Part shown: piece after piece, positions 1 through 64,000 of the stretch
Layout of the letters: each line of letters begins with the position of its first letter
How positions within the stretch are numbered: position 1 is the first letter of the stretch
NCBI GenBank assembly: GCA_003388555.1
Contig: QQVD01000050.1
Location: forward strand, 62,001-126,000
From: Acidobacteriota bacterium
GTDB taxonomy: Bacteria > Acidobacteriota > Thermoanaerobaculia > Multivoradales > Multivoraceae
Length of the DNA: 64,000 bases
Direction: 5' to 3'
The notes under the pieces: model-generated
What the model was told of the DNA's origin: nothing
Seen by the model: the letters and a program-made list of their open reading frames with translations, nothing else
Database searches by the model: none
Translations under genes and position numbers: made by a program

Positions 1-66
1 TGCGGCGGCTCTGGCGGCGCCGCCCGGCGAGTCGCCGAGCGCCGGGCGCTGACCTCCCCCAGGCGG

Positions 67-91
67 GGACGTCGCGACCTTCGCGACGTCC
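67..91 (+). terminator. Strong hairpin, possible terminator of an upstream gene
   Basis: A perfect 11-bp inverted repeat (GGACGTCGCGA / TCGCGACGTCC) with a 3-nt loop. It lies 15 bases after a TGA at 50-52. Bases 2-52 are open in one frame and end in this TGA, so they may be the last codons of a gene that begins outside the window. There is no T-run after the stem, so intrinsic termination is uncertain; the hairpin could also be a protein-binding palindrome. Confidence 0.4.
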
Positions 92-165
92 TGCGCCTCT
101 GCTAGCTTGCCGCGGTCGCCGGACGGCGCCCCGTGGTGGGCACCGCTGTCGCACTCCCCGCTTCC

Positions 166-2187
166 ATGAGAGGCCGAAACGCAGCGGCGCTCGCCGCCTG
201 GCTCCTGCTCGGCGTGCTCTACCTGGTGCACGGCTTCCACGTCTTCCGCAGCGCGGTCGACGCGCCGTTCTGGGACGACTGGGCGCTGGTCCAGTGGGAG
301 GGCTTCGGCTACTGGCAGTGGCTGCTGGCGCTGCACATCGACCACCCGCTGCTGTTCACCAAGCTGCTGGTCTCGCTGCAGGACGCGCTCGGCGCCTGGG
401 ACGTCGAGGTGCACCGCAAGCTGAACTGGTTGCTCTACGGCGCTCAGGTGGTGCTGCTCGGCCTCCTGGTGCGAGGCCCGGCGCCGCCGCCGGCAGCAGG
501 AGAGCCGGAGCGCCGCGGCGACGCGGGCTGGGCCGCGCTGGTGCTCTGCGGCTGCATGCTCAGCACCCTGAACATGGTCAACCACGAGTGGGTCGTGCAG
601 ACCAGCTACCACCTCTTCGTGATCTGTCTGCTGTCGACGGCGCTGGCGCTGCGTCGCTGCGGCGACGGGGCGATCGCCGTCGGCGGCCTGGCGCTCGCCG
701 CCGCTCCGCAGACCCTGGCCGCGGGCATGATGGTCACCGCTCTCGGCCTACCGCTCCTCGTCTGGCGGTGGGCGCGCTCCGACCGCGCCGGTCGCAGGCC
801 GGGCGGGCTGCTGCGTTGGGGATCGGCTGTGGTCCTCGGGCTCGCGGCCGCCTCGCTCGCCGCCTCGGCGATGCGCTACCTGCGCGGCGGCTCGAAGGGC
901 TCGATCGCCGACTCGCACGAGCCGCTCGAGCTTCTGCGGCTGCTGGCGACCCTGGTCGGACGAGGTTTCACGCCGCGTGAGCTGCAGGCCGCGACCGGGG
1001 CGGCGGTGCTGGTCGGCCTGGCGCTGCTCGCCGGGCTCGCCGTCCGCCGGCGCCGACTGGGGGAGCCGCCGATCGTGGGCCTCGCCTTCGCCCTGCTCTG
1101 CGCCCTCGGCTTCCTGTCGCTGGTGGCCTACGGTCGCGGCTCGTCGGCGCTGGTGCAGGACCAGTACGCCGAGGTCCAGGCGCTGCTGCCGGCGCTGCTC
1201 GCGGCGGCGGTCGCCGCCCTCGTCGAGCGCCGCGCGCTGCGCCTCGGCACGCTGCTGCTGCTCCTCGCCCTGGCCCTGTGGGGCTACCGCGACGAGTGGA
1301 GGTACCGGCTCTACGAGGAGCGGGCCACCGCGGTGCACCGGCAGACGGTGGAGTGCGCAGCACGCGGCTGGCGCGGCTGGCAGCAGCGCAACTGCGTGTG
1401 GGCGTTCCCCGAGTGGCACGACTTCTCCTCCGACCTGCGCAACGCCCGGCGCGAGGAGACGGCGCTCTACCTGCGGACGCGGCCCGGCGACGACGCCATC
1501 GCGACACCGGTGGCAGACGCCGTCGGCTGGCTGCAGACGTCGAGCTACCAGGGCCGGCACCTGGTGCTCGAGGGCTGGTCGCAGGAGGCCGGCACGCCGA
1601 GGCTGCGCTCGAACGGGCGCTGGATCGCGGCCGAGCACGTGGAACGCCACCCGCGGCGGCAGCTCGCCCGGCGTCGGGATCTCCCCGAGAGCGCGCCGAT
1701 CGGCCTGAGGATCACGGTGGATCGCGACGTGGCGCCGACCGCCGAGCTCGACGGGGTGGAGGTCTACTTCGAGCGCGACGGTGTGCTGCTGCGGGTGCAT
1801 CCCCAGTTCACTGTGCACGCCGGCGAGGCGCTCTGGGCCGACGGTCGGCGTCTGGGCAAGGCCGAGAGAGAGGCCTCGGCGGACTGGGTGGACGGAAGCG
1901 ACGAGGTCGTGAGCGCGGAGCAGAGGGAAGGGGCCTGGGAGATCGCAGTCGATCCTCCGTTGAGCGCCGAGGAGCTCGCCGCTGCGTCGGCCCACGGTCA
2001 TGCGGAGGACCGCTTCTTCGCACTCGATCTGGCCGCCGATCCGGCCACCGGCGCCCTCCGAGCAAGGCTTCCACCGGGCACTCGCGAGCGCCCCGACGAT
2101 CTCGAGGCGCTGGTCGTGGCGGCGCCGCATCGCGGCTACCTCTGGATCGCGCTGGCTGCCCCGGACGCTGCTCCTGCCCCGCTGTGA
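166..2187 (+). CDS. Polytopic membrane protein of unknown function
   Basis: A 673-residue protein that I cannot assign to a named family. The first ~365 residues contain a basic N-terminus (MRGRN) and about nine hydrophobic segments. Between the first segments lies an aromatic and His/Asp-rich loop (DDWALVQWEGFGYW, then HIDHPLLFTKLL). The remaining ~300 residues are soluble and rich in charged residues. This plan, with an acidic/aromatic first loop followed by many helices and a soluble tail, resembles polytopic GT-C-like glycosyltransferases, but no catalytic motif is certain. I chose ATG 166 because it places MRGRN just before the first helix; GTG 133 is an in-frame alternative adding 11 residues. 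The stop codon lies in a 9-bp tandem repeat. Confidence 0.6.
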   Translation: MRGRNAAALAAWLLLGVLYLVHGFHVFRSAVDAPFWDDWALVQWEGFGYWQWLLALHIDHPLLFTKLLVSLQDALGAWDVEVHRKLNWLLYGAQVVLLGLLVRGPAPPPAAGEPERRGDAGWAALVLCGCMLSTLNMVNHEWVVQTSYHLFVICLLSTALALRRCGDGAIAVGGLALAAAPQTLAAGMMVTALGLPLLVWRWARSDRAGRRPGGLLRWGSAVVLGLAAASLAASAMRYLRGGSKGSIADSHEPLELLRLLATLVGRGFTPRELQAATGAAVLVGLALLAGLAVRRRRLGEPPIVGLAFALLCALGFLSLVAYGRGSSALVQDQYAEVQALLPALLAAAVAALVERRALRLGTLLLLLALALWGYRDEWRYRLYEERATAVHRQTVECAARGWRGWQQRNCVWAFPEWHDFSSDLRNARREETALYLRTRPGDDAIATPVADAVGWLQTSSYQGRHLVLEGWSQEAGTPRLRSNGRWIAAEHVERHPRRQLARRRDLPESAPIGLRITVDRDVAPTAELDGVEVYFERDGVLLRVHPQFTVHAGEALWADGRRLGKAEREASADWVDGSDEVVSAEQREGAWEIAVDPPLSAEELAAASAHGHAEDRFFALDLAADPATGALRARLPPGTRERPDDLEALVVAAPHRGYLWIALAAPDAAPAPL

Positions 2188-2208
2188 CGGCTGTGACGGC
2201 TGTGACGG
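2182..2208. repeat. 9-bp tandem repeat x3 over a stop codon
   Basis: Three perfect head-to-tail copies of CTGTGACGG. The TGA at 2185-2187 in the first copy is the stop codon of the membrane protein gene. The array ends 7 bases before the stop codon of the convergent Calx-beta gene. It may act as a slippage-prone spacer; no hairpin is obvious. Confidence 0.85.
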
Positions 2209-2214
2209 TGTGGA

Positions 2215-3816
2215 TCAGGGTACGGTGGCCGACCATGCCGAGACGTCGCCGCTCTCGAAGCCGTCCGAGAAGATCGGCTGGCCGTCGTCGCCGAGAATCG
2301 TGCCGGTTCCGGAGTCGTCGGCGAAGAAGACGGCGCGCTCCCCTGCGTCGATGTCGCTCAGAGCGACGAGGAACTCCTCGTCGCCCTCCGGAACCTGGTC
2401 GCCCAGCACCTCGACTTCGATCGTCAGGTCGCCCGGCTGCGTGAAGCTGAGGAAGCTGGCCTCCGGCAGATAGTCCGCTCCAGACGCCGTCGCGGTGCCG
2501 TCGACGGTGGTGAAGTCGACGTCGACCTGGTTGTCGACCTCGTGGTCGAGGGAGACCGTGAACTGGAACACGGTGGTGCCGCTGTCGCCTTCGAGCCCCT
2601 CCACGTCGGTGATCGCCAAGGCGGCCTGGTCGTCGTTCCACAGCCGCACCGTGGAGTCCGTGCAGTCCAGGGTCACCGGCCTGGCGCCCGCCTGGACGTT
2701 CGAGTAGTGCAGCTCGAGATCCTCGTGGAGCTCGACGACCTCGTCGCCGAGGATCTCGAGGGGGAACGTCTGCTGTTCTCCGGCCGCTCCCGAGAAGGTC
2801 ACCTGCCCGGAAGCCTCCACGTAGTCTTCCCCCGGAGTGGCGTCGCCGGCGACGGTCTGCCAGTCCACCGTCACCGTCGCGTCGACCGGATCGAGCAGCA
2901 TCATCGGGAAGTCGACGGTCTGCGGCGCGTCTCCCTCGCTGCCCTGGACCAGCGCCGGCGGGCACTCGACGACGGCCGCGTCGTCGTTCTCGATGACCAG
3001 GTCGACCGAGCCCTGTGTCGAACTGATCTCGTAGGAGCGGCCTTCGGCCGAGACGCCGGTGATCTGGATGCGGAACACCTCGTCGAGCTCCACCAGGTCC
3101 TCCTGCAGCAGCAGGTAGTTCCTCGGCTCGAACGGGGTCGCATCGAAGGCGAGGAAGGGGACGTCGAGCGAGTGGCTGTAGGAGTAGTCGGCGGCTCCCT
3201 CGGTGGTGAGGTCGACGATCTCCAGGTGCACGACGACGTCGACGTCGGCGGACTTGGTGAGCAGAACGGGGACGGTGTTCGATTGCCCCTCCGGCTTGGA
3301 AGGATCCACGACCGCCAGCCTCGCCTGACCGAAGTCGTCGTTGAGGATCGTGATCGTCGCCTCGCCGAAACCGGCGTCGATCGGTGCGCCGCCGGGGTTG
3401 CTCAGCTCGACCAGGAAGGTCTCGTCGAGCTCGACGAAGTCGTCACCTCGGATCGTGATGCTGAAGAACTGCTCCTGAGGAAACACGGAGAAGGGAAAGT
3501 ACAGCGTCTCCTGTCGCTGGAGATAGTCCTCGCGTTGGACAGACCCACCGGAGATCGCGGTCTGGTCCATGGTCGTCACCATGACCAGGCAGCCTGCTGC
3601 ATGCACACACCTTCCGAGCGTCACCCTGGCGTGCGCCGTGTTGAAGCTCCCGGCTCCGTTCTCGTTGACCGCGTCTGGCTCGACGCGGAAGCCCTGGACG
3701 CCGCGCTGGGCCTGCGCCGAGGAGGCAAGGCCCAGCAGCACGGCGACGAGACCCACCGAGAGCGGCCGCGTTCGCCTTCTCGTCATGGCTCTGGCAGTGG
3801 GGCTCGGTCGAATCAT
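2215..3816 (-). CDS. Secreted Calx-beta domain protein with DGFESGD C-terminal tail
   Basis: A 533-residue exported protein. ATG 3816 follows a strong ribosome site (GGGAGGAACG). Residues 1-36 form a signal peptide: two basic clusters, then VGLVAVLLGLASSAQA. The rest is about four Calx-beta-type modules, roughly 40-160, 165-280, 285-395 and 395-510. Each shows the repeating pattern of acidic loops such as VELDETFLVELSNP, VPEGDEEFLVALSD and IENDD/ILGDD. Calx-beta domains are calcium-binding beta-sandwiches found in adhesins and surface proteins. The last 19 residues, IFSDGFESGDVSAWSATVP, closely match the end of the unrelated propeller protein at 13940, which suggests a shared C-terminal sorting or anchoring tail. 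Ligand and role are unknown. The gene is convergent with the membrane protein gene and divergent from the kinase gene. Confidence 0.8.
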   Translation of the reverse strand: MIRPSPTARAMTRRRTRPLSVGLVAVLLGLASSAQAQRGVQGFRVEPDAVNENGAGSFNTAHARVTLGRCVHAAGCLVMVTTMDQTAISGGSVQREDYLQRQETLYFPFSVFPQEQFFSITIRGDDFVELDETFLVELSNPGGAPIDAGFGEATITILNDDFGQARLAVVDPSKPEGQSNTVPVLLTKSADVDVVVHLEIVDLTTEGAADYSYSHSLDVPFLAFDATPFEPRNYLLLQEDLVELDEVFRIQITGVSAEGRSYEISSTQGSVDLVIENDDAAVVECPPALVQGSEGDAPQTVDFPMMLLDPVDATVTVDWQTVAGDATPGEDYVEASGQVTFSGAAGEQQTFPLEILGDEVVELHEDLELHYSNVQAGARPVTLDCTDSTVRLWNDDQAALAITDVEGLEGDSGTTVFQFTVSLDHEVDNQVDVDFTTVDGTATASGADYLPEASFLSFTQPGDLTIEVEVLGDQVPEGDEEFLVALSDIDAGERAVFFADDSGTGTILGDDGQPIFSDGFESGDVSAWSATVP

Positions 3817-3951
3817 CGTTCCTCCCGGTCTCAGGGTCGACGGGTCTTCGTCGCCGTCGGTGGTTGCTGACGCTTTCGCGGCAGGAAGTCACACCGTCAG
3901 CGAGCTCTTTGGCCGACTTCGTCGCGATCGCTTAGATTGGTGAGCAGATTC

Positions 3952-6837
3952 ATGAGCCAACGCGACGACGGATCACCACCGACGTTGTCCTCCGAGACCT
4001 GTGCGGACTGCGGTCGGCCACTGTCTCGGCAGCCCTGGTCACAGGGCCTCTGCCTGTCGTGCCTCGGCGACCTGGGGCTGACCGACACGCTCAGCCGACC
4101 GAGTCGACCGAGCCGGTTGGGAGGTTCTTTTTCGGCACACACGCCCCGGAGCTCGGGCCTCTCCGCCGCGTCGGGCAGCCGGTGGAGCGTCACCCGCACC
4201 CTTCTGGGCAACCTGCGCGGCACCCGCCATGCCTGGATCTGGGTCGGGTGCTGCCTGCTGTCGCTCTACGCGCTGCTGGGCTCGGTCTACTGGTTCTCGA
4301 CCGTCGACGACACGGTGGATCCGGGATTCACGGTGTTGCCCCGGCTGCTGGTGCGCATCCCGGCCGCCGAGGCCGAGGCGGCAGGGGTGCGGCCGCGTGA
4401 TCGTGTCTTGAGGGTCGATGGCGAGTCGGTGTGGGACGGCAAGCAGCTCGTGGAGCGCCTGGTCGAGATCGGTGCGGGCGAGAGTGTCGTCTTCGAGCTG
4501 GAGCGTCCCGACCGGGAGCACTACGCGGTCGAGCTGCAGACGAGGCAGGGGAGGGCTTCGCTGCTCAGCTGGCTGGTGCTGCTGCGCGGCGTCGTCTGGG
4601 TGAGCACCGGGTTGCTGCTCTTCTGGGTGCACCCCGGGCGACTCGAATCGTGGGCCTTTCTCGCCTCCACCCTCACCGTCGGCCTACCGGCGCTGCTGCC
4701 GCTGCCTGACTACTTCGGCGGCCACTTCCTGCCGGTGCCGCACCTGCTCGGTCGCGGATGGTCGATCGGGCTCGAAGGGCTCATAGCCCCGGCCTGCGTG
4801 GCGTTCTTCCTGATCCATCCGTGGCCGGTCGGCTGGCTCGCGCGTCGACCGCGGCGCCTCTGGCTCCTCTTCCTGCCGGCCCTCCTGTGGGCCGCTCTCT
4901 TCCTGCCGACCTACCCCTGGTACCCGGGGCATCGCAGCATCGAGAGGGTGGCCGACCCGCTCTACTTCGTTCTGGTCGCATGCACGCCGGCGGCCGTGCT
5001 GGTCGCCCTCGGCGTGCTCGTCTGGCGGACCCGGAGGCCGGGACCGTCACTGCAGCGCGCGCAGCTCCGGGCGCTCGTCACGGCTTCGCTGCTCTCGTTC
5101 CCGGTCCCCGCGCTGGCCTACGCGGCTCAGGTGGTGCGACCCGACCTCTACGCCAGCCGCGCCGACTTCTCGATCCTGCTGCTCAACCTGCCGCTGTTGA
5201 TCTTCCCACCGATGGTGGCCTACTCGATCGCCCGACACGATCTGTTCGCCATCGACCGCATGGTCGCCCGCGCCGGCGCCTACTCGATCGCCGCTGCGCT
5301 GGTTGGGCTGGGGGTCGCGGGATCCGTCGTGCTCTTGTCCAGGCTCCTGCCGCCGCGGCTGAGCGGGTCGCCGACCTTGCTCGTGATCGCCGTTCTGGTG
5401 GCGGTGGCGCTGCTGCAGCCGGCGAAGAACCTCCTGCTCGACCGGCTCGAGCGAAGGCTCGGTCTCGGCGGGCTGGCCCTGTCGTCGCTCGATGCGAAGG
5501 GGGTGGGTCGATCTCGGGCGCTGCGGAAGGCTCTCGAGGTGATCGCCCTGGGTGATCCGGTCGACGGTCTGGAGCGCGCCGAGAACCTGCTTCGCGACGC
5601 CTTCGACCTCGAGGTCGCTCGCTTCGAGCTCGCCGCGGAAGCCGGCGAATCGAGCGCCTCGGCGAGCCGTGCCGGGCTTCGTTCGTTTCTCCTCCGTCAC
5701 CGTGAGGAGGCCCTGGGCCGCCTGATCGTCAGCCGACGGGAGGGTCGCCCCCTACCGCCCGACGTCGAGGCGGCGCTTCGCCTGCTCGCGGAAGAGGCTT
5801 CGAGAGCGCTCGCGGCGTCGTCGGCGCCGGAGATCGCCGGCTATCACGTCCTGGAGCGGATCGGCGCTGGGGGCATGGGCACGGTCTACCTCGCCGAGCG
5901 GCGCGGCGTCGCCGGGTTCTCGAAACGGGTGGCGCTGAAGGAGGTCCGGCCGGATCGTTCCGGCGACCTGCGTCTCGTCGAGAGATTCCTCCGCGAGGCC
6001 AGCATCGCGGCGCGCCTCTCACACCCGAACCTGGTGGAGACCTTCGATCTGGGAGAAACCGACCGCGGCTACTTCCTGGCCATGGAGTACGTCGAGGGCA
6101 CGACTCTCTCGCGCCTGCTGCGCTCGACGCCGGGAGAGCCGCTGCCGCCCGAGGTCGCGGTCTGGATCGCCAGCGAGATCTGCGCCGGCCTCGCCCACGC
6201 CCACTCCGCCACCGATGTCGACGGGCGCCCGCTCGGGCTGGTGCATCGAGACGTGTCGCCGCAGAACGTGCTGCTGTCGCAGCGCGGCGAGGTGAAGCTG
6301 GCCGACTTCGGAATCGCCAGCCGCGCGATCCGCGCCGCCGAACCTGAAGACGCCGACGTGGACGCGGGGTTCGCCGTCGGCGTCGATTCGATGCACGAAG
6401 AGGAAGGTCGGGCGGGCCCGAGCGACGGCCCGGCGGGCAAGGTGCCCTACATGGCCCCCGAGCAGATTCGGGGTGACACCTGCGACCTGCGGACCGATCT
6501 CTTCGCGGTCGGCGTGCTGCTCTACGAGATGAGCACAGGCGCTCATCCGTTCCGCCGCCGCGGCCGTCGCCGCACCTGGCTGGCGATCGGCGAGGGGAGG
6601 TTCACCCCAGCCAGGGAGCTGAACCCGGACCTGACGCCGGCGATCGAGAGCCTGATCCACCGGGCTCTCCAGGTGCAGGCGGAGCGGCGTCCGAGAGATG
6701 CGGAAGAGCTGCGTCGCGCGCTCGTCGCTGCCGGGCCGTCGCCGCTGCGTGGGCGTGATCTCCTCCGCGACGCGGTGATCGCGTTTCAGGTCGCGGCCAG
6801 CACCGAGAGCAGACGACGCAGCTCGTCGTCGACCTGA
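3952..6837 (+). CDS. Membrane sensor Ser/Thr protein kinase (zinc ribbon, PDZ, multi-TM, kinase)
   Basis: A Hanks-type kinase of 961 residues. The cytosolic N-terminus has a CxxC-x13-CxxC zinc-ribbon-like element (CADC ... CLSC). A first helix (~88-110) is followed by a PDZ-like domain (~120-185, with PRDRVLRVDGESV). About eight further helices extend to ~485, ending in the YSIARHDLFAIDRM linker seen in other membrane sensors. The kinase domain starts near residue 626 with a glycine loop IGAGGMGTVY, lysine in VALKEV, catalytic HRDVSPQN, DFG, and APEQIR. ATG 3952 was chosen over TTG 3937 and GTG 3940, which lie just upstream in frame. The unusual order places sensory parts before the kinase, opposite to PknB. 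Its 3' end overlaps the convergent sigma factor gene by 52 bases, so the two may be functionally or antisense linked. Confidence 0.85.
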   Translation: MSQRDDGSPPTLSSETCADCGRPLSRQPWSQGLCLSCLGDLGLTDTLSRPSRPSRLGGSFSAHTPRSSGLSAASGSRWSVTRTLLGNLRGTRHAWIWVGCCLLSLYALLGSVYWFSTVDDTVDPGFTVLPRLLVRIPAAEAEAAGVRPRDRVLRVDGESVWDGKQLVERLVEIGAGESVVFELERPDREHYAVELQTRQGRASLLSWLVLLRGVVWVSTGLLLFWVHPGRLESWAFLASTLTVGLPALLPLPDYFGGHFLPVPHLLGRGWSIGLEGLIAPACVAFFLIHPWPVGWLARRPRRLWLLFLPALLWAALFLPTYPWYPGHRSIERVADPLYFVLVACTPAAVLVALGVLVWRTRRPGPSLQRAQLRALVTASLLSFPVPALAYAAQVVRPDLYASRADFSILLLNLPLLIFPPMVAYSIARHDLFAIDRMVARAGAYSIAAALVGLGVAGSVVLLSRLLPPRLSGSPTLLVIAVLVAVALLQPAKNLLLDRLERRLGLGGLALSSLDAKGVGRSRALRKALEVIALGDPVDGLERAENLLRDAFDLEVARFELAAEAGESSASASRAGLRSFLLRHREEALGRLIVSRREGRPLPPDVEAALRLLAEEASRALAASSAPEIAGYHVLERIGAGGMGTVYLAERRGVAGFSKRVALKEVRPDRSGDLRLVERFLREASIAARLSHPNLVETFDLGETDRGYFLAMEYVEGTTLSRLLRSTPGEPLPPEVAVWIASEICAGLAHAHSATDVDGRPLGLVHRDVSPQNVLLSQRGEVKLADFGIASRAIRAAEPEDADVDAGFAVGVDSMHEEEGRAGPSDGPAGKVPYMAPEQIRGDTCDLRTDLFAVGVLLYEMSTGAHPFRRRGRRRTWLAIGEGRFTPARELNPDLTPAIESLIHRALQVQAERRPRDAEELRRALVAAGPSPLRGRDLLRDAVIAFQVAASTESRRRSSSST

Positions 6838-7496
6838 CCCTGATCCGTCACGGTCGAGGAGATCTCATCGCGCAGCAGTGCGCCGTACCGCTTGCGCATC
6901 CTGTAGACCGCGGTCTTGACGGCCCCCTCGCTCATGCCGACCCGTCTCGCGATCTCGGCGTACGCCGGCGTCTCCGCCGTTCCGGTGAGCAGGGGCTTGA
7001 GTACCGCGAAGAACTGCTCACCCTGGCGCCTCGCCGTCTGCTCGGCCAGACGGTCCATCGCGCGTTGCAGGACGTTCTCGGCCCAGCTCCGCTCGTAGGT
7101 CCGCTCCGGGGTCGTGTCGGTGGCGAGATGCGCCTGGTAGCGCGCCTCGGCGTCGTCTACGTCGAGAGAGAGGGTGATGGCGGCGCCGCCGCGCTTGAGG
7201 GTCCGCTCGCGAGCCCGCTGGTTGGCGAGGTAGTGCTTGGTCGCGGCGAGGAGGAAGGAACGGAAGCGGCCACGGTCCGGATCGAGCTGGTCGAGGAACG
7301 AACGCTGCAGCAGGTCGGTGAAGACGCCCTGTGTCAGGTCTTTGGCTTCTTCGGGAGTCGCTCCCTGCCGCCGCACGTAGGCGTAGACCGGACTCCAGTA
7401 GGCCGCGCAGAGCTCGTCGAGAGCGGGGTTCGGACCGTCCAGGCCGGCGTCTCGGGCGGCGAGGATGCGGCTCCACCTTGTGGTCTGGAAACTCAC
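6786..7496 (-). CDS. ECF-like RNA polymerase sigma factor
   Basis: A 236-residue sigma-70 family protein. Region 2 is visible at ~30-100 (AYWSPVYAYVRRQG, EEAKDLTQGVFTDLLQ). Region 4 is at ~170-215, with a helix-turn-helix around YAEIARRVGMSEGAVKTAVY. The type with long spacers between regions 2 and 4 is common in Planctomycetota and Acidobacteriota, where it often sits near Ser/Thr kinases, as here. The start is GTG 7496, which overlaps the stop of the upstream P-loop kinase gene (GTGA), so translation is probably coupled. No anti-sigma factor gene is adjacent; phosphorylation by the neighbouring kinase is an attractive but untested means of control. A longer frame continues upstream but only as a shadow of the P-loop gene. 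Confidence 0.85.
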   Translation of the reverse strand: MSFQTTRWSRILAARDAGLDGPNPALDELCAAYWSPVYAYVRRQGATPEEAKDLTQGVFTDLLQRSFLDQLDPDRGRFRSFLLAATKHYLANQRARERTLKRGGAAITLSLDVDDAEARYQAHLATDTTPERTYERSWAENVLQRAMDRLAEQTARRQGEQFFAVLKPLLTGTAETPAYAEIARRVGMSEGAVKTAVYRMRKRYGALLRDEISSTVTDQGQVDDELRRLLSVLAAT

Positions 7497-8083
7497 GTCG
7501 GCGGCTCCAGCGACAGGTGGTCGAGGAAGGCGGCGACCTGCAGCGGCGACCGCAGCTCGACGACCTCCACTCCGTCGGGCAACCCGGCGACCCGAGCCGC
7601 CCGTCGACGGGTGACCGAGCGGTGGGTCAGCAGGGCGTAGAGCAGCAGCGATTCGCGACTGGCGAAGGTGCGTCGGAGGGTCTCTCGGGCGGTGCCGGGG
7701 CCGTAGGCGCCGTGTGGCGCGAACGACCTCTGGAGGGCGCGGCGGAACAAGCGCGGCAGGGTGACCCGCAGCGGCAGGGGCAGCCAGATCATCGTGTCGA
7801 TGCGGTGCAGGTAGAGATCCTGGGCGCGCGCGTAGCTGCCGTCGAGCACCCAGCCCTCCGGCGCCTCGTCCAGTCTGCGCAGCAGCTCGCTGCGGAACGT
7901 GGGCCAGGGCGTGGAGTCCCAGTCGGGCGTGTGGCGGATGGCGTCGAGCTCGATGACCGGGAGCCCGAGGCGGTGTCCCAGCTCGCGGGCGAGGGTCGAC
8001 TTGCCGGCGCCGGTGACGCCCCAGACGGCGATCCGGCGCCGTCGGGCCTCGGCTTGTCGGAAGCTGCTCGATGATGCCGTCAT
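7493..8083 (-). CDS. P-loop NTPase, adenylate/shikimate-kinase-like
   Basis: A 196-residue protein with a Walker A motif GVTGAGKST at residues ~22-30, followed by LGHRLGLPVIELDAIRH. This pattern matches small nucleotide-kinase-like P-loop proteins such as FlaR/AAA-type adenylate kinases. The LDAIRH and WVLDGSY segments are typical of that group, in which the acidic residue lies in the acceptor site. Substrate is unknown. ATG 8083 is preceded only by a weak purine stretch (GAGAG). The gene overlaps the sigma factor start by GTGA, so the two form a two-gene operon. It is divergent from the FAD enzyme gene. Confidence 0.7.
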   Translation of the reverse strand: MTASSSSFRQAEARRRRIAVWGVTGAGKSTLARELGHRLGLPVIELDAIRHTPDWDSTPWPTFRSELLRRLDEAPEGWVLDGSYARAQDLYLHRIDTMIWLPLPLRVTLPRLFRRALQRSFAPHGAYGPGTARETLRRTFASRESLLLYALLTHRSVTRRRAARVAGLPDGVEVVELRSPLQVAAFLDHLSLEPPT

Positions 8084-8200
8084 CTCTCGGTGGGACCCGG
8101 GTCGATGCTAGACCAGGGCCTCGCCGCGGGTTGATAGGCTGATCCAAATCCTTGACGTATCGGCCCTTCGGGCCGGGCCGCTCTTCGGTCGGAGGGAACG

Positions 8201-9808
8201 ATGAGCAAGCGTGTGCTGATCCTGGGCGGAGGTGTGGCCGGCCTGACCGCGGCCCACGAGCTCCTCGAGCGGGGCTACCGGGTGTGCGTTCTCGAGCGCC
8301 AGTCGATCGCCGGAGGCAAGGCGCGCAGCGTCTGGCACGAGGGCCTGCCCGCCGAGCACGGCTTCCGGTTCTTCCCGGGCTTCTACAAGCACCTGCCCGA
8401 CACCATGCGGCGCACGCCGGTCGGCTCTGGACGCTCTGCTTTCGACCACCTCGAATGGAGCCGGCTCGACCGGCTCGCCTTCATGGACGGGTCGCGCATC
8501 CTGACGCCGCCGTCGTTCCCACGATCGCTGCGCATGCTCTGGCTGTCGTCGAGCATCCCCTTCCGGCTGCTGCGCAAGGGCCTGCCGCTGCGCGACCTGC
8601 TCTTCTTCGGCGGCAAGCTCTGGCGCATCGTGACCAGCAGCTTCGAGCGGCGGGCCGGCGAGTACGAGAAGATCGGCTGGATGCAGTTCGTCCAGGCCGA
8701 CGAGCGCTCGCAGCAGTACCGCGACCTGCTGGCGGTGGGGCCGACGCGCATCCTCGTCGCCAGCAAGGCCGAGGAGGCCAACACCAAGACGCTCGCCAAC
8801 GTCTCGATGCAGCTGATCTTCAACACGATCACGCCGGGCGAGACCAGCGACCGGCTGCTCGACGGCCCCACCAACGAGGTGTGGATCGATCGTTGGCTGG
8901 AGGATCTGCGCGGCAAGGGCCTCGACTACGAGTTCGACCAGGAGGTGACGCGGCTGGTGGTCGAGGAGGGCGCCATCGCCGGGGTCGAGGTGGGCGGGCC
9001 CGACGGCGCGGCGCGTCGACTCGAGGCCGACTACTACCTCAGCGCCCTGCCGGTGGAGGTGATGGGCAGGCTCGCCAGCGACGAGCTGATCGCGGCCGAT
9101 CCGCACCTGGCCGGACTGCGCGAGCTGCGCCACCACGTCAACTGGATGAACGGCGTGCAGTTCTACCTGGCCGAGGATGTCAGGTTGAACCCCGGCCACA
9201 TCATCGTCAGCGGCAGCCCCTGGGCACTCACGGGTCTCTCCCAGCAGCAGTTCTGGAGCGACTACTCGCTGGCCGAGGAGAGCGACGGGCGTGTGCACGG
9301 CTGTCTGTCGGTCGACATCTCCGACTGGAACACGCCGGGGCTGAACGGCCGGCGGGCGCGCGACTGCTCGCGTCAGGAGGTCGTCGAGCAGGTATGGGCG
9401 CAGCTGCAGCAGGCTCTGCCGGAGCTGCGCGGGATCGAGTACGTCTCGGCCTTCCTCGACGACGACATTGTGCAGGCCGAGGACAACCCGCACCACGAGA
9501 TCAACCTCGAGCCCCTGCTGGTCAACCGCGCCGACAGCTGGCGGCTGCGGCCCGAGGCCTGGACCGCACTGCCGAACCTCTTCCTGGCCTCGGACTACGT
9601 GCGGACGTACAGCGACCTCGCCTGCATGGAGGCGGCCAACGAGGCGGCCAGACGCGCGGTCAATGCGCTGCTCGAGCGCGACGGCAGCGACGCGGAGCGC
9701 TGCGAGATCTTCCCGCTGCGCGAGTGGTGGCTCTTCGCGCCCCTGAAGTGGCTCGATCGGCGCCGCTACGAGCGGGGCAAGCCGTGGTCGTGGCTGCCGC
9801 TCCCGTGA
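8201..9808 (+). CDS. FAD-dependent oxidoreductase, phytoene desaturase-like
   Basis: A 535-residue flavoprotein. A dinucleotide-binding fold opens the protein: LILGGGVAGLTAAHELLERG at ~6-25, then VLERQSIAGGKARS, the FAD ribose and pyrophosphate contacts. HGFRFFPGFYKHL is the conserved stretch of the phytoene desaturase / amine oxidase superfamily. The C-terminal flavin motif is NLFLASDYVRTYSDLACMEAANE. Members include carotenoid desaturases, HpnE-like hydroxysqualene dehydroxylases and uncharacterised enzymes; I cannot choose between them. ATG 8201 has a good ribosome site (GGAGGGAACG). The stop overlaps the start of the following kinase gene (GTGA), an odd partner for a lipid-type desaturase. 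A 6-bp GC hairpin with a TTC loop lies in the leader at 8161-8175. Confidence 0.8.
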   Translation: MSKRVLILGGGVAGLTAAHELLERGYRVCVLERQSIAGGKARSVWHEGLPAEHGFRFFPGFYKHLPDTMRRTPVGSGRSAFDHLEWSRLDRLAFMDGSRILTPPSFPRSLRMLWLSSSIPFRLLRKGLPLRDLLFFGGKLWRIVTSSFERRAGEYEKIGWMQFVQADERSQQYRDLLAVGPTRILVASKAEEANTKTLANVSMQLIFNTITPGETSDRLLDGPTNEVWIDRWLEDLRGKGLDYEFDQEVTRLVVEEGAIAGVEVGGPDGAARRLEADYYLSALPVEVMGRLASDELIAADPHLAGLRELRHHVNWMNGVQFYLAEDVRLNPGHIIVSGSPWALTGLSQQQFWSDYSLAEESDGRVHGCLSVDISDWNTPGLNGRRARDCSRQEVVEQVWAQLQQALPELRGIEYVSAFLDDDIVQAEDNPHHEINLEPLLVNRADSWRLRPEAWTALPNLFLASDYVRTYSDLACMEAANEAARRAVNALLERDGSDAERCEIFPLREWWLFAPLKWLDRRRYERGKPWSWLPLP

Positions 9809-12800
9809 GTGCCGGCGAGCCACCGCAGACGCAGACGCAGCGCCGTCCGCCGCTGATCGAGGGCTTCCGCATCGACGGTCGCGTCGGCGAGGGCGGCATG
9901 GGCGTGGTCTACCGCGCCGTGGAGCTCTCCACCGGCCTGCCGGTGGCCCTGAAGACGGTGCGTGGCGTCGACGAGAAGGAGCTGCTGGCGCTGCGTCGCG
10001 AGATCCAGGCGCTGTGCGATCTGGACCATCCGGGAGTCGTCCGGGTGCGCGCCCACGGCATGGCAGAGGGGCGCCCGTGGTACGCCATGGATCTGCTCTC
10101 CGGCGACACCTACGCTTCGTTGCTCGACGCCGTCTGGCCGATGCTGCACGACACCAGCGGGGAGAGCAGCATCGAGACGGCCCAGGCGACACCGGTACGG
10201 GATCCTCGCAGTGACCGGTCGGCGGTGGACGATCCGAAGGCCGAAGGCGAGGGTTCTGGCGGCACCGGGCCGCCGGAGGTCGACGACTCTCTGCCGGCGG
10301 GGCGCGGTGATCAGCTGCAGGAGCACCGGCGTGAGGTCTGCGGCGGCGACCTGCCGCGCCTGCTCGAGCCACTGGCCGCCATCTGTCCGCCGCTCGCCTA
10401 CCTGCACGGAAGAGGGGTCGTACACCGCGACCTCAAGCCGCCGAACGTCTTCCTCGCCGGGAGCGGTGCCGTTCTCGGCGATTTCGGCGTCGTCTACCGC
10501 TCCGGCAGGGGCCTCGGGCGGGAGGTCCTCGACGTCAGCCAAGCGGGGATCGGCACCATCGCCTACATGGCGCCCGAGCAGATCCGTGGCAGGACCATCG
10601 ACGCCCGCGCCGACCTCTACTCGCTCGGCTGCATGCTCTACCAGGCGCTCACCGGCAGGCTGCCCTTCGAAGGGCCGCAGGCCGAGGTGCTGACCGGTCA
10701 CCTGCGCGTCCTGCCGCGACCGCCCTCGGAGCTGGTGTGGGGAGTTCCGGCGGAGCTGGAGGAGCTGACGCTGCGTCTGCTCGAGAAGGACCCGCGGCGG
10801 CGGCCGGGCTACACCGTGGACGTCGGACGGGTTCTGCGGCGCCACCTGCCGACCACTCCGAGCGGCGACCCCGAGACCGACCCCGAGCACGAGGCCGAGC
10901 CCTACCTGTACTGGCCGTCGCTGGTGGAGCGAGACGAGCTGTGCGCTCGCATCGGCGAGCAGGTGCGTCGCGGCTGGGCCGGCGACGCGGCCGTCGTCGC
11001 GGTTTCCGGGCCCAGTGGCTGCGGCAAGACGGCGCTCCTCGGGGAGGTGGCGCGGGGCCTCACCGAGGTCGCCCAGGTGGTCGCCCAGGGCGCCGGCAGC
11101 GAGCTGCCGGTGGAGACCACGGCCGATCGGGCGGCGCTGCTCGAGCCGCTACGGCCGCTGCTCCGGGCGATTGCCGACCACTGCTCGGCGGGCGACGAGG
11201 CCGAGCGCCGCCGGCTGCTGCTGGAGCACGGCGCCGCCCTGGGACGGTACGAGCCCTCGCTGCTGGCGTGCCTGCCCGAGGGTGCCTCGCCGGCCCCGGA
11301 TCTGCCGGCGGAAAGTGAGCGGAGCCGTCTCTACGAAGCCCTGATCGCCACCCTGAGGGCCTACGGCGAGGGACGGCGGATCCTCGTGGTCCTCGACGAT
11401 CTCCACTGGGCGGACGAGATCACGCTGGGCTTCCTGAGCTTCCTGGTCGAGCGCCGCGAGTCGGTGCCGGGTGTCGTGGTGCTGGCGAGCTGTCGTCGCG
11501 AGGCCGCCTCCGACCAGCTCGTCGAGCTGCTGACGCTGCCGCGGGTCGGCCACCTCCAGGTGCCGCCCCTCTCCGAGGAGGGCGTCCTGAACCTGGTCTC
11601 GGAGATGCTCGCGGCGCGCCAGCCGCCGCACGATCTGGCTCGGGTGCTGCTCGACCGCTCGGACGGCAGCCCTTACCTGGTCATCGAGTACCTCGGTGCG
11701 CTGGTGCGTCACCGGGTCGTGCGGCGCCAGACCGGCGGCAGCTGGAGCTGGGACGCGGACCGGGCGAAGGCCCTGCTCGCCGAGGCCCAGCCCGAGTCGG
11801 TGCGCGGCCTGGTCTCGCAACGTCTGCGGCCGATCCCACTGTCGGCGCAGCCGGTGCTCGAGACCGCCGCGGTGCTCGGCAGGGAGTTCGACGCCCAGCT
11901 CCTGATGCGCGCCTCGAGCGGGATCACCGCGGCCGCCTTCGATCGCGCCGTGAACGAGCTGATCGGCCTCAGCGTCCTCGAGGACGTCGGCCGCGGCCGC
12001 CTGCGCTTCGTGCACGACCAGCTGCGTGCCGCCGCCGGCGAGCAGCTCAGCCACGACCGGCGGCGCACCCTGCACCGGACGGTGGCGGAGACGCTCGAGG
12101 CGACCGAGGATCGGGCCGGCGCCCCGGACGAGGTGCTGGGCGACCACTGGAGCGGTGCCGGCGAGACGGCACGGGCGCTGGATTACTGGGAGCGTGCCGC
12201 CGACTCGGCGATGCGGCGGTTCGCGGCGCGGCGCGCCATCGCCCTCTACGGGGCGTTGCTGGAGCACGCCGAGGCCACCGTCGACCCTGTCGGCCCTGTC
12301 GATCCCCTGCGCCGGGCGCGCTGGCACCGTCAGCTGGCGGAAGCCCATCTCGCCAGGGCCGAGCACGACGACTGCGTGCGCAGCGCCCGGCTCTGCCTGG
12401 CCGCGCTCGGCGCGCAAATGCCCGCCACCGCGGCCGGCTGGTGGCTGCACGGGGCGATGCACGGCGTGCGACAGCTCTGGCGTCGCCGCGCCGGCAACAC
12501 TCCCGACCTGGCGCCGGCCGAAGAGGCGGGACGCTGCGAGGAGGCGTACCGCGTGCTCCGCATCGTCGCGCGCAGCTTCTACTGGCGCAACGAGGTCGCG
12601 CCGGCCCTGGCGACGACCTTCCGCTCCGTCAACCTGGTCGAGCGTCTGCCACCCGGCGCCGACCGCATGGTGTCGTACTCGATGGCGGCCGGGATCTCGC
12701 AGCTCCTGCGGGCCGGGAGACTGAGCGAGCAGTACTACACGCTGGCGCTCAACTGCGAGGGCGCCGACGAGGAGCCGGTGGGATACGCCGAGGCGCTGAA

Positions 12801-13704
12801 CTCGCTGGGCGTCATCCGGCTCGGAGCGGGGCGTTGGATCGAGGCGCGCGCCGCGCTCGAGGAGAGCGAGCGGCTGACCCGGGAGATGGGGTACCGCGTC
12901 CTCTGGGAGACCAACGTGATGACCTTGGCGACCATGGACGATCTGCTCGGCGGAGTCGAGCGGGCGCTGGGCGGTTTCGTCGAGGCGTTCGACAGCGCTT
13001 CGAGAGGCAACCGTCAGACCCTCGCCTGGGCGCTGCTCGGGGCGCTGCGATGTCACCTGATGACCGGCAACCTGGAGCTCGCCCGGGAGTGCATCCGTCG
13101 CCTCGAAGAGCTGCGCCTGTCGGAGGGAGACGATCCCGACGCCTCGCTGCTCACCTGGAGGGCCTATTCGGCCTGGCTGGCCGGTGACCGGGAACCTGCC
13201 GGCGAGTGGCTCGAGGCCGCTCAGGCGGCGTGGACCAACCGGCCGGTGAACTACTCGGCGTACACCTTCCTGGCGGCCGGGCACGAGGTCTGTTGGCAGA
13301 TGTCGGTGGACGGCCTGGGGCGCGGTGCCGAGGCTGGATCCCGAACGTCCCGGTGGTGGGCGGCGGCACTGTCGCGCCAGGCCAGATTCCTCCGCCGGTG
13401 CGCGGCGACCTTCGAGATCGGGCGCTCGGCGGCGTCCCGGGCGCGCGCGCACCTGGCCCTGCATCGTGGCAGCGTGGCGGCCGCGCGAGACCATCTGCGG
13501 CGGAGCATCACGGAGGCAAGAGATCTCGAACAGCCGGCCGAGGAAGCCCGGGCGCTGACCGACATCGCCTGCTTCGGCCAGTTGTCGAGAGACGAGAGCC
13601 TCGACCTCCTGCGACGCGCCGTACAGGCTTTCGACGATCTCGGGCTGCGGCCGGAACGGCGGAGGGCTCGGGAGCGACTCTCCCGGCTGGAGCGCGGAGG
13701 CTGA
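9805..13704 (+). CDS. Ser/Thr kinase fused to AAA ATPase and TPR-like regulator (PknK-type)
   Basis: A 1299-residue cytosolic regulator. Kinase domain ~15-345: glycine loop VGEGGMGVVY, VALKTV lysine, HRDLKPPN near 205, DFG near 226, and APEQIR near 256. A ~75-residue low-complexity insert (~120-190) separates the N-lobe side from the catalytic loop. An AAA_16-type ATPase follows: Walker A SGPSGCGKTALL near 401-412 and Walker B ILVVLDDLHWAD near 526-537. From ~740 to the end are helical repeats that resemble TPRs. The plan matches PknK/AfsK-like and STAND-type signalling proteins. No transmembrane segment is seen. The start is GTG 9805, overlapping the stop of the FAD enzyme gene; codons upstream in this frame are a shadow. 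It lacks the usual C-terminal LuxR domain of some relatives. Confidence 0.88.
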   Translation: MSAGEPPQTQTQRRPPLIEGFRIDGRVGEGGMGVVYRAVELSTGLPVALKTVRGVDEKELLALRREIQALCDLDHPGVVRVRAHGMAEGRPWYAMDLLSGDTYASLLDAVWPMLHDTSGESSIETAQATPVRDPRSDRSAVDDPKAEGEGSGGTGPPEVDDSLPAGRGDQLQEHRREVCGGDLPRLLEPLAAICPPLAYLHGRGVVHRDLKPPNVFLAGSGAVLGDFGVVYRSGRGLGREVLDVSQAGIGTIAYMAPEQIRGRTIDARADLYSLGCMLYQALTGRLPFEGPQAEVLTGHLRVLPRPPSELVWGVPAELEELTLRLLEKDPRRRPGYTVDVGRVLRRHLPTTPSGDPETDPEHEAEPYLYWPSLVERDELCARIGEQVRRGWAGDAAVVAVSGPSGCGKTALLGEVARGLTEVAQVVAQGAGSELPVETTADRAALLEPLRPLLRAIADHCSAGDEAERRRLLLEHGAALGRYEPSLLACLPEGASPAPDLPAESERSRLYEALIATLRAYGEGRRILVVLDDLHWADEITLGFLSFLVERRESVPGVVVLASCRREAASDQLVELLTLPRVGHLQVPPLSEEGVLNLVSEMLAARQPPHDLARVLLDRSDGSPYLVIEYLGALVRHRVVRRQTGGSWSWDADRAKALLAEAQPESVRGLVSQRLRPIPLSAQPVLETAAVLGREFDAQLLMRASSGITAAAFDRAVNELIGLSVLEDVGRGRLRFVHDQLRAAAGEQLSHDRRRTLHRTVAETLEATEDRAGAPDEVLGDHWSGAGETARALDYWERAADSAMRRFAARRAIALYGALLEHAEATVDPVGPVDPLRRARWHRQLAEAHLARAEHDDCVRSARLCLAALGAQMPATAAGWWLHGAMHGVRQLWRRRAGNTPDLAPAEEAGRCEEAYRVLRIVARSFYWRNEVAPALATTFRSVNLVERLPPGADRMVSYSMAAGISQLLRAGRLSEQYYTLALNCEGADEEPVGYAEALNSLGVIRLGAGRWIEARAALEESERLTREMGYRVLWETNVMTLATMDDLLGGVERALGGFVEAFDSASRGNRQTLAWALLGALRCHLMTGNLELARECIRRLEELRLSEGDDPDASLLTWRAYSAWLAGDREPAGEWLEAAQAAWTNRPVNYSAYTFLAAGHEVCWQMSVDGLGRGAEAGSRTSRWWAAALSRQARFLRRCAATFEIGRSAASRARAHLALHRGSVAAARDHLRRSITEARDLEQPAEEARALTDIACFGQLSRDESLDLLRRAVQAFDDLGLRPERRRARERLSRLERGG

Positions 13705-13737
13705 GGCGGGACAGAGTGAAGCCGGGTGAAGAACCGC

Positions 13738-13805
13738 CTCTCGCCGCCTGTAGCGTGAGCCGGAGGCGAACGGTGAGTCGCTGAGGAGCGGAGAGGCGTC
13801 AGAGC
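13738..13805. repeat. 68-bp REP-like repeat, copy 1
   Basis: One of two 68-bp direct copies that differ by one base (G13743 versus A13884). The element contains the arms CTCRCCGCCT and AGGCGAACGGTGAG, which can fold as an imperfect hairpin around GTAGCGTGAGCCGG. It resembles a bacterial REP/palindromic unit. It lies 33 bases after the stop codon of the kinase/AAA gene. Confidence 0.85.
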
Positions 13806-13857
13806 AGTGGCGTCAGAGCAATGGCGTGAGAGCAGTGGCGACAGAGCAGAGGTCGCA
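13802..13857. repeat. 14-bp tandem repeat x4
   Basis: Four imperfect 14-bp units based on GAGCAGTGGCGTCA, at 13802-13815, 13816-13829, 13830-13843 and 13844-13857. They lie between the two 68-bp repeats; the first unit shares its first four bases with the end of copy 1. Confidence 0.75.
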
Positions 13858-13878
13858 GGGCACACCGTCATTCTTCCG

Positions 13879-13946
13879 CTCTCACCGCCTGTAGCGTGAG
13901 CCGGAGGCGAACGGTGAGTCGCTGAGGAGCGGAGAGGCGTCAGAGC
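13879..13946. repeat. 68-bp REP-like repeat, copy 2
   Basis: Second copy of the 68-bp element, 141 bases after copy 1 in the same orientation. The CTCACCG and CGGTGAG arms are perfectly complementary in this copy. Its last bases (13940-13946) include the stop codon of the minus-strand propeller gene, so the repeat forms that gene's 3' end. Confidence 0.85.
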
Positions 13947-15304
13947 GTGGTCGCAGACCACGCCGACGCATCTCCGCTCTCAAACCCGTCGGTGAAGATC
14001 GCCTCGGTGCTGAGCACGGCGAGCGCGTCGGAGGTGTTCCCGGCGACATACAGGTGCACGCCACCGGGATCCAGCGCCATCGCGCGCGGAAGGTTCATGC
14101 CGATCGGACCAGGGTCGAATTCGCATTCGCCGTCGAGAAACGTGAGCGCTCCACTGGCGCTGTCGCGGGCGAACATCGCCACACCGTTGTCCTCCCAGTT
14201 CTTGGTGACGAAGACGCGCTGACCGTCGCCGCTCACCGCCAGAAACGACTCGGCATCGGCTCCGAAGAAGCTCGTCGGACAGATCCGAAAACCGCCGATT
14301 CGCTGCAGCCAGGTGAGCTCGCCGGTCGCGGGGTTGCGATCGAAGACGGCGATCCAGTCGTTGCCGTTGCCACTCGGTCCTCCGATCGTGTCCACCTCGC
14401 TCGCCGCGTAGACGTGCTGGCCGTCGGGAGTCACAGCCACGGCCGAGACCTGGTCGAGCCCGTCGACGGTGTTCTGCCCCTGCACATCCCCTTCGCCGTA
14501 TGAGTCGACGAACAGGAGGCCAGTCTGTGCTGAGTCCCACTCGAAAACGGTCAGAGCGTCGCTGCCGCCGAAGTTGGCGTTGCTCCCTGACGCGACGTAG
14601 ACGTGCAGGTCGTCCGGGCTTACGGCGACCGACAGCGGCCGGTCGAGGCCGGTGAGGCCGCCCAGCCCGTTCTTCTCGACGTCTTCGAAGGAGAGCGCGC
14701 CAGTCGCCGAGTTGCGCGAGAAGGCGGCCAGCGCGTCCTCGGCGCGCCCGACGGCGAAGAGGGCGCTGCCGTCGGAGGTCATCGCCAGCGACTCGACTCC
14801 ATCGAGGCCGTCGACGCCGCCCTGTCCGTCGACAACGGAGGCGAGGAAGTTCAGAGCACCGGTGCCGGGGGCCCGCGCGAAGATGCCGATCGCATCGTCA
14901 GAGGACCCCGCGGTGTATACGTGGAGGCCATCCGGGCTCACCGCGACGCTGCGACAGGAGAGCAGGCCGTCGGCAGTCCCAGGGTCGTTGGTGTCGTCGT
15001 CGTCGAACAGGACCTGCACGAACTCTAGTGAGCCGTCAACATGGCGCGAGAACACGGCGATCGCGTTGTCGTCCTCGTCACCCGAGGCGATGTTGTTGAC
15101 TCCCGAGCAGGCGTAGACGTTCTCGCCGTCCGGACTCACCGCTGTCGCCCAGGCGAAGTTCCGGCCGTCGATCGTGCTCGAGCCGCTGGCCTGATCGTCG
15201 AAGTAGGCGGCCACCGACTCGAGGTTCTGCGCCTGCAGGGCGCCGGCCATCACGGCCCCGGCGATGAGGACGACGCTGGCCGATTGCACGGTTGCTGATT
15301 CCAC
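13940..15304 (-). CDS. Secreted beta-propeller (YVTN/lactonase-like) with DGFESGD C-terminal tail
   Basis: A 454-residue exported protein. GTG 15304 follows GGGAGGTGA, which supports this start. Residues 1-26 are a signal peptide (VVLIAGAVMAGALQAQ). The mature part has about seven repeats of ~45-55 residues built on VAVSPDGLHVYTAG / IAVFxRxxxTGxL, the pattern of YVTN and lactonase-type seven-bladed propellers. No catalytic set for a lactonase is certain, so a binding role is equally possible. The last 19 residues, IFTDGFESGDASAWSATTL, match the tail of the Calx-beta protein at 2215. The gene's 3' end is inside the second 68-bp repeat, and it is convergent with the kinase/AAA gene. Confidence 0.82.
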   Translation of the reverse strand: MESATVQSASVVLIAGAVMAGALQAQNLESVAAYFDDQASGSSTIDGRNFAWATAVSPDGENVYACSGVNNIASGDEDDNAIAVFSRHVDGSLEFVQVLFDDDDTNDPGTADGLLSCRSVAVSPDGLHVYTAGSSDDAIGIFARAPGTGALNFLASVVDGQGGVDGLDGVESLAMTSDGSALFAVGRAEDALAAFSRNSATGALSFEDVEKNGLGGLTGLDRPLSVAVSPDDLHVYVASGSNANFGGSDALTVFEWDSAQTGLLFVDSYGEGDVQGQNTVDGLDQVSAVAVTPDGQHVYAASEVDTIGGPSGNGNDWIAVFDRNPATGELTWLQRIGGFRICPTSFFGADAESFLAVSGDGQRVFVTKNWEDNGVAMFARDSASGALTFLDGECEFDPGPIGMNLPRAMALDPGGVHLYVAGNTSDALAVLSTEAIFTDGFESGDASAWSATTL

Positions 15305-15517
15305 GGCGGGTCACCTCCCGACTCGACTGAGTCATTGCGGTCCGTAGCCGAGGCCGCGCCGCGTCCGGGCGCTGGTAGCTCGACCCTACAGGACGAGGCG
15401 CGGAACAGAGTCTCAGGGGACACCCGGACACGATCGGCGCGTGACACCGGAGTGCTTCAGTAGCGCCGAACCGCAGGTCGTCGATCGGCCAGGAAGTGCC
15501 TATCCTTGAATCTCGGC

Positions 15518-16000
15518 TCAGCGACGCCCTAGGATGCGGACCTTCGCCGGCTTGCCACCCAGCGACTGGGCGTCGTAGCGCAGCACGATCTTCTCGATCA
15601 CCCGGTCGTGCCCGACGACGTCGATCACCCGGCTCTCGTCACCGGCCGGGATCACCCGGCGCAGCTCGACCTCCTGGGTGGTGCCGTTGGCGAAGTGGAT
15701 CTCGACGTCGCGGAACTCGACGCCGCGCTGACGCACCTGCAGCTTGATCGCCTTGAAGTCGCCGCGCCGCGCGGTGACCCGCACCGTGTCGGTCTCGACC
15801 CGGTCGCTGACCGACTTCTGGCCCAGCAGGGTCCACTTGCCGGCCTTGTGGCGTGGCTGGGCCTCCAGGGTCGGCGCCACCAGGCCCAGCAGGAGGACGA
15901 CGGTGAGGATTCGCGACGTCCACTGGCGGGCGCCGCGCCGCGGGTGCATGGAGATACGGGTCGTCGGGGTTCGGGTAGCGGCGGCGGTCTGATCCGTCAT
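15518..16000 (-). CDS. DUF2541-like exported protein
   Basis: A 160-residue protein. ATG 16000 is preceded by AGGAG at 11 bases. The N-terminal ~50 residues contain a hydrophobic segment (ILTVVLLLGLVAPTLEAQ) that looks like a signal peptide after a basic stretch. The mature ~110 residues contain LLGQKSVSDRVETDTVRV, the repeated pattern GDFKAIKLQVRQRGVEFRDVEIHFANG and IPAGDESRVIDV. These match DUF2541, a small periplasmic beta-rich family of unknown role. A 213-base stretch between it and the propeller gene holds no gene that I can see. Confidence 0.6.
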   Translation of the reverse strand: MTDQTAAATRTPTTRISMHPRRGARQWTSRILTVVLLLGLVAPTLEAQPRHKAGKWTLLGQKSVSDRVETDTVRVTARRGDFKAIKLQVRQRGVEFRDVEIHFANGTTQEVELRRVIPAGDESRVIDVVGHDRVIEKIVLRYDAQSLGGKPAKVRILGRR

Positions 16001-16145
16001 GGCAAGGGTTCTCCTGGTGCTCGTTCTCGTGGGGGCGCCGTCGAGCCGCACAGCTCTCGGCGCTCACTTCCCATACGCAGAACGGCGGGAGAACGCGGTA
16101 GCGAAGGGTGTCAGGAGTTGGTAAGGCGCTCGCCGCTGAGCCGGG

Positions 16146-17303
16146 CTACTCTGCGTCCCCCTCGGCGTCCCCTTGGCTCTCGCCGGCACCGTTCTCGAGC
16201 GCCTCGCGCTCCAGGATGCGCGCACCGCGCAGGATGTTGCCCATCGCGTAGTTGCCCTCGTGGCAGGCGTACTCGAAGACCTTGCCGTCGGTGATCGGCC
16301 AGGTGAAGTCGCCGGTCCAGGGCGCGGTCCAGCGGGCCGGGTCCTCGACGGTGAACTCGTAGTGCAGGGTGTCGCGGTCGACACGGGTGAAGCGCTCGAC
16401 GACGTGCAGGGTGGCGGTGGTGCCGAAGAAACCGGGATTGGGCCGGAAGTTGGTGGTGTCGACGACCAGCGTGTCGCCCTCCCAGCGGCCGATCGAGTCG
16501 CCGAGCCAGAAGGTCATCTCGGGCGGAGCGTGCTCACCTCCGATGCGGACCGTGCGCACGTCGTGCACCATCTCGTTGAGGATCAGCACCTCGTCCTCGG
16601 TCTGCACGATGCGTTTCAGGTTGTTGTAGAGCGACGGCAGCGCCGGCACGGTGGAGGCGAAGCTGGTGAGGCAGCGGTCGGAGGTCGGGCGGCTCTCGGG
16701 TCCGTCGTAGGGGCCCGGGCCCTCCCAGTCGACCCAGAAGGCGGTGCCCTCGTCGCCGCGGAACTGGCGCAGCAGCTGACCCATCTGGGCGCGCGCCTCG
16801 GGAGTCATCGGCGGCCGACGCCCGTTCGCGGGGTCGGTGAGGATCGAGGTGCGGAACTTGCCGTCGACCATCACCACCGAGTCGCCGCTGTCGATCCAGA
16901 AGTCGTTGTAGCCACCGACCTCCCCGGCGCCGGAGATGCCGCGCTGCGAGTCGTCGAGCCCGACCGGTGGCGCGCCGCCGACCTCAGGGGCGGCCCGGTT
17001 CGGGTCGCTGCGCTGGGAGCGCTTGGCGCTGTAGGCGCGCTGCTCGTCGACGATCTCCCGGGCCTGTTCCGGAGTCAGGTAGAGATTCTCCCCGAACTCG
17101 GCGGGGCGCTCGAGCGGGGTCAGCGTCGCGATGTCGTAGGTGCCCGACAGGTCGGGTCGGCCGTCGGGCATGCGGGGGACGTCGCCGCCCTCGCCGCCGG
17201 CTGCCGAAGCGATGGCGAGGACGAGGAGCAGCCCGGGGATCGCGGCGAGGATCGACCGAGTGGATCTCGGGGCGGAGGGTCTCTCGGCTGGCTCGGGATG
17301 CAT
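16146..17303 (-). CDS. Exported conserved protein, 'WEGDTLVVDTTNF' family
   Basis: A 385-residue protein. ATG 17303 has a strong ribosome site (AGGGAGGAAG). A signal peptide spans ~18-37 (ILAAIPGLLLVLAIASAAGG). The start of the mature protein, MPDGRPDLSGTYD, and the C-terminal blocks WEGDTLVVDTTNFR, LHVVERFTRVD and YEFTVEDPARWTAPW mark a family with many paralogues in Acidobacteriota and some proteobacteria. Its function is unknown to me. A late segment (YACHEGNYAMGNIL) has a single Cys-His pair but no haem motif. The gene is divergent from the LuxR-type regulator, which could control it. Confidence 0.65.
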   Translation of the reverse strand: MHPEPAERPSAPRSTRSILAAIPGLLLVLAIASAAGGEGGDVPRMPDGRPDLSGTYDIATLTPLERPAEFGENLYLTPEQAREIVDEQRAYSAKRSQRSDPNRAAPEVGGAPPVGLDDSQRGISGAGEVGGYNDFWIDSGDSVVMVDGKFRTSILTDPANGRRPPMTPEARAQMGQLLRQFRGDEGTAFWVDWEGPGPYDGPESRPTSDRCLTSFASTVPALPSLYNNLKRIVQTEDEVLILNEMVHDVRTVRIGGEHAPPEMTFWLGDSIGRWEGDTLVVDTTNFRPNPGFFGTTATLHVVERFTRVDRDTLHYEFTVEDPARWTAPWTGDFTWPITDGKVFEYACHEGNYAMGNILRGARILEREALENGAGESQGDAEGDAE

Positions 17304-17409
17304 GGCTCTTCCTCCCTGGACTCTGGTGGCGCGTGCTCCGAGCATACGGGAGCTTTCCCGCCGAGAGCGCCTACGAGCTGGCACGGAGGGCTCCTGGGTA
17401 CAACTCCGT

Positions 17410-18108
17410 ATGGAGACCGAGGGCCCAGGACGAGAGACTGAGCTCATGGACGCACTGGATCTGCCTGCGGTGAGCGAGCTCGAGATCGTGGTCGTGGGTC
17501 CCTCGAGCCTGGCGCGAGAGGCGTTGGGGTCTCTGCTGGAGCACGAGCTGTCGGCGCGCCTGCACAAGGTGGAGGACGGTGCCGGCGCGCTGCGCCTGCT
17601 CGACGAATGCCAGCCTTCCGCCCTCTTCGTTCTTTCCGACGAGCTCGACGGGCTGCACAGCGAGCTGCTGCGCTCGCTGCGCGCGGCGATGCCGGAGAGC
17701 TCACAGCTCGTCTGGATCGGCTGCGATCGCGAGGTCGAGGAGCCGCCGGAGATCGTCGACGCGGCGCTCAGCCTGCACGACGCCCCGGACGCCCTGTTCG
17801 CTCCACTCGAAGGCCGACCGGAGCCGCGACCTCGGCGGTGGTGCGAGTCCGCCGCCGAGGCGCTCGGTGCGCTCACCGAGCGTGAGCTGGTGGTGCTCGA
17901 TCGGATGGCGCGTGGCATCACCTCGAATCGAGGGTTGGCGACGGAGCTCGGCGTGTCGGAGAACACCGTGAAGTTCCACGTCCGCAACATCCTCGGCAAG
18001 CTCGGCCTGCACAAGCGGGCGCAGGTCGTCGCCTACGCCCTCTCCCGCCGGGATCCGGGGTGGAGGAGCGCAGCCGAGGCGAAGCGCGAGATGCAGCGGG
18101 CCGGCTGA
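17410..18108 (+). CDS. LuxR-family transcriptional regulator with degenerate receiver
   Basis: A 232-residue regulator. The N-terminal ~115 residues follow a receiver-like fold (ELEIVVVGPSSLAREALGSL, then QPSALFVLSDEL). The usual phosphoacceptor pattern (LLDxxMP) is not preserved, so phosphorylation is doubtful. The C-terminal domain is a clear LuxR/NarL helix-turn-helix: LTERELVVLDRMARGIT, then LGVSENTVKFHVRNIL. ATG 17410 and ATG 17446 are both possible starts; a GGAGGG lies about 20 bases before the first. No histidine kinase is adjacent. It is divergent from the 16146 gene and convergent with the cytochrome operon. Confidence 0.8.
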   Translation: METEGPGRETELMDALDLPAVSELEIVVVGPSSLAREALGSLLEHELSARLHKVEDGAGALRLLDECQPSALFVLSDELDGLHSELLRSLRAAMPESSQLVWIGCDREVEEPPEIVDAALSLHDAPDALFAPLEGRPEPRPRRWCESAAEALGALTERELVVLDRMARGITSNRGLATELGVSENTVKFHVRNILGKLGLHKRAQVVAYALSRRDPGWRSAAEAKREMQRAG

Positions 18109-18125
18109 CCGACGCCGGCTCGTGG

Positions 18126-18350
18126 CTAGCCGCCGCCGCCCTCGCTCGCCACCGCTCCTTCAGAGCCGCCCGGTCCGCGCACGAGGCGCCAGACCACCAT
18201 CGCGCTGCCGAGGGCCACGAGTGCCGCTCCGGCCAGGAAGAGGCTGAAGAAGGTGGGCGTGCTGGCGGTCAGCGTGACCGCCTCGATCAGCAGGCCGACG
18301 GCGACGAGCAGCGACGGCAGACCACCGACGGCGTGGTGGTGGCGCGTCAC
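18126..18350 (-). CDS. 74-residue membrane protein coupled to NapC-like gene
   Basis: A small protein with two hydrophobic helices (GGLPSLLVAVGLLIEAVTL and FFSLFLAGAALVALGSAMVVW) and a Gly/Ser-rich tail. Its GTG 18350 overlaps the stop of the tetraheme cytochrome gene (GTGA), so it is very likely translated. It is the last gene of the electron-transfer operon. It may be an assembly or anchoring partner; I know no family for it. Confidence 0.6.
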   Translation of the reverse strand: MTRHHHAVGGLPSLLVAVGLLIEAVTLTASTPTFFSLFLAGAALVALGSAMVVWRLVRGPGGSEGAVASEGGGG

Positions 18351-18958
18351 TCGGGTAGCTCCCAGACGCCGAGCGCCTCGAGCTCGTCGACGCCGTGCGC
18401 CGGGCCGTGGCAGTCGAGGCAGGAGGCCTCGCCGCTGTCGAGCTCGGCGGCGATCTCGCCGTGCAGCTCGCTCTCGACGAAGCGACGCGCGCCGCCGTGG
18501 CAGTGCAGGCACTCGCGGTTGGCGTAGGGCTGGTAGAGCTCGAGCGGCTGCTCGGCGGTGCCGGTGACGTTGACCCAGAGGTGCTTGGCGCCGGTGATCT
18601 TGGCGTCGAAGCCGCCGAACATCGTGTAGGTGGTGTGGCAGACGTAGCACGCCTTCTCGCGCGGCACGTAGCGGTTCTGGTAGTGCACCGCCGCGAGCAC
18701 CACGTCGCTGTCGGCCAGCAGCGAGCGGCCGTATGGCTCCATGATGTGGCAGGAGAGGCAGAACTCCGTCGACTGGGCCCGCTGGAGGTGATCGCGCGCG
18801 CCGACCGCGGTGAGGCTGAGGGGCGCCAGCACCAGGACCACGAGGGCGACGATGCGGCCGCTGCGGGTCCGGGTGTGCGCAGGATCGGAGCGCACCAGGA
18901 GGACGATCCCGGCCACCGTCAGGCAGGCTGCGACGAGCAGGCTCTCGGCGAGGGTCAC
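18347..18958 (-). CDS. Tetraheme cytochrome c, NapC/NirT-like quinol dehydrogenase
   Basis: A 203-residue membrane cytochrome. Two hydrophobic segments (~4-23, ~38-56) precede the haem domain. Four CxxCH motifs are seen: CLSCH (~67), CYVCH (~103), CLHCH (~149) and CLDCH (~180). NapC/NirT/CymA-type proteins oxidise menaquinol or ubiquinol at the outer face of the inner membrane and pass electrons to periplasmic carriers. CLSCHIMEPY is typical of the first haem site. In this operon it would feed the monoheme cytochrome or the decaheme subunit. Start GTG 18958 has no strong Shine-Dalgarno. Two rather than one hydrophobic segments are unusual for NapC. Confidence 0.8.
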   Translation of the reverse strand: MTLAESLLVAACLTVAGIVLLVRSDPAHTRTRSGRIVALVVLVLAPLSLTAVGARDHLQRAQSTEFCLSCHIMEPYGRSLLADSDVVLAAVHYQNRYVPREKACYVCHTTYTMFGGFDAKITGAKHLWVNVTGTAEQPLELYQPYANRECLHCHGGARRFVESELHGEIAAELDSGEASCLDCHGPAHGVDELEALGVWELPE

Positions 18959-18997
18959 GGTCGGTGCAGTTTCTCGAAGAGGTTCGTGCGATGGAGG

Positions 18998-19366
18998 TCA
19001 GCTGCCGGGGAGCGAGGCCAGCCAGTCGAGGATCGCCTGCAGCTCCTCGTCGCTACCCTTGAACTTCGCCTTGTGCTTCTCGCCGTCGATCGTCGTGCTC
19101 TGCTTGAGGAAGGACTTGAGCGCCTCGCGATCGGCGGTCGGCGCGGCCTTGCCGAGGTCGGCTCCCACCATCGAGGCCACCTTGACCGAGTGTTCGATGC
19201 CCTGGCCGGCGACGGAGTGGCAGCGGGCGCAGCCCTGGTCGACGAACAGCTTCTTGCCGGGAGCCTCCTCTCCGGCGAGTGCGGGAGCCGCCGCGACCAC
19301 GAGCGAGAGCGCGGCGAGCAGGGCCAGGCGCGCCACGCGATGCGGCCGGATTGCATTGGTGGTCAT
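18998..19366 (-). CDS. Monoheme cytochrome c
   Basis: A 122-residue periplasmic class I cytochrome. A signal peptide ending in AAAPALAG is followed by one CARCH haem motif at ~45-49. A distal Met (VASMVGADL) may be the axial ligand. ATG 19366 follows GGAGG. The segment between has EEAPGKKLFVDQGC, usual for small cytochromes c. It sits 42 bases after the MtrB-like gene and 39 before the NapC-like gene, and probably shuttles electrons between these. Confidence 0.88.
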   Translation of the reverse strand: MTTNAIRPHRVARLALLAALSLVVAAAPALAGEEAPGKKLFVDQGCARCHSVAGQGIEHSVKVASMVGADLGKAAPTADREALKSFLKQSTTIDGEKHKAKFKGSDEELQAILDWLASLPGS

Positions 19367-19408
19367 CGATCGAACCTCCTGGACTCCTGGTGACTTGGCT
19401 GACGTGGG

Positions 19409-21286
19409 TCAGTTCCAACGGTATCCCAGCGACAGCTCGAGGATGTCTGCGTCGTAGTCGTTGAGCGACAGCAGCGACTCGGAGTAGTCGATGGTGCGCA
19501 GCCCGAGATGCACGAGATAGGCCTCGCCGAGCGCGACCTCGACGAAGGCCCGATGGTCGTCGCGCTCGAGCTCGAAACTGCCGTTGGCTTCGTAGCTGCG
19601 CAGATCGAGCCCCAGACGCACGCGGTCGTTGGCGCGCACGGTGGCATGACCGCGCAGCAGCCCGGTGTCGCTGTCGTAGGCGACCGGTACGAGGAAGGTG
19701 GCGCCGTCGAGCTCCGGTCCGATGCTGCGCTGGGTGTCGACGTACCGGTAGCCGAGCCCGATCTCGTAGCGGTCCGTCTGGCGTCCGACGTCCAGCTGCA
19801 GGCTGTCCTGGTCGGCGACCCAGGTGGTGGCGTCGTTCTCCACCTCCTGGATGCGCGCCTCGCCGGAGACGAAGAACCCGCCGTCGAGCCGCGCCCGCCC
19901 ACGCACCGTGAGCCTGGTGCGGTCGGTGGGTGAGGTGAGGGTGAAGGGATCGTCGATCGAGCTGCGCTCCAGATTGGCGCCCAGCGACAGAGTCGGCCGC
20001 GGCGACCAGGCCAGCCGCAGGAAGCCGCCCGTGTGGTCGGTGGAGACCTCGTGCCGGCCGCTGTCGCCGTCCTCCACCAGCTCCGAGGTCACGTCGCGGC
20101 TCTCGACCAGGGCGCCGAAGGTCACGGTCAGGTCGCTGGTCGCCGCCACCTGCAGGCCGGCCTCCAGCGACGTGGTCTCGATCTGCCAGCCGCTGAGGTT
20201 CTCGCCGGCGCCGAAGCGCTGGTCGGCATCCTGATCGAGATCGCGGTGGCCGACGCCGCCGACCAGGGCCCAGCGCTCGTTGAGCAGGTAGGAGAGCTCG
20301 GCCTCCAGCAGGGTGGTCTGGCGGTCGAAAGAGGCGTCTCCGGTCGTGGTGTCGCTGTAGAAGGCGCCGGTGAAGGTCGTGCCCTGGGCCTCCTCGTCGA
20401 AGCGGGCGTCCTGTTCCAGGTCGAAGACCAGCGCCGAGAGATCGATCGCCAGGCGGTCGTTCGGCCGCAGGTTGTAGGCCACCCGATGCTCGTAGGTGGT
20501 GAAGTCGTAGGGCTGGTCGAGGAAGTAGAAGTCGAGCGTCGTGCCGTTGGTCGGGTTCTCGCCGAGGGAGAAGCCCGGCAGGAAGGTGAAGAGCAGGTTG
20601 TCGTACTCGCGCACCGTCTCCGAGAGGGTCAGCACCGATCCGTTCGAGAACCTGTGGGTCAGCGCCGCGCCGAGTGCGTTCATCGACTCGTCGATGCGCT
20701 GATCGAGCTCGAACTCGTCGCGCGAGATGTCGAACACCGTCGTCTGTTCTCCGCGCTTGGTGAAGCGGTCGAAGAACACCTTCAGACTGGTGTCGCGGTC
20801 GAAGAACAGATCGAGGGCGACCCGGTCCTGCACCCGTTCGAAGTCGAAGTGGTGCAGGTCGCCGAGGTTGGAGAGGCTGACCACGGCGTCGGCCGGATCG
20901 ATCAGGAAGTCCTCGTAGAAGTAGCTCGACTCGCGGCGCTGGACCTGGAGGTCGTAGCGCCCGAACTTGCGAACACGGAGGTCGAAGCCCTCGTACGGGT
21001 CGCCGCCGAAGTCGTTCATGTCGACCTGAACCAGGTCGACGAGCTCACTGCCGGGCACCAGCTCGAGATGCAGCGCGAACAGGCGGGCGCCGTCGTCGAG
21101 GTCGACGTGCTGACGGTACTTGCCTTCGGCGCCGCTGACGTCGGTGGAGCGCCAGCCCAGCCGCACGTTGCCGGAGAGCTTGGCGCCGTCGTCCTGGGCC
21201 GTCGCCGCCTGAGGCAGGCCGAACAGAGTCGGTACGGCCAGCAGGGTGGCCGAGAGCAGGCCGGGGAGCGTCGTCTCGATCTTCAT
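19409..21286 (-). CDS. MtrB/PioB-like outer-membrane porin
   Basis: A 625-residue beta-barrel. Signal peptide ~1-30 (LLSATLLAVPTLFGLPQAATA). The mature part is a series of amphipathic strands with aromatic girdles, such as GKLS-type NVRLGWRSTDV near the start and LELSLGYRW at the end. The final residues WN carry an aromatic next to the C-terminus, near the usual barrel signal. Proteins of this type form the sheath around a decaheme cytochrome and carry electrons across the outer membrane. The start ATG 21286 overlaps the decaheme stop (TGATG). No CxxC pair as found in some MtrB N-termini is seen near the start. MtrB-like assignment rests mainly on context and fold. Confidence 0.72.
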   Translation of the reverse strand: MKIETTLPGLLSATLLAVPTLFGLPQAATAQDDGAKLSGNVRLGWRSTDVSGAEGKYRQHVDLDDGARLFALHLELVPGSELVDLVQVDMNDFGGDPYEGFDLRVRKFGRYDLQVQRRESSYFYEDFLIDPADAVVSLSNLGDLHHFDFERVQDRVALDLFFDRDTSLKVFFDRFTKRGEQTTVFDISRDEFELDQRIDESMNALGAALTHRFSNGSVLTLSETVREYDNLLFTFLPGFSLGENPTNGTTLDFYFLDQPYDFTTYEHRVAYNLRPNDRLAIDLSALVFDLEQDARFDEEAQGTTFTGAFYSDTTTGDASFDRQTTLLEAELSYLLNERWALVGGVGHRDLDQDADQRFGAGENLSGWQIETTSLEAGLQVAATSDLTVTFGALVESRDVTSELVEDGDSGRHEVSTDHTGGFLRLAWSPRPTLSLGANLERSSIDDPFTLTSPTDRTRLTVRGRARLDGGFFVSGEARIQEVENDATTWVADQDSLQLDVGRQTDRYEIGLGYRYVDTQRSIGPELDGATFLVPVAYDSDTGLLRGHATVRANDRVRLGLDLRSYEANGSFELERDDHRAFVEVALGEAYLVHLGLRTIDYSESLLSLNDYDADILELSLGYRWN

Positions 21287-22242
21287 CACTGCAGGAACCC
21301 GGGATGCAGGTTGGAGCCGTGGATGGTCACGTGGCAGTTGGTGCACTGCGTGGTCTCGTTGAAGCGCGCGTGGAAGCCGGGCAGCGCCAGGTGGCAGCTG
21401 GTGCACAGCTCGGCGGTGCTCTGGAAGGTGAGCTGGTGACGGTTCGGCCCGCCGTGCGGCTCGTGGCAGGAGGTACAGCCCTCGACGATGGAGGAGCCGT
21501 GCTCGAAGACGAAGGGCCCTGCCTTGTCGACGTGGCAGTCGGCGCAGGCCTGCTGCTTGAATCCGCCGAGCGCCACTCGGGTCGCCGGCGCGTGCGGGTC
21601 GTGGCAGGCGGTGCACTCCATCGTGCCCTGCTCGATCGGGTGGGCGTTCACCGCCCGGAAGTCGGAGAAGGAGCCGGCGTGGCAGCCGGCGCAGGTCGCC
21701 GAGGGGCGGCCGACCAGATCGGCCGCGAGCAGCGGTGCGGTCTCGATCTCGCCGTGGGTGCTGTGGCACGAGGTGCAGTCGAGGCCGGCCTTGGCGTGCT
21801 CGGAGCGGTCGAACCGGGGATGGGCGGCGCCGTGGCAGCTCTGGCAGGTGCGCGAGCGCTGCTGCGCGGTCGAGTCGGTGGAGAAGGCGTAGACCGGCGC
21901 CTCGCCTCCCGACTCGGCGTGCTCGACGCCGCCGGCGTGGCACGCGACGCAGCCCTCCTCGCCGCCGTCGCCCCAGTGCGAGCTCCCGTCGAGCAGCACC
22001 GAGTGCGGTCGGCCCGCGAGAGAGGCGACCATGTCGTCGTGGCAGTCGGCGCACAGGCCGGCGCCCGAGGTGTCGGCGGCAGCCGCGACGACGGCGCCGG
22101 CGCTGCCGGCGGCGAGCGCCGGCCCGGCCCCGGCCGCGATCCACCAGCTGAGTGCGCCGACGGACGCCGCAGCGGCCGTCAGCAGGGCGAGGGTCGGCCA
22201 GCGCGGCGGCGGGTCACCCGGTGACGCGGCGTTTCGACGCAA
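21286..22242 (-). CDS. Decaheme cytochrome c, MtrA/DmsE-like
   Basis: A 318-residue periplasmic multihaem cytochrome. Ten CxxCH motifs are counted: CADCH, CVACH, CQSCH, CTSCH, CAGCH, CTACH, CADCH, CTSCH, CTSCH, CTNCH. An N-terminal hydrophobic segment (LALLTAAAASVGALSWW, then AGPALAAGSAGAV) acts as signal peptide or anchor. The MtrA/DmsE family has ten haems and about 300-330 residues. It plugs the porin and relays electrons across the outer membrane. The start is TTG 22242, preceded by a strong GGGAGG at 8 bases. The following porin gene overlaps by one base. No extracellular terminal cytochrome (MtrC-like) gene is present nearby. Confidence 0.88.
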   Translation of the reverse strand: MRRNAASPGDPPPRWPTLALLTAAAASVGALSWWIAAGAGPALAAGSAGAVVAAAADTSGAGLCADCHDDMVASLAGRPHSVLLDGSSHWGDGGEEGCVACHAGGVEHAESGGEAPVYAFSTDSTAQQRSRTCQSCHGAAHPRFDRSEHAKAGLDCTSCHSTHGEIETAPLLAADLVGRPSATCAGCHAGSFSDFRAVNAHPIEQGTMECTACHDPHAPATRVALGGFKQQACADCHVDKAGPFVFEHGSSIVEGCTSCHEPHGGPNRHQLTFQSTAELCTSCHLALPGFHARFNETTQCTNCHVTIHGSNLHPGFLQ

Positions 22243-22324
22243 GGATCGATCCTCCCTCTGTGGCGTTCTCGTCTCGGACTTCGGAGATGCCCCTCAGGTT
22301 GCCACGCCAGGCAGTGGGCGCGCG

Positions 22325-22340
22325 CCACCCGTTCGGGTGG
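22325..22340 (-). terminator. GC hairpin in the intergenic region
   Basis: CCACCC-GTTC-GGGTGG forms a 6-bp stem with a 4-nt loop. It is 45 bases downstream of the minus-strand beta-barrel gene stop (22385) and 83 bases before the decaheme start. It could end the upstream transport operon. No clear T-run follows on the minus strand. Confidence 0.35.
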
Positions 22341-22342
22341 TT

Positions 22343-22361
22343 GTGTCACGGAACTGTCACG
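22343..22361 (+). promoter_or_regulatory. TGTCA-N6-TGTCA direct repeat, possible OmpR/PhoB-type operator
   Basis: TGTCACG at 22344-22350 is repeated at 22355-22361, 11 bases apart, giving TGTCA-N6-TGTCA. This is the spacing and core of the classical E. coli Pho box. It lies ~100 bases upstream of the decaheme gene (minus strand) and may regulate that operon through an OmpR-family protein. No PhoB gene is in the window, and the site reads in the + direction. Confidence 0.35.
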
Positions 22362-22384
22362 AGCCCCCGTGCCAGAGAGACGAC

Positions 22385-23671
22385 TCAGAAGTAGCTCTTC
22401 ACCGCCACCCAGACGGTGAGCGGCAGGCTGCCGTATTCGCTCCCCGGGTCGCCCGAGCCGGCGAACACACCCGCGAGGGCGGTGGCCTCGTCGCTCAGCG
22501 ACCAGCTCAGCGCCGGCTGCAGCAGGGTCGAGCCGTCGCTCCAGTTGTGCAGCAGGGCGGCCGAGAGGCCGAGCAGCGGCGTCGCCTGCAGGCCGAGGGA
22601 GAGGCCGCTGTACTCGCGGCCGAGCGAGACGATCTCACCGCGCTGCAGCCGGTCGGAGGCGGCCAGGCGCGCGTAGCCGGCGACGCCGCGGGCGCCGAAG
22701 CCGCTGTACGACTGCTCGAAGGTGAGGCTGAGCCGTGGCGTCAGCAGCCGGTCGATCCCCAGGGTGGCGCGCCAGAAGCCCGGGGCGTCGTCGCCGGGCT
22801 CGGTGTGCACCGCCTCGCCGCGCAGGCCGTAGCCCCGCGCGTCGCCGGTGACGAAGCCGCCGAGCACGGTGTCGCCGTGGAAGCGACCGCCGAGCACGCC
22901 GAGATCGGCGCCGCCGAGGTGGAAACGGCCGAGCCCGCCCCAGCTCCACGCGCCTTCGCCCTCGTCGGCGGAGCAGGTCGAGGGGCAGGCAGCGGCTCCC
23001 TGCGGCGCCGCGATCAGCTCGACCTCGGACAGGGCGCCGACGGGAAGCACCAGCCGCACCGCGTCGACGCCCGGCTTGTAGTCGCGGTCGACCGCCGCCG
23101 GCGCGAACGGGCCGAAGAGGTCGAGCGCGGGCCAGAAGTAGTTGACCCCCCAGGTGATCGGCTGGCGCCCGACGGTGAGGCGGAAGCGCGGATGATCGAG
23201 GCGCAGGTTGAGGCGGTCGATCGAGGCGCCGAGCGCGATCCCTTCGCGCTCGAGGCCGCGGCCGCCGAGAGAGGTCGAGAGGTCGAGCCTGCGGTGGCCG
23301 AGCCTGTCGCCCACCGCGCCGGCGGCGCCGCTGCCGGGCGCTCCGCTCCCCGGAGGAGAGATCGCGGCGAGCAGACCATGCACCTCGAGGCTGAGCTCGA
23401 GGGGCGAGCGCGCTCCGGCCTCGAAGGTGCGCTCGTGCACCAGGCGCACGGCGCCGAGCTCGACGTCTCGTCGCGCTTCGATCTCCTCGACCACGGTGAA
23501 GAGGAAGAGCCGCGCGCTGCCTCCGAACAGCGCCTCGCTGGCCGGGGCTGGGGCCGTGAGCAGGCAGCCGCCGACGAAGGCCAGGACGGTGGCGAGCCGG
23601 CTCTTCCCGGGCTGGCGGCGCTGCCCGCCGCAGCCGCGCTCAGCGCCGACGGTCATCCGAGATCGCGCCAT
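22385..23671 (-). CDS. Outer-membrane beta-barrel protein of transport operon
   Basis: A 428-residue protein. A signal peptide lies at ~25-45 (ATVLAFVGGCLLTAPAPASEA). The remainder is a series of amphipathic strands (RLFLFTVVEEIEARRD, RFRLTVGRQPITWGVNYFW) and ends in WVAVKSYF, an aromatic C-terminus typical of barrels recognised by the Bam machinery. It has no recognised family beyond similarity to porin-like barrels. It is the last gene of the LolA-like/permease/ATPase operon and overlaps the ATPase gene by 32 bases. ATG 23671 and ATG 23656 are both possible. In context it may be the outer-membrane receiver of the substrate. Confidence 0.65.
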   Translation of the reverse strand: MARSRMTVGAERGCGGQRRQPGKSRLATVLAFVGGCLLTAPAPASEALFGGSARLFLFTVVEEIEARRDVELGAVRLVHERTFEAGARSPLELSLEVHGLLAAISPPGSGAPGSGAAGAVGDRLGHRRLDLSTSLGGRGLEREGIALGASIDRLNLRLDHPRFRLTVGRQPITWGVNYFWPALDLFGPFAPAAVDRDYKPGVDAVRLVLPVGALSEVELIAAPQGAAACPSTCSADEGEGAWSWGGLGRFHLGGADLGVLGGRFHGDTVLGGFVTGDARGYGLRGEAVHTEPGDDAPGFWRATLGIDRLLTPRLSLTFEQSYSGFGARGVAGYARLAASDRLQRGEIVSLGREYSGLSLGLQATPLLGLSAALLHNWSDGSTLLQPALSWSLSDEATALAGVFAGSGDPGSEYGSLPLTVWVAVKSYF

Positions 23672-24392
23672 CGACGAGCTCGACGATGCGCCGGGCCCGG
23701 CGCATCACCCGCGGATCGTGGGTCGAGAACACGAAGGTGACCCCGCGGTCGCGGTTGAGGCGCTCCATCACGTCGAGCAGCTTCTCGGCGGTCTCGGAGT
23801 CGACGTTGGCGGTCGGCTCGTCGGCGAGCACCAGGGCGGGATCGGAGGCGATCGCCCGGGCGATGGCGACGCGCTGCTGCTGACCTCCGGAGAGCTCGGT
23901 CGGCTTGCGGTCCTCGAGCCCCTCGAGCCCGACCTCGGCGAGCAGGCCCATCACCCGCCGGCGCCGCTCGGCCGCCGGGACCCCCTGCACCCAGAGCACC
24001 ATCTCGGCGTTCTCGTAGGCGGTGAGCACCGGCATCAGGTTGTAGGCCTGGAAGACGAAGCCGATGCGGTCGCGGCGCAGCTCGCTGAGCCCTCTGCGGT
24101 CGAGCCGTGAGAGGTGCTGCCCGTCGACCTCGATCTCGCCCGAGGTGGGGCGGTCGAGGGCGCCGATCAGGTTGAGCAGGGTGGTCTTGCCGGATCCGGA
24201 GGGCCCGCAGAGGGTCATGAAGGCGCCACGCTCGACGTCGAGGTCGATGCCGCGCAGGGCGTGCACCTCGACCGACCCCTGGCGGTAGACGCGCGTCACC
24301 TCGCGGGCCGTGGCGATCGGCGAGGTGCTGGTCGCCGCCTCCTCTGCCGGGGATCTTCTGTTCAAAGGGGATTCCTCCAGAGTGCCTGGCAT
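23640..24392 (-). CDS. ABC transporter ATPase, LolD/MacB-like
   Basis: A 250-residue ABC ATPase. Walker A GPSGSGKTT at ~64-72, Q-loop in FVFQAYNLMP, signature LSGGQQQR near 164, Walker B VLADEP, and a switch His in STHD. LNLIGALDRPTSGEI and the Q-loop pattern are of the LolD/MacB/FtsE group, which couples ATP hydrolysis to periplasmic mechanotransmission. It has a 25-residue N-terminal extension. ATG 24392 lies 13 bases after the second permease stop. The gene belongs to a five-gene operon and is likely the ATPase for both permeases. Confidence 0.88.
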   Translation of the reverse strand: MPGTLEESPLNRRSPAEEAATSTSPIATAREVTRVYRQGSVEVHALRGIDLDVERGAFMTLCGPSGSGKTTLLNLIGALDRPTSGEIEVDGQHLSRLDRRGLSELRRDRIGFVFQAYNLMPVLTAYENAEMVLWVQGVPAAERRRRVMGLLAEVGLEGLEDRKPTELSGGQQQRVAIARAIASDPALVLADEPTANVDSETAEKLLDVMERLNRDRGVTFVFSTHDPRVMRRARRIVELVDGAISDDRRR

Positions 24393-24405
24393 GGGCTGCT
24401 CGCCG

Positions 24406-25644
24406 TCACACCAGCTTGATCGCTTCCACCGGCTCGACGCTGCTCGCCCGCCAGGCCGGGTAGACGCCCGAGGCGAGCACCGCGGCCACGGCGAGCACCG
24501 CGATCAGCGCGGCGTTCTCCGGGAAGATGCCGACCCTGAGCACCGGAGACATGCCGACGCCGGCGACCTCCATGCCCTGCTCGCCGAGCATCGCCGTCAT
24601 GTCGATGCCGTGGCGCGCCAGGTAGAGGTAGGGGCCGATCGTCACCAGGGCGCCGAGCGCCAGACCGATCAGCGCCAGGATGAGGCTCTCCAGCATCACC
24701 AGGCGGAAGAGTCGCGGCGAGCTCCAGCCGATGGCGCGCAGGATGCCGAACTCGCGCATGCGCTCCATGACGCCGACGAAGAGCGTGTTGAAGATGCCGG
24801 CCGCGACCAGCAGCGCGATCAGCGCCTCCATGAACAGGGCGCCGCCGACCTTCATCGCCACGAAGGTGGCCAGCTCCGGCCGTCCTTCGCTCCACGGCAG
24901 CACCGCGACCTCGTCGAGTCTGCCGCCGAGCTCGCCAGAGACGCGGTCGCTGTCGCGCTGGTCGTGGACGAACACCGCCACCTCGGTGGCCTCGTCCTCT
25001 TCGAGAGCCAACGACCGGCGCAGCGCGTCGAGCGGCAGCAGGAAGATCGCCGCGTCGAGCGACGGCACGCCCGTGGTCACCGTGCCGCGCAGCCGCGCCA
25101 GTCCGCTGACGATCTCGCCGCTCGTGTCGGTCAGCGTGTAGACGATTCGATCGCCCTCACGGGCGCGCAGGTTCTCGGCCAGGCGGGCGCCGAGCAGCAC
25201 CGCGTTGTCGCCGCGCACGAACTCCTCGGGCAGCTCGGTGGCCTCGAGCAGGGCCAGGGTCTCGGCGGTCTCGCGCCGTGGATCGAAGGCGATGAAGCCG
25301 GCGCCGTAGCTCTCGTGGGCGGTGCTCACCATCGCCTGACCGGCGACCCGCGGCACGGCGCCGCGCACCTGCGGCAGCTCGAGAGCAGCGGCGACGAGGG
25401 TCTCGACGTCGCCGAGGTGGTTGCGCAGCGTCGGCGACTCGGCGTGGGCCGGATGCTGGATCGAGACGTGGCCGCCGCCGAGTCGGGCGGCGAGATCGAT
25501 CGTCTCGCTCCAGGCGCGGTCCTGCATCGCCGTCATCAGGATGGCGAGGAAGAAGCCGAGCACGATGGAGGCCAGCGTGATCAGGGTGCGGCGCCGGTTG
25601 CGCCACAGGTTGCGCCAGGCGAAGGAGGTGAGCGAGTTGTGCAC
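24406..25644 (-). CDS. ABC transporter permease, FtsX/LolC-type (second)
   Basis: A 412-residue permease. One helix near the N-terminus follows FAWRNLWRNRRRTLITLASIVLG, then a ~230-residue periplasmic domain, then three C-terminal helices (ALFMEALIALLVAAGIFNTL, LVMLESLILALIGLALGAL, IAVLAVAAVLASGVYPAW). This four-helix plan with a MacB_PCD domain and an FtsX core is that of LolC/E and MacB. The motif ERMREFGILRAIG is the coupling helix typical of FtsX-type permeases. Start GTG 25644 is inferred from the N-terminal pattern; its ribosome site is weak. It is paralogous to the permease gene just upstream, and the pair likely forms a heterodimer. Confidence 0.85.
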   Translation of the reverse strand: MHNSLTSFAWRNLWRNRRRTLITLASIVLGFFLAILMTAMQDRAWSETIDLAARLGGGHVSIQHPAHAESPTLRNHLGDVETLVAAALELPQVRGAVPRVAGQAMVSTAHESYGAGFIAFDPRRETAETLALLEATELPEEFVRGDNAVLLGARLAENLRAREGDRIVYTLTDTSGEIVSGLARLRGTVTTGVPSLDAAIFLLPLDALRRSLALEEDEATEVAVFVHDQRDSDRVSGELGGRLDEVAVLPWSEGRPELATFVAMKVGGALFMEALIALLVAAGIFNTLFVGVMERMREFGILRAIGWSSPRLFRLVMLESLILALIGLALGALVTIGPYLYLARHGIDMTAMLGEQGMEVAGVGMSPVLRVGIFPENAALIAVLAVAAVLASGVYPAWRASSVEPVEAIKLV

Positions 25645-25703
25645 GGTGGCCAGAGGGATCGAGGACGGTCGAGGGATGGTGGGGACGCTTCGGCGGGCCG
25701 GTC

Positions 25704-26933
25704 CTACTGGTGGCGCATCGCCTCGAGTGGGCCGATGCGCGCCGCCTTGAAGGCGGGATAGAGGACGGCGAGGAGGACCAGCAGGAGCAGCACCCCGATC
25801 GGTCCGGCGAAGGTCATCGGCGTCACCGCGGAGTACCACACGGTCTGCATCGTGATCCCGGCGACGCTGGCGCCGCCGATCGCTCCGACGTCGATGCCGT
25901 TGCGGGTCAGCCAGAAGAGGCCGGGAACGCTCAGCGCCACGGCGATCGCGACCGCCAGGGCGGTGACCAGCGCCGCCTCGGAGACGAGCAGCCCGAAGAC
26001 GGTGCGCGGCTGCATGCCGATCGCCTTGAGCACCCCGAGCTCCTTCAGGCGCTCGAAGACCGCCATCAGCATCGCGTTGAGGATGAGGATGGCGATCGCC
26101 AGGTAGACGATGACGAACACCACCAGGATCATGCTGCGGGTGGAGTCGACCATCGTCGCCATCGTCGGCAGCAGCTCGCGCCAGCTCACCACCTCGGCCT
26201 CGGGAGCCACCTCGGCGGCGATCCGGCCGACCTCGAGCCTGGCGGTCTCGAGGGGCAGGTCCTCGGGCCGGCGCACGATCAGGCGATGAGCATCGCCCCG
26301 GTGCACGAAGAGCTCCTCGAAGGCGTCGCGCGAGAGGAAGATCCCGGCCCGGTCGGTGGCCTCGCTGACGATCGCCAGCACTCCACGCACCTGGTAGAGC
26401 TCGTTGGCGGTCGAGCCGTCGGCGGCCTGACCGAGCACGATGAGCTCGTCGCCGACGCCGACGTCGAGGGCGCGTGCGAGGCGATTCCCGATCACCACGC
26501 CGTACGGATCGTCCACCGAGAGCCAGGCGCCCTCGGCAACGGAGTCGGAGATCCGGCTCGCCGTCCGATCGCGCTCGAGATCGATGCCGATCAGCATCGC
26601 GCCGGCGGAGGCCTCGCCGGACGCCGCGAGACCCCCGGCGAGGCGGCGCGGCGCCACCCGGTAACCGCTCTCCTCGAGCCGCTCTGTCAAGCGCTCGGAG
26701 TCGTCCACCGTGGTGTAGAGCGACGGCGCCTCGAGGTACCCCTGGCCGTGGATCTGCAGATCGCCGACCTCGACCTCGACGACGTCGCGCTCGAGGTCGC
26801 GCAGGAACCCCTCGACCAGCGAGGTGTAGAGGATCATCACCAGCAGCGCCAGGGTCATCGCCGCCATCGTCACCAGCGAACGGCGACGGTTGCGCCACAG
26901 GTTGAGCCAGGCGAACTGGAGCAGCTTGTGCAT
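25704..26933 (-). CDS. ABC transporter permease, FtsX/LolC-type (first)
   Basis: A 409-residue permease with the same plan as its neighbour. The N-terminus is FAWLNLWRNRRRSLVTMAAMTLAL. The periplasmic domain (~50-270) is followed by three helices starting with MILVVFVIVYLAIAILILNA. The coupling helix is ERLKELGVLKAIGM. ATG 26933 has AGGA at 9 bases. It follows the LolA-like gene by 37 bases. The two permeases, one ATPase, LolA-like protein and outer-membrane barrel suggest a transport route from the inner to the outer membrane. Substrate may be a lipoprotein, lipid or small molecule; the sequence does not tell. Confidence 0.85.
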   Translation of the reverse strand: MHKLLQFAWLNLWRNRRRSLVTMAAMTLALLVMILYTSLVEGFLRDLERDVVEVEVGDLQIHGQGYLEAPSLYTTVDDSERLTERLEESGYRVAPRRLAGGLAASGEASAGAMLIGIDLERDRTASRISDSVAEGAWLSVDDPYGVVIGNRLARALDVGVGDELIVLGQAADGSTANELYQVRGVLAIVSEATDRAGIFLSRDAFEELFVHRGDAHRLIVRRPEDLPLETARLEVGRIAAEVAPEAEVVSWRELLPTMATMVDSTRSMILVVFVIVYLAIAILILNAMLMAVFERLKELGVLKAIGMQPRTVFGLLVSEAALVTALAVAIAVALSVPGLFWLTRNGIDVGAIGGASVAGITMQTVWYSAVTPMTFAGPIGVLLLLVLLAVLYPAFKAARIGPLEAMRHQ

Positions 26934-26970
26934 CGCCGGGTTCCTGGGCCGAGTCCTCTCGAAGCCGAAG

Positions 26971-27741
26971 CTACTGGCGCAGGGCGCGCAGGCTGAACAG
27001 GGCGTCGTCGACCGGGACGTCGAGCTCGAGATCCTCGTAGACCATCTCGGTCATCTCCTCCGATGCATCGGCCGGCACCACCCGCAGCCGCGTCGGCAGC
27101 ACGCGGCCGCCGATGTCGCGCAGGTCCTCGAAGGTCATCGTGCGGGTGAGCTCGCCGCGCTCGTCGTAGTAGCGGGTCGCCTCGGGCAGGCCGCTGCCGC
27201 GATCGACGACGATCTCGACCGCGCCCCACACCACCGGCACGTCCTCGTGGGGAACGCAGCGGATCCGCCACGAGGCATCATCGGTATCGCTGTCGTCCAG
27301 GGCGCAGTCGTAGTCCTCGGAGAAGCGCACCTCGCGCACCAGGTCGTTGTTCGAGAAGTGGCTGCCCAGCCACGCCCCCGACATCATCGACGCCGGCACC
27401 TTGATCGTGCGGTCGACCTTCGGCAGGTAGTTCCACACCTGGTCGTCGACCCTCAGCGTCGCGGTGCCGCGCTCCTTGGCCGGCGACAGCACCCGCACCA
27501 GGCTGCGCTCGGTTCCCTTGGACCACACCTCCAGGCTCAGGGTGCGCTCGAAGCGTCGGGTCTTCACCCGCATCGTCATCGTCGCGTGGCTCGAGTCGCC
27601 GCGCAGCAGATCGTCGACGCGCTGGAGGAGGGCACTCACGTCGACCTGGGCCGTCAGCGGAGGCGAGCTCACGACGGCGCACAGCACCAGCATGCCCGCG
27701 GTTCGTCTTGCGACCGATGAGGTGCTTCGGGTGCGGCTCAC
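26971..27741 (-). CDS. LolA-like outer-membrane lipoprotein-sorting protein
   Basis: A 256-residue exported protein. GTG 27741 places an N-terminal signal peptide (RRTAGMLVLCAVVSSPPLTAQ) correctly; an upstream TTG at 27777 is less likely. The mature protein shows MTMRVKTRRFERTLSLEVWSKG, LVRVLSPAKERGTATLRVD, VWNYLPKVDRTIKVPASMM and GAWLGSHFSNNDLV. These match the LolA_like family, an open beta-barrel that binds acyl chains. In this operon it heads two LolC-type permeases and a LolD-type ATPase, in agreement with a Lol-like transfer. The canonical bacterial LolA is not seen elsewhere in the window. Confidence 0.8.
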   Translation of the reverse strand: MSRTRSTSSVARRTAGMLVLCAVVSSPPLTAQVDVSALLQRVDDLLRGDSSHATMTMRVKTRRFERTLSLEVWSKGTERSLVRVLSPAKERGTATLRVDDQVWNYLPKVDRTIKVPASMMSGAWLGSHFSNNDLVREVRFSEDYDCALDDSDTDDASWRIRCVPHEDVPVVWGAVEIVVDRGSGLPEATRYYDERGELTRTMTFEDLRDIGGRVLPTRLRVVPADASEEMTEMVYEDLELDVPVDDALFSLRALRQ

Positions 27742-27919
27742 CCCGCCAAGGTAGACCAGCGACGGGCTCAGGGTCAAACCGGTTCTCGCGGTTCACGCCG
27801 CGATTCGCGACCTGCGCTGGGAGCCCGGCGGTTGACGGGTGAGAGGGCGCCTGCACGTCTGCAGGGGCAGAGGATGGAGAGAGAGAAAGTGCAACGGCCG
27901 CACGAGTGAGGAGGAGGCG

Positions 27920-28966
27920 ATGCTTCGACGAGCACACGGGCAAGAGGGAGATCGCATCGGGCGCGAGGTCCTGGGTCGGCTGGCGCTGCTCTTCGGCTTG
28001 ATGCTGGGCGGGGCCCTGGCCGCCTCGGCGCAGCCCTACGAAGAGGGCGACTACTGCAACGACGACACGCAGTGTCGAGGCTCTCTGATCTGCGAGGTCG
28101 GAGTCTGTACCCGTCCCGCATGCACTAGCGATTCACAGTGCGGATTCAAGAAGATCTGCACCCGGAGCGGCTGCGTCGATGTGGAGTGCAAGAGCAACTC
28201 GGAGTGCGGTGGCGGAAGGCTCTGCAACAGCGCGGCGCACGAGTGCGTCGACTGCTTCAACAACACTCAGTGCGGCGATCGGGAGATCTGTTCGTCGATG
28301 AGCTGCGTTTCGGTGCAGTGCACCAGTGACAGCCACTGTGCCTTCGCCGAGAAGTGCGCTACGGGCAACACCTGCGCGCCGCGCTGCAGCCCTGGGCAGA
28401 CGTGGGTCGCGGCGGCGAACGGTTGCGGTGCCTGCGTCACCGCCAGTGCGTCGCGCTGCGGCGGGCCGGGAGACTGCGCGATCGATCAGGTCTGCGGCAC
28501 GTCGACCGGGCGAGCCGCCAGCGGCTCGGGACCGACCGCCACCGGGCGCTGCATCGACGCCTGCGGCCCGAGGCCCGAGATCGTCGCCCTGCAGCGCGTC
28601 TTCCAACGACTGAACCAGCGGTTGCCGTACGTCGTCGACGGCTCTCCGGTGGCGCCCGGCAACCCGCCCTGCCCGCAGTGCCAGGTCGAGATCGACCTGG
28701 CGCCCCTGCGCGGCAAGCTGGAGAGCGCACGGGTCGCCGAGCCGGTGACCGTGAAGCTCCTCGACTCGAGGGGAGCGGTTGTCGCCGACCTCGGGACGTT
28801 CGCGCCGCAGGGCGGCAACCGGTTCGACCACCTCGCCACACGGCACCGGATCGGTCGTGGGGTGAGCCTGACCGGAGACGGCTGCGGCTATCGCCTCGAG
28901 GTGGGCAACCAGCGCGGTCAGACGATGGCGAGCGCCAACGTCTGCCTGGGTTCCGGAAGGCGCTGA
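27920..28966 (+). CDS. Cys-rich secreted protein with dickkopf-like repeats
   Basis: A 348-residue exported protein. ATG 27920 follows GAGGAGG. Signal peptide ~15-38 (GRLALLFGLMLGGALAASA). Residues ~40-160 contain five short repeats of the form C-x5-C-x5-C-x4/5-C (YCNDDTQCRGSLICEVGVC, CTSDSQCGFKKICTRSGC). Repeats of this kind fold as small disulphide knots and occur in secreted proteins of Myxococcota and Acidobacteriota. A second region (~190-348) has two CxxC pairs (GCGAC, CPQC) and no known domain. It stands alone between the transport operon and the TonB receptor. Function unknown, probably surface binding. Confidence 0.7.
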   Translation: MLRRAHGQEGDRIGREVLGRLALLFGLMLGGALAASAQPYEEGDYCNDDTQCRGSLICEVGVCTRPACTSDSQCGFKKICTRSGCVDVECKSNSECGGGRLCNSAAHECVDCFNNTQCGDREICSSMSCVSVQCTSDSHCAFAEKCATGNTCAPRCSPGQTWVAAANGCGACVTASASRCGGPGDCAIDQVCGTSTGRAASGSGPTATGRCIDACGPRPEIVALQRVFQRLNQRLPYVVDGSPVAPGNPPCPQCQVEIDLAPLRGKLESARVAEPVTVKLLDSRGAVVADLGTFAPQGGNRFDHLATRHRIGRGVSLTGDGCGYRLEVGNQRGQTMASANVCLGSGRR

Positions 28967-29046
28967 ACCGCCGCTTCTCGGTCGACCGGGAGAGGCGTCG
29001 ACCGGGAGAGGCCTGGCCAGGCGGCCCGAGGCCGCCCGGCCGCGCT

Positions 29047-31365
29047 TCAACGGAGTCTCAGCCGGTAGCTGAACACGAAATTGCGCTTCGGCTGCGGGCG
29101 GAAGAAGCTCGCGTTCGAGAACTCGGCGTAGAGCTCGTCGGTCGCGTTCTCCACCGTGACGCCGAGGGTGTGCGAGCTGCGCTGGCTCTCCCAGATCCGG
29201 TAGCCGGCGCCGAGGGCGTGCACCGTGAACGACGGGATCACCGGTCCGATCGGGCCGACGACGGCGCCGGGGTCGAGCAGCGTGTCCTGCTCGCCGTTGT
29301 GCCGCACCCGGTACTCGAGCCAGTAGCGCCCCGACATCGGCGTGTAACGCAGGTAGGCGGCCGCCTTGTCGGAGTAGGTCTCGCCGGTCGGGCTGTCGGC
29401 CGGGCCGCCGATCTCGCTCTCACCGTCGATGCTGGTGTAGTTGCCACCGATCTCGAAGCCGTTGCGGAAGCGGTAGGCGCCCATCACCTCGAAGCCGTCG
29501 ATCTTCAGCACGTCGGCGTTGCGCTGCTGGACGACGAAGGAGACGCCGCTGCCGGCGATCTGGTCCTGCAGCTCCTGTGGCAGCTGGGCGATCTCGGCGT
29601 CGCTGAGGGTGTACTGGATGATCGCGTCCTCGACCTCGCTGTCGAAGTAGAAGGCCTCGAACTGGGCGCGGGCGGTGCGCACCTTGACGCCGAAGTCGAC
29701 GTTGCTGCTGGTCTCCGACTGGAGGTCCGGGTTGAGGATCTGGAAGCCGATCCCCTCCGGCGTCGGGCCGTTGAACAGCCGCTCGACGATGTTCGGGGCG
29801 CGGAACGCCGTGCCGTAGGAGGCGACGAGCTTGACGCTGGGGCGCAGCTCGTAGGTGAGGCCCAACGATCCGACCACGGCGTCGTCGCTGAAGTCGAGGC
29901 CGGCGGTGTCGAAGCCGCGCGTCGGGTTGGCCTTCGTCTCGGTGTCGCTGTAGCGCAGGCCGAGCGTCGCCGCGAAGCGGTCGGAGAAGTAGATCTCGTC
30001 CTGGACGAACAGCCCGAACGCGGTGTTGGTGGCGTTCGGCGCGTTCGGCACGTCGTCGGTCTCGACGAAGGTGCACTCGAACGGCGGCGGCGGGGTCGCC
30101 CCCTGCGGCCCGCAGAGGAAGGAGATCGGGAAGGCGGCACGGAGGATCGTCGTGGTGGTCGAGAAGTCGGTGTTGGTGCTCTCGTCCTCGAACAGCTCGC
30201 CGCCCCAGGTGAAGAGCTGCTTCTCGCCGACCGTGGTGGTCAGCTCGGCGCGCGCGCCGACGGTGTCGACATCGCTGAAGTTCAGGGTGTCGGCGAGCAC
30301 CGACGACGACGGTCCGGGACCGAAGATCGGCCCGATGTCGATGTCGATGTCGTTGACCAGCTCGCGCTCGTTGCTCTGCGAGTAGAGCTTCAGCTCCACC
30401 GTGTCGATCAGGTCGAGCCCGGCGCCGAGGTCGACCGCCTGCCAGCCGAGCACGTAGCGGTCGTAGTCCTGGAAGGGGTAGAGGATGCGCACCGAGGTGG
30501 CGTCCGAGCCCGGCAGCAGGTTCGGATCGACGAGACCGAACCCGGCCTGGTCGGCGCGGTAGCGGTTGAAGCGGCCATAGACGAGCTGCGAGTCGGTGGC
30601 CTGGAAGCTCAGCCGGCCGGAGATCGTGTCGTCCTCGATGCCGCTGTCCTGCACCACGACCTCGTCGGCGAAGCGGATGTCGCCGAAGGTGCCCGACGCG
30701 GACTCGAAGTCCTCCGCGTCGCGCGTGGTGGCGCGCAGATGGAAGAAGGCGCGATCGCTGCCGCCCTGCAGGCCGAGCGAGAACCGCTGCTGCTCGTCGG
30801 CGGTGGAGTAGCGGGCGTCGAGATCGCCGCCGAGGCGCTGGCTGGTCGGCGCCTTGGTGATCAGGTTGAGCACGCCGCCGATCGCGTCGCTGCCGTAGAG
30901 CACCGAGGCGGGGCCGCGCACCACTTCGACGTTCTCGATGGCGCTGACGTCGACCAGCCCGGTGATCTCGCCGAAGTCGGTCTGACGGCGGGCGTTGTTC
31001 ATCCGCAGCCCGTCCTCGAGGAAGAGCACCCGCAGGCCACGCTGGCCGCGGATGATGGGCCGCGTCTGGTTCGGGCCGACGCCGTTGACGTCGACGCCGA
31101 CCTGGTCGCGCAGCAGGTCGGTGGCGCTGTCGGGCTGACGGCGGTCGATGGTCTCGGCGTCGAGCACCACCACCGGCTGCGCCACCTCGAAGGTGTCGAT
31201 CTCGTTGCCGGTCACGGTGACCGTGGTCTCGTCGTAGTAGGAGGCGGCGAGGTCGCTGGCGGGCTCGCCCGGCGGCGGAGCCTGGGCCAGGCCGGCGGAG
31301 GCGGAAAGCAGGATGGCTGCCGTGATCGGCAACCCGGGTCGGCGGAGTCGGTGCGTAGCGAGCAT
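29047..31365 (-). CDS. TonB-dependent outer-membrane receptor
   Basis: A 772-residue receptor. Signal peptide ~1-28 (PITAAILLSASAGLAQA). A TonB-box-like segment (ETTVTVTGNEID) and a plug domain at ~50-165 follow: VVVLDAETIDRRQPDSATDL, PIIRGQRGLRVLFLEDGLRMN and VEVVRGPASVLYGSDAIGGVLN are canonical plug motifs. The barrel runs to the C-terminus (FVFSYRLRLR). It imports an iron chelate, vitamin or similar solute across the outer membrane with energy from TonB. Substrate cannot be told; haemoglobin-, cobalamin- and siderophore-type receptors share these motifs. ATG 31365 has AGAGGA before it. No TonB, ExbB or transporter is next to it. Confidence 0.9.
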   Translation of the reverse strand: MLATHRLRRPGLPITAAILLSASAGLAQAPPPGEPASDLAASYYDETTVTVTGNEIDTFEVAQPVVVLDAETIDRRQPDSATDLLRDQVGVDVNGVGPNQTRPIIRGQRGLRVLFLEDGLRMNNARRQTDFGEITGLVDVSAIENVEVVRGPASVLYGSDAIGGVLNLITKAPTSQRLGGDLDARYSTADEQQRFSLGLQGGSDRAFFHLRATTRDAEDFESASGTFGDIRFADEVVVQDSGIEDDTISGRLSFQATDSQLVYGRFNRYRADQAGFGLVDPNLLPGSDATSVRILYPFQDYDRYVLGWQAVDLGAGLDLIDTVELKLYSQSNERELVNDIDIDIGPIFGPGPSSSVLADTLNFSDVDTVGARAELTTTVGEKQLFTWGGELFEDESTNTDFSTTTTILRAAFPISFLCGPQGATPPPPFECTFVETDDVPNAPNATNTAFGLFVQDEIYFSDRFAATLGLRYSDTETKANPTRGFDTAGLDFSDDAVVGSLGLTYELRPSVKLVASYGTAFRAPNIVERLFNGPTPEGIGFQILNPDLQSETSSNVDFGVKVRTARAQFEAFYFDSEVEDAIIQYTLSDAEIAQLPQELQDQIAGSGVSFVVQQRNADVLKIDGFEVMGAYRFRNGFEIGGNYTSIDGESEIGGPADSPTGETYSDKAAAYLRYTPMSGRYWLEYRVRHNGEQDTLLDPGAVVGPIGPVIPSFTVHALGAGYRIWESQRSSHTLGVTVENATDELYAEFSNASFFRPQPKRNFVFSYRLRLR

Positions 31366-31548
31366 GGTGGATATCCTCTTCGGCAGGGCTCGTGCGGTCG
31401 CCGCGGCGGAACAGCCGGCGGGCGCACTCGGCCCGGATTGGGGAGATTGTCCGCCCGCGCGGCGCCCGGGGTGTCACGATTCGGTCATCGCGCCTCAGCT
31501 GGCGCCGAGCCGACCCTGGGTCCCTGCGACCGCTCCGAGGAGATCGCC

Positions 31549-31923
31549 ATGTCCGATGCAGCCGCCCGCCGCGAAGCCCGGCGCGCCTACAAGGAGTCGT
31601 ACCGCCCGATGGGCGTCTTCCAGATCCGCAACCTGGAGAGCGGCAGGGTCTACGTCGCCAGCTCCCCCAATCTGCCGGCGATCTTCAACCGCATGCGGAT
31701 GACCCTGAACACCAACGGCCACCTCAAGGAGCCCGAGCTACAGCAGGATTGGAACCAGTACGGCGAGGACGCCTTCGTCTTCGAGGTCCTGGAAGAGCTC
31801 GAGGCTCCCGAGGCCCCCGGCGTCGACGTGCGCGACGATCTGCAGGCCATGGAGCAGCTCTGGCTCGAGGAGCTGCGGCCGTGGGGAGAGCGCGGCTACA
31901 ACCGTCCGCCGCGCGGCGGCTGA
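31549..31923 (+). CDS. GIY-YIG nuclease-family protein
   Basis: A 124-residue protein. ATG 31549 follows GAGGAGA. The segment GVFQIRNLESGRVYVASSPNL resembles the GIY-YIG core, with GVF and VYV in place of GIY and YIG. Later conserved-looking parts are EPELQQDWNQYGEDAFVFEVLEE and the end RGYNRPP. This subgroup is small and often stand-alone; nuclease activity is not assured because the Tyr and Arg positions are only partly kept. The gene overlaps the convergent glycosylase gene by 28 bases. Confidence 0.7.
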   Translation: MSDAAARREARRAYKESYRPMGVFQIRNLESGRVYVASSPNLPAIFNRMRMTLNTNGHLKEPELQQDWNQYGEDAFVFEVLEELEAPEAPGVDVRDDLQAMEQLWLEELRPWGERGYNRPPRGG

Positions 31924-32486
31924 AGCGACAGCCCGGCGGCGAGAGCGGCCCGGCGCAGCAGCCGCGCCTGCTCGGCGAGCGGGAAGTGCGCGTTGAGGCC
32001 GCTCGGGTTGGGTAGCACGTGCACCTCGGCGCCGGGGCGTAGGTCCAGCGTCGCGTCGCCCACCAGCTCGCGCGCGTCGAGGCGATCGCCGGCCTGCGCC
32101 GCGGGGCGGGCGAAGGCGATGCGGAAGGCGCCGACGCCGAGCACCGCGACGACGCGCGGCTCGAGCTCGGCGACGCGGCCGAGCAGGCGCTGGCCGCCGC
32201 GCTGCAGCTCAGCCGCCTCCAGCTCGGCCGCCGCCCGGGTCCAGCGGCTCGCCAGATTGGTCAGCCCGACGCCCAGCGTCGGCAGCTCGACGTCGCGCTC
32301 CGGGGCCCAGAGCCCGGGAGTGATGCCGGCGGCGTGCAGCGCCGGCCAGAAGCGGTTGCCCGGCCCGGCGTAGTGGTGGCCCTGTTCGAACGAGTGGCGG
32401 CCCGGGTTGATACCGCAGAGCAGCAGGCGGACACCCGGTGCGATGCGGTCGGGCAGGTCTTGCGGATCGTCCTCGGCGCTCTCCAT
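31896..32486 (-). CDS. Mismatch-specific uracil/thymine DNA glycosylase (MUG/TDG family)
   Basis: A 196-residue enzyme. Motif 1 LLLCGINPGRHSFEQGHHYAGPGN is the conserved GINPG active-site segment of MUG/TDG family 2 uracil-DNA glycosylases, and NPSGLN near the C-terminus is the second. These enzymes excise uracil or thymine from G:U or G:T mismatches. ATG 32486 is chosen; an upstream in-frame ATG 32531 would overlap the divergent gene. The start is 25 bases from that of the divergent nicotinamidase gene, so a shared compact promoter region is implied. Confidence 0.82.
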   Translation of the reverse strand: MESAEDDPQDLPDRIAPGVRLLLCGINPGRHSFEQGHHYAGPGNRFWPALHAAGITPGLWAPERDVELPTLGVGLTNLASRWTRAAAELEAAELQRGGQRLLGRVAELEPRVVAVLGVGAFRIAFARPAAQAGDRLDARELVGDATLDLRPGAEVHVLPNPSGLNAHFPLAEQARLLRRAALAAGLSLQPPRGGRL

Positions 32487-32511
32487 GGCGGCGGCTATGC
32501 TGGCACGGCCG

Positions 32512-33582
32512 ATGACCGATGCACCCAGCAACGCCGCGCCGCCGGGAGAGCTGCCGGCGCACTTCGACCCGCGGCACGCCTCCTCCTGGGCTTATGACGC
32601 CGATCCGGCGCGGCTGCGCGCCGAGGCCCTCGCCTGGGGCAAGCGGCGCTCCATCGGCCCACCGGGTAGGGGCGAGTTGGGGGTGACACTGCTGCTGGTC
32701 GACCTGCAGCGCGACTTCTGCCTCGCCGAGGGGGCGCTCTTCGTCGCCGGTCGCAGCGGCGACGCGGCGATCGCCGACACGGTGCGCACCTGCGAGTTCC
32801 TCTACCGCAACGCGGCGTCGATCTCGCGCGTCGTCTGCACCCTCGACACCCACCTGCCGCAGCAGATCTTCTTCCCGTCGTTCTGGCGCGGATCGGACGG
32901 AGGAGAGGTGGAGGCGGGTCGGGTGGTCACCGCCGAGCAGGTCGAGAGCGGCGAGATGGCGCCGCGCGAAGAGCTCGCCGCCTGGCTCTGCGACGGCGAT
33001 TTCGACTGGCTGCGCCGGCAGTGCCTCGACTACTGCCGGCGCCTCGAGGAGCAGAGCCGCCAGCAGCTCTTCCTGTGGCCGGAGCACTGCCTGCTCGGCT
33101 CGAGCGGGCACGCGCTGGTCGGCGTGGTGCAGGAGGCCAGGCTGTTCCACGCCTACCTGCGTTCGGTGCCGGCGCCGCTGGTGCCGAAGGGCAGCGATCC
33201 GCTCACCGAGCACTACTCGGTCTTCGCTCCCGAGGTGCGTCGCAACGTCGACGGCGACGAGCTCGGCGAGCGCAACCAGGCGCTGCTCGACGAGCTGCTG
33301 TCGCAGGACCTGGTGGTGGTCGCCGGCCAGGCGGCCAGCCACTGCGTGCGGGCGTCGGTCGACGACCTGCTCGACGAGATCGAGCGCCGCGCGGAGGGCG
33401 ACGAAGCGGTGCGAGAGCGGATGTCGCGCGCGATCGTGGTGCTCGAGGACTGCACCTCGGCGGTCGTGGTGCCGGGAGCCGACTTCACCGAGGCCGCCGA
33501 GGAGGCGTTGGGGCGCTGGCGCGACGCCGGGGTGCGCATCGCCTCGTCGAGTCAGTCGGTCGCCGACTGGCTGGCCGACTGA
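32512..33582 (+). CDS. pncA: Nicotinamidase-like cysteine hydrolase
   Basis: A 356-residue isochorismatase-superfamily enzyme. The catalytic triad is visible: Asp in LLLVDLQRDFCL, Lys in PLVPKGSDPLTEHYSVF, and Cys in AGQAASHCVRASVDDL. The KGxDPxxxxYS element favours nicotinamidase over other amidohydrolases, hydrolysing nicotinamide to nicotinate. The protein is much longer than most bacterial PncA (~180-220), with an insert of ~90 residues between the first motif and the Lys region and a 60-residue N-terminus. It faces NAD+ synthetase tail to tail, in keeping with NAD salvage. The gene symbol is a motif-based inference. Confidence 0.72.
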   Translation: MTDAPSNAAPPGELPAHFDPRHASSWAYDADPARLRAEALAWGKRRSIGPPGRGELGVTLLLVDLQRDFCLAEGALFVAGRSGDAAIADTVRTCEFLYRNAASISRVVCTLDTHLPQQIFFPSFWRGSDGGEVEAGRVVTAEQVESGEMAPREELAAWLCDGDFDWLRRQCLDYCRRLEEQSRQQLFLWPEHCLLGSSGHALVGVVQEARLFHAYLRSVPAPLVPKGSDPLTEHYSVFAPEVRRNVDGDELGERNQALLDELLSQDLVVVAGQAASHCVRASVDDLLDEIERRAEGDEAVRERMSRAIVVLEDCTSAVVVPGADFTEAAEEALGRWRDAGVRIASSSQSVADWLAD

Positions 33583-33608
33583 CCGACCGCCCCGCGAGCC
33601 CTAAGGGG

Positions 33609-35711
33609 TCAGCTGTCCGGCACGTTGCGGTCGAGCTCGTCGAGCCAGGCCCTGGCCGAGGCGTCGCTCGGTGCGCGCCAGTCGCCGCGCGGCGACAGCG
33701 AGCCGCCGGAGCCGACCTTGGGCCCGTTCGGCAGGGCGCTGCGCTTGAACTGGCTGAAGGCGAAGAAGCGCTGCAGGAAGACGCGCAGCCAGTGGCGGAT
33801 CTCGCGCAGCTCGTAGCTGCGCCGCTCGAGCTCGTCGATCCCCGCCGGCCAGTGGCCGCGCTTGATGTCGCTCCAGGCGTGCTCGCTCATGAAGGCCACC
33901 TTGCTCGGCCGGTAGCCGTAGCGGGAGGTGTAGTAGAGGTTGAAGTCCTGCAGCTCGTAGGGTCCGATGATCTCCTCGGTGCGCTGCGCCGGCTGGTCGG
34001 CCGCCGCGTCCTCGTGCCCGTGACCCTCGTGAGGCACCAGCTCGGGCGAGATCTCGGTGTCGAGGATCGAGCGCAGCACGTCGGCGAGACCGGGGCCGAG
34101 CAGGTCGCTGTCGGCCACCCAGCGGATCAGGTGCTGGATCAGCGTCTTGGGGACCGAGGAGTTGACCCCGTAGTGCGACATCTGGTCGCCGACGCCATAG
34201 GTGGTCCAGCCGAGCGCCAGCTCGGAGAGATCGCCGGTGCCGACGACCAGGCCGCCGATCTGGTTGGCGATGCGGAACAGGTGCGAGGTGCGCTCGCCGG
34301 CCTGCACGTTCTCGAAGGTGGTGTCGTAGACCGGCTCGCCGTCGGCGTACGGGTGCCCGATGTCGGCCAGCATCTGGCGGCACGAGGGGCGGATGTCGAT
34401 CTCACGCGCCTCGAGGCCGAGCGCCTCCATCAGCGCGTAGGCGTTGCCGAGGGTGCGCTCGGAGGTGGCGAAGCCCGGCATGGTCACGGCGTAGACGTTC
34501 TCGCGGGGTAGGCCGAGTCGCTCCATCGCCTGCACCGTGACGATCAGGGCGTGGGTCGAGTCGAGACCGCCCGAGATGCCGATCACCGGCCGCTCGATGC
34601 CGGTCGCCTCCATCCGTCGCGCCAGCCCCTGGACCTGGATCTGATACGCCTCCTCGCAGCGCTCGTCGAGCTCGAGCGGATCGGCCGGAACGTAGGGGAA
34701 ACGCTCGATCTCGCGCTGCAGCGGCAGCTCGCCCGACGGCGGGTCGACGGTGAAGCCGACGCTGCGGAAGGCGCGCAGACGCTGGCGGTTGCGCTCCACC
34801 GCGTCGTGGAAGGTCGACCAGCGGATGCGTTCGTGCAGCAGCCGATCGAGGTCGATGTCCTCGACCAGGAGCTGGCTGTGGGGCGAGAAGCGCTGCGACT
34901 CGGCGAGCAGGTCGCCGTTCTCGGCGACGATGCCGTGCCCGTCCCAGGCCAGATCGGTGGTCGACTCGCCGTAGCCGGCGCCGGCGTAGAGGTAGGCGGC
35001 GGCGCTCTTCGCCGAGGCGTTGAGGCAGAGCATACGGCGGTAGGCGAGCTTGCCGATGGTGACGTTGGAGGCCGAGGCGTTGCACAGCACCGTGGCCCCT
35101 GCGAGCGCGGCGTAGGAGTGCGGCGACAGCGGCGCCCAGAGGTCCTCGCAGATCTCCACGTGCACCACCAGGCCCGGCACGTCGTCGGCGGCGAAGAGCA
35201 GATCGGCGCCCACCGGCACGCTCTCGCCGCCGATCTCCACCCACTCCTCGCGCAGCTCGGGGGCATGGGCGAAGAAGCGCTGCTCGTAGTACTCGCGATA
35301 GTTCGGCAGGTACGACTTCACCGCCACGCCGAGCACCGCGCCGCGGTGCAGCGCGGCGACCGCGTTGATCGTCTGATCGCCGACCCGCAGCGGCAGCCCC
35401 ACCAGCAGCAGGGGGCGCAGCTCGGCGCTCTCGTCGCGCAGCCGCAGCAGCTCGCGCTCGCAGCCCTCGAGCAGCGCGTCCTGGTGGAACAGGTCGTCGC
35501 ACGAGTAGCCGCTCAGCACCAGCTCCGGGAACACCGCCAGGGCGCAGCCCTCGTGGTCGGCCTCGCGCGCCAGCTCGAGCACCTGGTCGGCGTTGTGTTC
35601 CGGCTCGGTGCCGCGGATCGTCGGGATGCCGACCGCCGCGCGCACGAAGCCGTGGCGATAGAGGTTGCGGAACGGCAGCACGCCCTGCAGGGGGCGGATC
35701 GAGGTCGGCAT
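33609..35711 (-). CDS. nadE: Glutamine-dependent NAD+ synthetase
   Basis: A 700-residue two-domain enzyme. The N-terminal nitrilase-type amidase has its Glu-Lys-Cys triad in [18 protein letters not shown] and [11 protein letters not shown]. The C-terminal synthetase has the P-loop SGGLDST near 381 and later [16 protein letters not shown]. It amidates nicotinate adenine dinucleotide using ammonia from glutamine through a tunnel. ATG 35711 has a poor ribosome site. The length is usual for the family (~650-700). The neighbouring nicotinamidase supplies nicotinate for the same pathway. Confidence 0.93.
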
Positions 35712-35873
35712 GGCTGGGGCGGATCGGAGACCGATGAGGCGCTCGTCGGCGGAGAGTACCGAGATCCGCGATCAGTCTACTCTCGCCACGTCCGTCCCGC
35801 CTTCGGACCGGTGGCCTTGGAGGTGCGTCGGCCCGTTCCCGTGCCGAGCGCCCGCGCGGACGCGACCTCCCGT

Positions 35874-36464
35874 CTACTCGGGTGCGCCCGAGAAGTCCGG
35901 CACCGGCCGCGCCCGAGCCGCCTCCGGGGTGGCGGCGACGCCGTTGTCGCGGATGTCGCGGATCAGCCATTCCATCTCGCGGATCTCGCGGCGCTGCGCC
36001 TCGATGATCTCGTCGGCGAGCTGGCGCACCCGGTGATCGTCGATGCCGGCGCGCTCGCTGGTGAGGATGGCGATCGAGTGGTGCGGGATCATGCCCTCCA
36101 TGTAGTCGACCTCGTCCACCGTCACCTGGCTCCGTACCAGCCAGATCGAGCAGGCGAGGAGGACGGCGGAGGCCCCGAAGATCAACCCGTTGGCCCGGCG
36201 ATCGGGGTACATGTGCAGCATGAAGGCGAGCATGACGCTCATCATCGCGGCGCCCATGATCAGGGTCATGAACAGCCGCGTCTCGCTGAACCAGGCGTGG
36301 TCGAGGATCTGGTACGAGTGCAGGTACATGAGGAAGAACATCAGCGTCGTGGAGGTGGCGATCATCGCGAAGAAGCGGCGGTAGCTCCCCGAGTGTCTGC
36401 TGGTGCTGCTGTCGTTGCTGCTGGCCTCGTGGCGGTGCTCCGAGGCGTGTGCCGGGGCGTTCAT
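35874..36464 (-). CDS. DUF305 domain membrane protein
   Basis: A 196-residue protein. ATG 36464 follows GGAGGAGACC. The N-terminus is His/Ser-rich (HASEHRHEASS). Three hydrophobic helices lie at ~33-55, 65-85 and 90-112. The C-terminal DUF305 has MEGMIPHHSIAILTSERA, with a His-His pair, and acidic helices. DUF305 proteins are ferritin-like and often occur in metal-handling loci. It is divergent from the Cys-rich sigma factor gene and near the copper ATPase, which suggests a periplasmic metal role. Confidence 0.78.
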   Translation of the reverse strand: MNAPAHASEHRHEASSNDSSTSRHSGSYRRFFAMIATSTTLMFFLMYLHSYQILDHAWFSETRLFMTLIMGAAMMSVMLAFMLHMYPDRRANGLIFGASAVLLACSIWLVRSQVTVDEVDYMEGMIPHHSIAILTSERAGIDDHRVRQLADEIIEAQRREIREMEWLIRDIRDNGVAATPEAARARPVPDFSGAPE

Positions 36465-36741
36465 CGGTGGTCTCCTCCTTCCGCGGCGCTCACGTCTCCG
36501 GTTTCCGGGAGTGCGACGGGCGATCGACGCCAGGGTTCCGTGCCGGAAGTGGACGCCGCGGGGGCGGGCCGCGGGGCTTGGCCGCGCGGCGGTTTCGTTC
36601 GGTAAGTTCTGCAGCGGGTGCCGGAACGTGGACGGGAGCGACGTGGCTCCGCCGGGTACGGCGCCGTTGTCGAACGCTGTACTGCAAGGGCCGTTCCGAG
36701 GCTCTGGTCGCGAGGCGATCCGGGGCCCCTGTGGAGGCACC

Positions 36742-37311
36742 ATGACCTCGAGCGAGACGACCGAACCACCGCAAGACTCTCCCGCGCTCGCCGCCGCACT
36801 GGTCGACAACCATCGGCGCTTCCTGGCCTTCGTCGAGCGCCGGGTCGGCTCGCGGGCAGACGCCGAGGAGATCGTGCAGACGGCGTTCGTGCGCGGCCTC
36901 GAGCGGCAGGATCAGCTCGAGGATCCGGAGCGCTCGGTGGCGTGGTTCTACCGCGTGCTGCGCAACGCGATCGTCGATCACTGGCGCAGCAGAGGTCTGC
37001 ATGCGCGGGTCGAGGAGGCCCTGGCCGGCGAGTGGGCCGACGCGGTGGCGCCGCCGCCGCAGCTCGGCGACGAGCTGTGTCGTTGCTACGAGCCGCTGCT
37101 GTCGACCCTCAAGGCCGATTATGCCGAGATGCTGCGGCGCGTCGACCTGGCCGAGGAACGCCCGGTCGACGTCGCCGAGGATCTCGGGATCACGGCGAAC
37201 AACGCGATGGTGCGGCTGCACCGGGCGGGCGCCGCTCTGCGCGAGGCGCTGCGGCGCTCGTGCAGGACCTGCGCCGAGCACGGCTGCCTCGACTGCTCCT
37301 GCAGCCGCTGA
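36742..37311 (+). CDS. ECF sigma factor with Cys/His-rich tail (CorE-like)
   Basis: A 189-residue sigma factor. ATG 36742 follows GTGGAGGC. Region 2 is seen at ~20-75 (LVDNHRRFLAFVERRVG, EEIVQTAFVRGLERQ, VAWFYRVLRNAIVDHW) and region 4 at ~120-165. The last residues, CRTCAEHGCLDCSCSR, give a C-x2-C-x2-H-x-C-x2-C-x-C metal-binding array, and another CRC lies in the interdomain linker. This is the pattern of CorE-type sigma factors, whose Cys-rich domain senses copper or cadmium directly, without an anti-sigma factor. The copper-type P-ATPase starts 121 bases downstream, matching such a role. The metal is inferred from the neighbour. Confidence 0.82.
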   Translation: MTSSETTEPPQDSPALAAALVDNHRRFLAFVERRVGSRADAEEIVQTAFVRGLERQDQLEDPERSVAWFYRVLRNAIVDHWRSRGLHARVEEALAGEWADAVAPPPQLGDELCRCYEPLLSTLKADYAEMLRRVDLAEERPVDVAEDLGITANNAMVRLHRAGAALREALRRSCRTCAEHGCLDCSCSR

Positions 37312-37432
37312 GCGAGGCCTCGGCCTGTGCCGAGATCGTGATGAGAGGAGGCGGTCGGGGTCCGGCGTGTAGCGGGGTGTAAGGGTTTCGGGCCGTTGCC
37401 GTCAGCCCCCGCGCAACAAGGAGGACCCGACG

Positions 37433-39766
37433 ATGCACTCTAACTCTCACGGTGGAGACTCTCGACACGGTGGAGACTCTCGGCCCGCTGGCTCCGGACA
37501 CGCGCACTGCGCCCACCATGCGGGGCCAGGCAACGACGCCGGGCGCGACTCGCACGTCGCCCGGGGTTCGGCGACCGACTCGCACTCCCGTGCCCATTCC
37601 GCTCCGTCCCATTCGCGCGGCTCGGGCGTGATGGCGCGCGGCACCGCGGCGGAAGGCGCCTGGACCTGTCCGATGCACCCGGAAGTGGTCTCCGACGGTC
37701 CCGGCAGCTGCCCTATCTGCGGTATGGCGCTCGAGCCCGTCCTGGTGACCGTCGGTGGCGCCGAGAACCCCGAGCTGGCCGAGATGCGGCGACGGTGGTG
37801 GATCTCGGCGCCGCTCGCCCTGGCGACCCTCGTGCTGGCCATGGGCGAGATGATCCCCGGCGATCCGCTGTCGCGCTGGTTGTCGCTCCAGGATCGCGTC
37901 TGGTGGCAGCTCGCCCTCGCCACGCCGGTGGCGACGTGGGGCGCCTGGCCCTTCTACCGCCGAGCCGTCGCCTCGGTCGTCAACCGCTCCCTCAACATGT
38001 TCACCCTGATCGGTCTCGGGGTCGCGGTGGCCTTCGTATTCAGCCTGTTCGCCACCTTCTTCCCCGAACTGCTGCCCGCCGCGATGCGCCACGGTGGTGT
38101 GGCGCCGGTGTACTTCGAGGCCGCGGCGGTGATCACGGCGCTGGTGCTGCTCGGTCAGGTGCTCGAGCTGCGGGCGCGCAGCGCCACCTCGAAGGCTCTC
38201 GAGATGCTGCTCGGACTGGCGCCGCGCACCGCCCGCCGGATCGAGCCGGGTGGAGCGGAGCACGACGTCGACCTGGCGGCGATCGAAGTCGGCGACCTGC
38301 TGCGGGTGCGACCGGGCGAGAAGGTGCCGGTCGATGGCACGATCGTCGAGGGCCGCAGCGTGATCGACGAGTCGATGGTCACCGGTGAGGCGATCCCGGT
38401 GGAGAAGGCGGCGGGGGACGAGGTCGTCGGTTCGACCGTCAACGGCTCCGGCGGCTTCGTGATGCGGGCCGAGCGGGTCGGCTCCGAGACCCTGCTCGCG
38501 CGCATCGTGCAGATGGTGGCCGACGCCCAGCGTACGCGGGCGCCGATCCAGCGCCTCGCCGACCGGGTCTCGGCGTGGTTCGTGCTCGCCGTGCTGGTCG
38601 TCGCGACGCTCGCCTTCGCCGTCTGGTGGCTCGTCGGTCCCGAGCCTGCCCTGGCGCACGCCGTGCTCAACGCCGTGGCGGTGCTGATCATCGCCTGTCC
38701 CTGTGCGCTCGGCCTGGCGACGCCGATGTCGATCATGGTGGCAACCGGTCGCGCGGCCTCCGCCGGCGTGCTCTTCCGCGACGCCGAGGCGATCGAGCAC
38801 CTGCGCCGCGTCGACACCCTGGTGGTGGACAAGACCGGCACCCTGACCGAGGGTCGACCCGAGGTGACCGATGTCGTGACCGCGGGAGGTTTCGAGGAAG
38901 GCGAGGTGCTGGCGCTCGCCGCCGCGGTGGAGAGGGCGAGCGAACATCCCCTGGCCGCCGCGGTGGTGCGCGGCGCCGAGGCTCGTGGGCTGGCGATCCC
39001 GACGGCTCGGGATTTCTCCTCGACCACCGGCCAGGGAGTCGCGGGCACGGTCTCCGGGCGGCGGGTGCTGCTCGGCAACGAGGCGATGCTGGAAGCGTCC
39101 GGTGCCACTTCCGGCGCGCTGGCGGCGCGGGTCCGGGATCTCCGGTCGCAGGCCAAGACGGCCGTCTACGTCGTCGTCGACGGTGCGGTGGCCGGAGTGG
39201 TGGCGGTGGCCGACCCGATCAAGTCCTCGACCCCGGCGGCGATCCGGGCGCTGACCGCCGAGGGAGTGCGCGTGGTGATGCTGACCGGCGACGCCCGCGG
39301 CACCGCCGCCGCGGTCGCGAGAGAGCTGGGTCTGGCCGAGATGATCGTCGAGGCTCGCCCCGAGGACAAAGCGGACACGGTGGCGCGCCTGCAGTCCGAG
39401 GGGCGCTTCGTCGCCATGGCCGGCGACGGGGTCAACGACGCACCGGCGCTGGCCCGTGCCCAGATCGGCATCGCCATGGGCACCGGCACCGATGTCGCCA
39501 TGGAGTCGGCTGGCGTGACCCTGGTGAAGGGCAACCTCGATGGCATCGTGCGCGCGCGCAGGCTGTCGCGGGCGACGATGACCAACATCCGTCAGAACCT
39601 CTTCTGGGCCTTTGCCTACAACGCCGCCGGCGTGCCGCTCGCGGCCGGCCTGCTCTATCCCTGGACCGGCTGGCTGCTGTCGCCGATGATCGCGGCGGCG
39701 GCGATGAGCCTGAGCTCGGTGTCGGTGATCGCCAACTCGCTGCGGCTGCGGCGGGTGCGGGTCTGA
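37433..39766 (+). CDS. copA: Copper-type P1B-ATPase (heavy-metal translocating)
   Basis: A 777-residue P-type ATPase. The N-terminal 70 residues are His/Ser-rich, with an 18-bp tandem duplication at 37448-37483 (HGGDSR twice). A heavy-metal-binding domain follows (~76-102, [20 protein letters not shown]). Then come the usual P-type elements: TGEAIP, the transmembrane CPC ([13 protein letters not shown], ~421), phosphorylation motif DKTGTLTE (~465), and [10 protein letters not shown] (~663). CPC and the HMBD indicate Cu+ or Ag+ export to the periplasm. ATG 37433 follows AAGGAGG. It is downstream of the CorE-like sigma gene. A strong hairpin lies just after the stop. Confidence 0.92.
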
Positions 39767-39787
39767 CGGGGGCACACCTGCCCTTCT

Positions 39788-39829
39788 GCGGGAGGGTATG
39801 CCGCCGACCCGGCGGTGCTACCCTCCCGC
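39788..39829 (+). terminator. Long two-part hairpin after copA
   Basis: A perfect 11-bp outer stem (GCGGGAGGGTA at 39788-39798 with TACCCTCCCGC at 39819-39829) encloses a second 6-bp stem (CCGCCG / CGGCGG at 39801-39806 / 39810-39815). It lies 21 bases after the copper ATPase stop and 68 bases before the SDR gene. It is probably a terminator or RNA-stability element, though no T-run follows. Confidence 0.55.
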
Positions 39830-39897
39830 TGCGCGTCCGGGCCGCGCGTGGCGGCGCGTACGGTCAGCAAACGAAGACACCGCTCGAGGCCAAGACG

Positions 39898-40665
39898 ATG
39901 TTCGAACCGTTCGATCTGACTGGCAAGGTGGCGCTGGTGACGGGAGGTAACTCCGGCATCGGGCTGGGCTTCGCCGAGGGCCTCGCCAAGGCGCACGCGG
40001 ACGTCTGCATCTGGGGCACCAACGAGGAGAAGAACGCCCGCGCCGAGCAGCTGCTGGGGCGCTTCGGCACCCGGGTCGCGGCGCTGCGCTGCGACGTCGG
40101 CGACCAGGAAGCGGTGCGTGCGGCGATGGCCGAGACGCTGGAGCGCTTCGGCAAGGTCGACGCCTGCTTCGCCAACGCCGGAGTCGGCTCGCGCGGCACC
40201 CGCTTCGTCGACATGACGGTCGAGGAGTGGCGCGACATCTTCAGGGTGAACATGGAGGGGGTCTTCTTCACCCTGCAGGAGAGCCTGAAGCACATGATCG
40301 AGCGCGGCGAGGGCGGCTCGCTGGTGGTCACCTCGAGCGTCTCGGCGATCCACGGCGCCCCGCGTGCCGAGCACTACGCGGCGACCAAGGCCGGCGTGCT
40401 GGCGATGGTGCGCGGCCTGGCGGTGGAGGCGGCGCGCTACGGGGTGCGGGTGAACGCGGTGGTGCCGGGGTGGATCGAGACCGCGATGACCGAGCGCGCG
40501 GTGGCCTCGGAGCCGTTCCAGGAGAAGGTGCTGACCCGCATCCCGGTGCGGCGCTGGGGCCAGCCGGAGGACTTCAGCGGCATCGCCGTCTACCTGGCCT
40601 CTGACGCGAGCAACTACCACACCGCCGACAGCTTCGTGATCGACGGCGGCTACTCGATCTTCTGA
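39898..40665 (+). CDS. Short-chain dehydrogenase/reductase (SDR)
   Basis: A 255-residue classical SDR. The cofactor loop TGGNSGIG is at ~14-21. NAG (CFANAGVG) and the Ser-Tyr-Lys set (VVTSSVSAIHGAPRAEHYAATK) are intact. The end GGYSIF and GWIETAMTE are usual for gluconate-5-dehydrogenase/FabG-type SDRs. Substrate is unknown. ATG 39898 has a weak ribosome site. The gene is alone, after the hairpin, and convergent with the thioesterase gene. Confidence 0.88.
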   Translation: MFEPFDLTGKVALVTGGNSGIGLGFAEGLAKAHADVCIWGTNEEKNARAEQLLGRFGTRVAALRCDVGDQEAVRAAMAETLERFGKVDACFANAGVGSRGTRFVDMTVEEWRDIFRVNMEGVFFTLQESLKHMIERGEGGSLVVTSSVSAIHGAPRAEHYAATKAGVLAMVRGLAVEAARYGVRVNAVVPGWIETAMTERAVASEPFQEKVLTRIPVRRWGQPEDFSGIAVYLASDASNYHTADSFVIDGGYSIF

Positions 40666-40715
40666 GCGGGGTCACACCGGGCGAGACTCCGGCGGCTCCG
40701 GCCCTGCGGCTGGCG

Positions 40716-41240
40716 TCAGCTCTTGCCGGCGAGTCGCAGGAAGATCGCGCGCAGGTCGTCGGGCAGGCGGGCGGTGCGGCGGGTGGCGGCGTCGACCCAG
40801 GCGTGCTGGGTGGTGCCGGTGACCACCACCTGCCCGATCCGCGGGTCGGGCTCGCTGCCCTCGCTGCCCTCGCTGCCGTCGGTGCCGACGGAGGTGGTCT
40901 CGGCGATCCGGACCTCGTACTCGAAGTCGACCAGACGGCTCGACTCGCGGGCGATGCGGCAGCCGACCCGCACGATGTCGCCGTAGCGGGCGCCGCCGCG
41001 ATAGGAGAGGTGGGCGCCGGTGACCATCAGCCAGAAGCCGCGTTGCTCGATCGCCGCGTAGGTGGTGCCCGAGGTGGCGCAGAGGTTGGTCCTGGCGAGC
41101 TCGAACCAGACCAGGTAGTTGGCGTGGTGCACCACTCCCATCTGGTCGGTCTCGACGTAGCGCACCGCGATCTCGGTGTCGTGGCGCACGGCGCCGTCGA
41201 GAGGGGGGTAGGGCGCCGTCCTGGGCGAGGGACGCTTCAT
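40716..41240 (-). CDS. Acyl-CoA thioesterase, 4HBT/YbgC-like
   Basis: A 174-residue hot-dog-fold thioesterase. The motif VRYVETDQMGVVHHANYLVWFELAR contains the catalytic Asp of 4-hydroxybenzoyl-CoA thioesterase-type enzymes, and YRGGARYGDIVRV follows. It hydrolyses acyl-CoA or acyl-ACP thioesters; substrate unknown. ATG 41240 has GGAGTG before it and overlaps the glycosyltransferase stop (ATGA), giving a two-gene operon. A 9-bp tandem repeat inside it encodes Gly-Ser-Glu units. Confidence 0.82.
   Translation of the reverse strand: MKRPSPRTAPYPPLDGAVRHDTEIAVRYVETDQMGVVHHANYLVWFELARTNLCATSGTTYAAIEQRGFWLMVTGAHLSYRGGARYGDIVRVGCRIARESSRLVDFEYEVRIAETTSVGTDGSEGSEGSEPDPRIGQVVVTGTTQHAWVDAATRRTARLPDDLRAIFLRLAGKS
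40851..40877. repeat. 9-bp in-frame tandem repeat x3 in thioesterase gene
   Basis: Three perfect copies of CTCGCTGCC, followed by a fourth imperfect one (GTCGGTGCC). On the minus strand they encode repeated Gly-Ser-Glu residues, in a surface loop of the thioesterase by position. Length change would be in frame. Confidence 0.85.
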
Positions 41241-41977
41241 CGTGGGGCACTCCTGTCCGTTGCAGGCCGGGGCCGCGCGAAGAGGCCGTAGCGCAACACG
41301 GTGGTGATGATCTTGTAGCCGGCGGCCACGGTGCCGCGGAGGGTGCCGGTGATCTTCGAGCGGCCGACGCGGCGGCGGTAGCTCACCGGCACCTCGGTGA
41401 CCCGCAGGCCGGCACGCAGCGCCTTGACCTGCATCTCGGCGGTCCAGCCGAAGTCCGGGTCGCGCATGCCGAGCCTCTCGAGCGCCTGCCACGAGACGGC
41501 CCGGAAGGGGCCCAGGTCGGTGTAGCGGTGGCCGTAGAGCAGGCGGATCAGGAAACACGCCAGCAGGTTGCCGAAGCGGGCCTGCGGCAGCAGGGCGCCG
41601 CGCTCGCGGGTGCCGAGCGTGCGCGAGCCGATCACCAGGTCGGCCTCGCCGGCGAGGATCGGCGCCACCAGGCTCGGCAGCTCCTCCGGGTGGTCGGAGT
41701 AGTCGGCGTCGAGGAAGACGACGATCTCGGGCGGCCCGGTGCGGCGCAGATGGTCGAGGCCCGCGAGGCAGGCGCTGCCGTATCCCTGCCGCGTCGCGGG
41801 GACCACCTCGGCGCCGCCCTCGCGCGCCACCTCGGCGGTGCGGTCGCGCGAGTTGTTGTCGGCCACGACGACCCGCTGCACCCGCGCCTGGTCGGCCGGG
41901 ATGCGGCCCAGCGCGGCGAGCACCCGTGGGAGTGAGTGTTCCTCGTCGAAGGCGGGGATGACGACGTCGATTCGCAC
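41237..41977 (-). CDS. Family-2 glycosyltransferase, DPM-like
   Basis: A 246-residue GT-A enzyme. N-terminus VVIPAFDEEHSL and the acidic VVFLDADYSDHPEEL are the nucleotide-sugar and metal sites. LVIGSRTLGTRERGALLP, GPFRAVSWQALERLGM and SYRRRVGRSKITGT mark the dolichyl-phosphate-mannose-synthase-like branch. It probably transfers a sugar to a polyprenyl phosphate or lipid. The GTG 41977 start has no Shine-Dalgarno; its leader is the C-rich complement of the purine tract. It overlaps the downstream thioesterase gene (ATGA). Confidence 0.85.
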   Translation of the reverse strand: MRIDVVIPAFDEEHSLPRVLAALGRIPADQARVQRVVVADNNSRDRTAEVAREGGAEVVPATRQGYGSACLAGLDHLRRTGPPEIVVFLDADYSDHPEELPSLVAPILAGEADLVIGSRTLGTRERGALLPQARFGNLLACFLIRLLYGHRYTDLGPFRAVSWQALERLGMRDPDFGWTAEMQVKALRAGLRVTEVPVSYRRRVGRSKITGTLRGTVAAGYKIITTVLRYGLFARPRPATDRSAPR

Positions 41978-42004
41978 GGAGAGACTGAGGGACAGCGGAG
42001 GCAG

Positions 42005-42290
42005 AGGGGGTCAGGGGACAGGGGGCAGGGGTTAGGGGTTAGGGAAGGGACAAGGGACGAGGGACAAGGGACGAGGGACAAGGGACGAGGGAGGTCAGGG
42101 GCTAGGGGACAGGGGACAGGGGACAGCGGTCAGGGGACAGCGGTCAGGGGACAGGGGACAGGGGTTCGGGGGGACAAGGGACAAGGGACGAGGGACAAGG
42201 GACGAGGGAAAAGGGAAAAGGGCAGAGGGAAAAGGGACGAGGGAAAAGGGGACGAGGGAAAAGGGACGCGGGAGAAGGGCAGAAGGAATG
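42005..42290. repeat. G-rich heptamer repeat tract, purine-rich
   Basis: The intergenic stretch between the divergent glycosyltransferase and carbonic anhydrase genes holds no gene. On the + strand it is almost entirely purine and built of 7-bp units: GGGGACA, GGGACAA, GGGACGA and GGGAAAA, so G3-G4 runs recur every 7 bases. This period can support G-quadruplexes or triplexes. A purine-rich, less regular stretch continues to ~42345. The frame that crosses it gives only low-complexity Arg/Gly/Lys peptide. Confidence 0.9.
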
Positions 42291-42484
42291 AGGGCAGAGC
42301 GCAGAGCGGAGTAAGGGGCGGTGGAGAGAGGCGAGGAGCGAGAACGACGGGCGGCGCGAAAGGGTTGCCGAGAGCGGGTACGAAGCGCCGATACGGGCTG
42401 TTAGAGTGTTCGGCTCACTTGTGGTGTGGCCAGCGCCCCGTCGCCGTCTCGCGACGATCTTCTCCTACGACAGCCGATCTCGCG

Positions 42485-43114
42485 ATGCCGATCCACTCCT
42501 ACAACGACATCTGGCCTTCGGCAGGTCGTGGCGTGTTCCTCGCCCCGGGGGCCCACCTGACCGGCGACGTCGTGCTCGGTGACGACGTCTCGTTCTGGTT
42601 CCACACCGCGGCGCGCGGCGACGTGCACCGGATCCGCATCGGCAGCTCGACCAACGTCCAGGACGGGTCGATCCTGCACGTGAGCTATCAGACGCATCCG
42701 CTCGAGATCGGCGACCGGGTGTCGATCGGCCACAGCGCGATGGTTCACGGGTGCGTCATCGAGTCTGGCGCGCTGATCGGCATCGGCGCCCGGGTGCTCG
42801 ATGGTGCCTGCATCGAGCAGGAGGCACAGATCGGCGCCGGGGCAGTGGTGGCTCCCGGCCATCGTGTGCCGGCGCGCTCGCTCGCGCTGGGGGTCCCGGC
42901 GCGCGTGGTGCGTCCGCTGACCGACGCCGAGCTGGCCAACAACCGGGCGATCTCCGACCGCTACGTGCGGCTCAAGGACGAGTACTCCCAGCGTCTCGGC
43001 TCGGGATGGAACCGCCTCGAGGCGGTGGTCGAGTCGGGACCGGACACCCGGGCCGCGGGCGGCATCGAGCTGACCGGGAACCCACCGGCGGAAACCCCGC
43101 AGGCCCAACGATGA
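42485..43114 (+). CDS. Gamma-class carbonic anhydrase family protein
   Basis: A 209-residue left-handed beta-helix protein. Hexapeptide repeats run from ~20 to 150. The three metal-binding His are visible: DGSILHV, SIGHSAMVHGC. FWFHTAARGDVHRIRIG is the conserved block before them. Family members are zinc- or iron-dependent carbonic anhydrases or inactive relatives; activity is not assured. ATG 42485 is the first Met after the purine tract. The stop overlaps hisS (ATGA), so the two are co-translated. Confidence 0.85.
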   Translation: MPIHSYNDIWPSAGRGVFLAPGAHLTGDVVLGDDVSFWFHTAARGDVHRIRIGSSTNVQDGSILHVSYQTHPLEIGDRVSIGHSAMVHGCVIESGALIGIGARVLDGACIEQEAQIGAGAVVAPGHRVPARSLALGVPARVVRPLTDAELANNRAISDRYVRLKDEYSQRLGSGWNRLEAVVESGPDTRAAGGIELTGNPPAETPQAQR

Positions 43115-44412
43115 GTCTGCGCAACGTCAAGGGCACGCGGGATCTGCTGCCTCCGGAGACCGCCATCTGGCAGGCGGTGGAGGACGTGGTGCGCCGCGTC
43201 TTCGCGCTCTACGGCTACCACGAGATCCGCACCCCTCTGCTCGAGGACACCGAGCTGTTCGTGCGCGGAGTCGGCGAGGGCACCGACATCGTCGGCAAGG
43301 AGATGTACACCTTCGAGGACCGCAAGGGGCGCTCGCTGACCCTGCGCCCCGAGAACACCGCGGCGGTGGCGCGTGCCTACCTGCAGCACCGGCTGCAGGA
43401 TCAGCCGCCGCCGGTGAAGCTCTTCTACGTCGGTCCCCAGTTCCGTTACGAGCGGCCGCAGCGCGGACGCTACCGTCAGTTCCACCAGATCGGCGCCGAG
43501 CTGATCGGTGACGAGGGCCCGGGCAGCGACGCCGAGCTGCTGCTGATGCTGGTGCGCTTCCTGCGCGAGCTGGAGTTCGAGTCGCTCACCGTGCGGCTCA
43601 ACACGGTCGGCGACGCCGCGTCGCGCTCGCGCTTCGCCGCCGCCCTGCGCGAGTTCCTCCTGCCGCAGCGGGACGCGCTCGGCGAGGACAGCCGGCGGCG
43701 GCTCGACAGCAACCCGCTGCGCATCCTCGACACCAAGGTGGCCGCCGAACGTGAGCTGCTGGTCGGAGCGCCACGCCTGGCCGACTTCCTCGGTGAAGAC
43801 GACCGGCGGCACTTCTCGCGGCTGCTGGAGCTGCTCGACCGCTGGCGGGTCCCCTACGAGGTCGACGACGGCCTGGTGCGCGGCCTCGACTACTACACCC
43901 GCACCGTGTTCGAGATCGCCTCGCAGGACCTCGGGGCGCAGGACGCCATCCTCGGCGGCGGCCGCTACGACGGCCTGACCCGCGACCTCGGCGGTCCCGA
44001 GGTGCCGGGGATCGGCTTCGCGATCGGCCAGGACCGGCTCGTCGAGGTGCTGCCCGAGAGCTTCCGCCAGCGCTGCGCCGGCGCCCCACCGGTGGTCGTC
44101 GTCCCGGTCGGCGAGCACCACCAGGAGACCTGCCTGGCGCTGGGCGAGCGGCTGCGCGACGCCGGCGTCGTCGCCCTGGTCGAGCTCTCGGGGCGCTCGG
44201 TGAAGGCGGCGCTCAAGGCGGCCGACCGCCAGCAGGCGCGTTTCGTGGTGCTGCTCGGCGACGACGAGGCTGCGCAGAGCACGGTCACCGTGCGAGACTT
44301 CGCGCGCGGCGAGCAGGCGCCGGTGGCGCAGGACCGCCTGGCGGGCTGGCTGCGGGAGCGGCTGGATCGCGTCGAGGGCGATCCGTCCTCCACGGTGGCG
44401 GCGGGACGCTGA
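43111..44412 (+). CDS. hisS: Histidyl-tRNA synthetase
   Basis: A 433-residue class II synthetase. Class II motif 1 region (NVKGTRDLLPPE), motif 2 (FYVGPQFRYERPQRGRYRQFHQIGAE), the HisA box LVRGLDYYTRTVFE, and motif 3 GGGRYDGLTRDLGG are all clear. A C-terminal anticodon-binding domain follows from ~330 (VVVVPVGEHHQETCLALGERL). It charges tRNA-His. ATG 43111 overlaps the carbonic anhydrase stop. aspS follows 103 bases later. Length is normal. Confidence 0.95.
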   Translation: MSLRNVKGTRDLLPPETAIWQAVEDVVRRVFALYGYHEIRTPLLEDTELFVRGVGEGTDIVGKEMYTFEDRKGRSLTLRPENTAAVARAYLQHRLQDQPPPVKLFYVGPQFRYERPQRGRYRQFHQIGAELIGDEGPGSDAELLLMLVRFLRELEFESLTVRLNTVGDAASRSRFAAALREFLLPQRDALGEDSRRRLDSNPLRILDTKVAAERELLVGAPRLADFLGEDDRRHFSRLLELLDRWRVPYEVDDGLVRGLDYYTRTVFEIASQDLGAQDAILGGGRYDGLTRDLGGPEVPGIGFAIGQDRLVEVLPESFRQRCAGAPPVVVVPVGEHHQETCLALGERLRDAGVVALVELSGRSVKAALKAADRQQARFVVLLGDDEAAQSTVTVRDFARGEQAPVAQDRLAGWLRERLDRVEGDPSSTVAAGR

Positions 44413-44515
44413 CGTCGACGCCACTCGCGGCGCGACTGTTGCGGCGACGGCGCGGTCGCACCACGCGAGCCCCCGCGACAACTGGCAAACGAAAGCGACG
44501 AAGGGCTGAAGAGCG

Positions 44516-46437
<1,922 letters not shown>

Positions 46438-46441
<4 letters not shown>

Positions 46442-47622
46442 GCTTGGCCGGCGCCCCGGACCTGCACCGCATCGAGGTCGACATCCCAGGCGCCGGGCGT
46501 GGCCCCGGATCCAGCTTCGGCTATCCGGTGCTGGTCGGTCCGGGAGCCCTGGCGGCGGCCGCCGCCGATGCCGCCCTGGCCGAGCTCCTGTCGCAGCGCA
46601 CGGTCTTCGTCGTCACCAGCCGGCCGTTGCACGAACGGCACGGCGCGCGTCTCCAGCCGCTGGTCGACCTGGCGCGGCGCCACCGCGTCTTCGAGGTGCC
46701 GGACGGCGAGGCGGCGAAGGAGCCGGCCGAGCTGGTGCGGCTCTGGGAGTGCATGCTGGCCGAGGGCGGCAAGCGCGACAGCCTGGTGATTGCCTTCGGC
46801 GGCGGCAGCGTCGGCGATCTCGCCGGCTTCGCGGCGGCGACGTTCCTGCGCGGCATCGAGCTGATCCAGGTGCCGACGACCCTGCTCGCCCAGGTCGACT
46901 CGTCGGTCGGCGGCAAGACTGGCATCGACCTGCCGCGCGGCAAGAACAGCGTCGGGGCCTTTCTGCAGCCGCGCGCCGTGATCGCCGACACGTCGCTGCT
47001 GGGGACCCTGCCCGCCGCCGAACTGCGCTCGGGTCTCGTGGAGACGATCAAGATGGCGGCGCTGCTCGACCGCGAGCTGTTCGAGCGCATCGAGCGCGAG
47101 TACGAGGCGGTGCTGCGCTTCGAGCCGGCGACCCTGGCCTGGCTGGTCGCCGGATCGGTGGAGATGAAGGCCGCCGTGGTGCGCGCCGATCCGTTCGAGC
47201 GGGCGGAGCGCAAGCTGCTCAACTTCGGGCACACCTTCGGTCACGCCCTGGAGGCGGCGACCGGCTACTCGCAGCTGCGCCACGGCGAGGCGGTGGCGCA
47301 CGGCATCCGTTTCGCGCTCGCCCTCGCCGCCGACCTGCGTTCGCACGCGATCGAGGCGGGTGGCGGCGACGGTGCGGGCCTGCTCGCCGACGACCTGGCG
47401 CCTCGGCTCGAGGCGCTGCTGTCTCGCCTCGAGCTGCCGCTGTTGCCACCGATCGACCCGTTGCACCTGATCGGCATCCTGCGCGGCGACAAGAAGGCGC
47501 GCGAGTCGGGGCTCACCTGGGTGCTGCCGCGTCGCCTCGGTCGCGGGGCGCTGGTCGACGGAGTCGACGAGACGCGCGTCGAGCGCCTGGTGCGCGAGTA
47601 CCTGGCCGGCAACGGGGCCTGA
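46438..47622 (+). CDS. aroB: 3-dehydroquinate synthase
   Basis: A 394-residue enzyme of the shikimate pathway, converting DAHP to 3-dehydroquinate. Clear motifs: NAD-binding FGGGSVGDLAGF, QVPTTLLAQVDSSVGGKTGID, SGLVETIKMA, and the metal-binding FGHTFGHALE and HGEAVAHGI. GTG 46438 overlaps aspS (GTGA). The pairing of aroB with tRNA-synthetase genes is accidental or co-regulated; no other shikimate gene is nearby. Length is slightly above the usual ~360. Confidence 0.95.
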
Positions 47623-47672
47623 CGGCGTCGCCACCGGACTCGGCGGGTCGACCGGCGCGGCCCGACACGGTT

Positions 47673-47703
47673 TTGGATCGCCGAAGGCGTCGCGACGTAT
47701 ACT
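47673..47703 (+). promoter_or_regulatory. Sigma-70-like promoter candidate
   Basis: TTGGAT at 47673-47678 and TATACT at 47698-47703, 19 bases apart. The -10 matches five of six consensus bases; the -35 only three. It lies ~100 bases before the start chosen for the HD-GYP gene and is one of few A/T-rich spots in the region. Confidence 0.35.
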
Positions 47704-47805
47704 GGGGAGCGGCCGGCGCACCGTGTGCGCCGGAAGACGCCCGGAGCTCCGGCGACCCGCGGCCGGGCCTGCCGCCTCCAGCCCCCACCTCGAGATCGTC
47801 CTCTC

Positions 47806-49551
47806 TTGAGTCGTATCGCCCGCACGCTGCGCACGATTCGCCTGCAGACGTTTCTCTTCGGGTTCCTCGTCCTCTTCGGTAGCCTGCCGGTCGGCATCGC
47901 CGCGTTCGCCACCGCGGATCGCGCCCGGGCGGTGCTCGAGCGTCAGGAGAAGGTGGCGCTCACGCGCGAGGCGGAGGCCCTGTCGCAGCGCATCTCGGCG
48001 CGCATCGAAGGCGTGCGCACCCAGTTGACCCAGCTGAGGGTCGGACTCGAGGGGCAGGGCGAGGCCGAGCGCGTGGCGCCGCTGCTGCGCGCCTTCGTCG
48101 GCACCGCGCCGGACTTCGCGGTGGTGCTGCAGGAGGCCGGCGAGGCCGAGGGTCGCGAGTTCCGGCCCACCGCCCTGCCCGAGGCGGTGGATCGCGGCAT
48201 CACCGATGCGCTGCGCGAAGCGCGCGACGGGCGACTCGATCGGCCCAGCCTGATCGCGCGCTCACGCGAGGCGCCGTGGGTGGTGTTGGAGGCGCAGCGC
48301 TTCGAGCTCGACCGGCGCAGCTTCCTGCTGCTCGCTGCGCTGCCGCTGCCGCTGCGGGGCGCCGAGGACCAGGAGGTCTTCCTCATCGACACCGCGCTCG
48401 GCGGCGGCCGGGTGCTGTGGTCGGCCAACGTCAGCAGCGAGCAGCTGGTGCACGCCGAGATCGAGCGTTCGGCGGCGGTCCAGGACTCGCTGCAGATCGC
48501 CTCCGGCAGCTATCCCGTGATCGAGTACCCGGTGCGTGTCGGATCGCGACGCCGCGTGATGATCGGCCAGCTCGCGGCGCTCGGCGACACCGACTGGGCG
48601 GTGCTGGTGCAGAAGCGCAAGTCCGCCGCGCTGCAGGCGGCCCAGGCCATGGGTCGGTCGGTGCTGCTGACGGCGCTGGCGATGATCGTCCTGGCGCTGA
48701 TCTTCGGCGCCGCCGCGGCGCGGTTGATGTCGGCGCCCTTCGCCCGCCTCTCCAGCACCAGTCAGGCGATCGCCGCCGGTCGCTTCGGCGAGAAGGTCCC
48801 CGCCTCCGGGCCGACCCGCGAGATGGTGGTGCTGGGCGAGAACTTCAACCGCATGAGCGAGCAGGTCGCCGCGTCGGTGGCGCAGCTGCGCGAGGCGGCG
48901 CGGGAGAACCGCGATCTCTTCCTCGGATCGGTGCGTGCCCTGCTGCGCGCCGTCGAGGCCAAGGAGCCCTACACCCGTGGTCACTCGGAGCGGGTGGCGA
49001 CCTACTCGCAGGAGATCGCCCGCCACCTGTCGACGTCGGTCGAGATGCAGGAGGAGATCTGGCTCGCGGGGCTGCTCCACGACGTCGGCAAGATCGGCAT
49101 CCGCGATCAGGTGCTGAACAAGGGCGACGTGCTCACCGACGAAGAGTTCACGGAGATGAAGCGGCATCCGGTGATCGGCGCCGAGATCATGTCGTCGATC
49201 GAGGCGCTCTCGCACCTCATCCCGGCGATCCGCTCCCACCACGAGAAGTGGGCGGGCGGTGGCTATCCCGATGGGCTGCGGGGCGAGGAGATCCCGATGT
49301 CCGCCCGCATCGTCGCGGTCGCCGACACCTTCGATGCGGTGACCACCCAGCGGGTCTACCAGAATCCCTACACCCCCCAGGAGGCCGTGGCGATCATCCG
49401 TCGGCTCGACGGCCAGAGCTTCGACCCTCGCGTCGTGCGGGCCTTCCTGGCCGCCTTCGAGGCGGGCGACATCGTCATTCTGCCGGCGGCGCAGAGAGCT
49501 GTTCCGGTGCCGGCTCCCGCCATCCCCGCGGCGTCGGTGATGCACACCTGA
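47806..49551 (+). CDS. HD-GYP domain sensor phosphodiesterase
   Basis: A 581-residue membrane protein. An N-terminal helix (TFLFGFLVLFGSLPVGIAA) and a second at ~285-305 enclose a ~250-residue periplasmic sensor. HAMP follows (~308-360). The HD-GYP domain is C-terminal: HSERVATYSQ, HDVGKIG near 425, HH in IRSHHEKW and GGGYPDGL, DTFDAVTTQR. HD-GYP enzymes hydrolyse cyclic di-GMP. TTG 47806 is the chosen start, giving a short cytosolic tail; GTG 47725 is an in-frame alternative just after a candidate promoter. No partner GGDEF protein is adjacent. Confidence 0.85.
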   Translation: MSRIARTLRTIRLQTFLFGFLVLFGSLPVGIAAFATADRARAVLERQEKVALTREAEALSQRISARIEGVRTQLTQLRVGLEGQGEAERVAPLLRAFVGTAPDFAVVLQEAGEAEGREFRPTALPEAVDRGITDALREARDGRLDRPSLIARSREAPWVVLEAQRFELDRRSFLLLAALPLPLRGAEDQEVFLIDTALGGGRVLWSANVSSEQLVHAEIERSAAVQDSLQIASGSYPVIEYPVRVGSRRRVMIGQLAALGDTDWAVLVQKRKSAALQAAQAMGRSVLLTALAMIVLALIFGAAAARLMSAPFARLSSTSQAIAAGRFGEKVPASGPTREMVVLGENFNRMSEQVAASVAQLREAARENRDLFLGSVRALLRAVEAKEPYTRGHSERVATYSQEIARHLSTSVEMQEEIWLAGLLHDVGKIGIRDQVLNKGDVLTDEEFTEMKRHPVIGAEIMSSIEALSHLIPAIRSHHEKWAGGGYPDGLRGEEIPMSARIVAVADTFDAVTTQRVYQNPYTPQEAVAIIRRLDGQSFDPRVVRAFLAAFEAGDIVILPAAQRAVPVPAPAIPAASVMHT

Positions 49552-49651
49552 TCGCGGCCGTGCATCGAGGTCCTCGTTGCCCAGCCGGGGGCTGCTATCG
49601 TGCCGCTCGAGGATGAAGCGCCGGGTGCTGCGGCGGCGCTGAGAGGAGCGG

Positions 49652-50029
49652 ATGTTTCAAGAGATCCTGCGCGACCTGGTGGAGTCCTCGGGGGCCGAAG
49701 GGGCGCTGTTCCTCGACGAGAGCGGCGAGATGATCGAGCTCTCGTGCGACGGCATGAACCCGCACGACGTGCGCCTGCTCGGGGCCTATATGGGCATCTA
49801 CCTGCGTCAGCTGCAGCGCTTCCTCGACGAGCCGACCTACGGTGAGCTGCAGGACTTTCTGGTAGAAAGCCGCCGCCGCTTCCTGTTCTGTCGGCCCCTG
49901 GTCGACGGATACTCGGTGGTCCTGGTGCAGTCGGCGCCGGCGCTGCGCAACCGCACCCGCCACGCGCTGAGGGTGGCGGCGCAGCGGCTCATCGAGGAGA
50001 TGACCGGCGAGGCGGTGCAGGTCGACTGA
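49652..50029 (+). CDS. Roadblock/LC7 domain protein
   Basis: A 125-residue protein. ATG 49652 follows GAGAGGAGC. The whole protein is one roadblock/LC7 fold: GAEGALFLDESGEMIEL near the start and VDGYSVVLVQSAPALRNRTRHALRVAAQRL at the end. MglB-type members are GTPase-activating proteins for MglA in polarity and motility. No MglA-like GTPase is next to it; ftsY, a different GTPase, follows 128 bases later. Function inferred only from fold. Confidence 0.75.
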   Translation: MFQEILRDLVESSGAEGALFLDESGEMIELSCDGMNPHDVRLLGAYMGIYLRQLQRFLDEPTYGELQDFLVESRRRFLFCRPLVDGYSVVLVQSAPALRNRTRHALRVAAQRLIEEMTGEAVQVD

Positions 50030-50157
50030 GCCGCTGGCTCGCGGTGGCGGGGAAGCGCCGGCCGCGTCACGTGGCACGGCTGGCGCGGGAAGGCGCCGGC
50101 GCTCGCCGCGCGCTTTGGCGACGGCCCTGGCCGGGAGCATCGGGAGTGAGGTCTCGA

Positions 50158-51114
50158 GTGGCAGACGACAAGCAGACCAGCGGTGAGTCGACGACGAAGT
50201 CGAAAGGCTTCTGGGCCAAGCTGAAGCGTGGCCTCGGTATGACCCACACCGAGGTCATCGAGCGCATCCAGGCCAGCGTGCAGGGCCGCGACGTCATCGA
50301 CGAGGAGACTCTCGAGGACCTCGAGGAGACCCTGCTCGCGGCCGATCTCGGGGTCGCCACGACCATGGAGCTGGTCGACGGCATCCGCGACCAGGTGCGC
50401 AGCGGTCAGGCGCGCGACGTCGTCAGGCTGCGCGAGCTGCTGCAGGACCAGGCGGCGATCCTCCTGCTCGACGCGCCGCGGCCGCGACCGGTGCCCGCTC
50501 CCCGCGTCACCCTCGTCATCGGCGTCAACGGCGTCGGCAAGACGACCACCATCGCCAAGCTCGCCCACCGCGCCCGCGACGTCGGCGAGCGGGTGCTGCT
50601 GGCGGCGGGCGACACCTTCCGCGCCGCGGCGATCGAGCAGCTCGTGGTGTGGGGTGAGCGGCTCGGCGTCGAGGTGATCCGTTCCAAGGCCGGCGGCGAT
50701 CCGGCGGCGGTGGTCTTCGATGCGATGCAGGCTGCCAAGGCGCGCCGTGCCGACCACGTGATCGTCGACACCGCCGGCCGGCTGCACACCAAGAGCCACC
50801 TGATGGACGAGCTGGCGAAGATCGGCAGGGTCATCGAGCGCGAGGCGTCCGAGTTCTCGGTCCAGACCCTGCTGGTCGTCGACGCCACCAACGGCCAGAA
50901 CGCGATCCAGCAGGCGAAGGAGTTCACCCGCATCGTGCCCGTCGACGGGCTGGTCTTGACCAAGCTCGACGGCACCGCCAAGGGCGGGGTGGTGCTGGCG
51001 ATCGCCCGCGAGCTGCGGCTGCCGGTGCTGCATCTCGGCGTCGGCGAGGGCTCTGGTGACCTGGTCGACTTCCACGCCCGCGACTTCGCCCGCGCCCTGT
51101 TCGGAGAGCCCTGA
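50158..51114 (+). CDS. ftsY: Signal recognition particle receptor FtsY
   Basis: A 318-residue SRP GTPase. GTG 50158 has GAGG at 7 bases. N-domain helices occupy ~15-95. The G domain shows VIGVNGVGKTTTIAKLA near 120, DTFRAAAIEQL, DTAGRLHTKSHLMDEL and TKLDGTAKGGVVL. It docks SRP-ribosome complexes at the membrane and delivers nascent chains to SecYEG. No acidic A domain is seen, so the protein is of the short type. ribD begins 10 bases after the stop. Confidence 0.94.
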   Translation: MADDKQTSGESTTKSKGFWAKLKRGLGMTHTEVIERIQASVQGRDVIDEETLEDLEETLLAADLGVATTMELVDGIRDQVRSGQARDVVRLRELLQDQAAILLLDAPRPRPVPAPRVTLVIGVNGVGKTTTIAKLAHRARDVGERVLLAAGDTFRAAAIEQLVVWGERLGVEVIRSKAGGDPAAVVFDAMQAAKARRADHVIVDTAGRLHTKSHLMDELAKIGRVIEREASEFSVQTLLVVDATNGQNAIQQAKEFTRIVPVDGLVLTKLDGTAKGGVVLAIARELRLPVLHLGVGEGSGDLVDFHARDFARALFGEP

Positions 51115-51124
51115 GGCCGCGGCG

Positions 51125-52273
51125 GTGCCCCTCGACGACTCGGACCGCCGGTTCCTCGAGCGCTGCCTCACCCTGGCCCGGCGAGGTCGCGGCCGCGTGT
51201 CGCCGAATCCGATGGTCGGCGCGGTGCTGACGAGACGGGGCGAGGTGCTCGCCGAAGGCCACCACCGTCGAGTCGGCGGGCCACACGCCGAGATCGACGC
51301 CCTGGAGCGCATCGCGGCCAACGACGCCACCGACGCGCGCGGGGCGACGCTCTACGTCAACCTCGAGCCCTGCTGCCACCACGGGCGCACCCCTCCGTGC
51401 GTCGACCGCATCGTCGAGGCCGGTATCGCGCGCGTCGTCTGCTGCCATCGCGACCCCGATCCCAAGGTCGCCGGCGCCGGCTTCGCGCGACTCGTCGAGG
51501 CCGGCATCGAGGTGGCGGTCGGCGGCCCGGTGCGCCGTGCGGTGGAGCTCAACCTGCCGTTCCTGACCGCGCGCAGCCTCGGCCGCGTCGCGGTGACGCT
51601 CAAGTGGGCGATGAGCCTCGACGGCAAGATCGCCACCCGCGGCGGCGACAGCCAGTGGATCTCGTCGCCCGCCGGTCGTCGCTGGGCGGTGAGGCTGCGC
51701 GACGAGCACGACGCGATCCTGGTCGGCAGCGGCACGGTGCTTGCCGACGATCCGCGGCTGACCCGGCGCTCGCCGCGCTCGCGAGGCGACATCGTCCGCG
51801 TGGTGCTCGATCGTCGTCTGCGCACGCCGCCCGGCGCGGCTCTGTTCGCCGAGGCCGGGCCGGTGCTGATCTTCACCGAGGCGCCGCACGACGGTCGCCA
51901 CGAGAGCCTGCAGGCCGCCGGCCCTCGGGTGGAGGTGATCATGTGCCAGGCGGTCGAGCCGCTCGCCGTGGCGAGGGAGCTCTGCCGGCGCGGCCTCAAC
52001 AGCCTGCTGGTGGAGGGCGGCGGCGAGATCCTCGAGGCGTTCCGCTCCGCTGGCGCGTTCGACCGCGTCGCGGTGTGCGTGGCGCCGCGGCTGATCGGCG
52101 GCCGCGAGGCGGCGAGCGCCTTCGCCGGTGTCGGCGCCGAGCGGCTCGAGGACGCGTCGCGGCTCGCCGCGCCGCGGGTCTCGCGCGCCGAGGGCGACGT
52201 CCTGCTGCACGCCCTGCGGCGCGGCGTGCTCGACGACCTCGTGCGGGCGGTCGGGGAGCCGGCGGCGTCGTGA
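51125..52273 (+). CDS. ribD: Riboflavin biosynthesis deaminase/reductase RibD
   Basis: A 382-residue bifunctional enzyme. The deaminase domain (~1-145) has the zinc ligands HAEI and PCCHHGRTPPC. The reductase domain (~148-370) has VTLKWAMSLDGKIAT, DAILVGSGTVLADDP and LLVEGGGEIL. It carries out two steps in riboflavin synthesis: pyrimidine deamination then ribose reduction. GTG 51125 is chosen; GTG 51056 would overlap ftsY. No ribE, ribA or ribH follows; instead an unknown gene is coupled by a GTGA overlap. Confidence 0.93.
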   Translation: MPLDDSDRRFLERCLTLARRGRGRVSPNPMVGAVLTRRGEVLAEGHHRRVGGPHAEIDALERIAANDATDARGATLYVNLEPCCHHGRTPPCVDRIVEAGIARVVCCHRDPDPKVAGAGFARLVEAGIEVAVGGPVRRAVELNLPFLTARSLGRVAVTLKWAMSLDGKIATRGGDSQWISSPAGRRWAVRLRDEHDAILVGSGTVLADDPRLTRRSPRSRGDIVRVVLDRRLRTPPGAALFAEAGPVLIFTEAPHDGRHESLQAAGPRVEVIMCQAVEPLAVARELCRRGLNSLLVEGGGEILEAFRSAGAFDRVAVCVAPRLIGGREAASAFAGVGAERLEDASRLAAPRVSRAEGDVLLHALRRGVLDDLVRAVGEPAAS

Positions 52274-53307
52274 CGGTGGGCGAGCGCAGCGCGATCCGGG
52301 CCCAGCCGACGGTGGTTCCGGAGCCCGGCAACGCCTGGGTGCGCTACCGCTTCGCCGAGCGCTGGTGGCCGGCAGCGGCCCGTGCGTGGACCGACCTGGG
52401 CCGCGGCGAGCTGCGCGGTGACGAGCCGACGTCGAAGGGGGAGAGCCGCGCCGCCGGCGGCCGTCTCTTCGGGCTCGGCTTCGAGCGCGCCGGCTACGAC
52501 GACGTCCTCTACCTGCCGCCGGTTGCCGACGCGCTCAGGCCGTGGCGGCTGCGACTGGCCAGGGATCTGCTGCGCGCTGGCGCGCCAGTCTGTCTGCACC
52601 TGCTTCCTGGCGATCCGGTCGCCGAGACCGGGTCGCGCCAGGCGCTCCTGGAGGTGCGCGATCTCACCGAGGTGCTGCTGCCGCCGTGGCCGGCCGGTGA
52701 GGGCGCCGCCGGAGCCCTCGCTGCCGCGCTCGACGCAGAGGGCCAGTCGCTGCGTGGCGGTTGGGCGCTGGTGCCGATCCTGGCCGGGATCACCGCACCG
52801 GACGTCGAGGCGATCGGCGGGCTGCTGCGTGGTGCCGGCGCCCGCGGCGTGCTGGCGGTGGCGCCGCGGCTCGATCCCACCCAGCGGCGGCGGCTGTCGG
52901 AAGCCACCGGGGACGCCTACGAGGCGCTCTTCCATCGGCCGGCCGTCGACCTCGATGCGGCGCTCGACCAGCTCGAGTCGCTCGGTCTGAGCACGCTGCC
53001 GACGCGTCCTCTGCCGCCGGCGCCCGAGCGGCTGCGGCAGCGGCGCGAGGGAGCCGGCCTGCTGATGACGGTCGCCGAGCTGCAGCGGCGGCGCGGCGCC
53101 GTGCCTTCGCGGGTTCAGGAGCTGGTGCGCTCGGCCCTCTGGCTCGAGCGCAACGACCTCGACCTGCCCGGCAGCCTGCGCGAGGGCAACCTGCGCCTGG
53201 TCGAGCAGGTCTCCGACGAGGCGCGTGCCCTGCTCGCGGCGTGGATCGAGGAGGGCATGGCGGCGGTTCTGGCGCGACACGGCGCCCCCGGGCGGCCGGG
53301 CTGCTAG
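52270..53307 (+). CDS. Unknown protein coupled to ribD
   Basis: A 345-residue soluble protein. GTG 52270 overlaps the ribD stop (GTGA), so it is surely translated with it. I recognise no family. Two alpha/beta stretches are visible: RLFGLGFERAGYDDVLYLPP with LLRAGAPVCLHLLPGDP, and GGWALVPILAGITAPDVEAIGGLL. The pattern of hydrophobic strands suggests a TIM-barrel or Rossmann-like core. No signal peptide or helix-turn-helix is seen. The stop codon shares the palindrome CTAG with the convergent hpt gene. The context gives no clear role; riboflavin-linked or nucleotide metabolism are guesses. Confidence 0.6.
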   Translation: MTVGERSAIRAQPTVVPEPGNAWVRYRFAERWWPAAARAWTDLGRGELRGDEPTSKGESRAAGGRLFGLGFERAGYDDVLYLPPVADALRPWRLRLARDLLRAGAPVCLHLLPGDPVAETGSRQALLEVRDLTEVLLPPWPAGEGAAGALAAALDAEGQSLRGGWALVPILAGITAPDVEAIGGLLRGAGARGVLAVAPRLDPTQRRRLSEATGDAYEALFHRPAVDLDAALDQLESLGLSTLPTRPLPPAPERLRQRREGAGLLMTVAELQRRRGAVPSRVQELVRSALWLERNDLDLPGSLREGNLRLVEQVSDEARALLAAWIEEGMAAVLARHGAPGRPGC

Positions 53308-53903
53308 TCGATGACGCCGATGTAGGGGAGGTTGCGGTACTGCTCGTCGAAGTCGAGGCCGTAGCCGACCACGAACTCGTTGCCGATCTCGAAGCCGGCG
53401 TAGTGCACCTCGAGCTCCACCTCGCGTGCCCCGACCTTGTTGAGCAGCGCGCACAGCCGCACCGAGCGCGCGCCGCGGAACTCGAGCAGCGACAGCACCG
53501 TGCGCAGGGTGTGCCCGGTGTCGACGATGTCCTCGATCAGCAGGACGTCGCGGCCGCGCACCGAGAGATCGACGTCCTTGCGGATCCGGACCTCACCGGG
53601 CACCTTGCCGCCTCCGTAGCTCGAGGTCTGGAAGAAGTCGACCACGACCGGCAGGTCGAGGTTCTTGAGCAGGTCGACCATGAAGAACACCGAGCCCTTG
53701 AGCACACCGATGCACGACAGCAGGCCGCTATCGGCGTAGTCGCGGTGGATCTCGCCTGCGAGGGCGACGATGCGCTCCTGCAGGGCGTCGGCAGGGATCA
53801 GCACGCGCGGTGCGCGAGCTCCAGCCGCTCCCTGCCCGGCGCCGGGCTCCTGGGTCTCCTGGTCTGCCGGGTCTGCAGGTCCTGCCTGGTCCGCCGCACT
53901 CAC
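53304..53903 (-). CDS. hpt: Hypoxanthine phosphoribosyltransferase
   Basis: A 199-residue type I PRTase. PRPP loop LLIEDIVDTGHT near 120-131, VLKGSVFFMVDLLKNL for the purine-side loop, and VVGYGLDFDEQYRNLPYIG at the C-terminus are all standard for HPRT. It salvages hypoxanthine and guanine to IMP and GMP. GTG 53903 follows AAGGAGCC. The first ~30 residues are a low-complexity Ala/Pro/Gln extension. The stop codon overlaps that of the convergent gene on CTAG. A purine nucleoside phosphorylase is encoded 1.9 kb away. Confidence 0.92.
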   Translation of the reverse strand: MSAADQAGPADPADQETQEPGAGQGAAGARAPRVLIPADALQERIVALAGEIHRDYADSGLLSCIGVLKGSVFFMVDLLKNLDLPVVVDFFQTSSYGGGKVPGEVRIRKDVDLSVRGRDVLLIEDIVDTGHTLRTVLSLLEFRGARSVRLCALLNKVGAREVELEVHYAGFEIGNEFVVGYGLDFDEQYRNLPYIGVID

Positions 53904-54117
53904 GCTGGGGCTCCTTCCTCGCTGGTTGGCCGGGCGAGCTCGCCGCCTGTAGGATTGCCGAGTATTCCACTACGCCGCGCGGCGCGGGCCCCATTGCCCC
54001 TGGCGCGGCGATCGTTCGATGTTCCTGCGGCTCCTCTCGGAGCCGGGGGGATTGCCCGACGCCAGTCTTCCGCCTTCCGAAGGGAGGCGGGCACCGGGAG
54101 TTGGCGAGGATGCGCGG

Positions 54118-55728
54118 ATGCCCGATCGCAACGACCTCAATGCGACCTACTCCCGGCTCTCGAGTCTTTTCCGCTCGGCCTGGACCTTCCACCAGTTCGT
54201 CCAGGGTGTCAACAAGATCTTCTCCTCCGAGCAGATCGATCTCAGCGGGCTGAGCTTCCAGGGCGTCTACAGCAAGCTGAAGGCGGTGCCGCCGGCGCTG
54301 CAGAGCGACGACACGCAGGCCGCGGCGCGCTCGCTCGAGGCGGCCGAGGAAGACCTCTCGCGGCTGCTCGACCGCCTGGTGCAGATCGACGAGCGGGTGT
54401 CGCCGGCGCTGCTGCGCCGCTTCTTCGAGCGGGTCAAGAAGTACGACCGCAAGATCCTCGGGCAGCTGCTCCGGTTCCTGGTCCTGACCCGGGATCGCAG
54501 CTGGGGCATCGACCGTCACGACAAGGTCGACTTCCTGGCCACGCGCTACACGGTGGAACGGGACGAGACGATCGGTGGCGACGCCGACGTGCTGGCGGAG
54601 CTGTGGGACGAGGTGCGCAGCGACTTCCCGGACCTGGCGAGCGTCGAGGAGCGAGTGAAGGACGCCGTCTCGGAGATGGCGTCGCAGCGGGAGGCGATGA
54701 GCAGCCTGTCGAGCCTCGAGCAGTTCAACGAGATGGGGCTCATCCAGGGCTTTCGCGACGTCAAGCACCGGCTCGGGCTGCTGGTGTTCGAGCCGCGGGT
54801 CATGGCTCAGCTGGTGGAGACCAACCTCTTCCTCAAGAAGTCGGTGTCGGGCTTCTACCAGATGGAGGAGCGCCGGATCGCGTCGGAGTACCAGGAGGTC
54901 TTCGAGCTCGAGCGCGAGGTCCGCACGGTCGACGACGCCCTCGACAGCGAGCTCGCCGAGTTCCGCGGTCAGGTCGAGGCGCTCGAGCGCAGCATCGAGG
55001 ACCAGAACGTCAAGCTGCACAGCCTCGTCGACGTCGGCAGCAAGGCCAGGCGCCTGATCCCGCGGCTGCGCTCGGCGGGCAACGGCAGCCAGGATGGCGC
55101 CGAGGACGCCGCCGAGCAGAGGTCCGGGTCGCGTCAGCCGGTCGAGGACACGGCCGAGATGGCCGCCACCGAGCTGCCCACCAACCAGCGCCCCACCGAG
55201 ATGTGGCGCGAGGGCATCGACGAGGACCGGCCGCAGGGGGCGCTGCGCATCCGCACCGCCTACGCCGAGCTGCTGGGCGACTCGCTACGCCAGCTGCTGC
55301 AGATGCTCGAGGGCAGCGACTGGAAGGCCGATCCGCAGGCGGTGACCCTGACCGAGGAAGCGCGGCCGTTCCGACTCGAGGCCCGCGAGGTCCTCGCCTA
55401 CCGCCGACTGCACGGCTCGATGCGGTTCGATCGCGAGGTGGAGCAGTTCATCCTCGAGGCGTGCGCCTTGCGCCTGCTGATCTCGTCCCAGGCCGAGGAG
55501 ATCGTCGGCCTGCTCGACGTGCAGCGCCGGCGGCGCGAGGGCGCTCCCTTCGAGGAGGCGCGCCGGATGTGCCGCCTGTCGAGTCTGTTCGAGGCGCGTT
55601 TCGAGCATTTCCTGCACCAGTCCCTGCTCTCCAACCGACCCGACGACGCCCGCGAGCTCTACCGGCTGCGCATGAGGCTGGTGCGCGACTACTCGGGGCT
55701 CTGGTTGCTGGTGCACCACACCGCTTGA
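54118..55728 (+). CDS. Unknown helical protein
   Basis: A 536-residue soluble protein, strongly charged and predicted helical by pattern. I recognise no family. Coiled-coil-like heptads are visible at ~285-335 (YQEVFELEREVRTVDDALDSEL and after). A ~50-residue low-complexity linker (~325-375, rich in Glu, Ala and Asp) separates an N-terminal ~320-residue part from a C-terminal ~160-residue part. ATG 54118 is preceded by GAGG at 12 bases. No signal peptide is seen. It is divergent from hpt and 25 bases before the purine nucleoside phosphorylase gene, so the two may be one operon. A role in cell structure is only a guess. Confidence 0.55.
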   Translation: MPDRNDLNATYSRLSSLFRSAWTFHQFVQGVNKIFSSEQIDLSGLSFQGVYSKLKAVPPALQSDDTQAAARSLEAAEEDLSRLLDRLVQIDERVSPALLRRFFERVKKYDRKILGQLLRFLVLTRDRSWGIDRHDKVDFLATRYTVERDETIGGDADVLAELWDEVRSDFPDLASVEERVKDAVSEMASQREAMSSLSSLEQFNEMGLIQGFRDVKHRLGLLVFEPRVMAQLVETNLFLKKSVSGFYQMEERRIASEYQEVFELEREVRTVDDALDSELAEFRGQVEALERSIEDQNVKLHSLVDVGSKARRLIPRLRSAGNGSQDGAEDAAEQRSGSRQPVEDTAEMAATELPTNQRPTEMWREGIDEDRPQGALRIRTAYAELLGDSLRQLLQMLEGSDWKADPQAVTLTEEARPFRLEAREVLAYRRLHGSMRFDREVEQFILEACALRLLISSQAEEIVGLLDVQRRRREGAPFEEARRMCRLSSLFEARFEHFLHQSLLSNRPDDARELYRLRMRLVRDYSGLWLLVHHTA

Positions 55729-55753
55729 GCGGCGGGGCGCGGAGGGCACGACG

Positions 55754-56647
55754 ATGAGCGCGATGCAGGGGGAAGGGATGCCGGCAGCCGCGGGCGGCTT
55801 CGCCGCTGATCTCGAGCGCGCGGCGGCGCGCTGGCGCGAGCAGGGCCGCGAAGGCTGCGATCTGGTGGTGGTCTCGGGCTCCGGCCTCAGCGTCGACCTC
55901 GAGGGCGAGCTGCTGGAGCAGGGCGAGCTCGGTGAGCTGACCCCCTTCCCGGTGGGTGGCATCGTCGGTCACCCCCTCGCCTGGGAGCTGCGCCGCTGCC
56001 CGGGCGGGGCACGGGTGCTCTACTACCGCGGTCGGCTGCACGCCTACCAGGGATACGACACCGGCCAGGTGGTCTTCGCGTTGCGTCTCGCCGCGCTGCT
56101 CGGCGCCCACACGCTGATCGTCTCCAACGCCTCGGGCGGCATCGCCAGCGGCCTCGAGCCCGGCGACCTGGTGTGCATCGAGGACCAGATCAACCTCACC
56201 GGGCTCAATCCCCTGCGCGGCGAGCTGCCGGCCGCCTGGGGGCCCCAGTTCCCGCCGATGAGCAACGCCTACAGCGAGCGGCTGCGCGAGGTGGCCGCCG
56301 AGGTGGCGGCCGGGCTGGGGGTGCCCCTGGCGAAGGGCGTCTACGCCGGGTTGCTCGGGCCGAGCTACGAGACGCCGGCCGAGATCCGCTACCTGCGCAC
56401 GATCGGCGGTGACCTCGTCGGCATGTCGACGGTGCTCGAGGTGATCGCGGCGGTGCACATGGGGCTGCGCTGCCTCGGCATCTCGCTGGTGACCAACACC
56501 GCGGCGGGGCTGGTGAGCGCCCAGGGAGTGCCGGCCCAGCTCGACCACGACGACGTGCTCGAGGTCTCGGCGCGCGCCGCCGAACGTTTCCAGAAGCTGC
56601 TCGGGGCGCTGATCGCCGATCCGCGGGTGGCGCGCTGCGAGGCCTGA
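55754..56647 (+). CDS. Purine nucleoside phosphorylase
   Basis: A 297-residue enzyme of the trimeric PNP/MTAP type. GSGLSVDLEGEL, YYRGRLHAYQGYD (phosphate site), VSNASGGI, LLGPSYETPAEIRYLR and MSTVLEVIAA, VTNTAAGL map onto the standard motifs (usually MSTVPE). It cleaves inosine and guanosine to free base and ribose 1-phosphate. With hpt it forms a purine salvage pair. ATG 55754 lies shortly after the unknown helical gene; lysS follows 25 bases later. Methylthioadenosine as substrate cannot be ruled out. Confidence 0.82.
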   Translation: MSAMQGEGMPAAAGGFAADLERAAARWREQGREGCDLVVVSGSGLSVDLEGELLEQGELGELTPFPVGGIVGHPLAWELRRCPGGARVLYYRGRLHAYQGYDTGQVVFALRLAALLGAHTLIVSNASGGIASGLEPGDLVCIEDQINLTGLNPLRGELPAAWGPQFPPMSNAYSERLREVAAEVAAGLGVPLAKGVYAGLLGPSYETPAEIRYLRTIGGDLVGMSTVLEVIAAVHMGLRCLGISLVTNTAAGLVSAQGVPAQLDHDDVLEVSARAAERFQKLLGALIADPRVARCEA

Positions 56648-56672
56648 GCGCCCTGCGAAGAGAGGTCTGTCG

Positions 56673-58289
<1,617 letters not shown>

Positions 58290-58322
58290 GCGGGTGACGG
58301 CTGCAGCGAGCGGGTGGCGTTG

Positions 58323-59623
58323 ATGCGCGACGCGATGCGCGCTTCCCTGTTCGAGCTCGAGGTCGCTTTGCGCTATCTGCGCACGGCGCGGCGCGACGCG
58401 CTGGTGCGCCTGCTCTCGCGCATCGCCGGCGTCGGCCTGGGCGTCGGAGTGGCGGCGCTCATCCTGGCCCTCGCCGCGCTCAGCGGCTTCCAGGAGCGGC
58501 TGCTCGGCGCGGTGCGGCAGAGCACCCCGGCGCTGCAGCTCGAGCTGCGCCCCGAGCATCGGGTCGAGGACGTCCGGCGAGCGGTCGCCGAGGTGGTCCC
58601 CCAGCATGCCCTGCAGCAGGTGCTCGTCGGCCGAGGCTGGGTCGGTGGCGGCGGTCGCTACGAGGTCGCCGAGCTGGTCGGGTACGAGCGCCGTCGCCCA
58701 CGCTGGCTCGGCGAGGCCCTCCCGGCCGTGTCCTTCGGCGGTGAGGCCGACGGCCCAGCCGATCCCGATGCAGGGGTCTGGATCTCGCAGCGGCTGACCG
58801 GTCGCATCGGCCTCGCGCCGGGTGAGGCGGTGGAGATCGTGTCGCCGCGGCCCCATCTCGGACCGCGCGGGCCGCAGCCGCGGGCACGCTGGCTCGAGGT
58901 CGCCGGCTGGCTCGAGTCGCCGGACGTCGAGGAGGCCTTCAACGAGCGGGTGGCGCTGCCGCTCGACGTCGCCAGCACCCTGCTCGGCGCCGGCGACCGT
59001 CGTCTCGACCTGCTGCCCGAGGAGGTCGGTCTGCTCGGTGACGCCGAGTCCCGAGGTGGCGCTTCGTGGAGCGCCGCGGCGCGTTCCGATCGACGCCTGA
59101 GCGCCCTCGCCGGAGAACTGCGGGTGCATCTCGCCGAGGCCGGTCTCGAGAGCGTGCGGGTGCTCGACTGGCGCGACCGCAACCGGCCTCTGCTCTTCGT
59201 GCTGCGGCTCGAGAAGGCGGTGGTCTTCCTCGCCGTGGCGTTGATCGTGCTCGTGGCTTCGTTCGCGCTGCTGTCGACCCTGCACCTGCTGCTCGCCAAC
59301 AAGACACGCGAGATCGGTGTCTTCGGCGCCCTCGGGACGAGCCCGCGCAGGCTGCGTCGCATCTTCCGCACCCTGGGCCTGCTGCTGGCCGGCACCGGCG
59401 GCGTGGTCGGCGGACTGGTCGGCACCGCCCTGGCGTGGCTGCTCGACCGCTACGAGCTGCTGAGGTTGCCGGGACAGGTCTACATCCTCGACCACGTGCC
59501 CTTCTCGGTGCGCGCCACCGACGCCGGCCTGGTGATCCTGGCGGCTCTCCTGCTGACCTTCGCTGCCACGGTGCTCGGAGCGCGGCGGGTGGCGGCGCTC
59601 GACGTCGTCGAGGCGCTACGTCG

Positions 59624-59627
<4 letters not shown>
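58323..59627 (+). CDS. lolC: Lipoprotein-releasing permease LolC/LolE-type
   Basis: A 434-residue permease. N-terminus SLFELEVALRYLRTARRDALVRLLSRIAGVGLGVG carries the first helix. A periplasmic domain of ~220 residues is followed by three helices (~295-320, 345-370, 400-425). The cytoplasmic coupling element NKTREIGVFGALG and LRRIFRTLG is standard for LolC/E. ATG 58323 was chosen; GTG 58314 adds three residues. The stop overlaps the ATPase gene (ATGA). With LolD it extracts lipoproteins from the inner membrane. Only one permease is here, so a homodimer (LolF-like) is likely. Confidence 0.88.
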
Positions 59628-60391
<764 letters not shown>

Positions 60392-60406
60392 AGTTCGAGA
60401 CCTTGG

Positions 60407-60430
60407 CGGCCGGGAATGACCCCCCGGCCG
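60407..60430 (+). terminator. Hairpin after lolD
   Basis: CGGCCGGG and CCCGGCCG form an 8-bp perfect stem with an 8-nt loop, 16 bases after the lolD stop. GTGTTGTTTCC follows, which is T-rich for this genome. It is a likely terminator of the lysS-lolC-lolD operon. Confidence 0.5.
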
Positions 60431-60566
60431 GTGTTGTTTCCGGACGGCGAATCGTAGCCTCCCGACGGCTCCTGCCGCGGCGCGACAGAGCCCTCGGCCG
60501 AAGGCGTCGGCGGTCGCTCCGGCCGCGCTCGATATCCCTCAGCCCAGGCGTACCTCCTCTCCCCAC

Positions 60567-63053
60567 GTGTTCGAGAAGTACAACGAGAAGGCCCGGCGGG
60601 CTCTCTTCTTCGCCCGTTACGAGGCGAGCAAGCTCGGATCGCGGGTGATCGAGAGCGAGCACGTGCTGCTCGGAGTGCTGCGTGAGGGCGAGGAGATCGT
60701 CGGTGAGCTCTTCCGTCGGCTGCGGGTGAAGCCGGAGGACGTGCGACGCGAGATCGAGGGCGATCGCGTCTTCGTCGAGCGCATCTCGTCGACGGCCGAG
60801 CTGCCGCTCTCCGACGAATCGAAGAAGGTGCTCGCGTACGCCTCGCACGAGGCCGAGAGCATGGCCCACGACTCGGTCGGCTCCGAGCATCTGCTGCTCG
60901 GGATCCTGCGTGTCGACGGCTGTCTGGCGATGCGGGTGATGGCGCAGTACGGCTTCGACACCTATCGCGTGCGCGAGGAGGTGCTGGCGATCGTCAAGGA
61001 GCGCGAGAGCTCGAAGCAGAAGAAGGAGCTGCCCTTCCTCGCCGAGTTCGGGCGCGACCTCACCACGCTGGCCGGCGAGGGCGTCTTCGATCCGCTGATC
61101 GGCCGTGAAGCCGAGCTGGAGCGCATCGTCCAGATCCTCTCGCGGCGGACCAAGAACAACCCGATCCTGCTCGGCGAGCCCGGGGTCGGCAAGACCGCGA
61201 TCGTCGAGGGCCTGGCGCAGCGCATCGTCGACGGACGGGTACCGGTGCTGCTGGCGCGCAAGCGACTCATCGCGCTCGACCTGTCGCTGGTCGTCGCCGG
61301 CACCAAGTACCGCGGCCAGTTCGAGGAGCGCCTCAAGGGCATCCTCAAGGAGCTGCGCGAGCACGAGGATCTGATCGTGTTCATCGACGAGATCCACTCC
61401 CTCGTCGGCGCCGGTTCGGCGGAAGGCTCCCTCGACGCCGCGAACATCCTCAAGCCGGCGCTGTCGCGCGGCGAGGTCTCGTGCATCGGCGCGACGACCC
61501 AGAAGGAGTACCGCAAGTACATCGAGAAGGACCGCTCGCTGCTGCGCCGCTTCCAGTCGGTGCAGGTGATGCCGCCGACCGAGGTCGAGACCTTCGACAT
61601 CCTGCGCGGCCTGCGCGAGCGCTACGAGCAGTTCCACGGGGTGCAGTACCCCGACGACTCGCTGCAGGCGGCGATCCGGCAGTCGACGCGCTACATACCC
61701 GACCGCTTCCAGCCCGACAAGGCGATCGACGTGATCGACGAGGCGGGCGCCAAGGTCAAGCTGCGCCGAGTGCGCGACACCCAGAACCTGCGCCGGGTGG
61801 AGGGTGAGATCGGCCAGGTCGTCGGCGAGATGAAGTTGGCGATCTCCGACAAGGACTTCGAGAAGGCGGTCTATCTGCGCGAGCGCGAGATCGAGCTGCG
61901 CGAGGACCTCGAGACGCTCGGCAGCAGCGGCGCCAGCGACGAGCCGGAGGAGGTCCGCGTCGGCGACATCGAGGCGGTGATCGCGTCGTGGACCGGTATC
62001 CCGGTGGCCAGCCTGCAGAGCGACGAGGCGCTGCGCCTGAAGTCGATGGAGGAGGCGCTGCACCGCCGGGTCGTCGGCCAGGACCGGGCCATCGAGTCGA
62101 TCAGCCGCGCCATCCGCCGCTCACGCCTCGGCGTCGCCGACCCCAACCGCCCGAGCGGCTCGTTCGTCTTCCTCGGCCCGAGCGGCGTCGGCAAGACCGA
62201 GGTGGCGCGCCGACTCGCCGAGTTCCTCTTCGGCACCCAGGACGCGCTGGTGCGCTTCGACATGTCCGAGTACATGGAGAAGCACGCCGTCTCGAAGCTG
62301 ATCGGCTCGCCGCCTGGCTACGTCGGCCACGAGGACGGCGGCCAGCTCACCGAACGTGTGCGGCGCCAGCCCTACTCGATCATCCTCTTCGACGAGATCG
62401 AGAAGGCGCATCCCGACGTCGCCAACCTGCTGCTGCAGATCCTCGAGGACGGCGTGCTGACCGATTCGTACGGCAACCGGATCGACTTCAAGCACAGTCT
62501 GCTGATCCTCACCTCCAACCTCGGCTCGAACCTGGTGCTGCGCGGCGGCCGCATGGGCTTCGCCGGTCCCGACTCCGCCTTCCATCAGGTCGAGGAGGAG
62601 ATCCTCGCCGAGCTGCGCCGCGCCTTCAGCCCCGAGTTCATCAACCGCATCGACGAGGTCATCGTCTTCAAGCCGCTGCAGCGTGACGACCTGCGCGCCA
62701 TCGTCGACATCCTGATCGGTGACGTCAACATGACCCTGTCGTCGCGCGGCGTGCAGGTGGCGCTGACGCCGGAGGCGGGGGACTGGATCCTCGATCGTGC
62801 CGGGGTCGACCCCTCGGTGGGAGCGCGGCCGCTGCGACGCACCATCCAGCGCCACGTGCAGGACGCGATCTCCGACATCCTGATCCGCTCGGTGAGCGAC
62901 CAGGTCGGGCTGATCGAGGTCGACGTGCGCGAAGGCGAGCTGCACTTCGAGATCGCCGGCCCGGTCCGCGACGGCGGCGAAGGCTCGCCCGACGACCAGG
63001 CCGCCGGCGACACCGCGACCGCGGGCGCCGGATCCGGCGGCGCTTCGATCTGA
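60567..63053 (+). CDS. clpC: ClpC-type AAA+ protease ATPase
   Basis: An 828-residue unfoldase. Clp N-terminal repeats ~1-145 ([35 protein letters not shown]). First AAA domain: Walker [10 protein letters not shown] near 206, Walker [14 protein letters not shown]-type linker ([20 protein letters not shown]) near 430 distinguishes ClpC from ClpA/ClpB. Second [12 protein letters not shown] near 538 and [13 protein letters not shown]. It delivers proteins to ClpP. GTG 60567 is the start; the leader is 175 bases long. The C-terminus has a ~30-residue Gly/Asp-rich tail. Confidence 0.93.
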
Positions 63054-63061
63054 CCCACGTC

Positions 63062-63092
63062 GACGGCCGCCGCGAAGAGGAGCGGCGGCGTC
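63062..63092 (+). terminator. Hairpin after clpC
   Basis: GCCGCCGC (63066-63073) and GCGGCGGC (63082-63089) form an 8-bp stem, extended by GAC/GTC with one bulged base. The loop is 8 nt. It starts 8 bases after the clpC stop. There is no T-run, so it could instead be an RNA-stability element before bamA. Confidence 0.4.
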
Positions 63093-63157
63093 CACCCCGA
63101 CCCGCCGCGACGGCAACGATCACGTCCACTGCTCCCCGTTCTGCCGAGGAACCGCTC

Positions 63158-64000
63158 TTGCACCGCCACCGAAACTGCCCGTCGGGTTCCACGACCTCCA
63201 CCGCGGCGCGACCGGAGCGCCTGGTCGTGCTCGCACTCGCCCTCCTCCTCGCCGTCTCGGCGGCGCCGACCGGCGCGCTGCAGGGAGTGCAGGAATCGGC
63301 CGATGCCTTCATCGGTCAGGCGATCGTCGAGGTCGAGTATCGCGGCGTCGTCACCCTCGCCGAGGAGAGCATGAGCTTCTACCTCGACATCGAGCCCGGC
63401 CGCCCGTTCGATCCCGAGCGCCTCAACGCCAAGATCCGCGAGTTCTGGGACCGCGACCTGATCGACGACATCAGGGTCGACGCCGAGGCGGCTTCCGGCG
63501 GCGTCAGGTTGATCATCACCATCGTCGAACGGCCGGAGCTGCTGTCGATCGACTACCAGGGCCTCGACAAGGTCAAGCGCAACGACATCGAGGACGCCGC
63601 GGACCGCGAGCGCATCGAGCTCTACGAGGGCCTGCCGCTGAACCGCGGCGAGCTGGTGCGCCTGCAGCAGGTGATCAAGGACGTCTATTCCGAGCGCGGC
63701 TTCCGCTTCGCCGAGGTGGTCTTCGACATCCAGCAGGTGTCGCCGTCGGAGCGACGGATCCTGGTCACCGTCGACGAGGGCAACAAGGTCAAGATCGGCC
63801 GGGTCGACTTCGAGGGCAACGAGATCTTCGGCGGCGGGCGGCTGCGCTCGCAGATGGAGAAGACCAGGAAGTCCAACCTGCTCACCCGCATCCGCAAGCG
63901 CGACATCTACAACCCGGCGCAGGTCTCCGAGGACCTCGAGAACGTGCGCGACCTGTACCGGCGCTTCGGCTACAAGGACGTGCAGACCGGCGATCCGGTG
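63158..64000 (+). CDS. bamA: Outer-membrane assembly factor BamA, N-terminal part
   Basis: A partial gene cut by the window end, 281 codons visible. TTG 63158 has GAGGA at 7 bases. A signal peptide spans ~21-40 (RLVVLALALLLAVSAAPTGA). Three POTRA domains are visible: ~52-130 (QAIVEVEYRGVVTLAEES), ~130-220 (LLSIDYQGLDKVKRNDIEDA, DVYSERGFRFAEV) and the start of a third (VKIGRVDFEGNEIFGGGRL, DLYRRFGYKD). POTRA domains receive unfolded barrel proteins in the periplasm. The C-terminal barrel is outside the window. Omp85 relatives such as TamA cannot be fully excluded without it. Confidence 0.88.
   Translation, partial: MHRHRNCPSGSTTSTAARPERLVVLALALLLAVSAAPTGALQGVQESADAFIGQAIVEVEYRGVVTLAEESMSFYLDIEPGRPFDPERLNAKIREFWDRDLIDDIRVDAEAASGGVRLIITIVERPELLSIDYQGLDKVKRNDIEDAADRERIELYEGLPLNRGELVRLQQVIKDVYSERGFRFAEVVFDIQQVSPSERRILVTVDEGNKVKIGRVDFEGNEIFGGGRLRSQMEKTRKSNLLTRIRKRDIYNPAQVSEDLENVRDLYRRFGYKDVQTGDPV

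Follow-up and report, generated by a model that had tools for sequence, protein, structure and literature searches.

A probable Mtr/Mto-type electron conduit without MtrC in an uncultured member of the Thermoanaerobaculia

Does a bacterium outside Shewanella, here an uncultured member of the class Thermoanaerobaculia (Acidobacteriota), encode a complete route for electrons between the quinone pool and the cell exterior, and, if so, which way do the electrons travel? A preliminary description of the window, by which we mean the whole 64-kb stretch of DNA analyzed, had proposed a complete conduit carrying quinol electrons outward in this non-Shewanella lineage. We find that the five genes concerned very probably encode a quinone-linked conduit of the MtrAB/MtoAB type that takes electrons through the cell envelope and across the outer membrane. 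The completeness of the conduit is supported by homology of the decaheme cytochrome to MtrA, the MtrB fold of the barrel, an MtoD-like monoheme, the features of the NapC-like protein and a conserved gene set. Outward flow is one of two possible directions.

Five genes on one strand

A motif scan of the 64-kb window detected 16 CxxCH matches compared with 2.0 expected by chance, and 15 of the 16 are on the minus strand within 18407-22053. These are divided among three open reading frames, with ten in 21286-22242, one in 18998-19366 and four in 18347-18958. The five-gene set is present at 18126-22242, all on the minus strand as first described:

21286..22242, minus strand: decaheme cytochrome c, MtrA/MtoA-like, periplasmic (318 aa, TTG start, signal peptide)
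19409..21286, minus strand: outer-membrane beta-barrel, MtrB/MtoB-like (625 aa, about 26 strands)
18998..19366, minus strand: class I monoheme cytochrome c, MtoD-like, periplasmic (122 aa, predicted bis-His)
18347..18958, minus strand: NapC/NirT-like tetraheme, predicted to be quinone-linked (203 aa, GTG start, two N-terminal transmembrane helices)
18126..18350, minus strand: small two-helix membrane protein, conserved partner of the NapC-like protein (74 aa, GTG at 18350, stop ending at 18126)

The decaheme and barrel genes are indeed joined by TGATG, the stop TGA (21288-21286) and the barrel ATG (21286-21284) overlapping by 1 nt. Gaps of 42 nt and 39 nt separate the barrel gene from the monoheme gene and the monoheme gene from the NapC-like gene, and the NapC-like and small-protein genes overlap within GTGA. 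The TTG start of the decaheme gene is preceded by GGGAGG. A scan of the locus for promoters and terminators found none; the host is GC-rich and non-model.

Components of the probable conduit

The decaheme cytochrome matches the Shewanella MtrA chain 6r2q_A over residues 58-314 (E 2.9e-25) and, in addition to its ten CxxCH motifs, has exactly ten further histidines that are invariant among 16 homologues and are candidate distal ligands. The NCBIfam model scoring highest is that of the DmsE family, in which both MtrA and DmsE are included. Against TIGR03508 the protein reaches 171 bits, below the cut-off of 192.2, but a decaheme that adjoins a true MtrC at another locus (L076) also falls short (186.7); the second-best model, NF041028, gives 152 bits (151.8; cut-off 325). 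The predicted structure was too poor for use (pLDDT 58.8). Judged from its sequence, the protein is an MtrA-family relative with ten predicted bis-His hemes.

The preliminary description had made its reading depend on the barrel matching the MtrB/PioB family, and here the outcome is mixed at the level of sequence and clearly positive at that of fold. The window barrel does not match the Pfam MtrB/PioB model PF11854, and a direct PF11854 search of the genome was also negative, whereas two orthologous barrels of ~40% identity (L061 and L070) pass with 35.9 and 34.4 bits (cut-off 23). The best NCBIfam model for the barrel, NF041027, reaches 26 bits (25.9; cut-off 350), and a sequence search of the PDB with the barrel profile returned nothing. 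The AlphaFold2 model of the barrel (pLDDT 86.8) ranks MtrB 6r2q_B first among solved structures, with Z 25.7 over 551 residues, rmsd 4.0 and an alignment spanning residues 28-624; the next solved structure has Z 17.5, and Foldseek gave E 1.7e-14. The model thus indicates a predicted MtrB fold in a sequence too diverged for the Pfam model. In the barrel tree the place of the window barrel among its order-mates is poorly resolved, such that vertical descent and transfer are indistinguishable there.

The monoheme cytochrome matches PF00034, and its family profile (A7) finds the solved MtoD structure 4xxl over its full length (E 0.0038). All 12 sequences of the family have His98, which aligns with His95 of MtoD, and the protein is predicted to be of MtoD type with His/His ligation.

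The tetraheme protein matches PF03264 (E 9e-12). Its heme-1 motif CxxCHxM (C67xxC70H71xM73) is invariant in all nine homologues, with the methionine aligning with Met49 of NrfH. On its own it matched nothing in the PDB, and the family profile gave a weak match to NrfH. Members of the NapC/NrfH/CymA family have a single N-terminal transmembrane helix, whereas the window protein and its homologues (9/9) have two hydrophobic, transmembrane segments ahead of heme 1. ImcH was considered as an origin of this two-helix form, but the similarity was too weak to decide. The small membrane gene noted at the outset is present and encodes two hydrophobic segments; rather than being incidental, it is conserved as the fifth component of the set. 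At all 15 loci, including six from outside the training set, its gene lies directly 3' of the NapC-like gene, and a left-out profile test recovers the window protein (E 8e-10), which has no match in Pfam or NCBIfam and belongs to no known family. The two-helix NapC-like protein and its previously undescribed two-helix partner are new.

From the barrel fold and the homology of both proteins, the decaheme would thread the MtrB-like barrel to form a heme wire across the outer membrane. The periplasmic bis-His monoheme would shuttle electrons between the decaheme and the inner-membrane tetraheme, which, given its family and the invariant CxxCHxM of heme 1, may exchange electrons with the menaquinone pool, and the small protein probably completes or stabilizes this membrane/quinone part. 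At the cell surface, contact with the external donor or acceptor could be made by the outermost heme of the decaheme itself, in line with proposals for MtoA and PioA, or else by a soluble carrier or an unrelated one at the surface.

Surface partners, relatives and the direction of flow

No MtrC/OmcA-like surface cytochrome had been noted at the locus, and this extends to the genome (98.8% complete), where the best score against the OmcA/MtrC model TIGR03507 is 22.6 bits (cut-off 209.3). No searched genome of the same family or order reaches this cut-off, but OmcA/MtrC is encoded in 38 genomes from the remaining orders of the class; the Thermoanaerobaculia are split between MtrCAB orders and MtrC-less orders. 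The absence of MtrC is not an anomaly, because MtoAB and PioAB also lack it. A pattern search for heme proteins, of a kind that misses widely spaced motifs, detected other multihemes in the genome, including 37-heme and 20-heme open reading frames, and these could be surface partners of the conduit. As substitutes for MtrC, the 37- and 20-heme proteins showed no link to the conduit, and the larger has no solved relative. Nor did the multihemes read from this genome include a convincing relative of the large decaheme that adjoins the same conduit at three other loci (L129, L130 and L101).

All five genes are kept together in genomes of the same order, and decaheme and barrel genes remain paired in every locus where both are readable, across several sublineages and other phyla. 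Other parts are exchanged. Two loci (L122 and L126) place the cassette of monoheme, NapC-like and small protein beside a canonical PF11854 barrel (328 and 332 bits); in L127 the NapC-like and small-protein genes lie directly upstream of mtrC-mtrA-mtrB, with a full OmcA/MtrC (485 bits); and in family f3 the same conduit adjoins ImcH- and CbcL-like proteins. The conduit is best read as a modular variant of Mtr/Mto. Neither the pairing of the two-helix NapC-like protein with the small protein, nor this exchange of parts, nor the division of the class had figured in the preliminary description. A plausible reading, which we put at slightly less than even odds, is that the two-helix NapC-like protein and its small partner form a new type of inner-membrane module that reacts with quinones, serves extracellular electron transfer, differs from CymA, ImcH and CbcL, and is interchangeable among MtrC-less, canonical MtrAB and MtrCAB conduits across the Thermoanaerobaculia.

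Of the outward flow of quinol electrons first proposed, the quinone link is supported, whereas the direction has an alternative, because MtoAB and PioAB oxidize Fe(II) without MtrC and the locus has the gene content of the Mto cluster. The conduit could instead take up electrons from Fe(II) or some other donor outside the cell and pass them via the monoheme to a terminal oxidase or into the quinone pool, thereby supplementing the energy supply of a heterotroph. The gene set is the same as mtoA-mtoB-mtoD-imoA, MtoD is the full-length solved match of the monoheme, with the same distal histidine, and the monoheme is not present in the MtrCAB loci examined. MtoD has been suggested to pass its electrons to an acceptor of high potential, for example an oxidase (PMC13390432), and three heme-copper oxidases are encoded here. 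However, a search of the genome for RuBisCO was negative, menD suggests low-potential menaquinone whereas Sideroxydans ES-1 uses ubiquinone (PMC13390432), relatives pair the same modules with MtrC or with ImcH- or CbcL-like proteins, and no clade of MtoAB/PioAB specific to oxidation emerged in the work of Baker et al. (PMC8805035). We regard inward uptake as a serious but less probable reading. Outward flow, with an extracellular acceptor respired under oxygen shortage, is slightly favored, because menD is present, RuBisCO is absent and homologous conduits lie beside ImcH/CbcL-like quinol oxidases or MtrC.

Two further readings would give the electrons a different destination. The best NCBIfam family of the decaheme would also suit a conduit of the DmsEF kind, serving a dedicated extracellular terminal reductase such as a DMSO-type enzyme rather than minerals, but no reductase gene lies within or adjoining the operon and none was noticed at the orthologous loci, which were scanned for hemes and operon members only, making this improbable. 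Periplasmic reductases are common partners of NapC/NrfH-type proteins, and NrfH is among the NCBIfam matches of the tetraheme, as would befit a periplasmic nitrite/NO-type electron chain adjoining an unrelated porin. This is the least probable reading of all, given the conserved pairing of decaheme and barrel, the MtrB fold of the latter and an operon without a reductase gene.

Comparison with known systems

MtrC-less conduits of the Mtr/Mto type are now extended to the Thermoanaerobaculia. With the Mto cluster of Sideroxydans lithotrophicus ES-1 (MtoA-MtoB-MtoD-ImoA(CymA)) the locus shares the decaheme, the barrel, the bis-His class I monoheme, the NapC-type tetraheme and the lack of MtrC. 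It differs in its strongly diverged barrel and NapC-like protein, the latter with two transmembrane helices and the small two-helix partner, in an operon that lacks a second monoheme (PmcA), and in a host with menD and without RuBisCO. The small partner adds a concrete, newly recognized component. PioAB of Rhodopseudomonas palustris TIE-1 is likewise an MtrAB-type pair without MtrC, but PioC of TIE-1 is a HiPIP, whereas the window locus encodes a monoheme and a NapC-type protein instead. The models NF041028 and NF041027, those of the GSU2203/GSU2204 decaheme-barrel pair of Geobacter, are second-best for the decaheme and best for the barrel, but both window proteins are far below the curated cut-offs.

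The likeness to MtrCAB-CymA of Shewanella lies in MtrA homology, the MtrB fold and a NapC-family tetraheme; the differences are the lack of OmcA/MtrC, the monoheme shuttle within the operon and the two-helix NapC-like protein. No CymA homologue was listed for Acidobacteria in a survey of 2018 (PMC6295460). The usual Pfam model does not detect the window barrel, and surveys relying on that model miss such conduits. MtrCAB systems of other Thermoanaerobaculia and Acidobacteriia (PMC9671151, PMC8805035) have a full OmcA/MtrC, a decaheme about 35% and a barrel about 20% identical to those of the window, and a separate barrel clade, although one of them, L127, shares the pair of NapC-like and small protein. 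These relatives provide a natural series of exchanged parts, in which MtrC is present or absent, NapC or ImcH/CbcL is used and the barrel is diverged or canonical, which makes it testable whether MtrC sets the direction of electron flow.

Composition of the five-gene set

All five genes named in the preliminary description are present, and are transcribed in the order decaheme, barrel, monoheme, tetraheme and small membrane protein:

21286-22242, minus strand, decaheme cytochrome (10 CxxCH motifs)
19409-21286, minus strand, barrel
18998-19366, minus strand, monoheme cytochrome (1 motif)
18347-18958, minus strand, tetraheme NapC/NirT-like cytochrome (4 motifs)
18126-18350, minus strand, 74-aa membrane protein
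17140-18108, plus strand, LuxR-type gene converging on the five-gene set

The 64-kb window has 16 CxxCH-encoding sites, against 2.0 expected over its whole length, and 15 of the 16 lie on the minus strand inside 18407-22053. The decaheme and barrel genes overlap at TGATG, the tetraheme and 74-aa protein genes at GTGA, and the remaining intergenic gaps are just 42 and 39 nt, suggesting that the five genes form one operon. The window sits in contig 4 of a 6.8-Mb genome that is 98.8% complete. A gene for a 428-aa outer-membrane-like protein (22385-23671, minus strand) separates the decaheme from a LolD/FtsX-type ABC transporter operon; the protein matches nothing in Pfam or NCBIfam and was not seen adjoining the conduits of relatives.

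The NCBIfam model closest to the decaheme is that of the DmsE/MtrA family, at 171 bits against a cut-off of 192, with GSU2203 next. Its sole match among all PDB chains is chain A of 6r2q (E 2.9e-25, residues 58-314), an entry that is the Mtr complex despite the odd molecule name on that chain. Across 16 homologues all ten CxxCH motifs are invariant, as are exactly ten other histidines (H80, 108, 149, 163, 201, 217, 248, 263, 291 and 308), which matches the need of ten bis-His hemes. An AlphaFold2 model built without heme was poor (pLDDT 58.8) and was set aside.

By the preliminary description, a barrel outside the MtrB/PioB family would have counted against the conduit, and the window copy, which has no match to Pfam MtrB_PioB, would on its own have been such a case. 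Two orthologues with approximately 40% identity to it that adjoin the same decaheme, L061 (35.9 bits) and L070 (34.4 bits), clear the curated cut-off of 23, and by this sequence measure the family belongs to MtrB_PioB and the window copy appears to have drifted. A fold predicted from 27 homologues (pLDDT 86.8, pTM 0.77) has 27 strand elements. Foldseek ranks MtrB, the barrel that sheathes MtrA, first (6r2q_B, E 1.7e-14), and VIA-align superposes 551 residues (28-624) on it with Z 25.7 and rmsd 4.0, the runner-up being a siderophore receptor at Z 17.5. Models of PioB and MtoB have 26 strands (PMC10654088).

A monoheme profile of 12 homologues finds one full-length PDB match, MtoD of Sideroxydans lithotrophicus (4xxl, E 0.0038). 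The one entry that outscores it, an engineered cytochrome c555 trimer, aligns in three places but solely across the heme motif; other matches are weaker. MtoD is ligated by His47/His95, unusual among class I cytochromes (PMC4412085). His98 of the window protein, invariant in 12/12, aligns with MtoD His95, and the 12 homologues have no conserved distal Met. The match is weak by score, yet specific by its second-ligand His.

The tetraheme matches PF03264 (NapC/NirT, E 9e-12), with an invariant CxxCHxM at heme 1. A weak profile alignment places the heme-1 Met on NrfH Met49, and the invariant K120 and H126 on NrfH K82 and D89, all residues with roles in NrfH. All nine homologues carry two N-terminal helices, whereas NapC and NrfH have one. 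CymA likewise has one (PMC6295460). Neither Pfam nor NCBIfam offers a match for the 74-aa protein. A profile built without the window copy recovers it (E 8e-10) and has no match outside NapC loci; the gene directly follows the NapC gene in 15/15 loci, six of them outside the profile's training set, and none was found in loci without this two-helix NapC.

Exchange of modules and the distribution of MtrC

The best evidence that the parts would work as one electron path is their exchange among relatives. At L122 and L126, two loci of the window's order that likewise lack MtrC, the monoheme, NapC and small protein accompany a decaheme whose barrel is of the canonical PF11854 type (328 and 332 bits). 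At L127, from another order, NapC, small protein, MtrC, MtrA and MtrB form a single run with no monoheme. One family within the window's order keeps the same decaheme-barrel and monoheme, and NapC is replaced by ImcH-like proteins and by multiheme-cytochrome b (CbcL/MtoC-like) proteins, the latter with up to 21 hemes (L062, L065 and L067), the ImcH-like protein of L062 and L065 being a NapC domain behind further helices. NapC and the small protein would thus be the quinone end in the inner membrane, the monoheme a shuttle and the decaheme-barrel a wire through the outer membrane. The same decaheme-barrel lies beside another large decaheme in further families of Acidobacteriota and in a MAG of Aminicenantes:

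L129, 9760-12015, second large decaheme
L130, 6127-8289, second large decaheme
L101 (Aminicenantes), 3153-4070, second large decaheme

This family (55% identity between the two copies compared) is below detection by the OmcA/MtrC model, and is possibly an MtrC analogue.

The suggested whole-genome search for an MtrC-like cytochrome found no OmcA/MtrC protein, the best score in the window's genome being just 22.6 bits, below cut-off. The class is split between one MtrC-less order and MtrCAB orders, since OmcA/MtrC exceeds cut-off in 38 of 148 relatives, every one outside the window's order, and those orders have the gene order mtrC-mtrA-mtrB and a separate barrel clade. Named relatives matched by the barrel are mostly Thermoanaerobaculia of the Acidobacteriota; it occurs in 15 genomes of the order, the window's included, and turns up less often in further Acidobacteriota families and in MAGs that carry the labels Gammaproteobacteria, Woeseia, Rhodospirillaceae and Aminicenantes. 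On contigs with the first three labels (L095, L096, L098 and L100) the decaheme-barrel has no adjacent monoheme or NapC, and these occurrences may reflect transfer or mis-binning. In one relative (G029; L071, 8918-10837), the conduit looks broken: the barrel is split in two and has an in-frame TGA, the decaheme matches over no more than its final 66 residues, and the monoheme, NapC and small protein appear intact.

Mtr-type conduits in Acidobacteriota are already known, with MtrCAB in Acidobacteriia (PMC8805035) and, from a MAG of Thermoanaerobaculum, MtrC plus MtrA (PMC9671151). For the inner-membrane modules of Acidobacteria, a 2018 survey counted 0 CymA, 2 CbcL/MtoC/MtrH and 19 ImcH (PMC6295460). 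Within the open-access literature, which covers the field incompletely, we found no report of this MtrC-less set, of the two-helix NapC or of the small protein.

Elsewhere in the window's genome, two adjoining ORFs on contig C36 (L081, 9620-15500, plus strand) encode 37 and 20 regularly repeated CxxCH motifs and are candidate periplasmic or extracellular heme wires; the 37-motif ORF has no solved relative. On contig C3, an octaheme cytochrome with a weak hydrazine-dehydrogenase-type match (L084, 10695-12521) lies approximately 3 kb from the third heme-copper-oxidase-family gene (C3:123027-124367), and the two possibly belong to a nitrogen-oxide pathway.

Direction of electron flow

We lean modestly towards outward flow. 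In relatives these parts are linked with MtrC and with ImcH-like and CbcL-like proteins, partners characteristic of outward respiration, which counts against inward uptake of the Mto kind, a reading we consider credible though less probable. Some other scheme, or flow in both directions, seems improbable. MtoAB and PioAB form no function-specific clade (Baker et al., PMC8805035), and a tree would therefore leave direction undecided. A 2026 Mto study shows that whether the shuttle can communicate with the quinone end depends on its potential (PMC13390432).

What argues for uptake is that the gene content of the operon equals that of the Mto cluster, namely mtoA, mtoB, mtoD and imoA (PMC13390432). 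The host, in contrast, slightly favours the outward reading. Because menD is above cut-off, three heme-copper-oxidase-family genes are present, and neither an MqnA/D-type gene nor RuBisCO was found in its genome, it would be a menaquinone-based aerobe and probably a heterotroph, whereas Sideroxydans lithotrophicus ES-1, the host of the Mto cluster, uses ubiquinone and fixes CO2.
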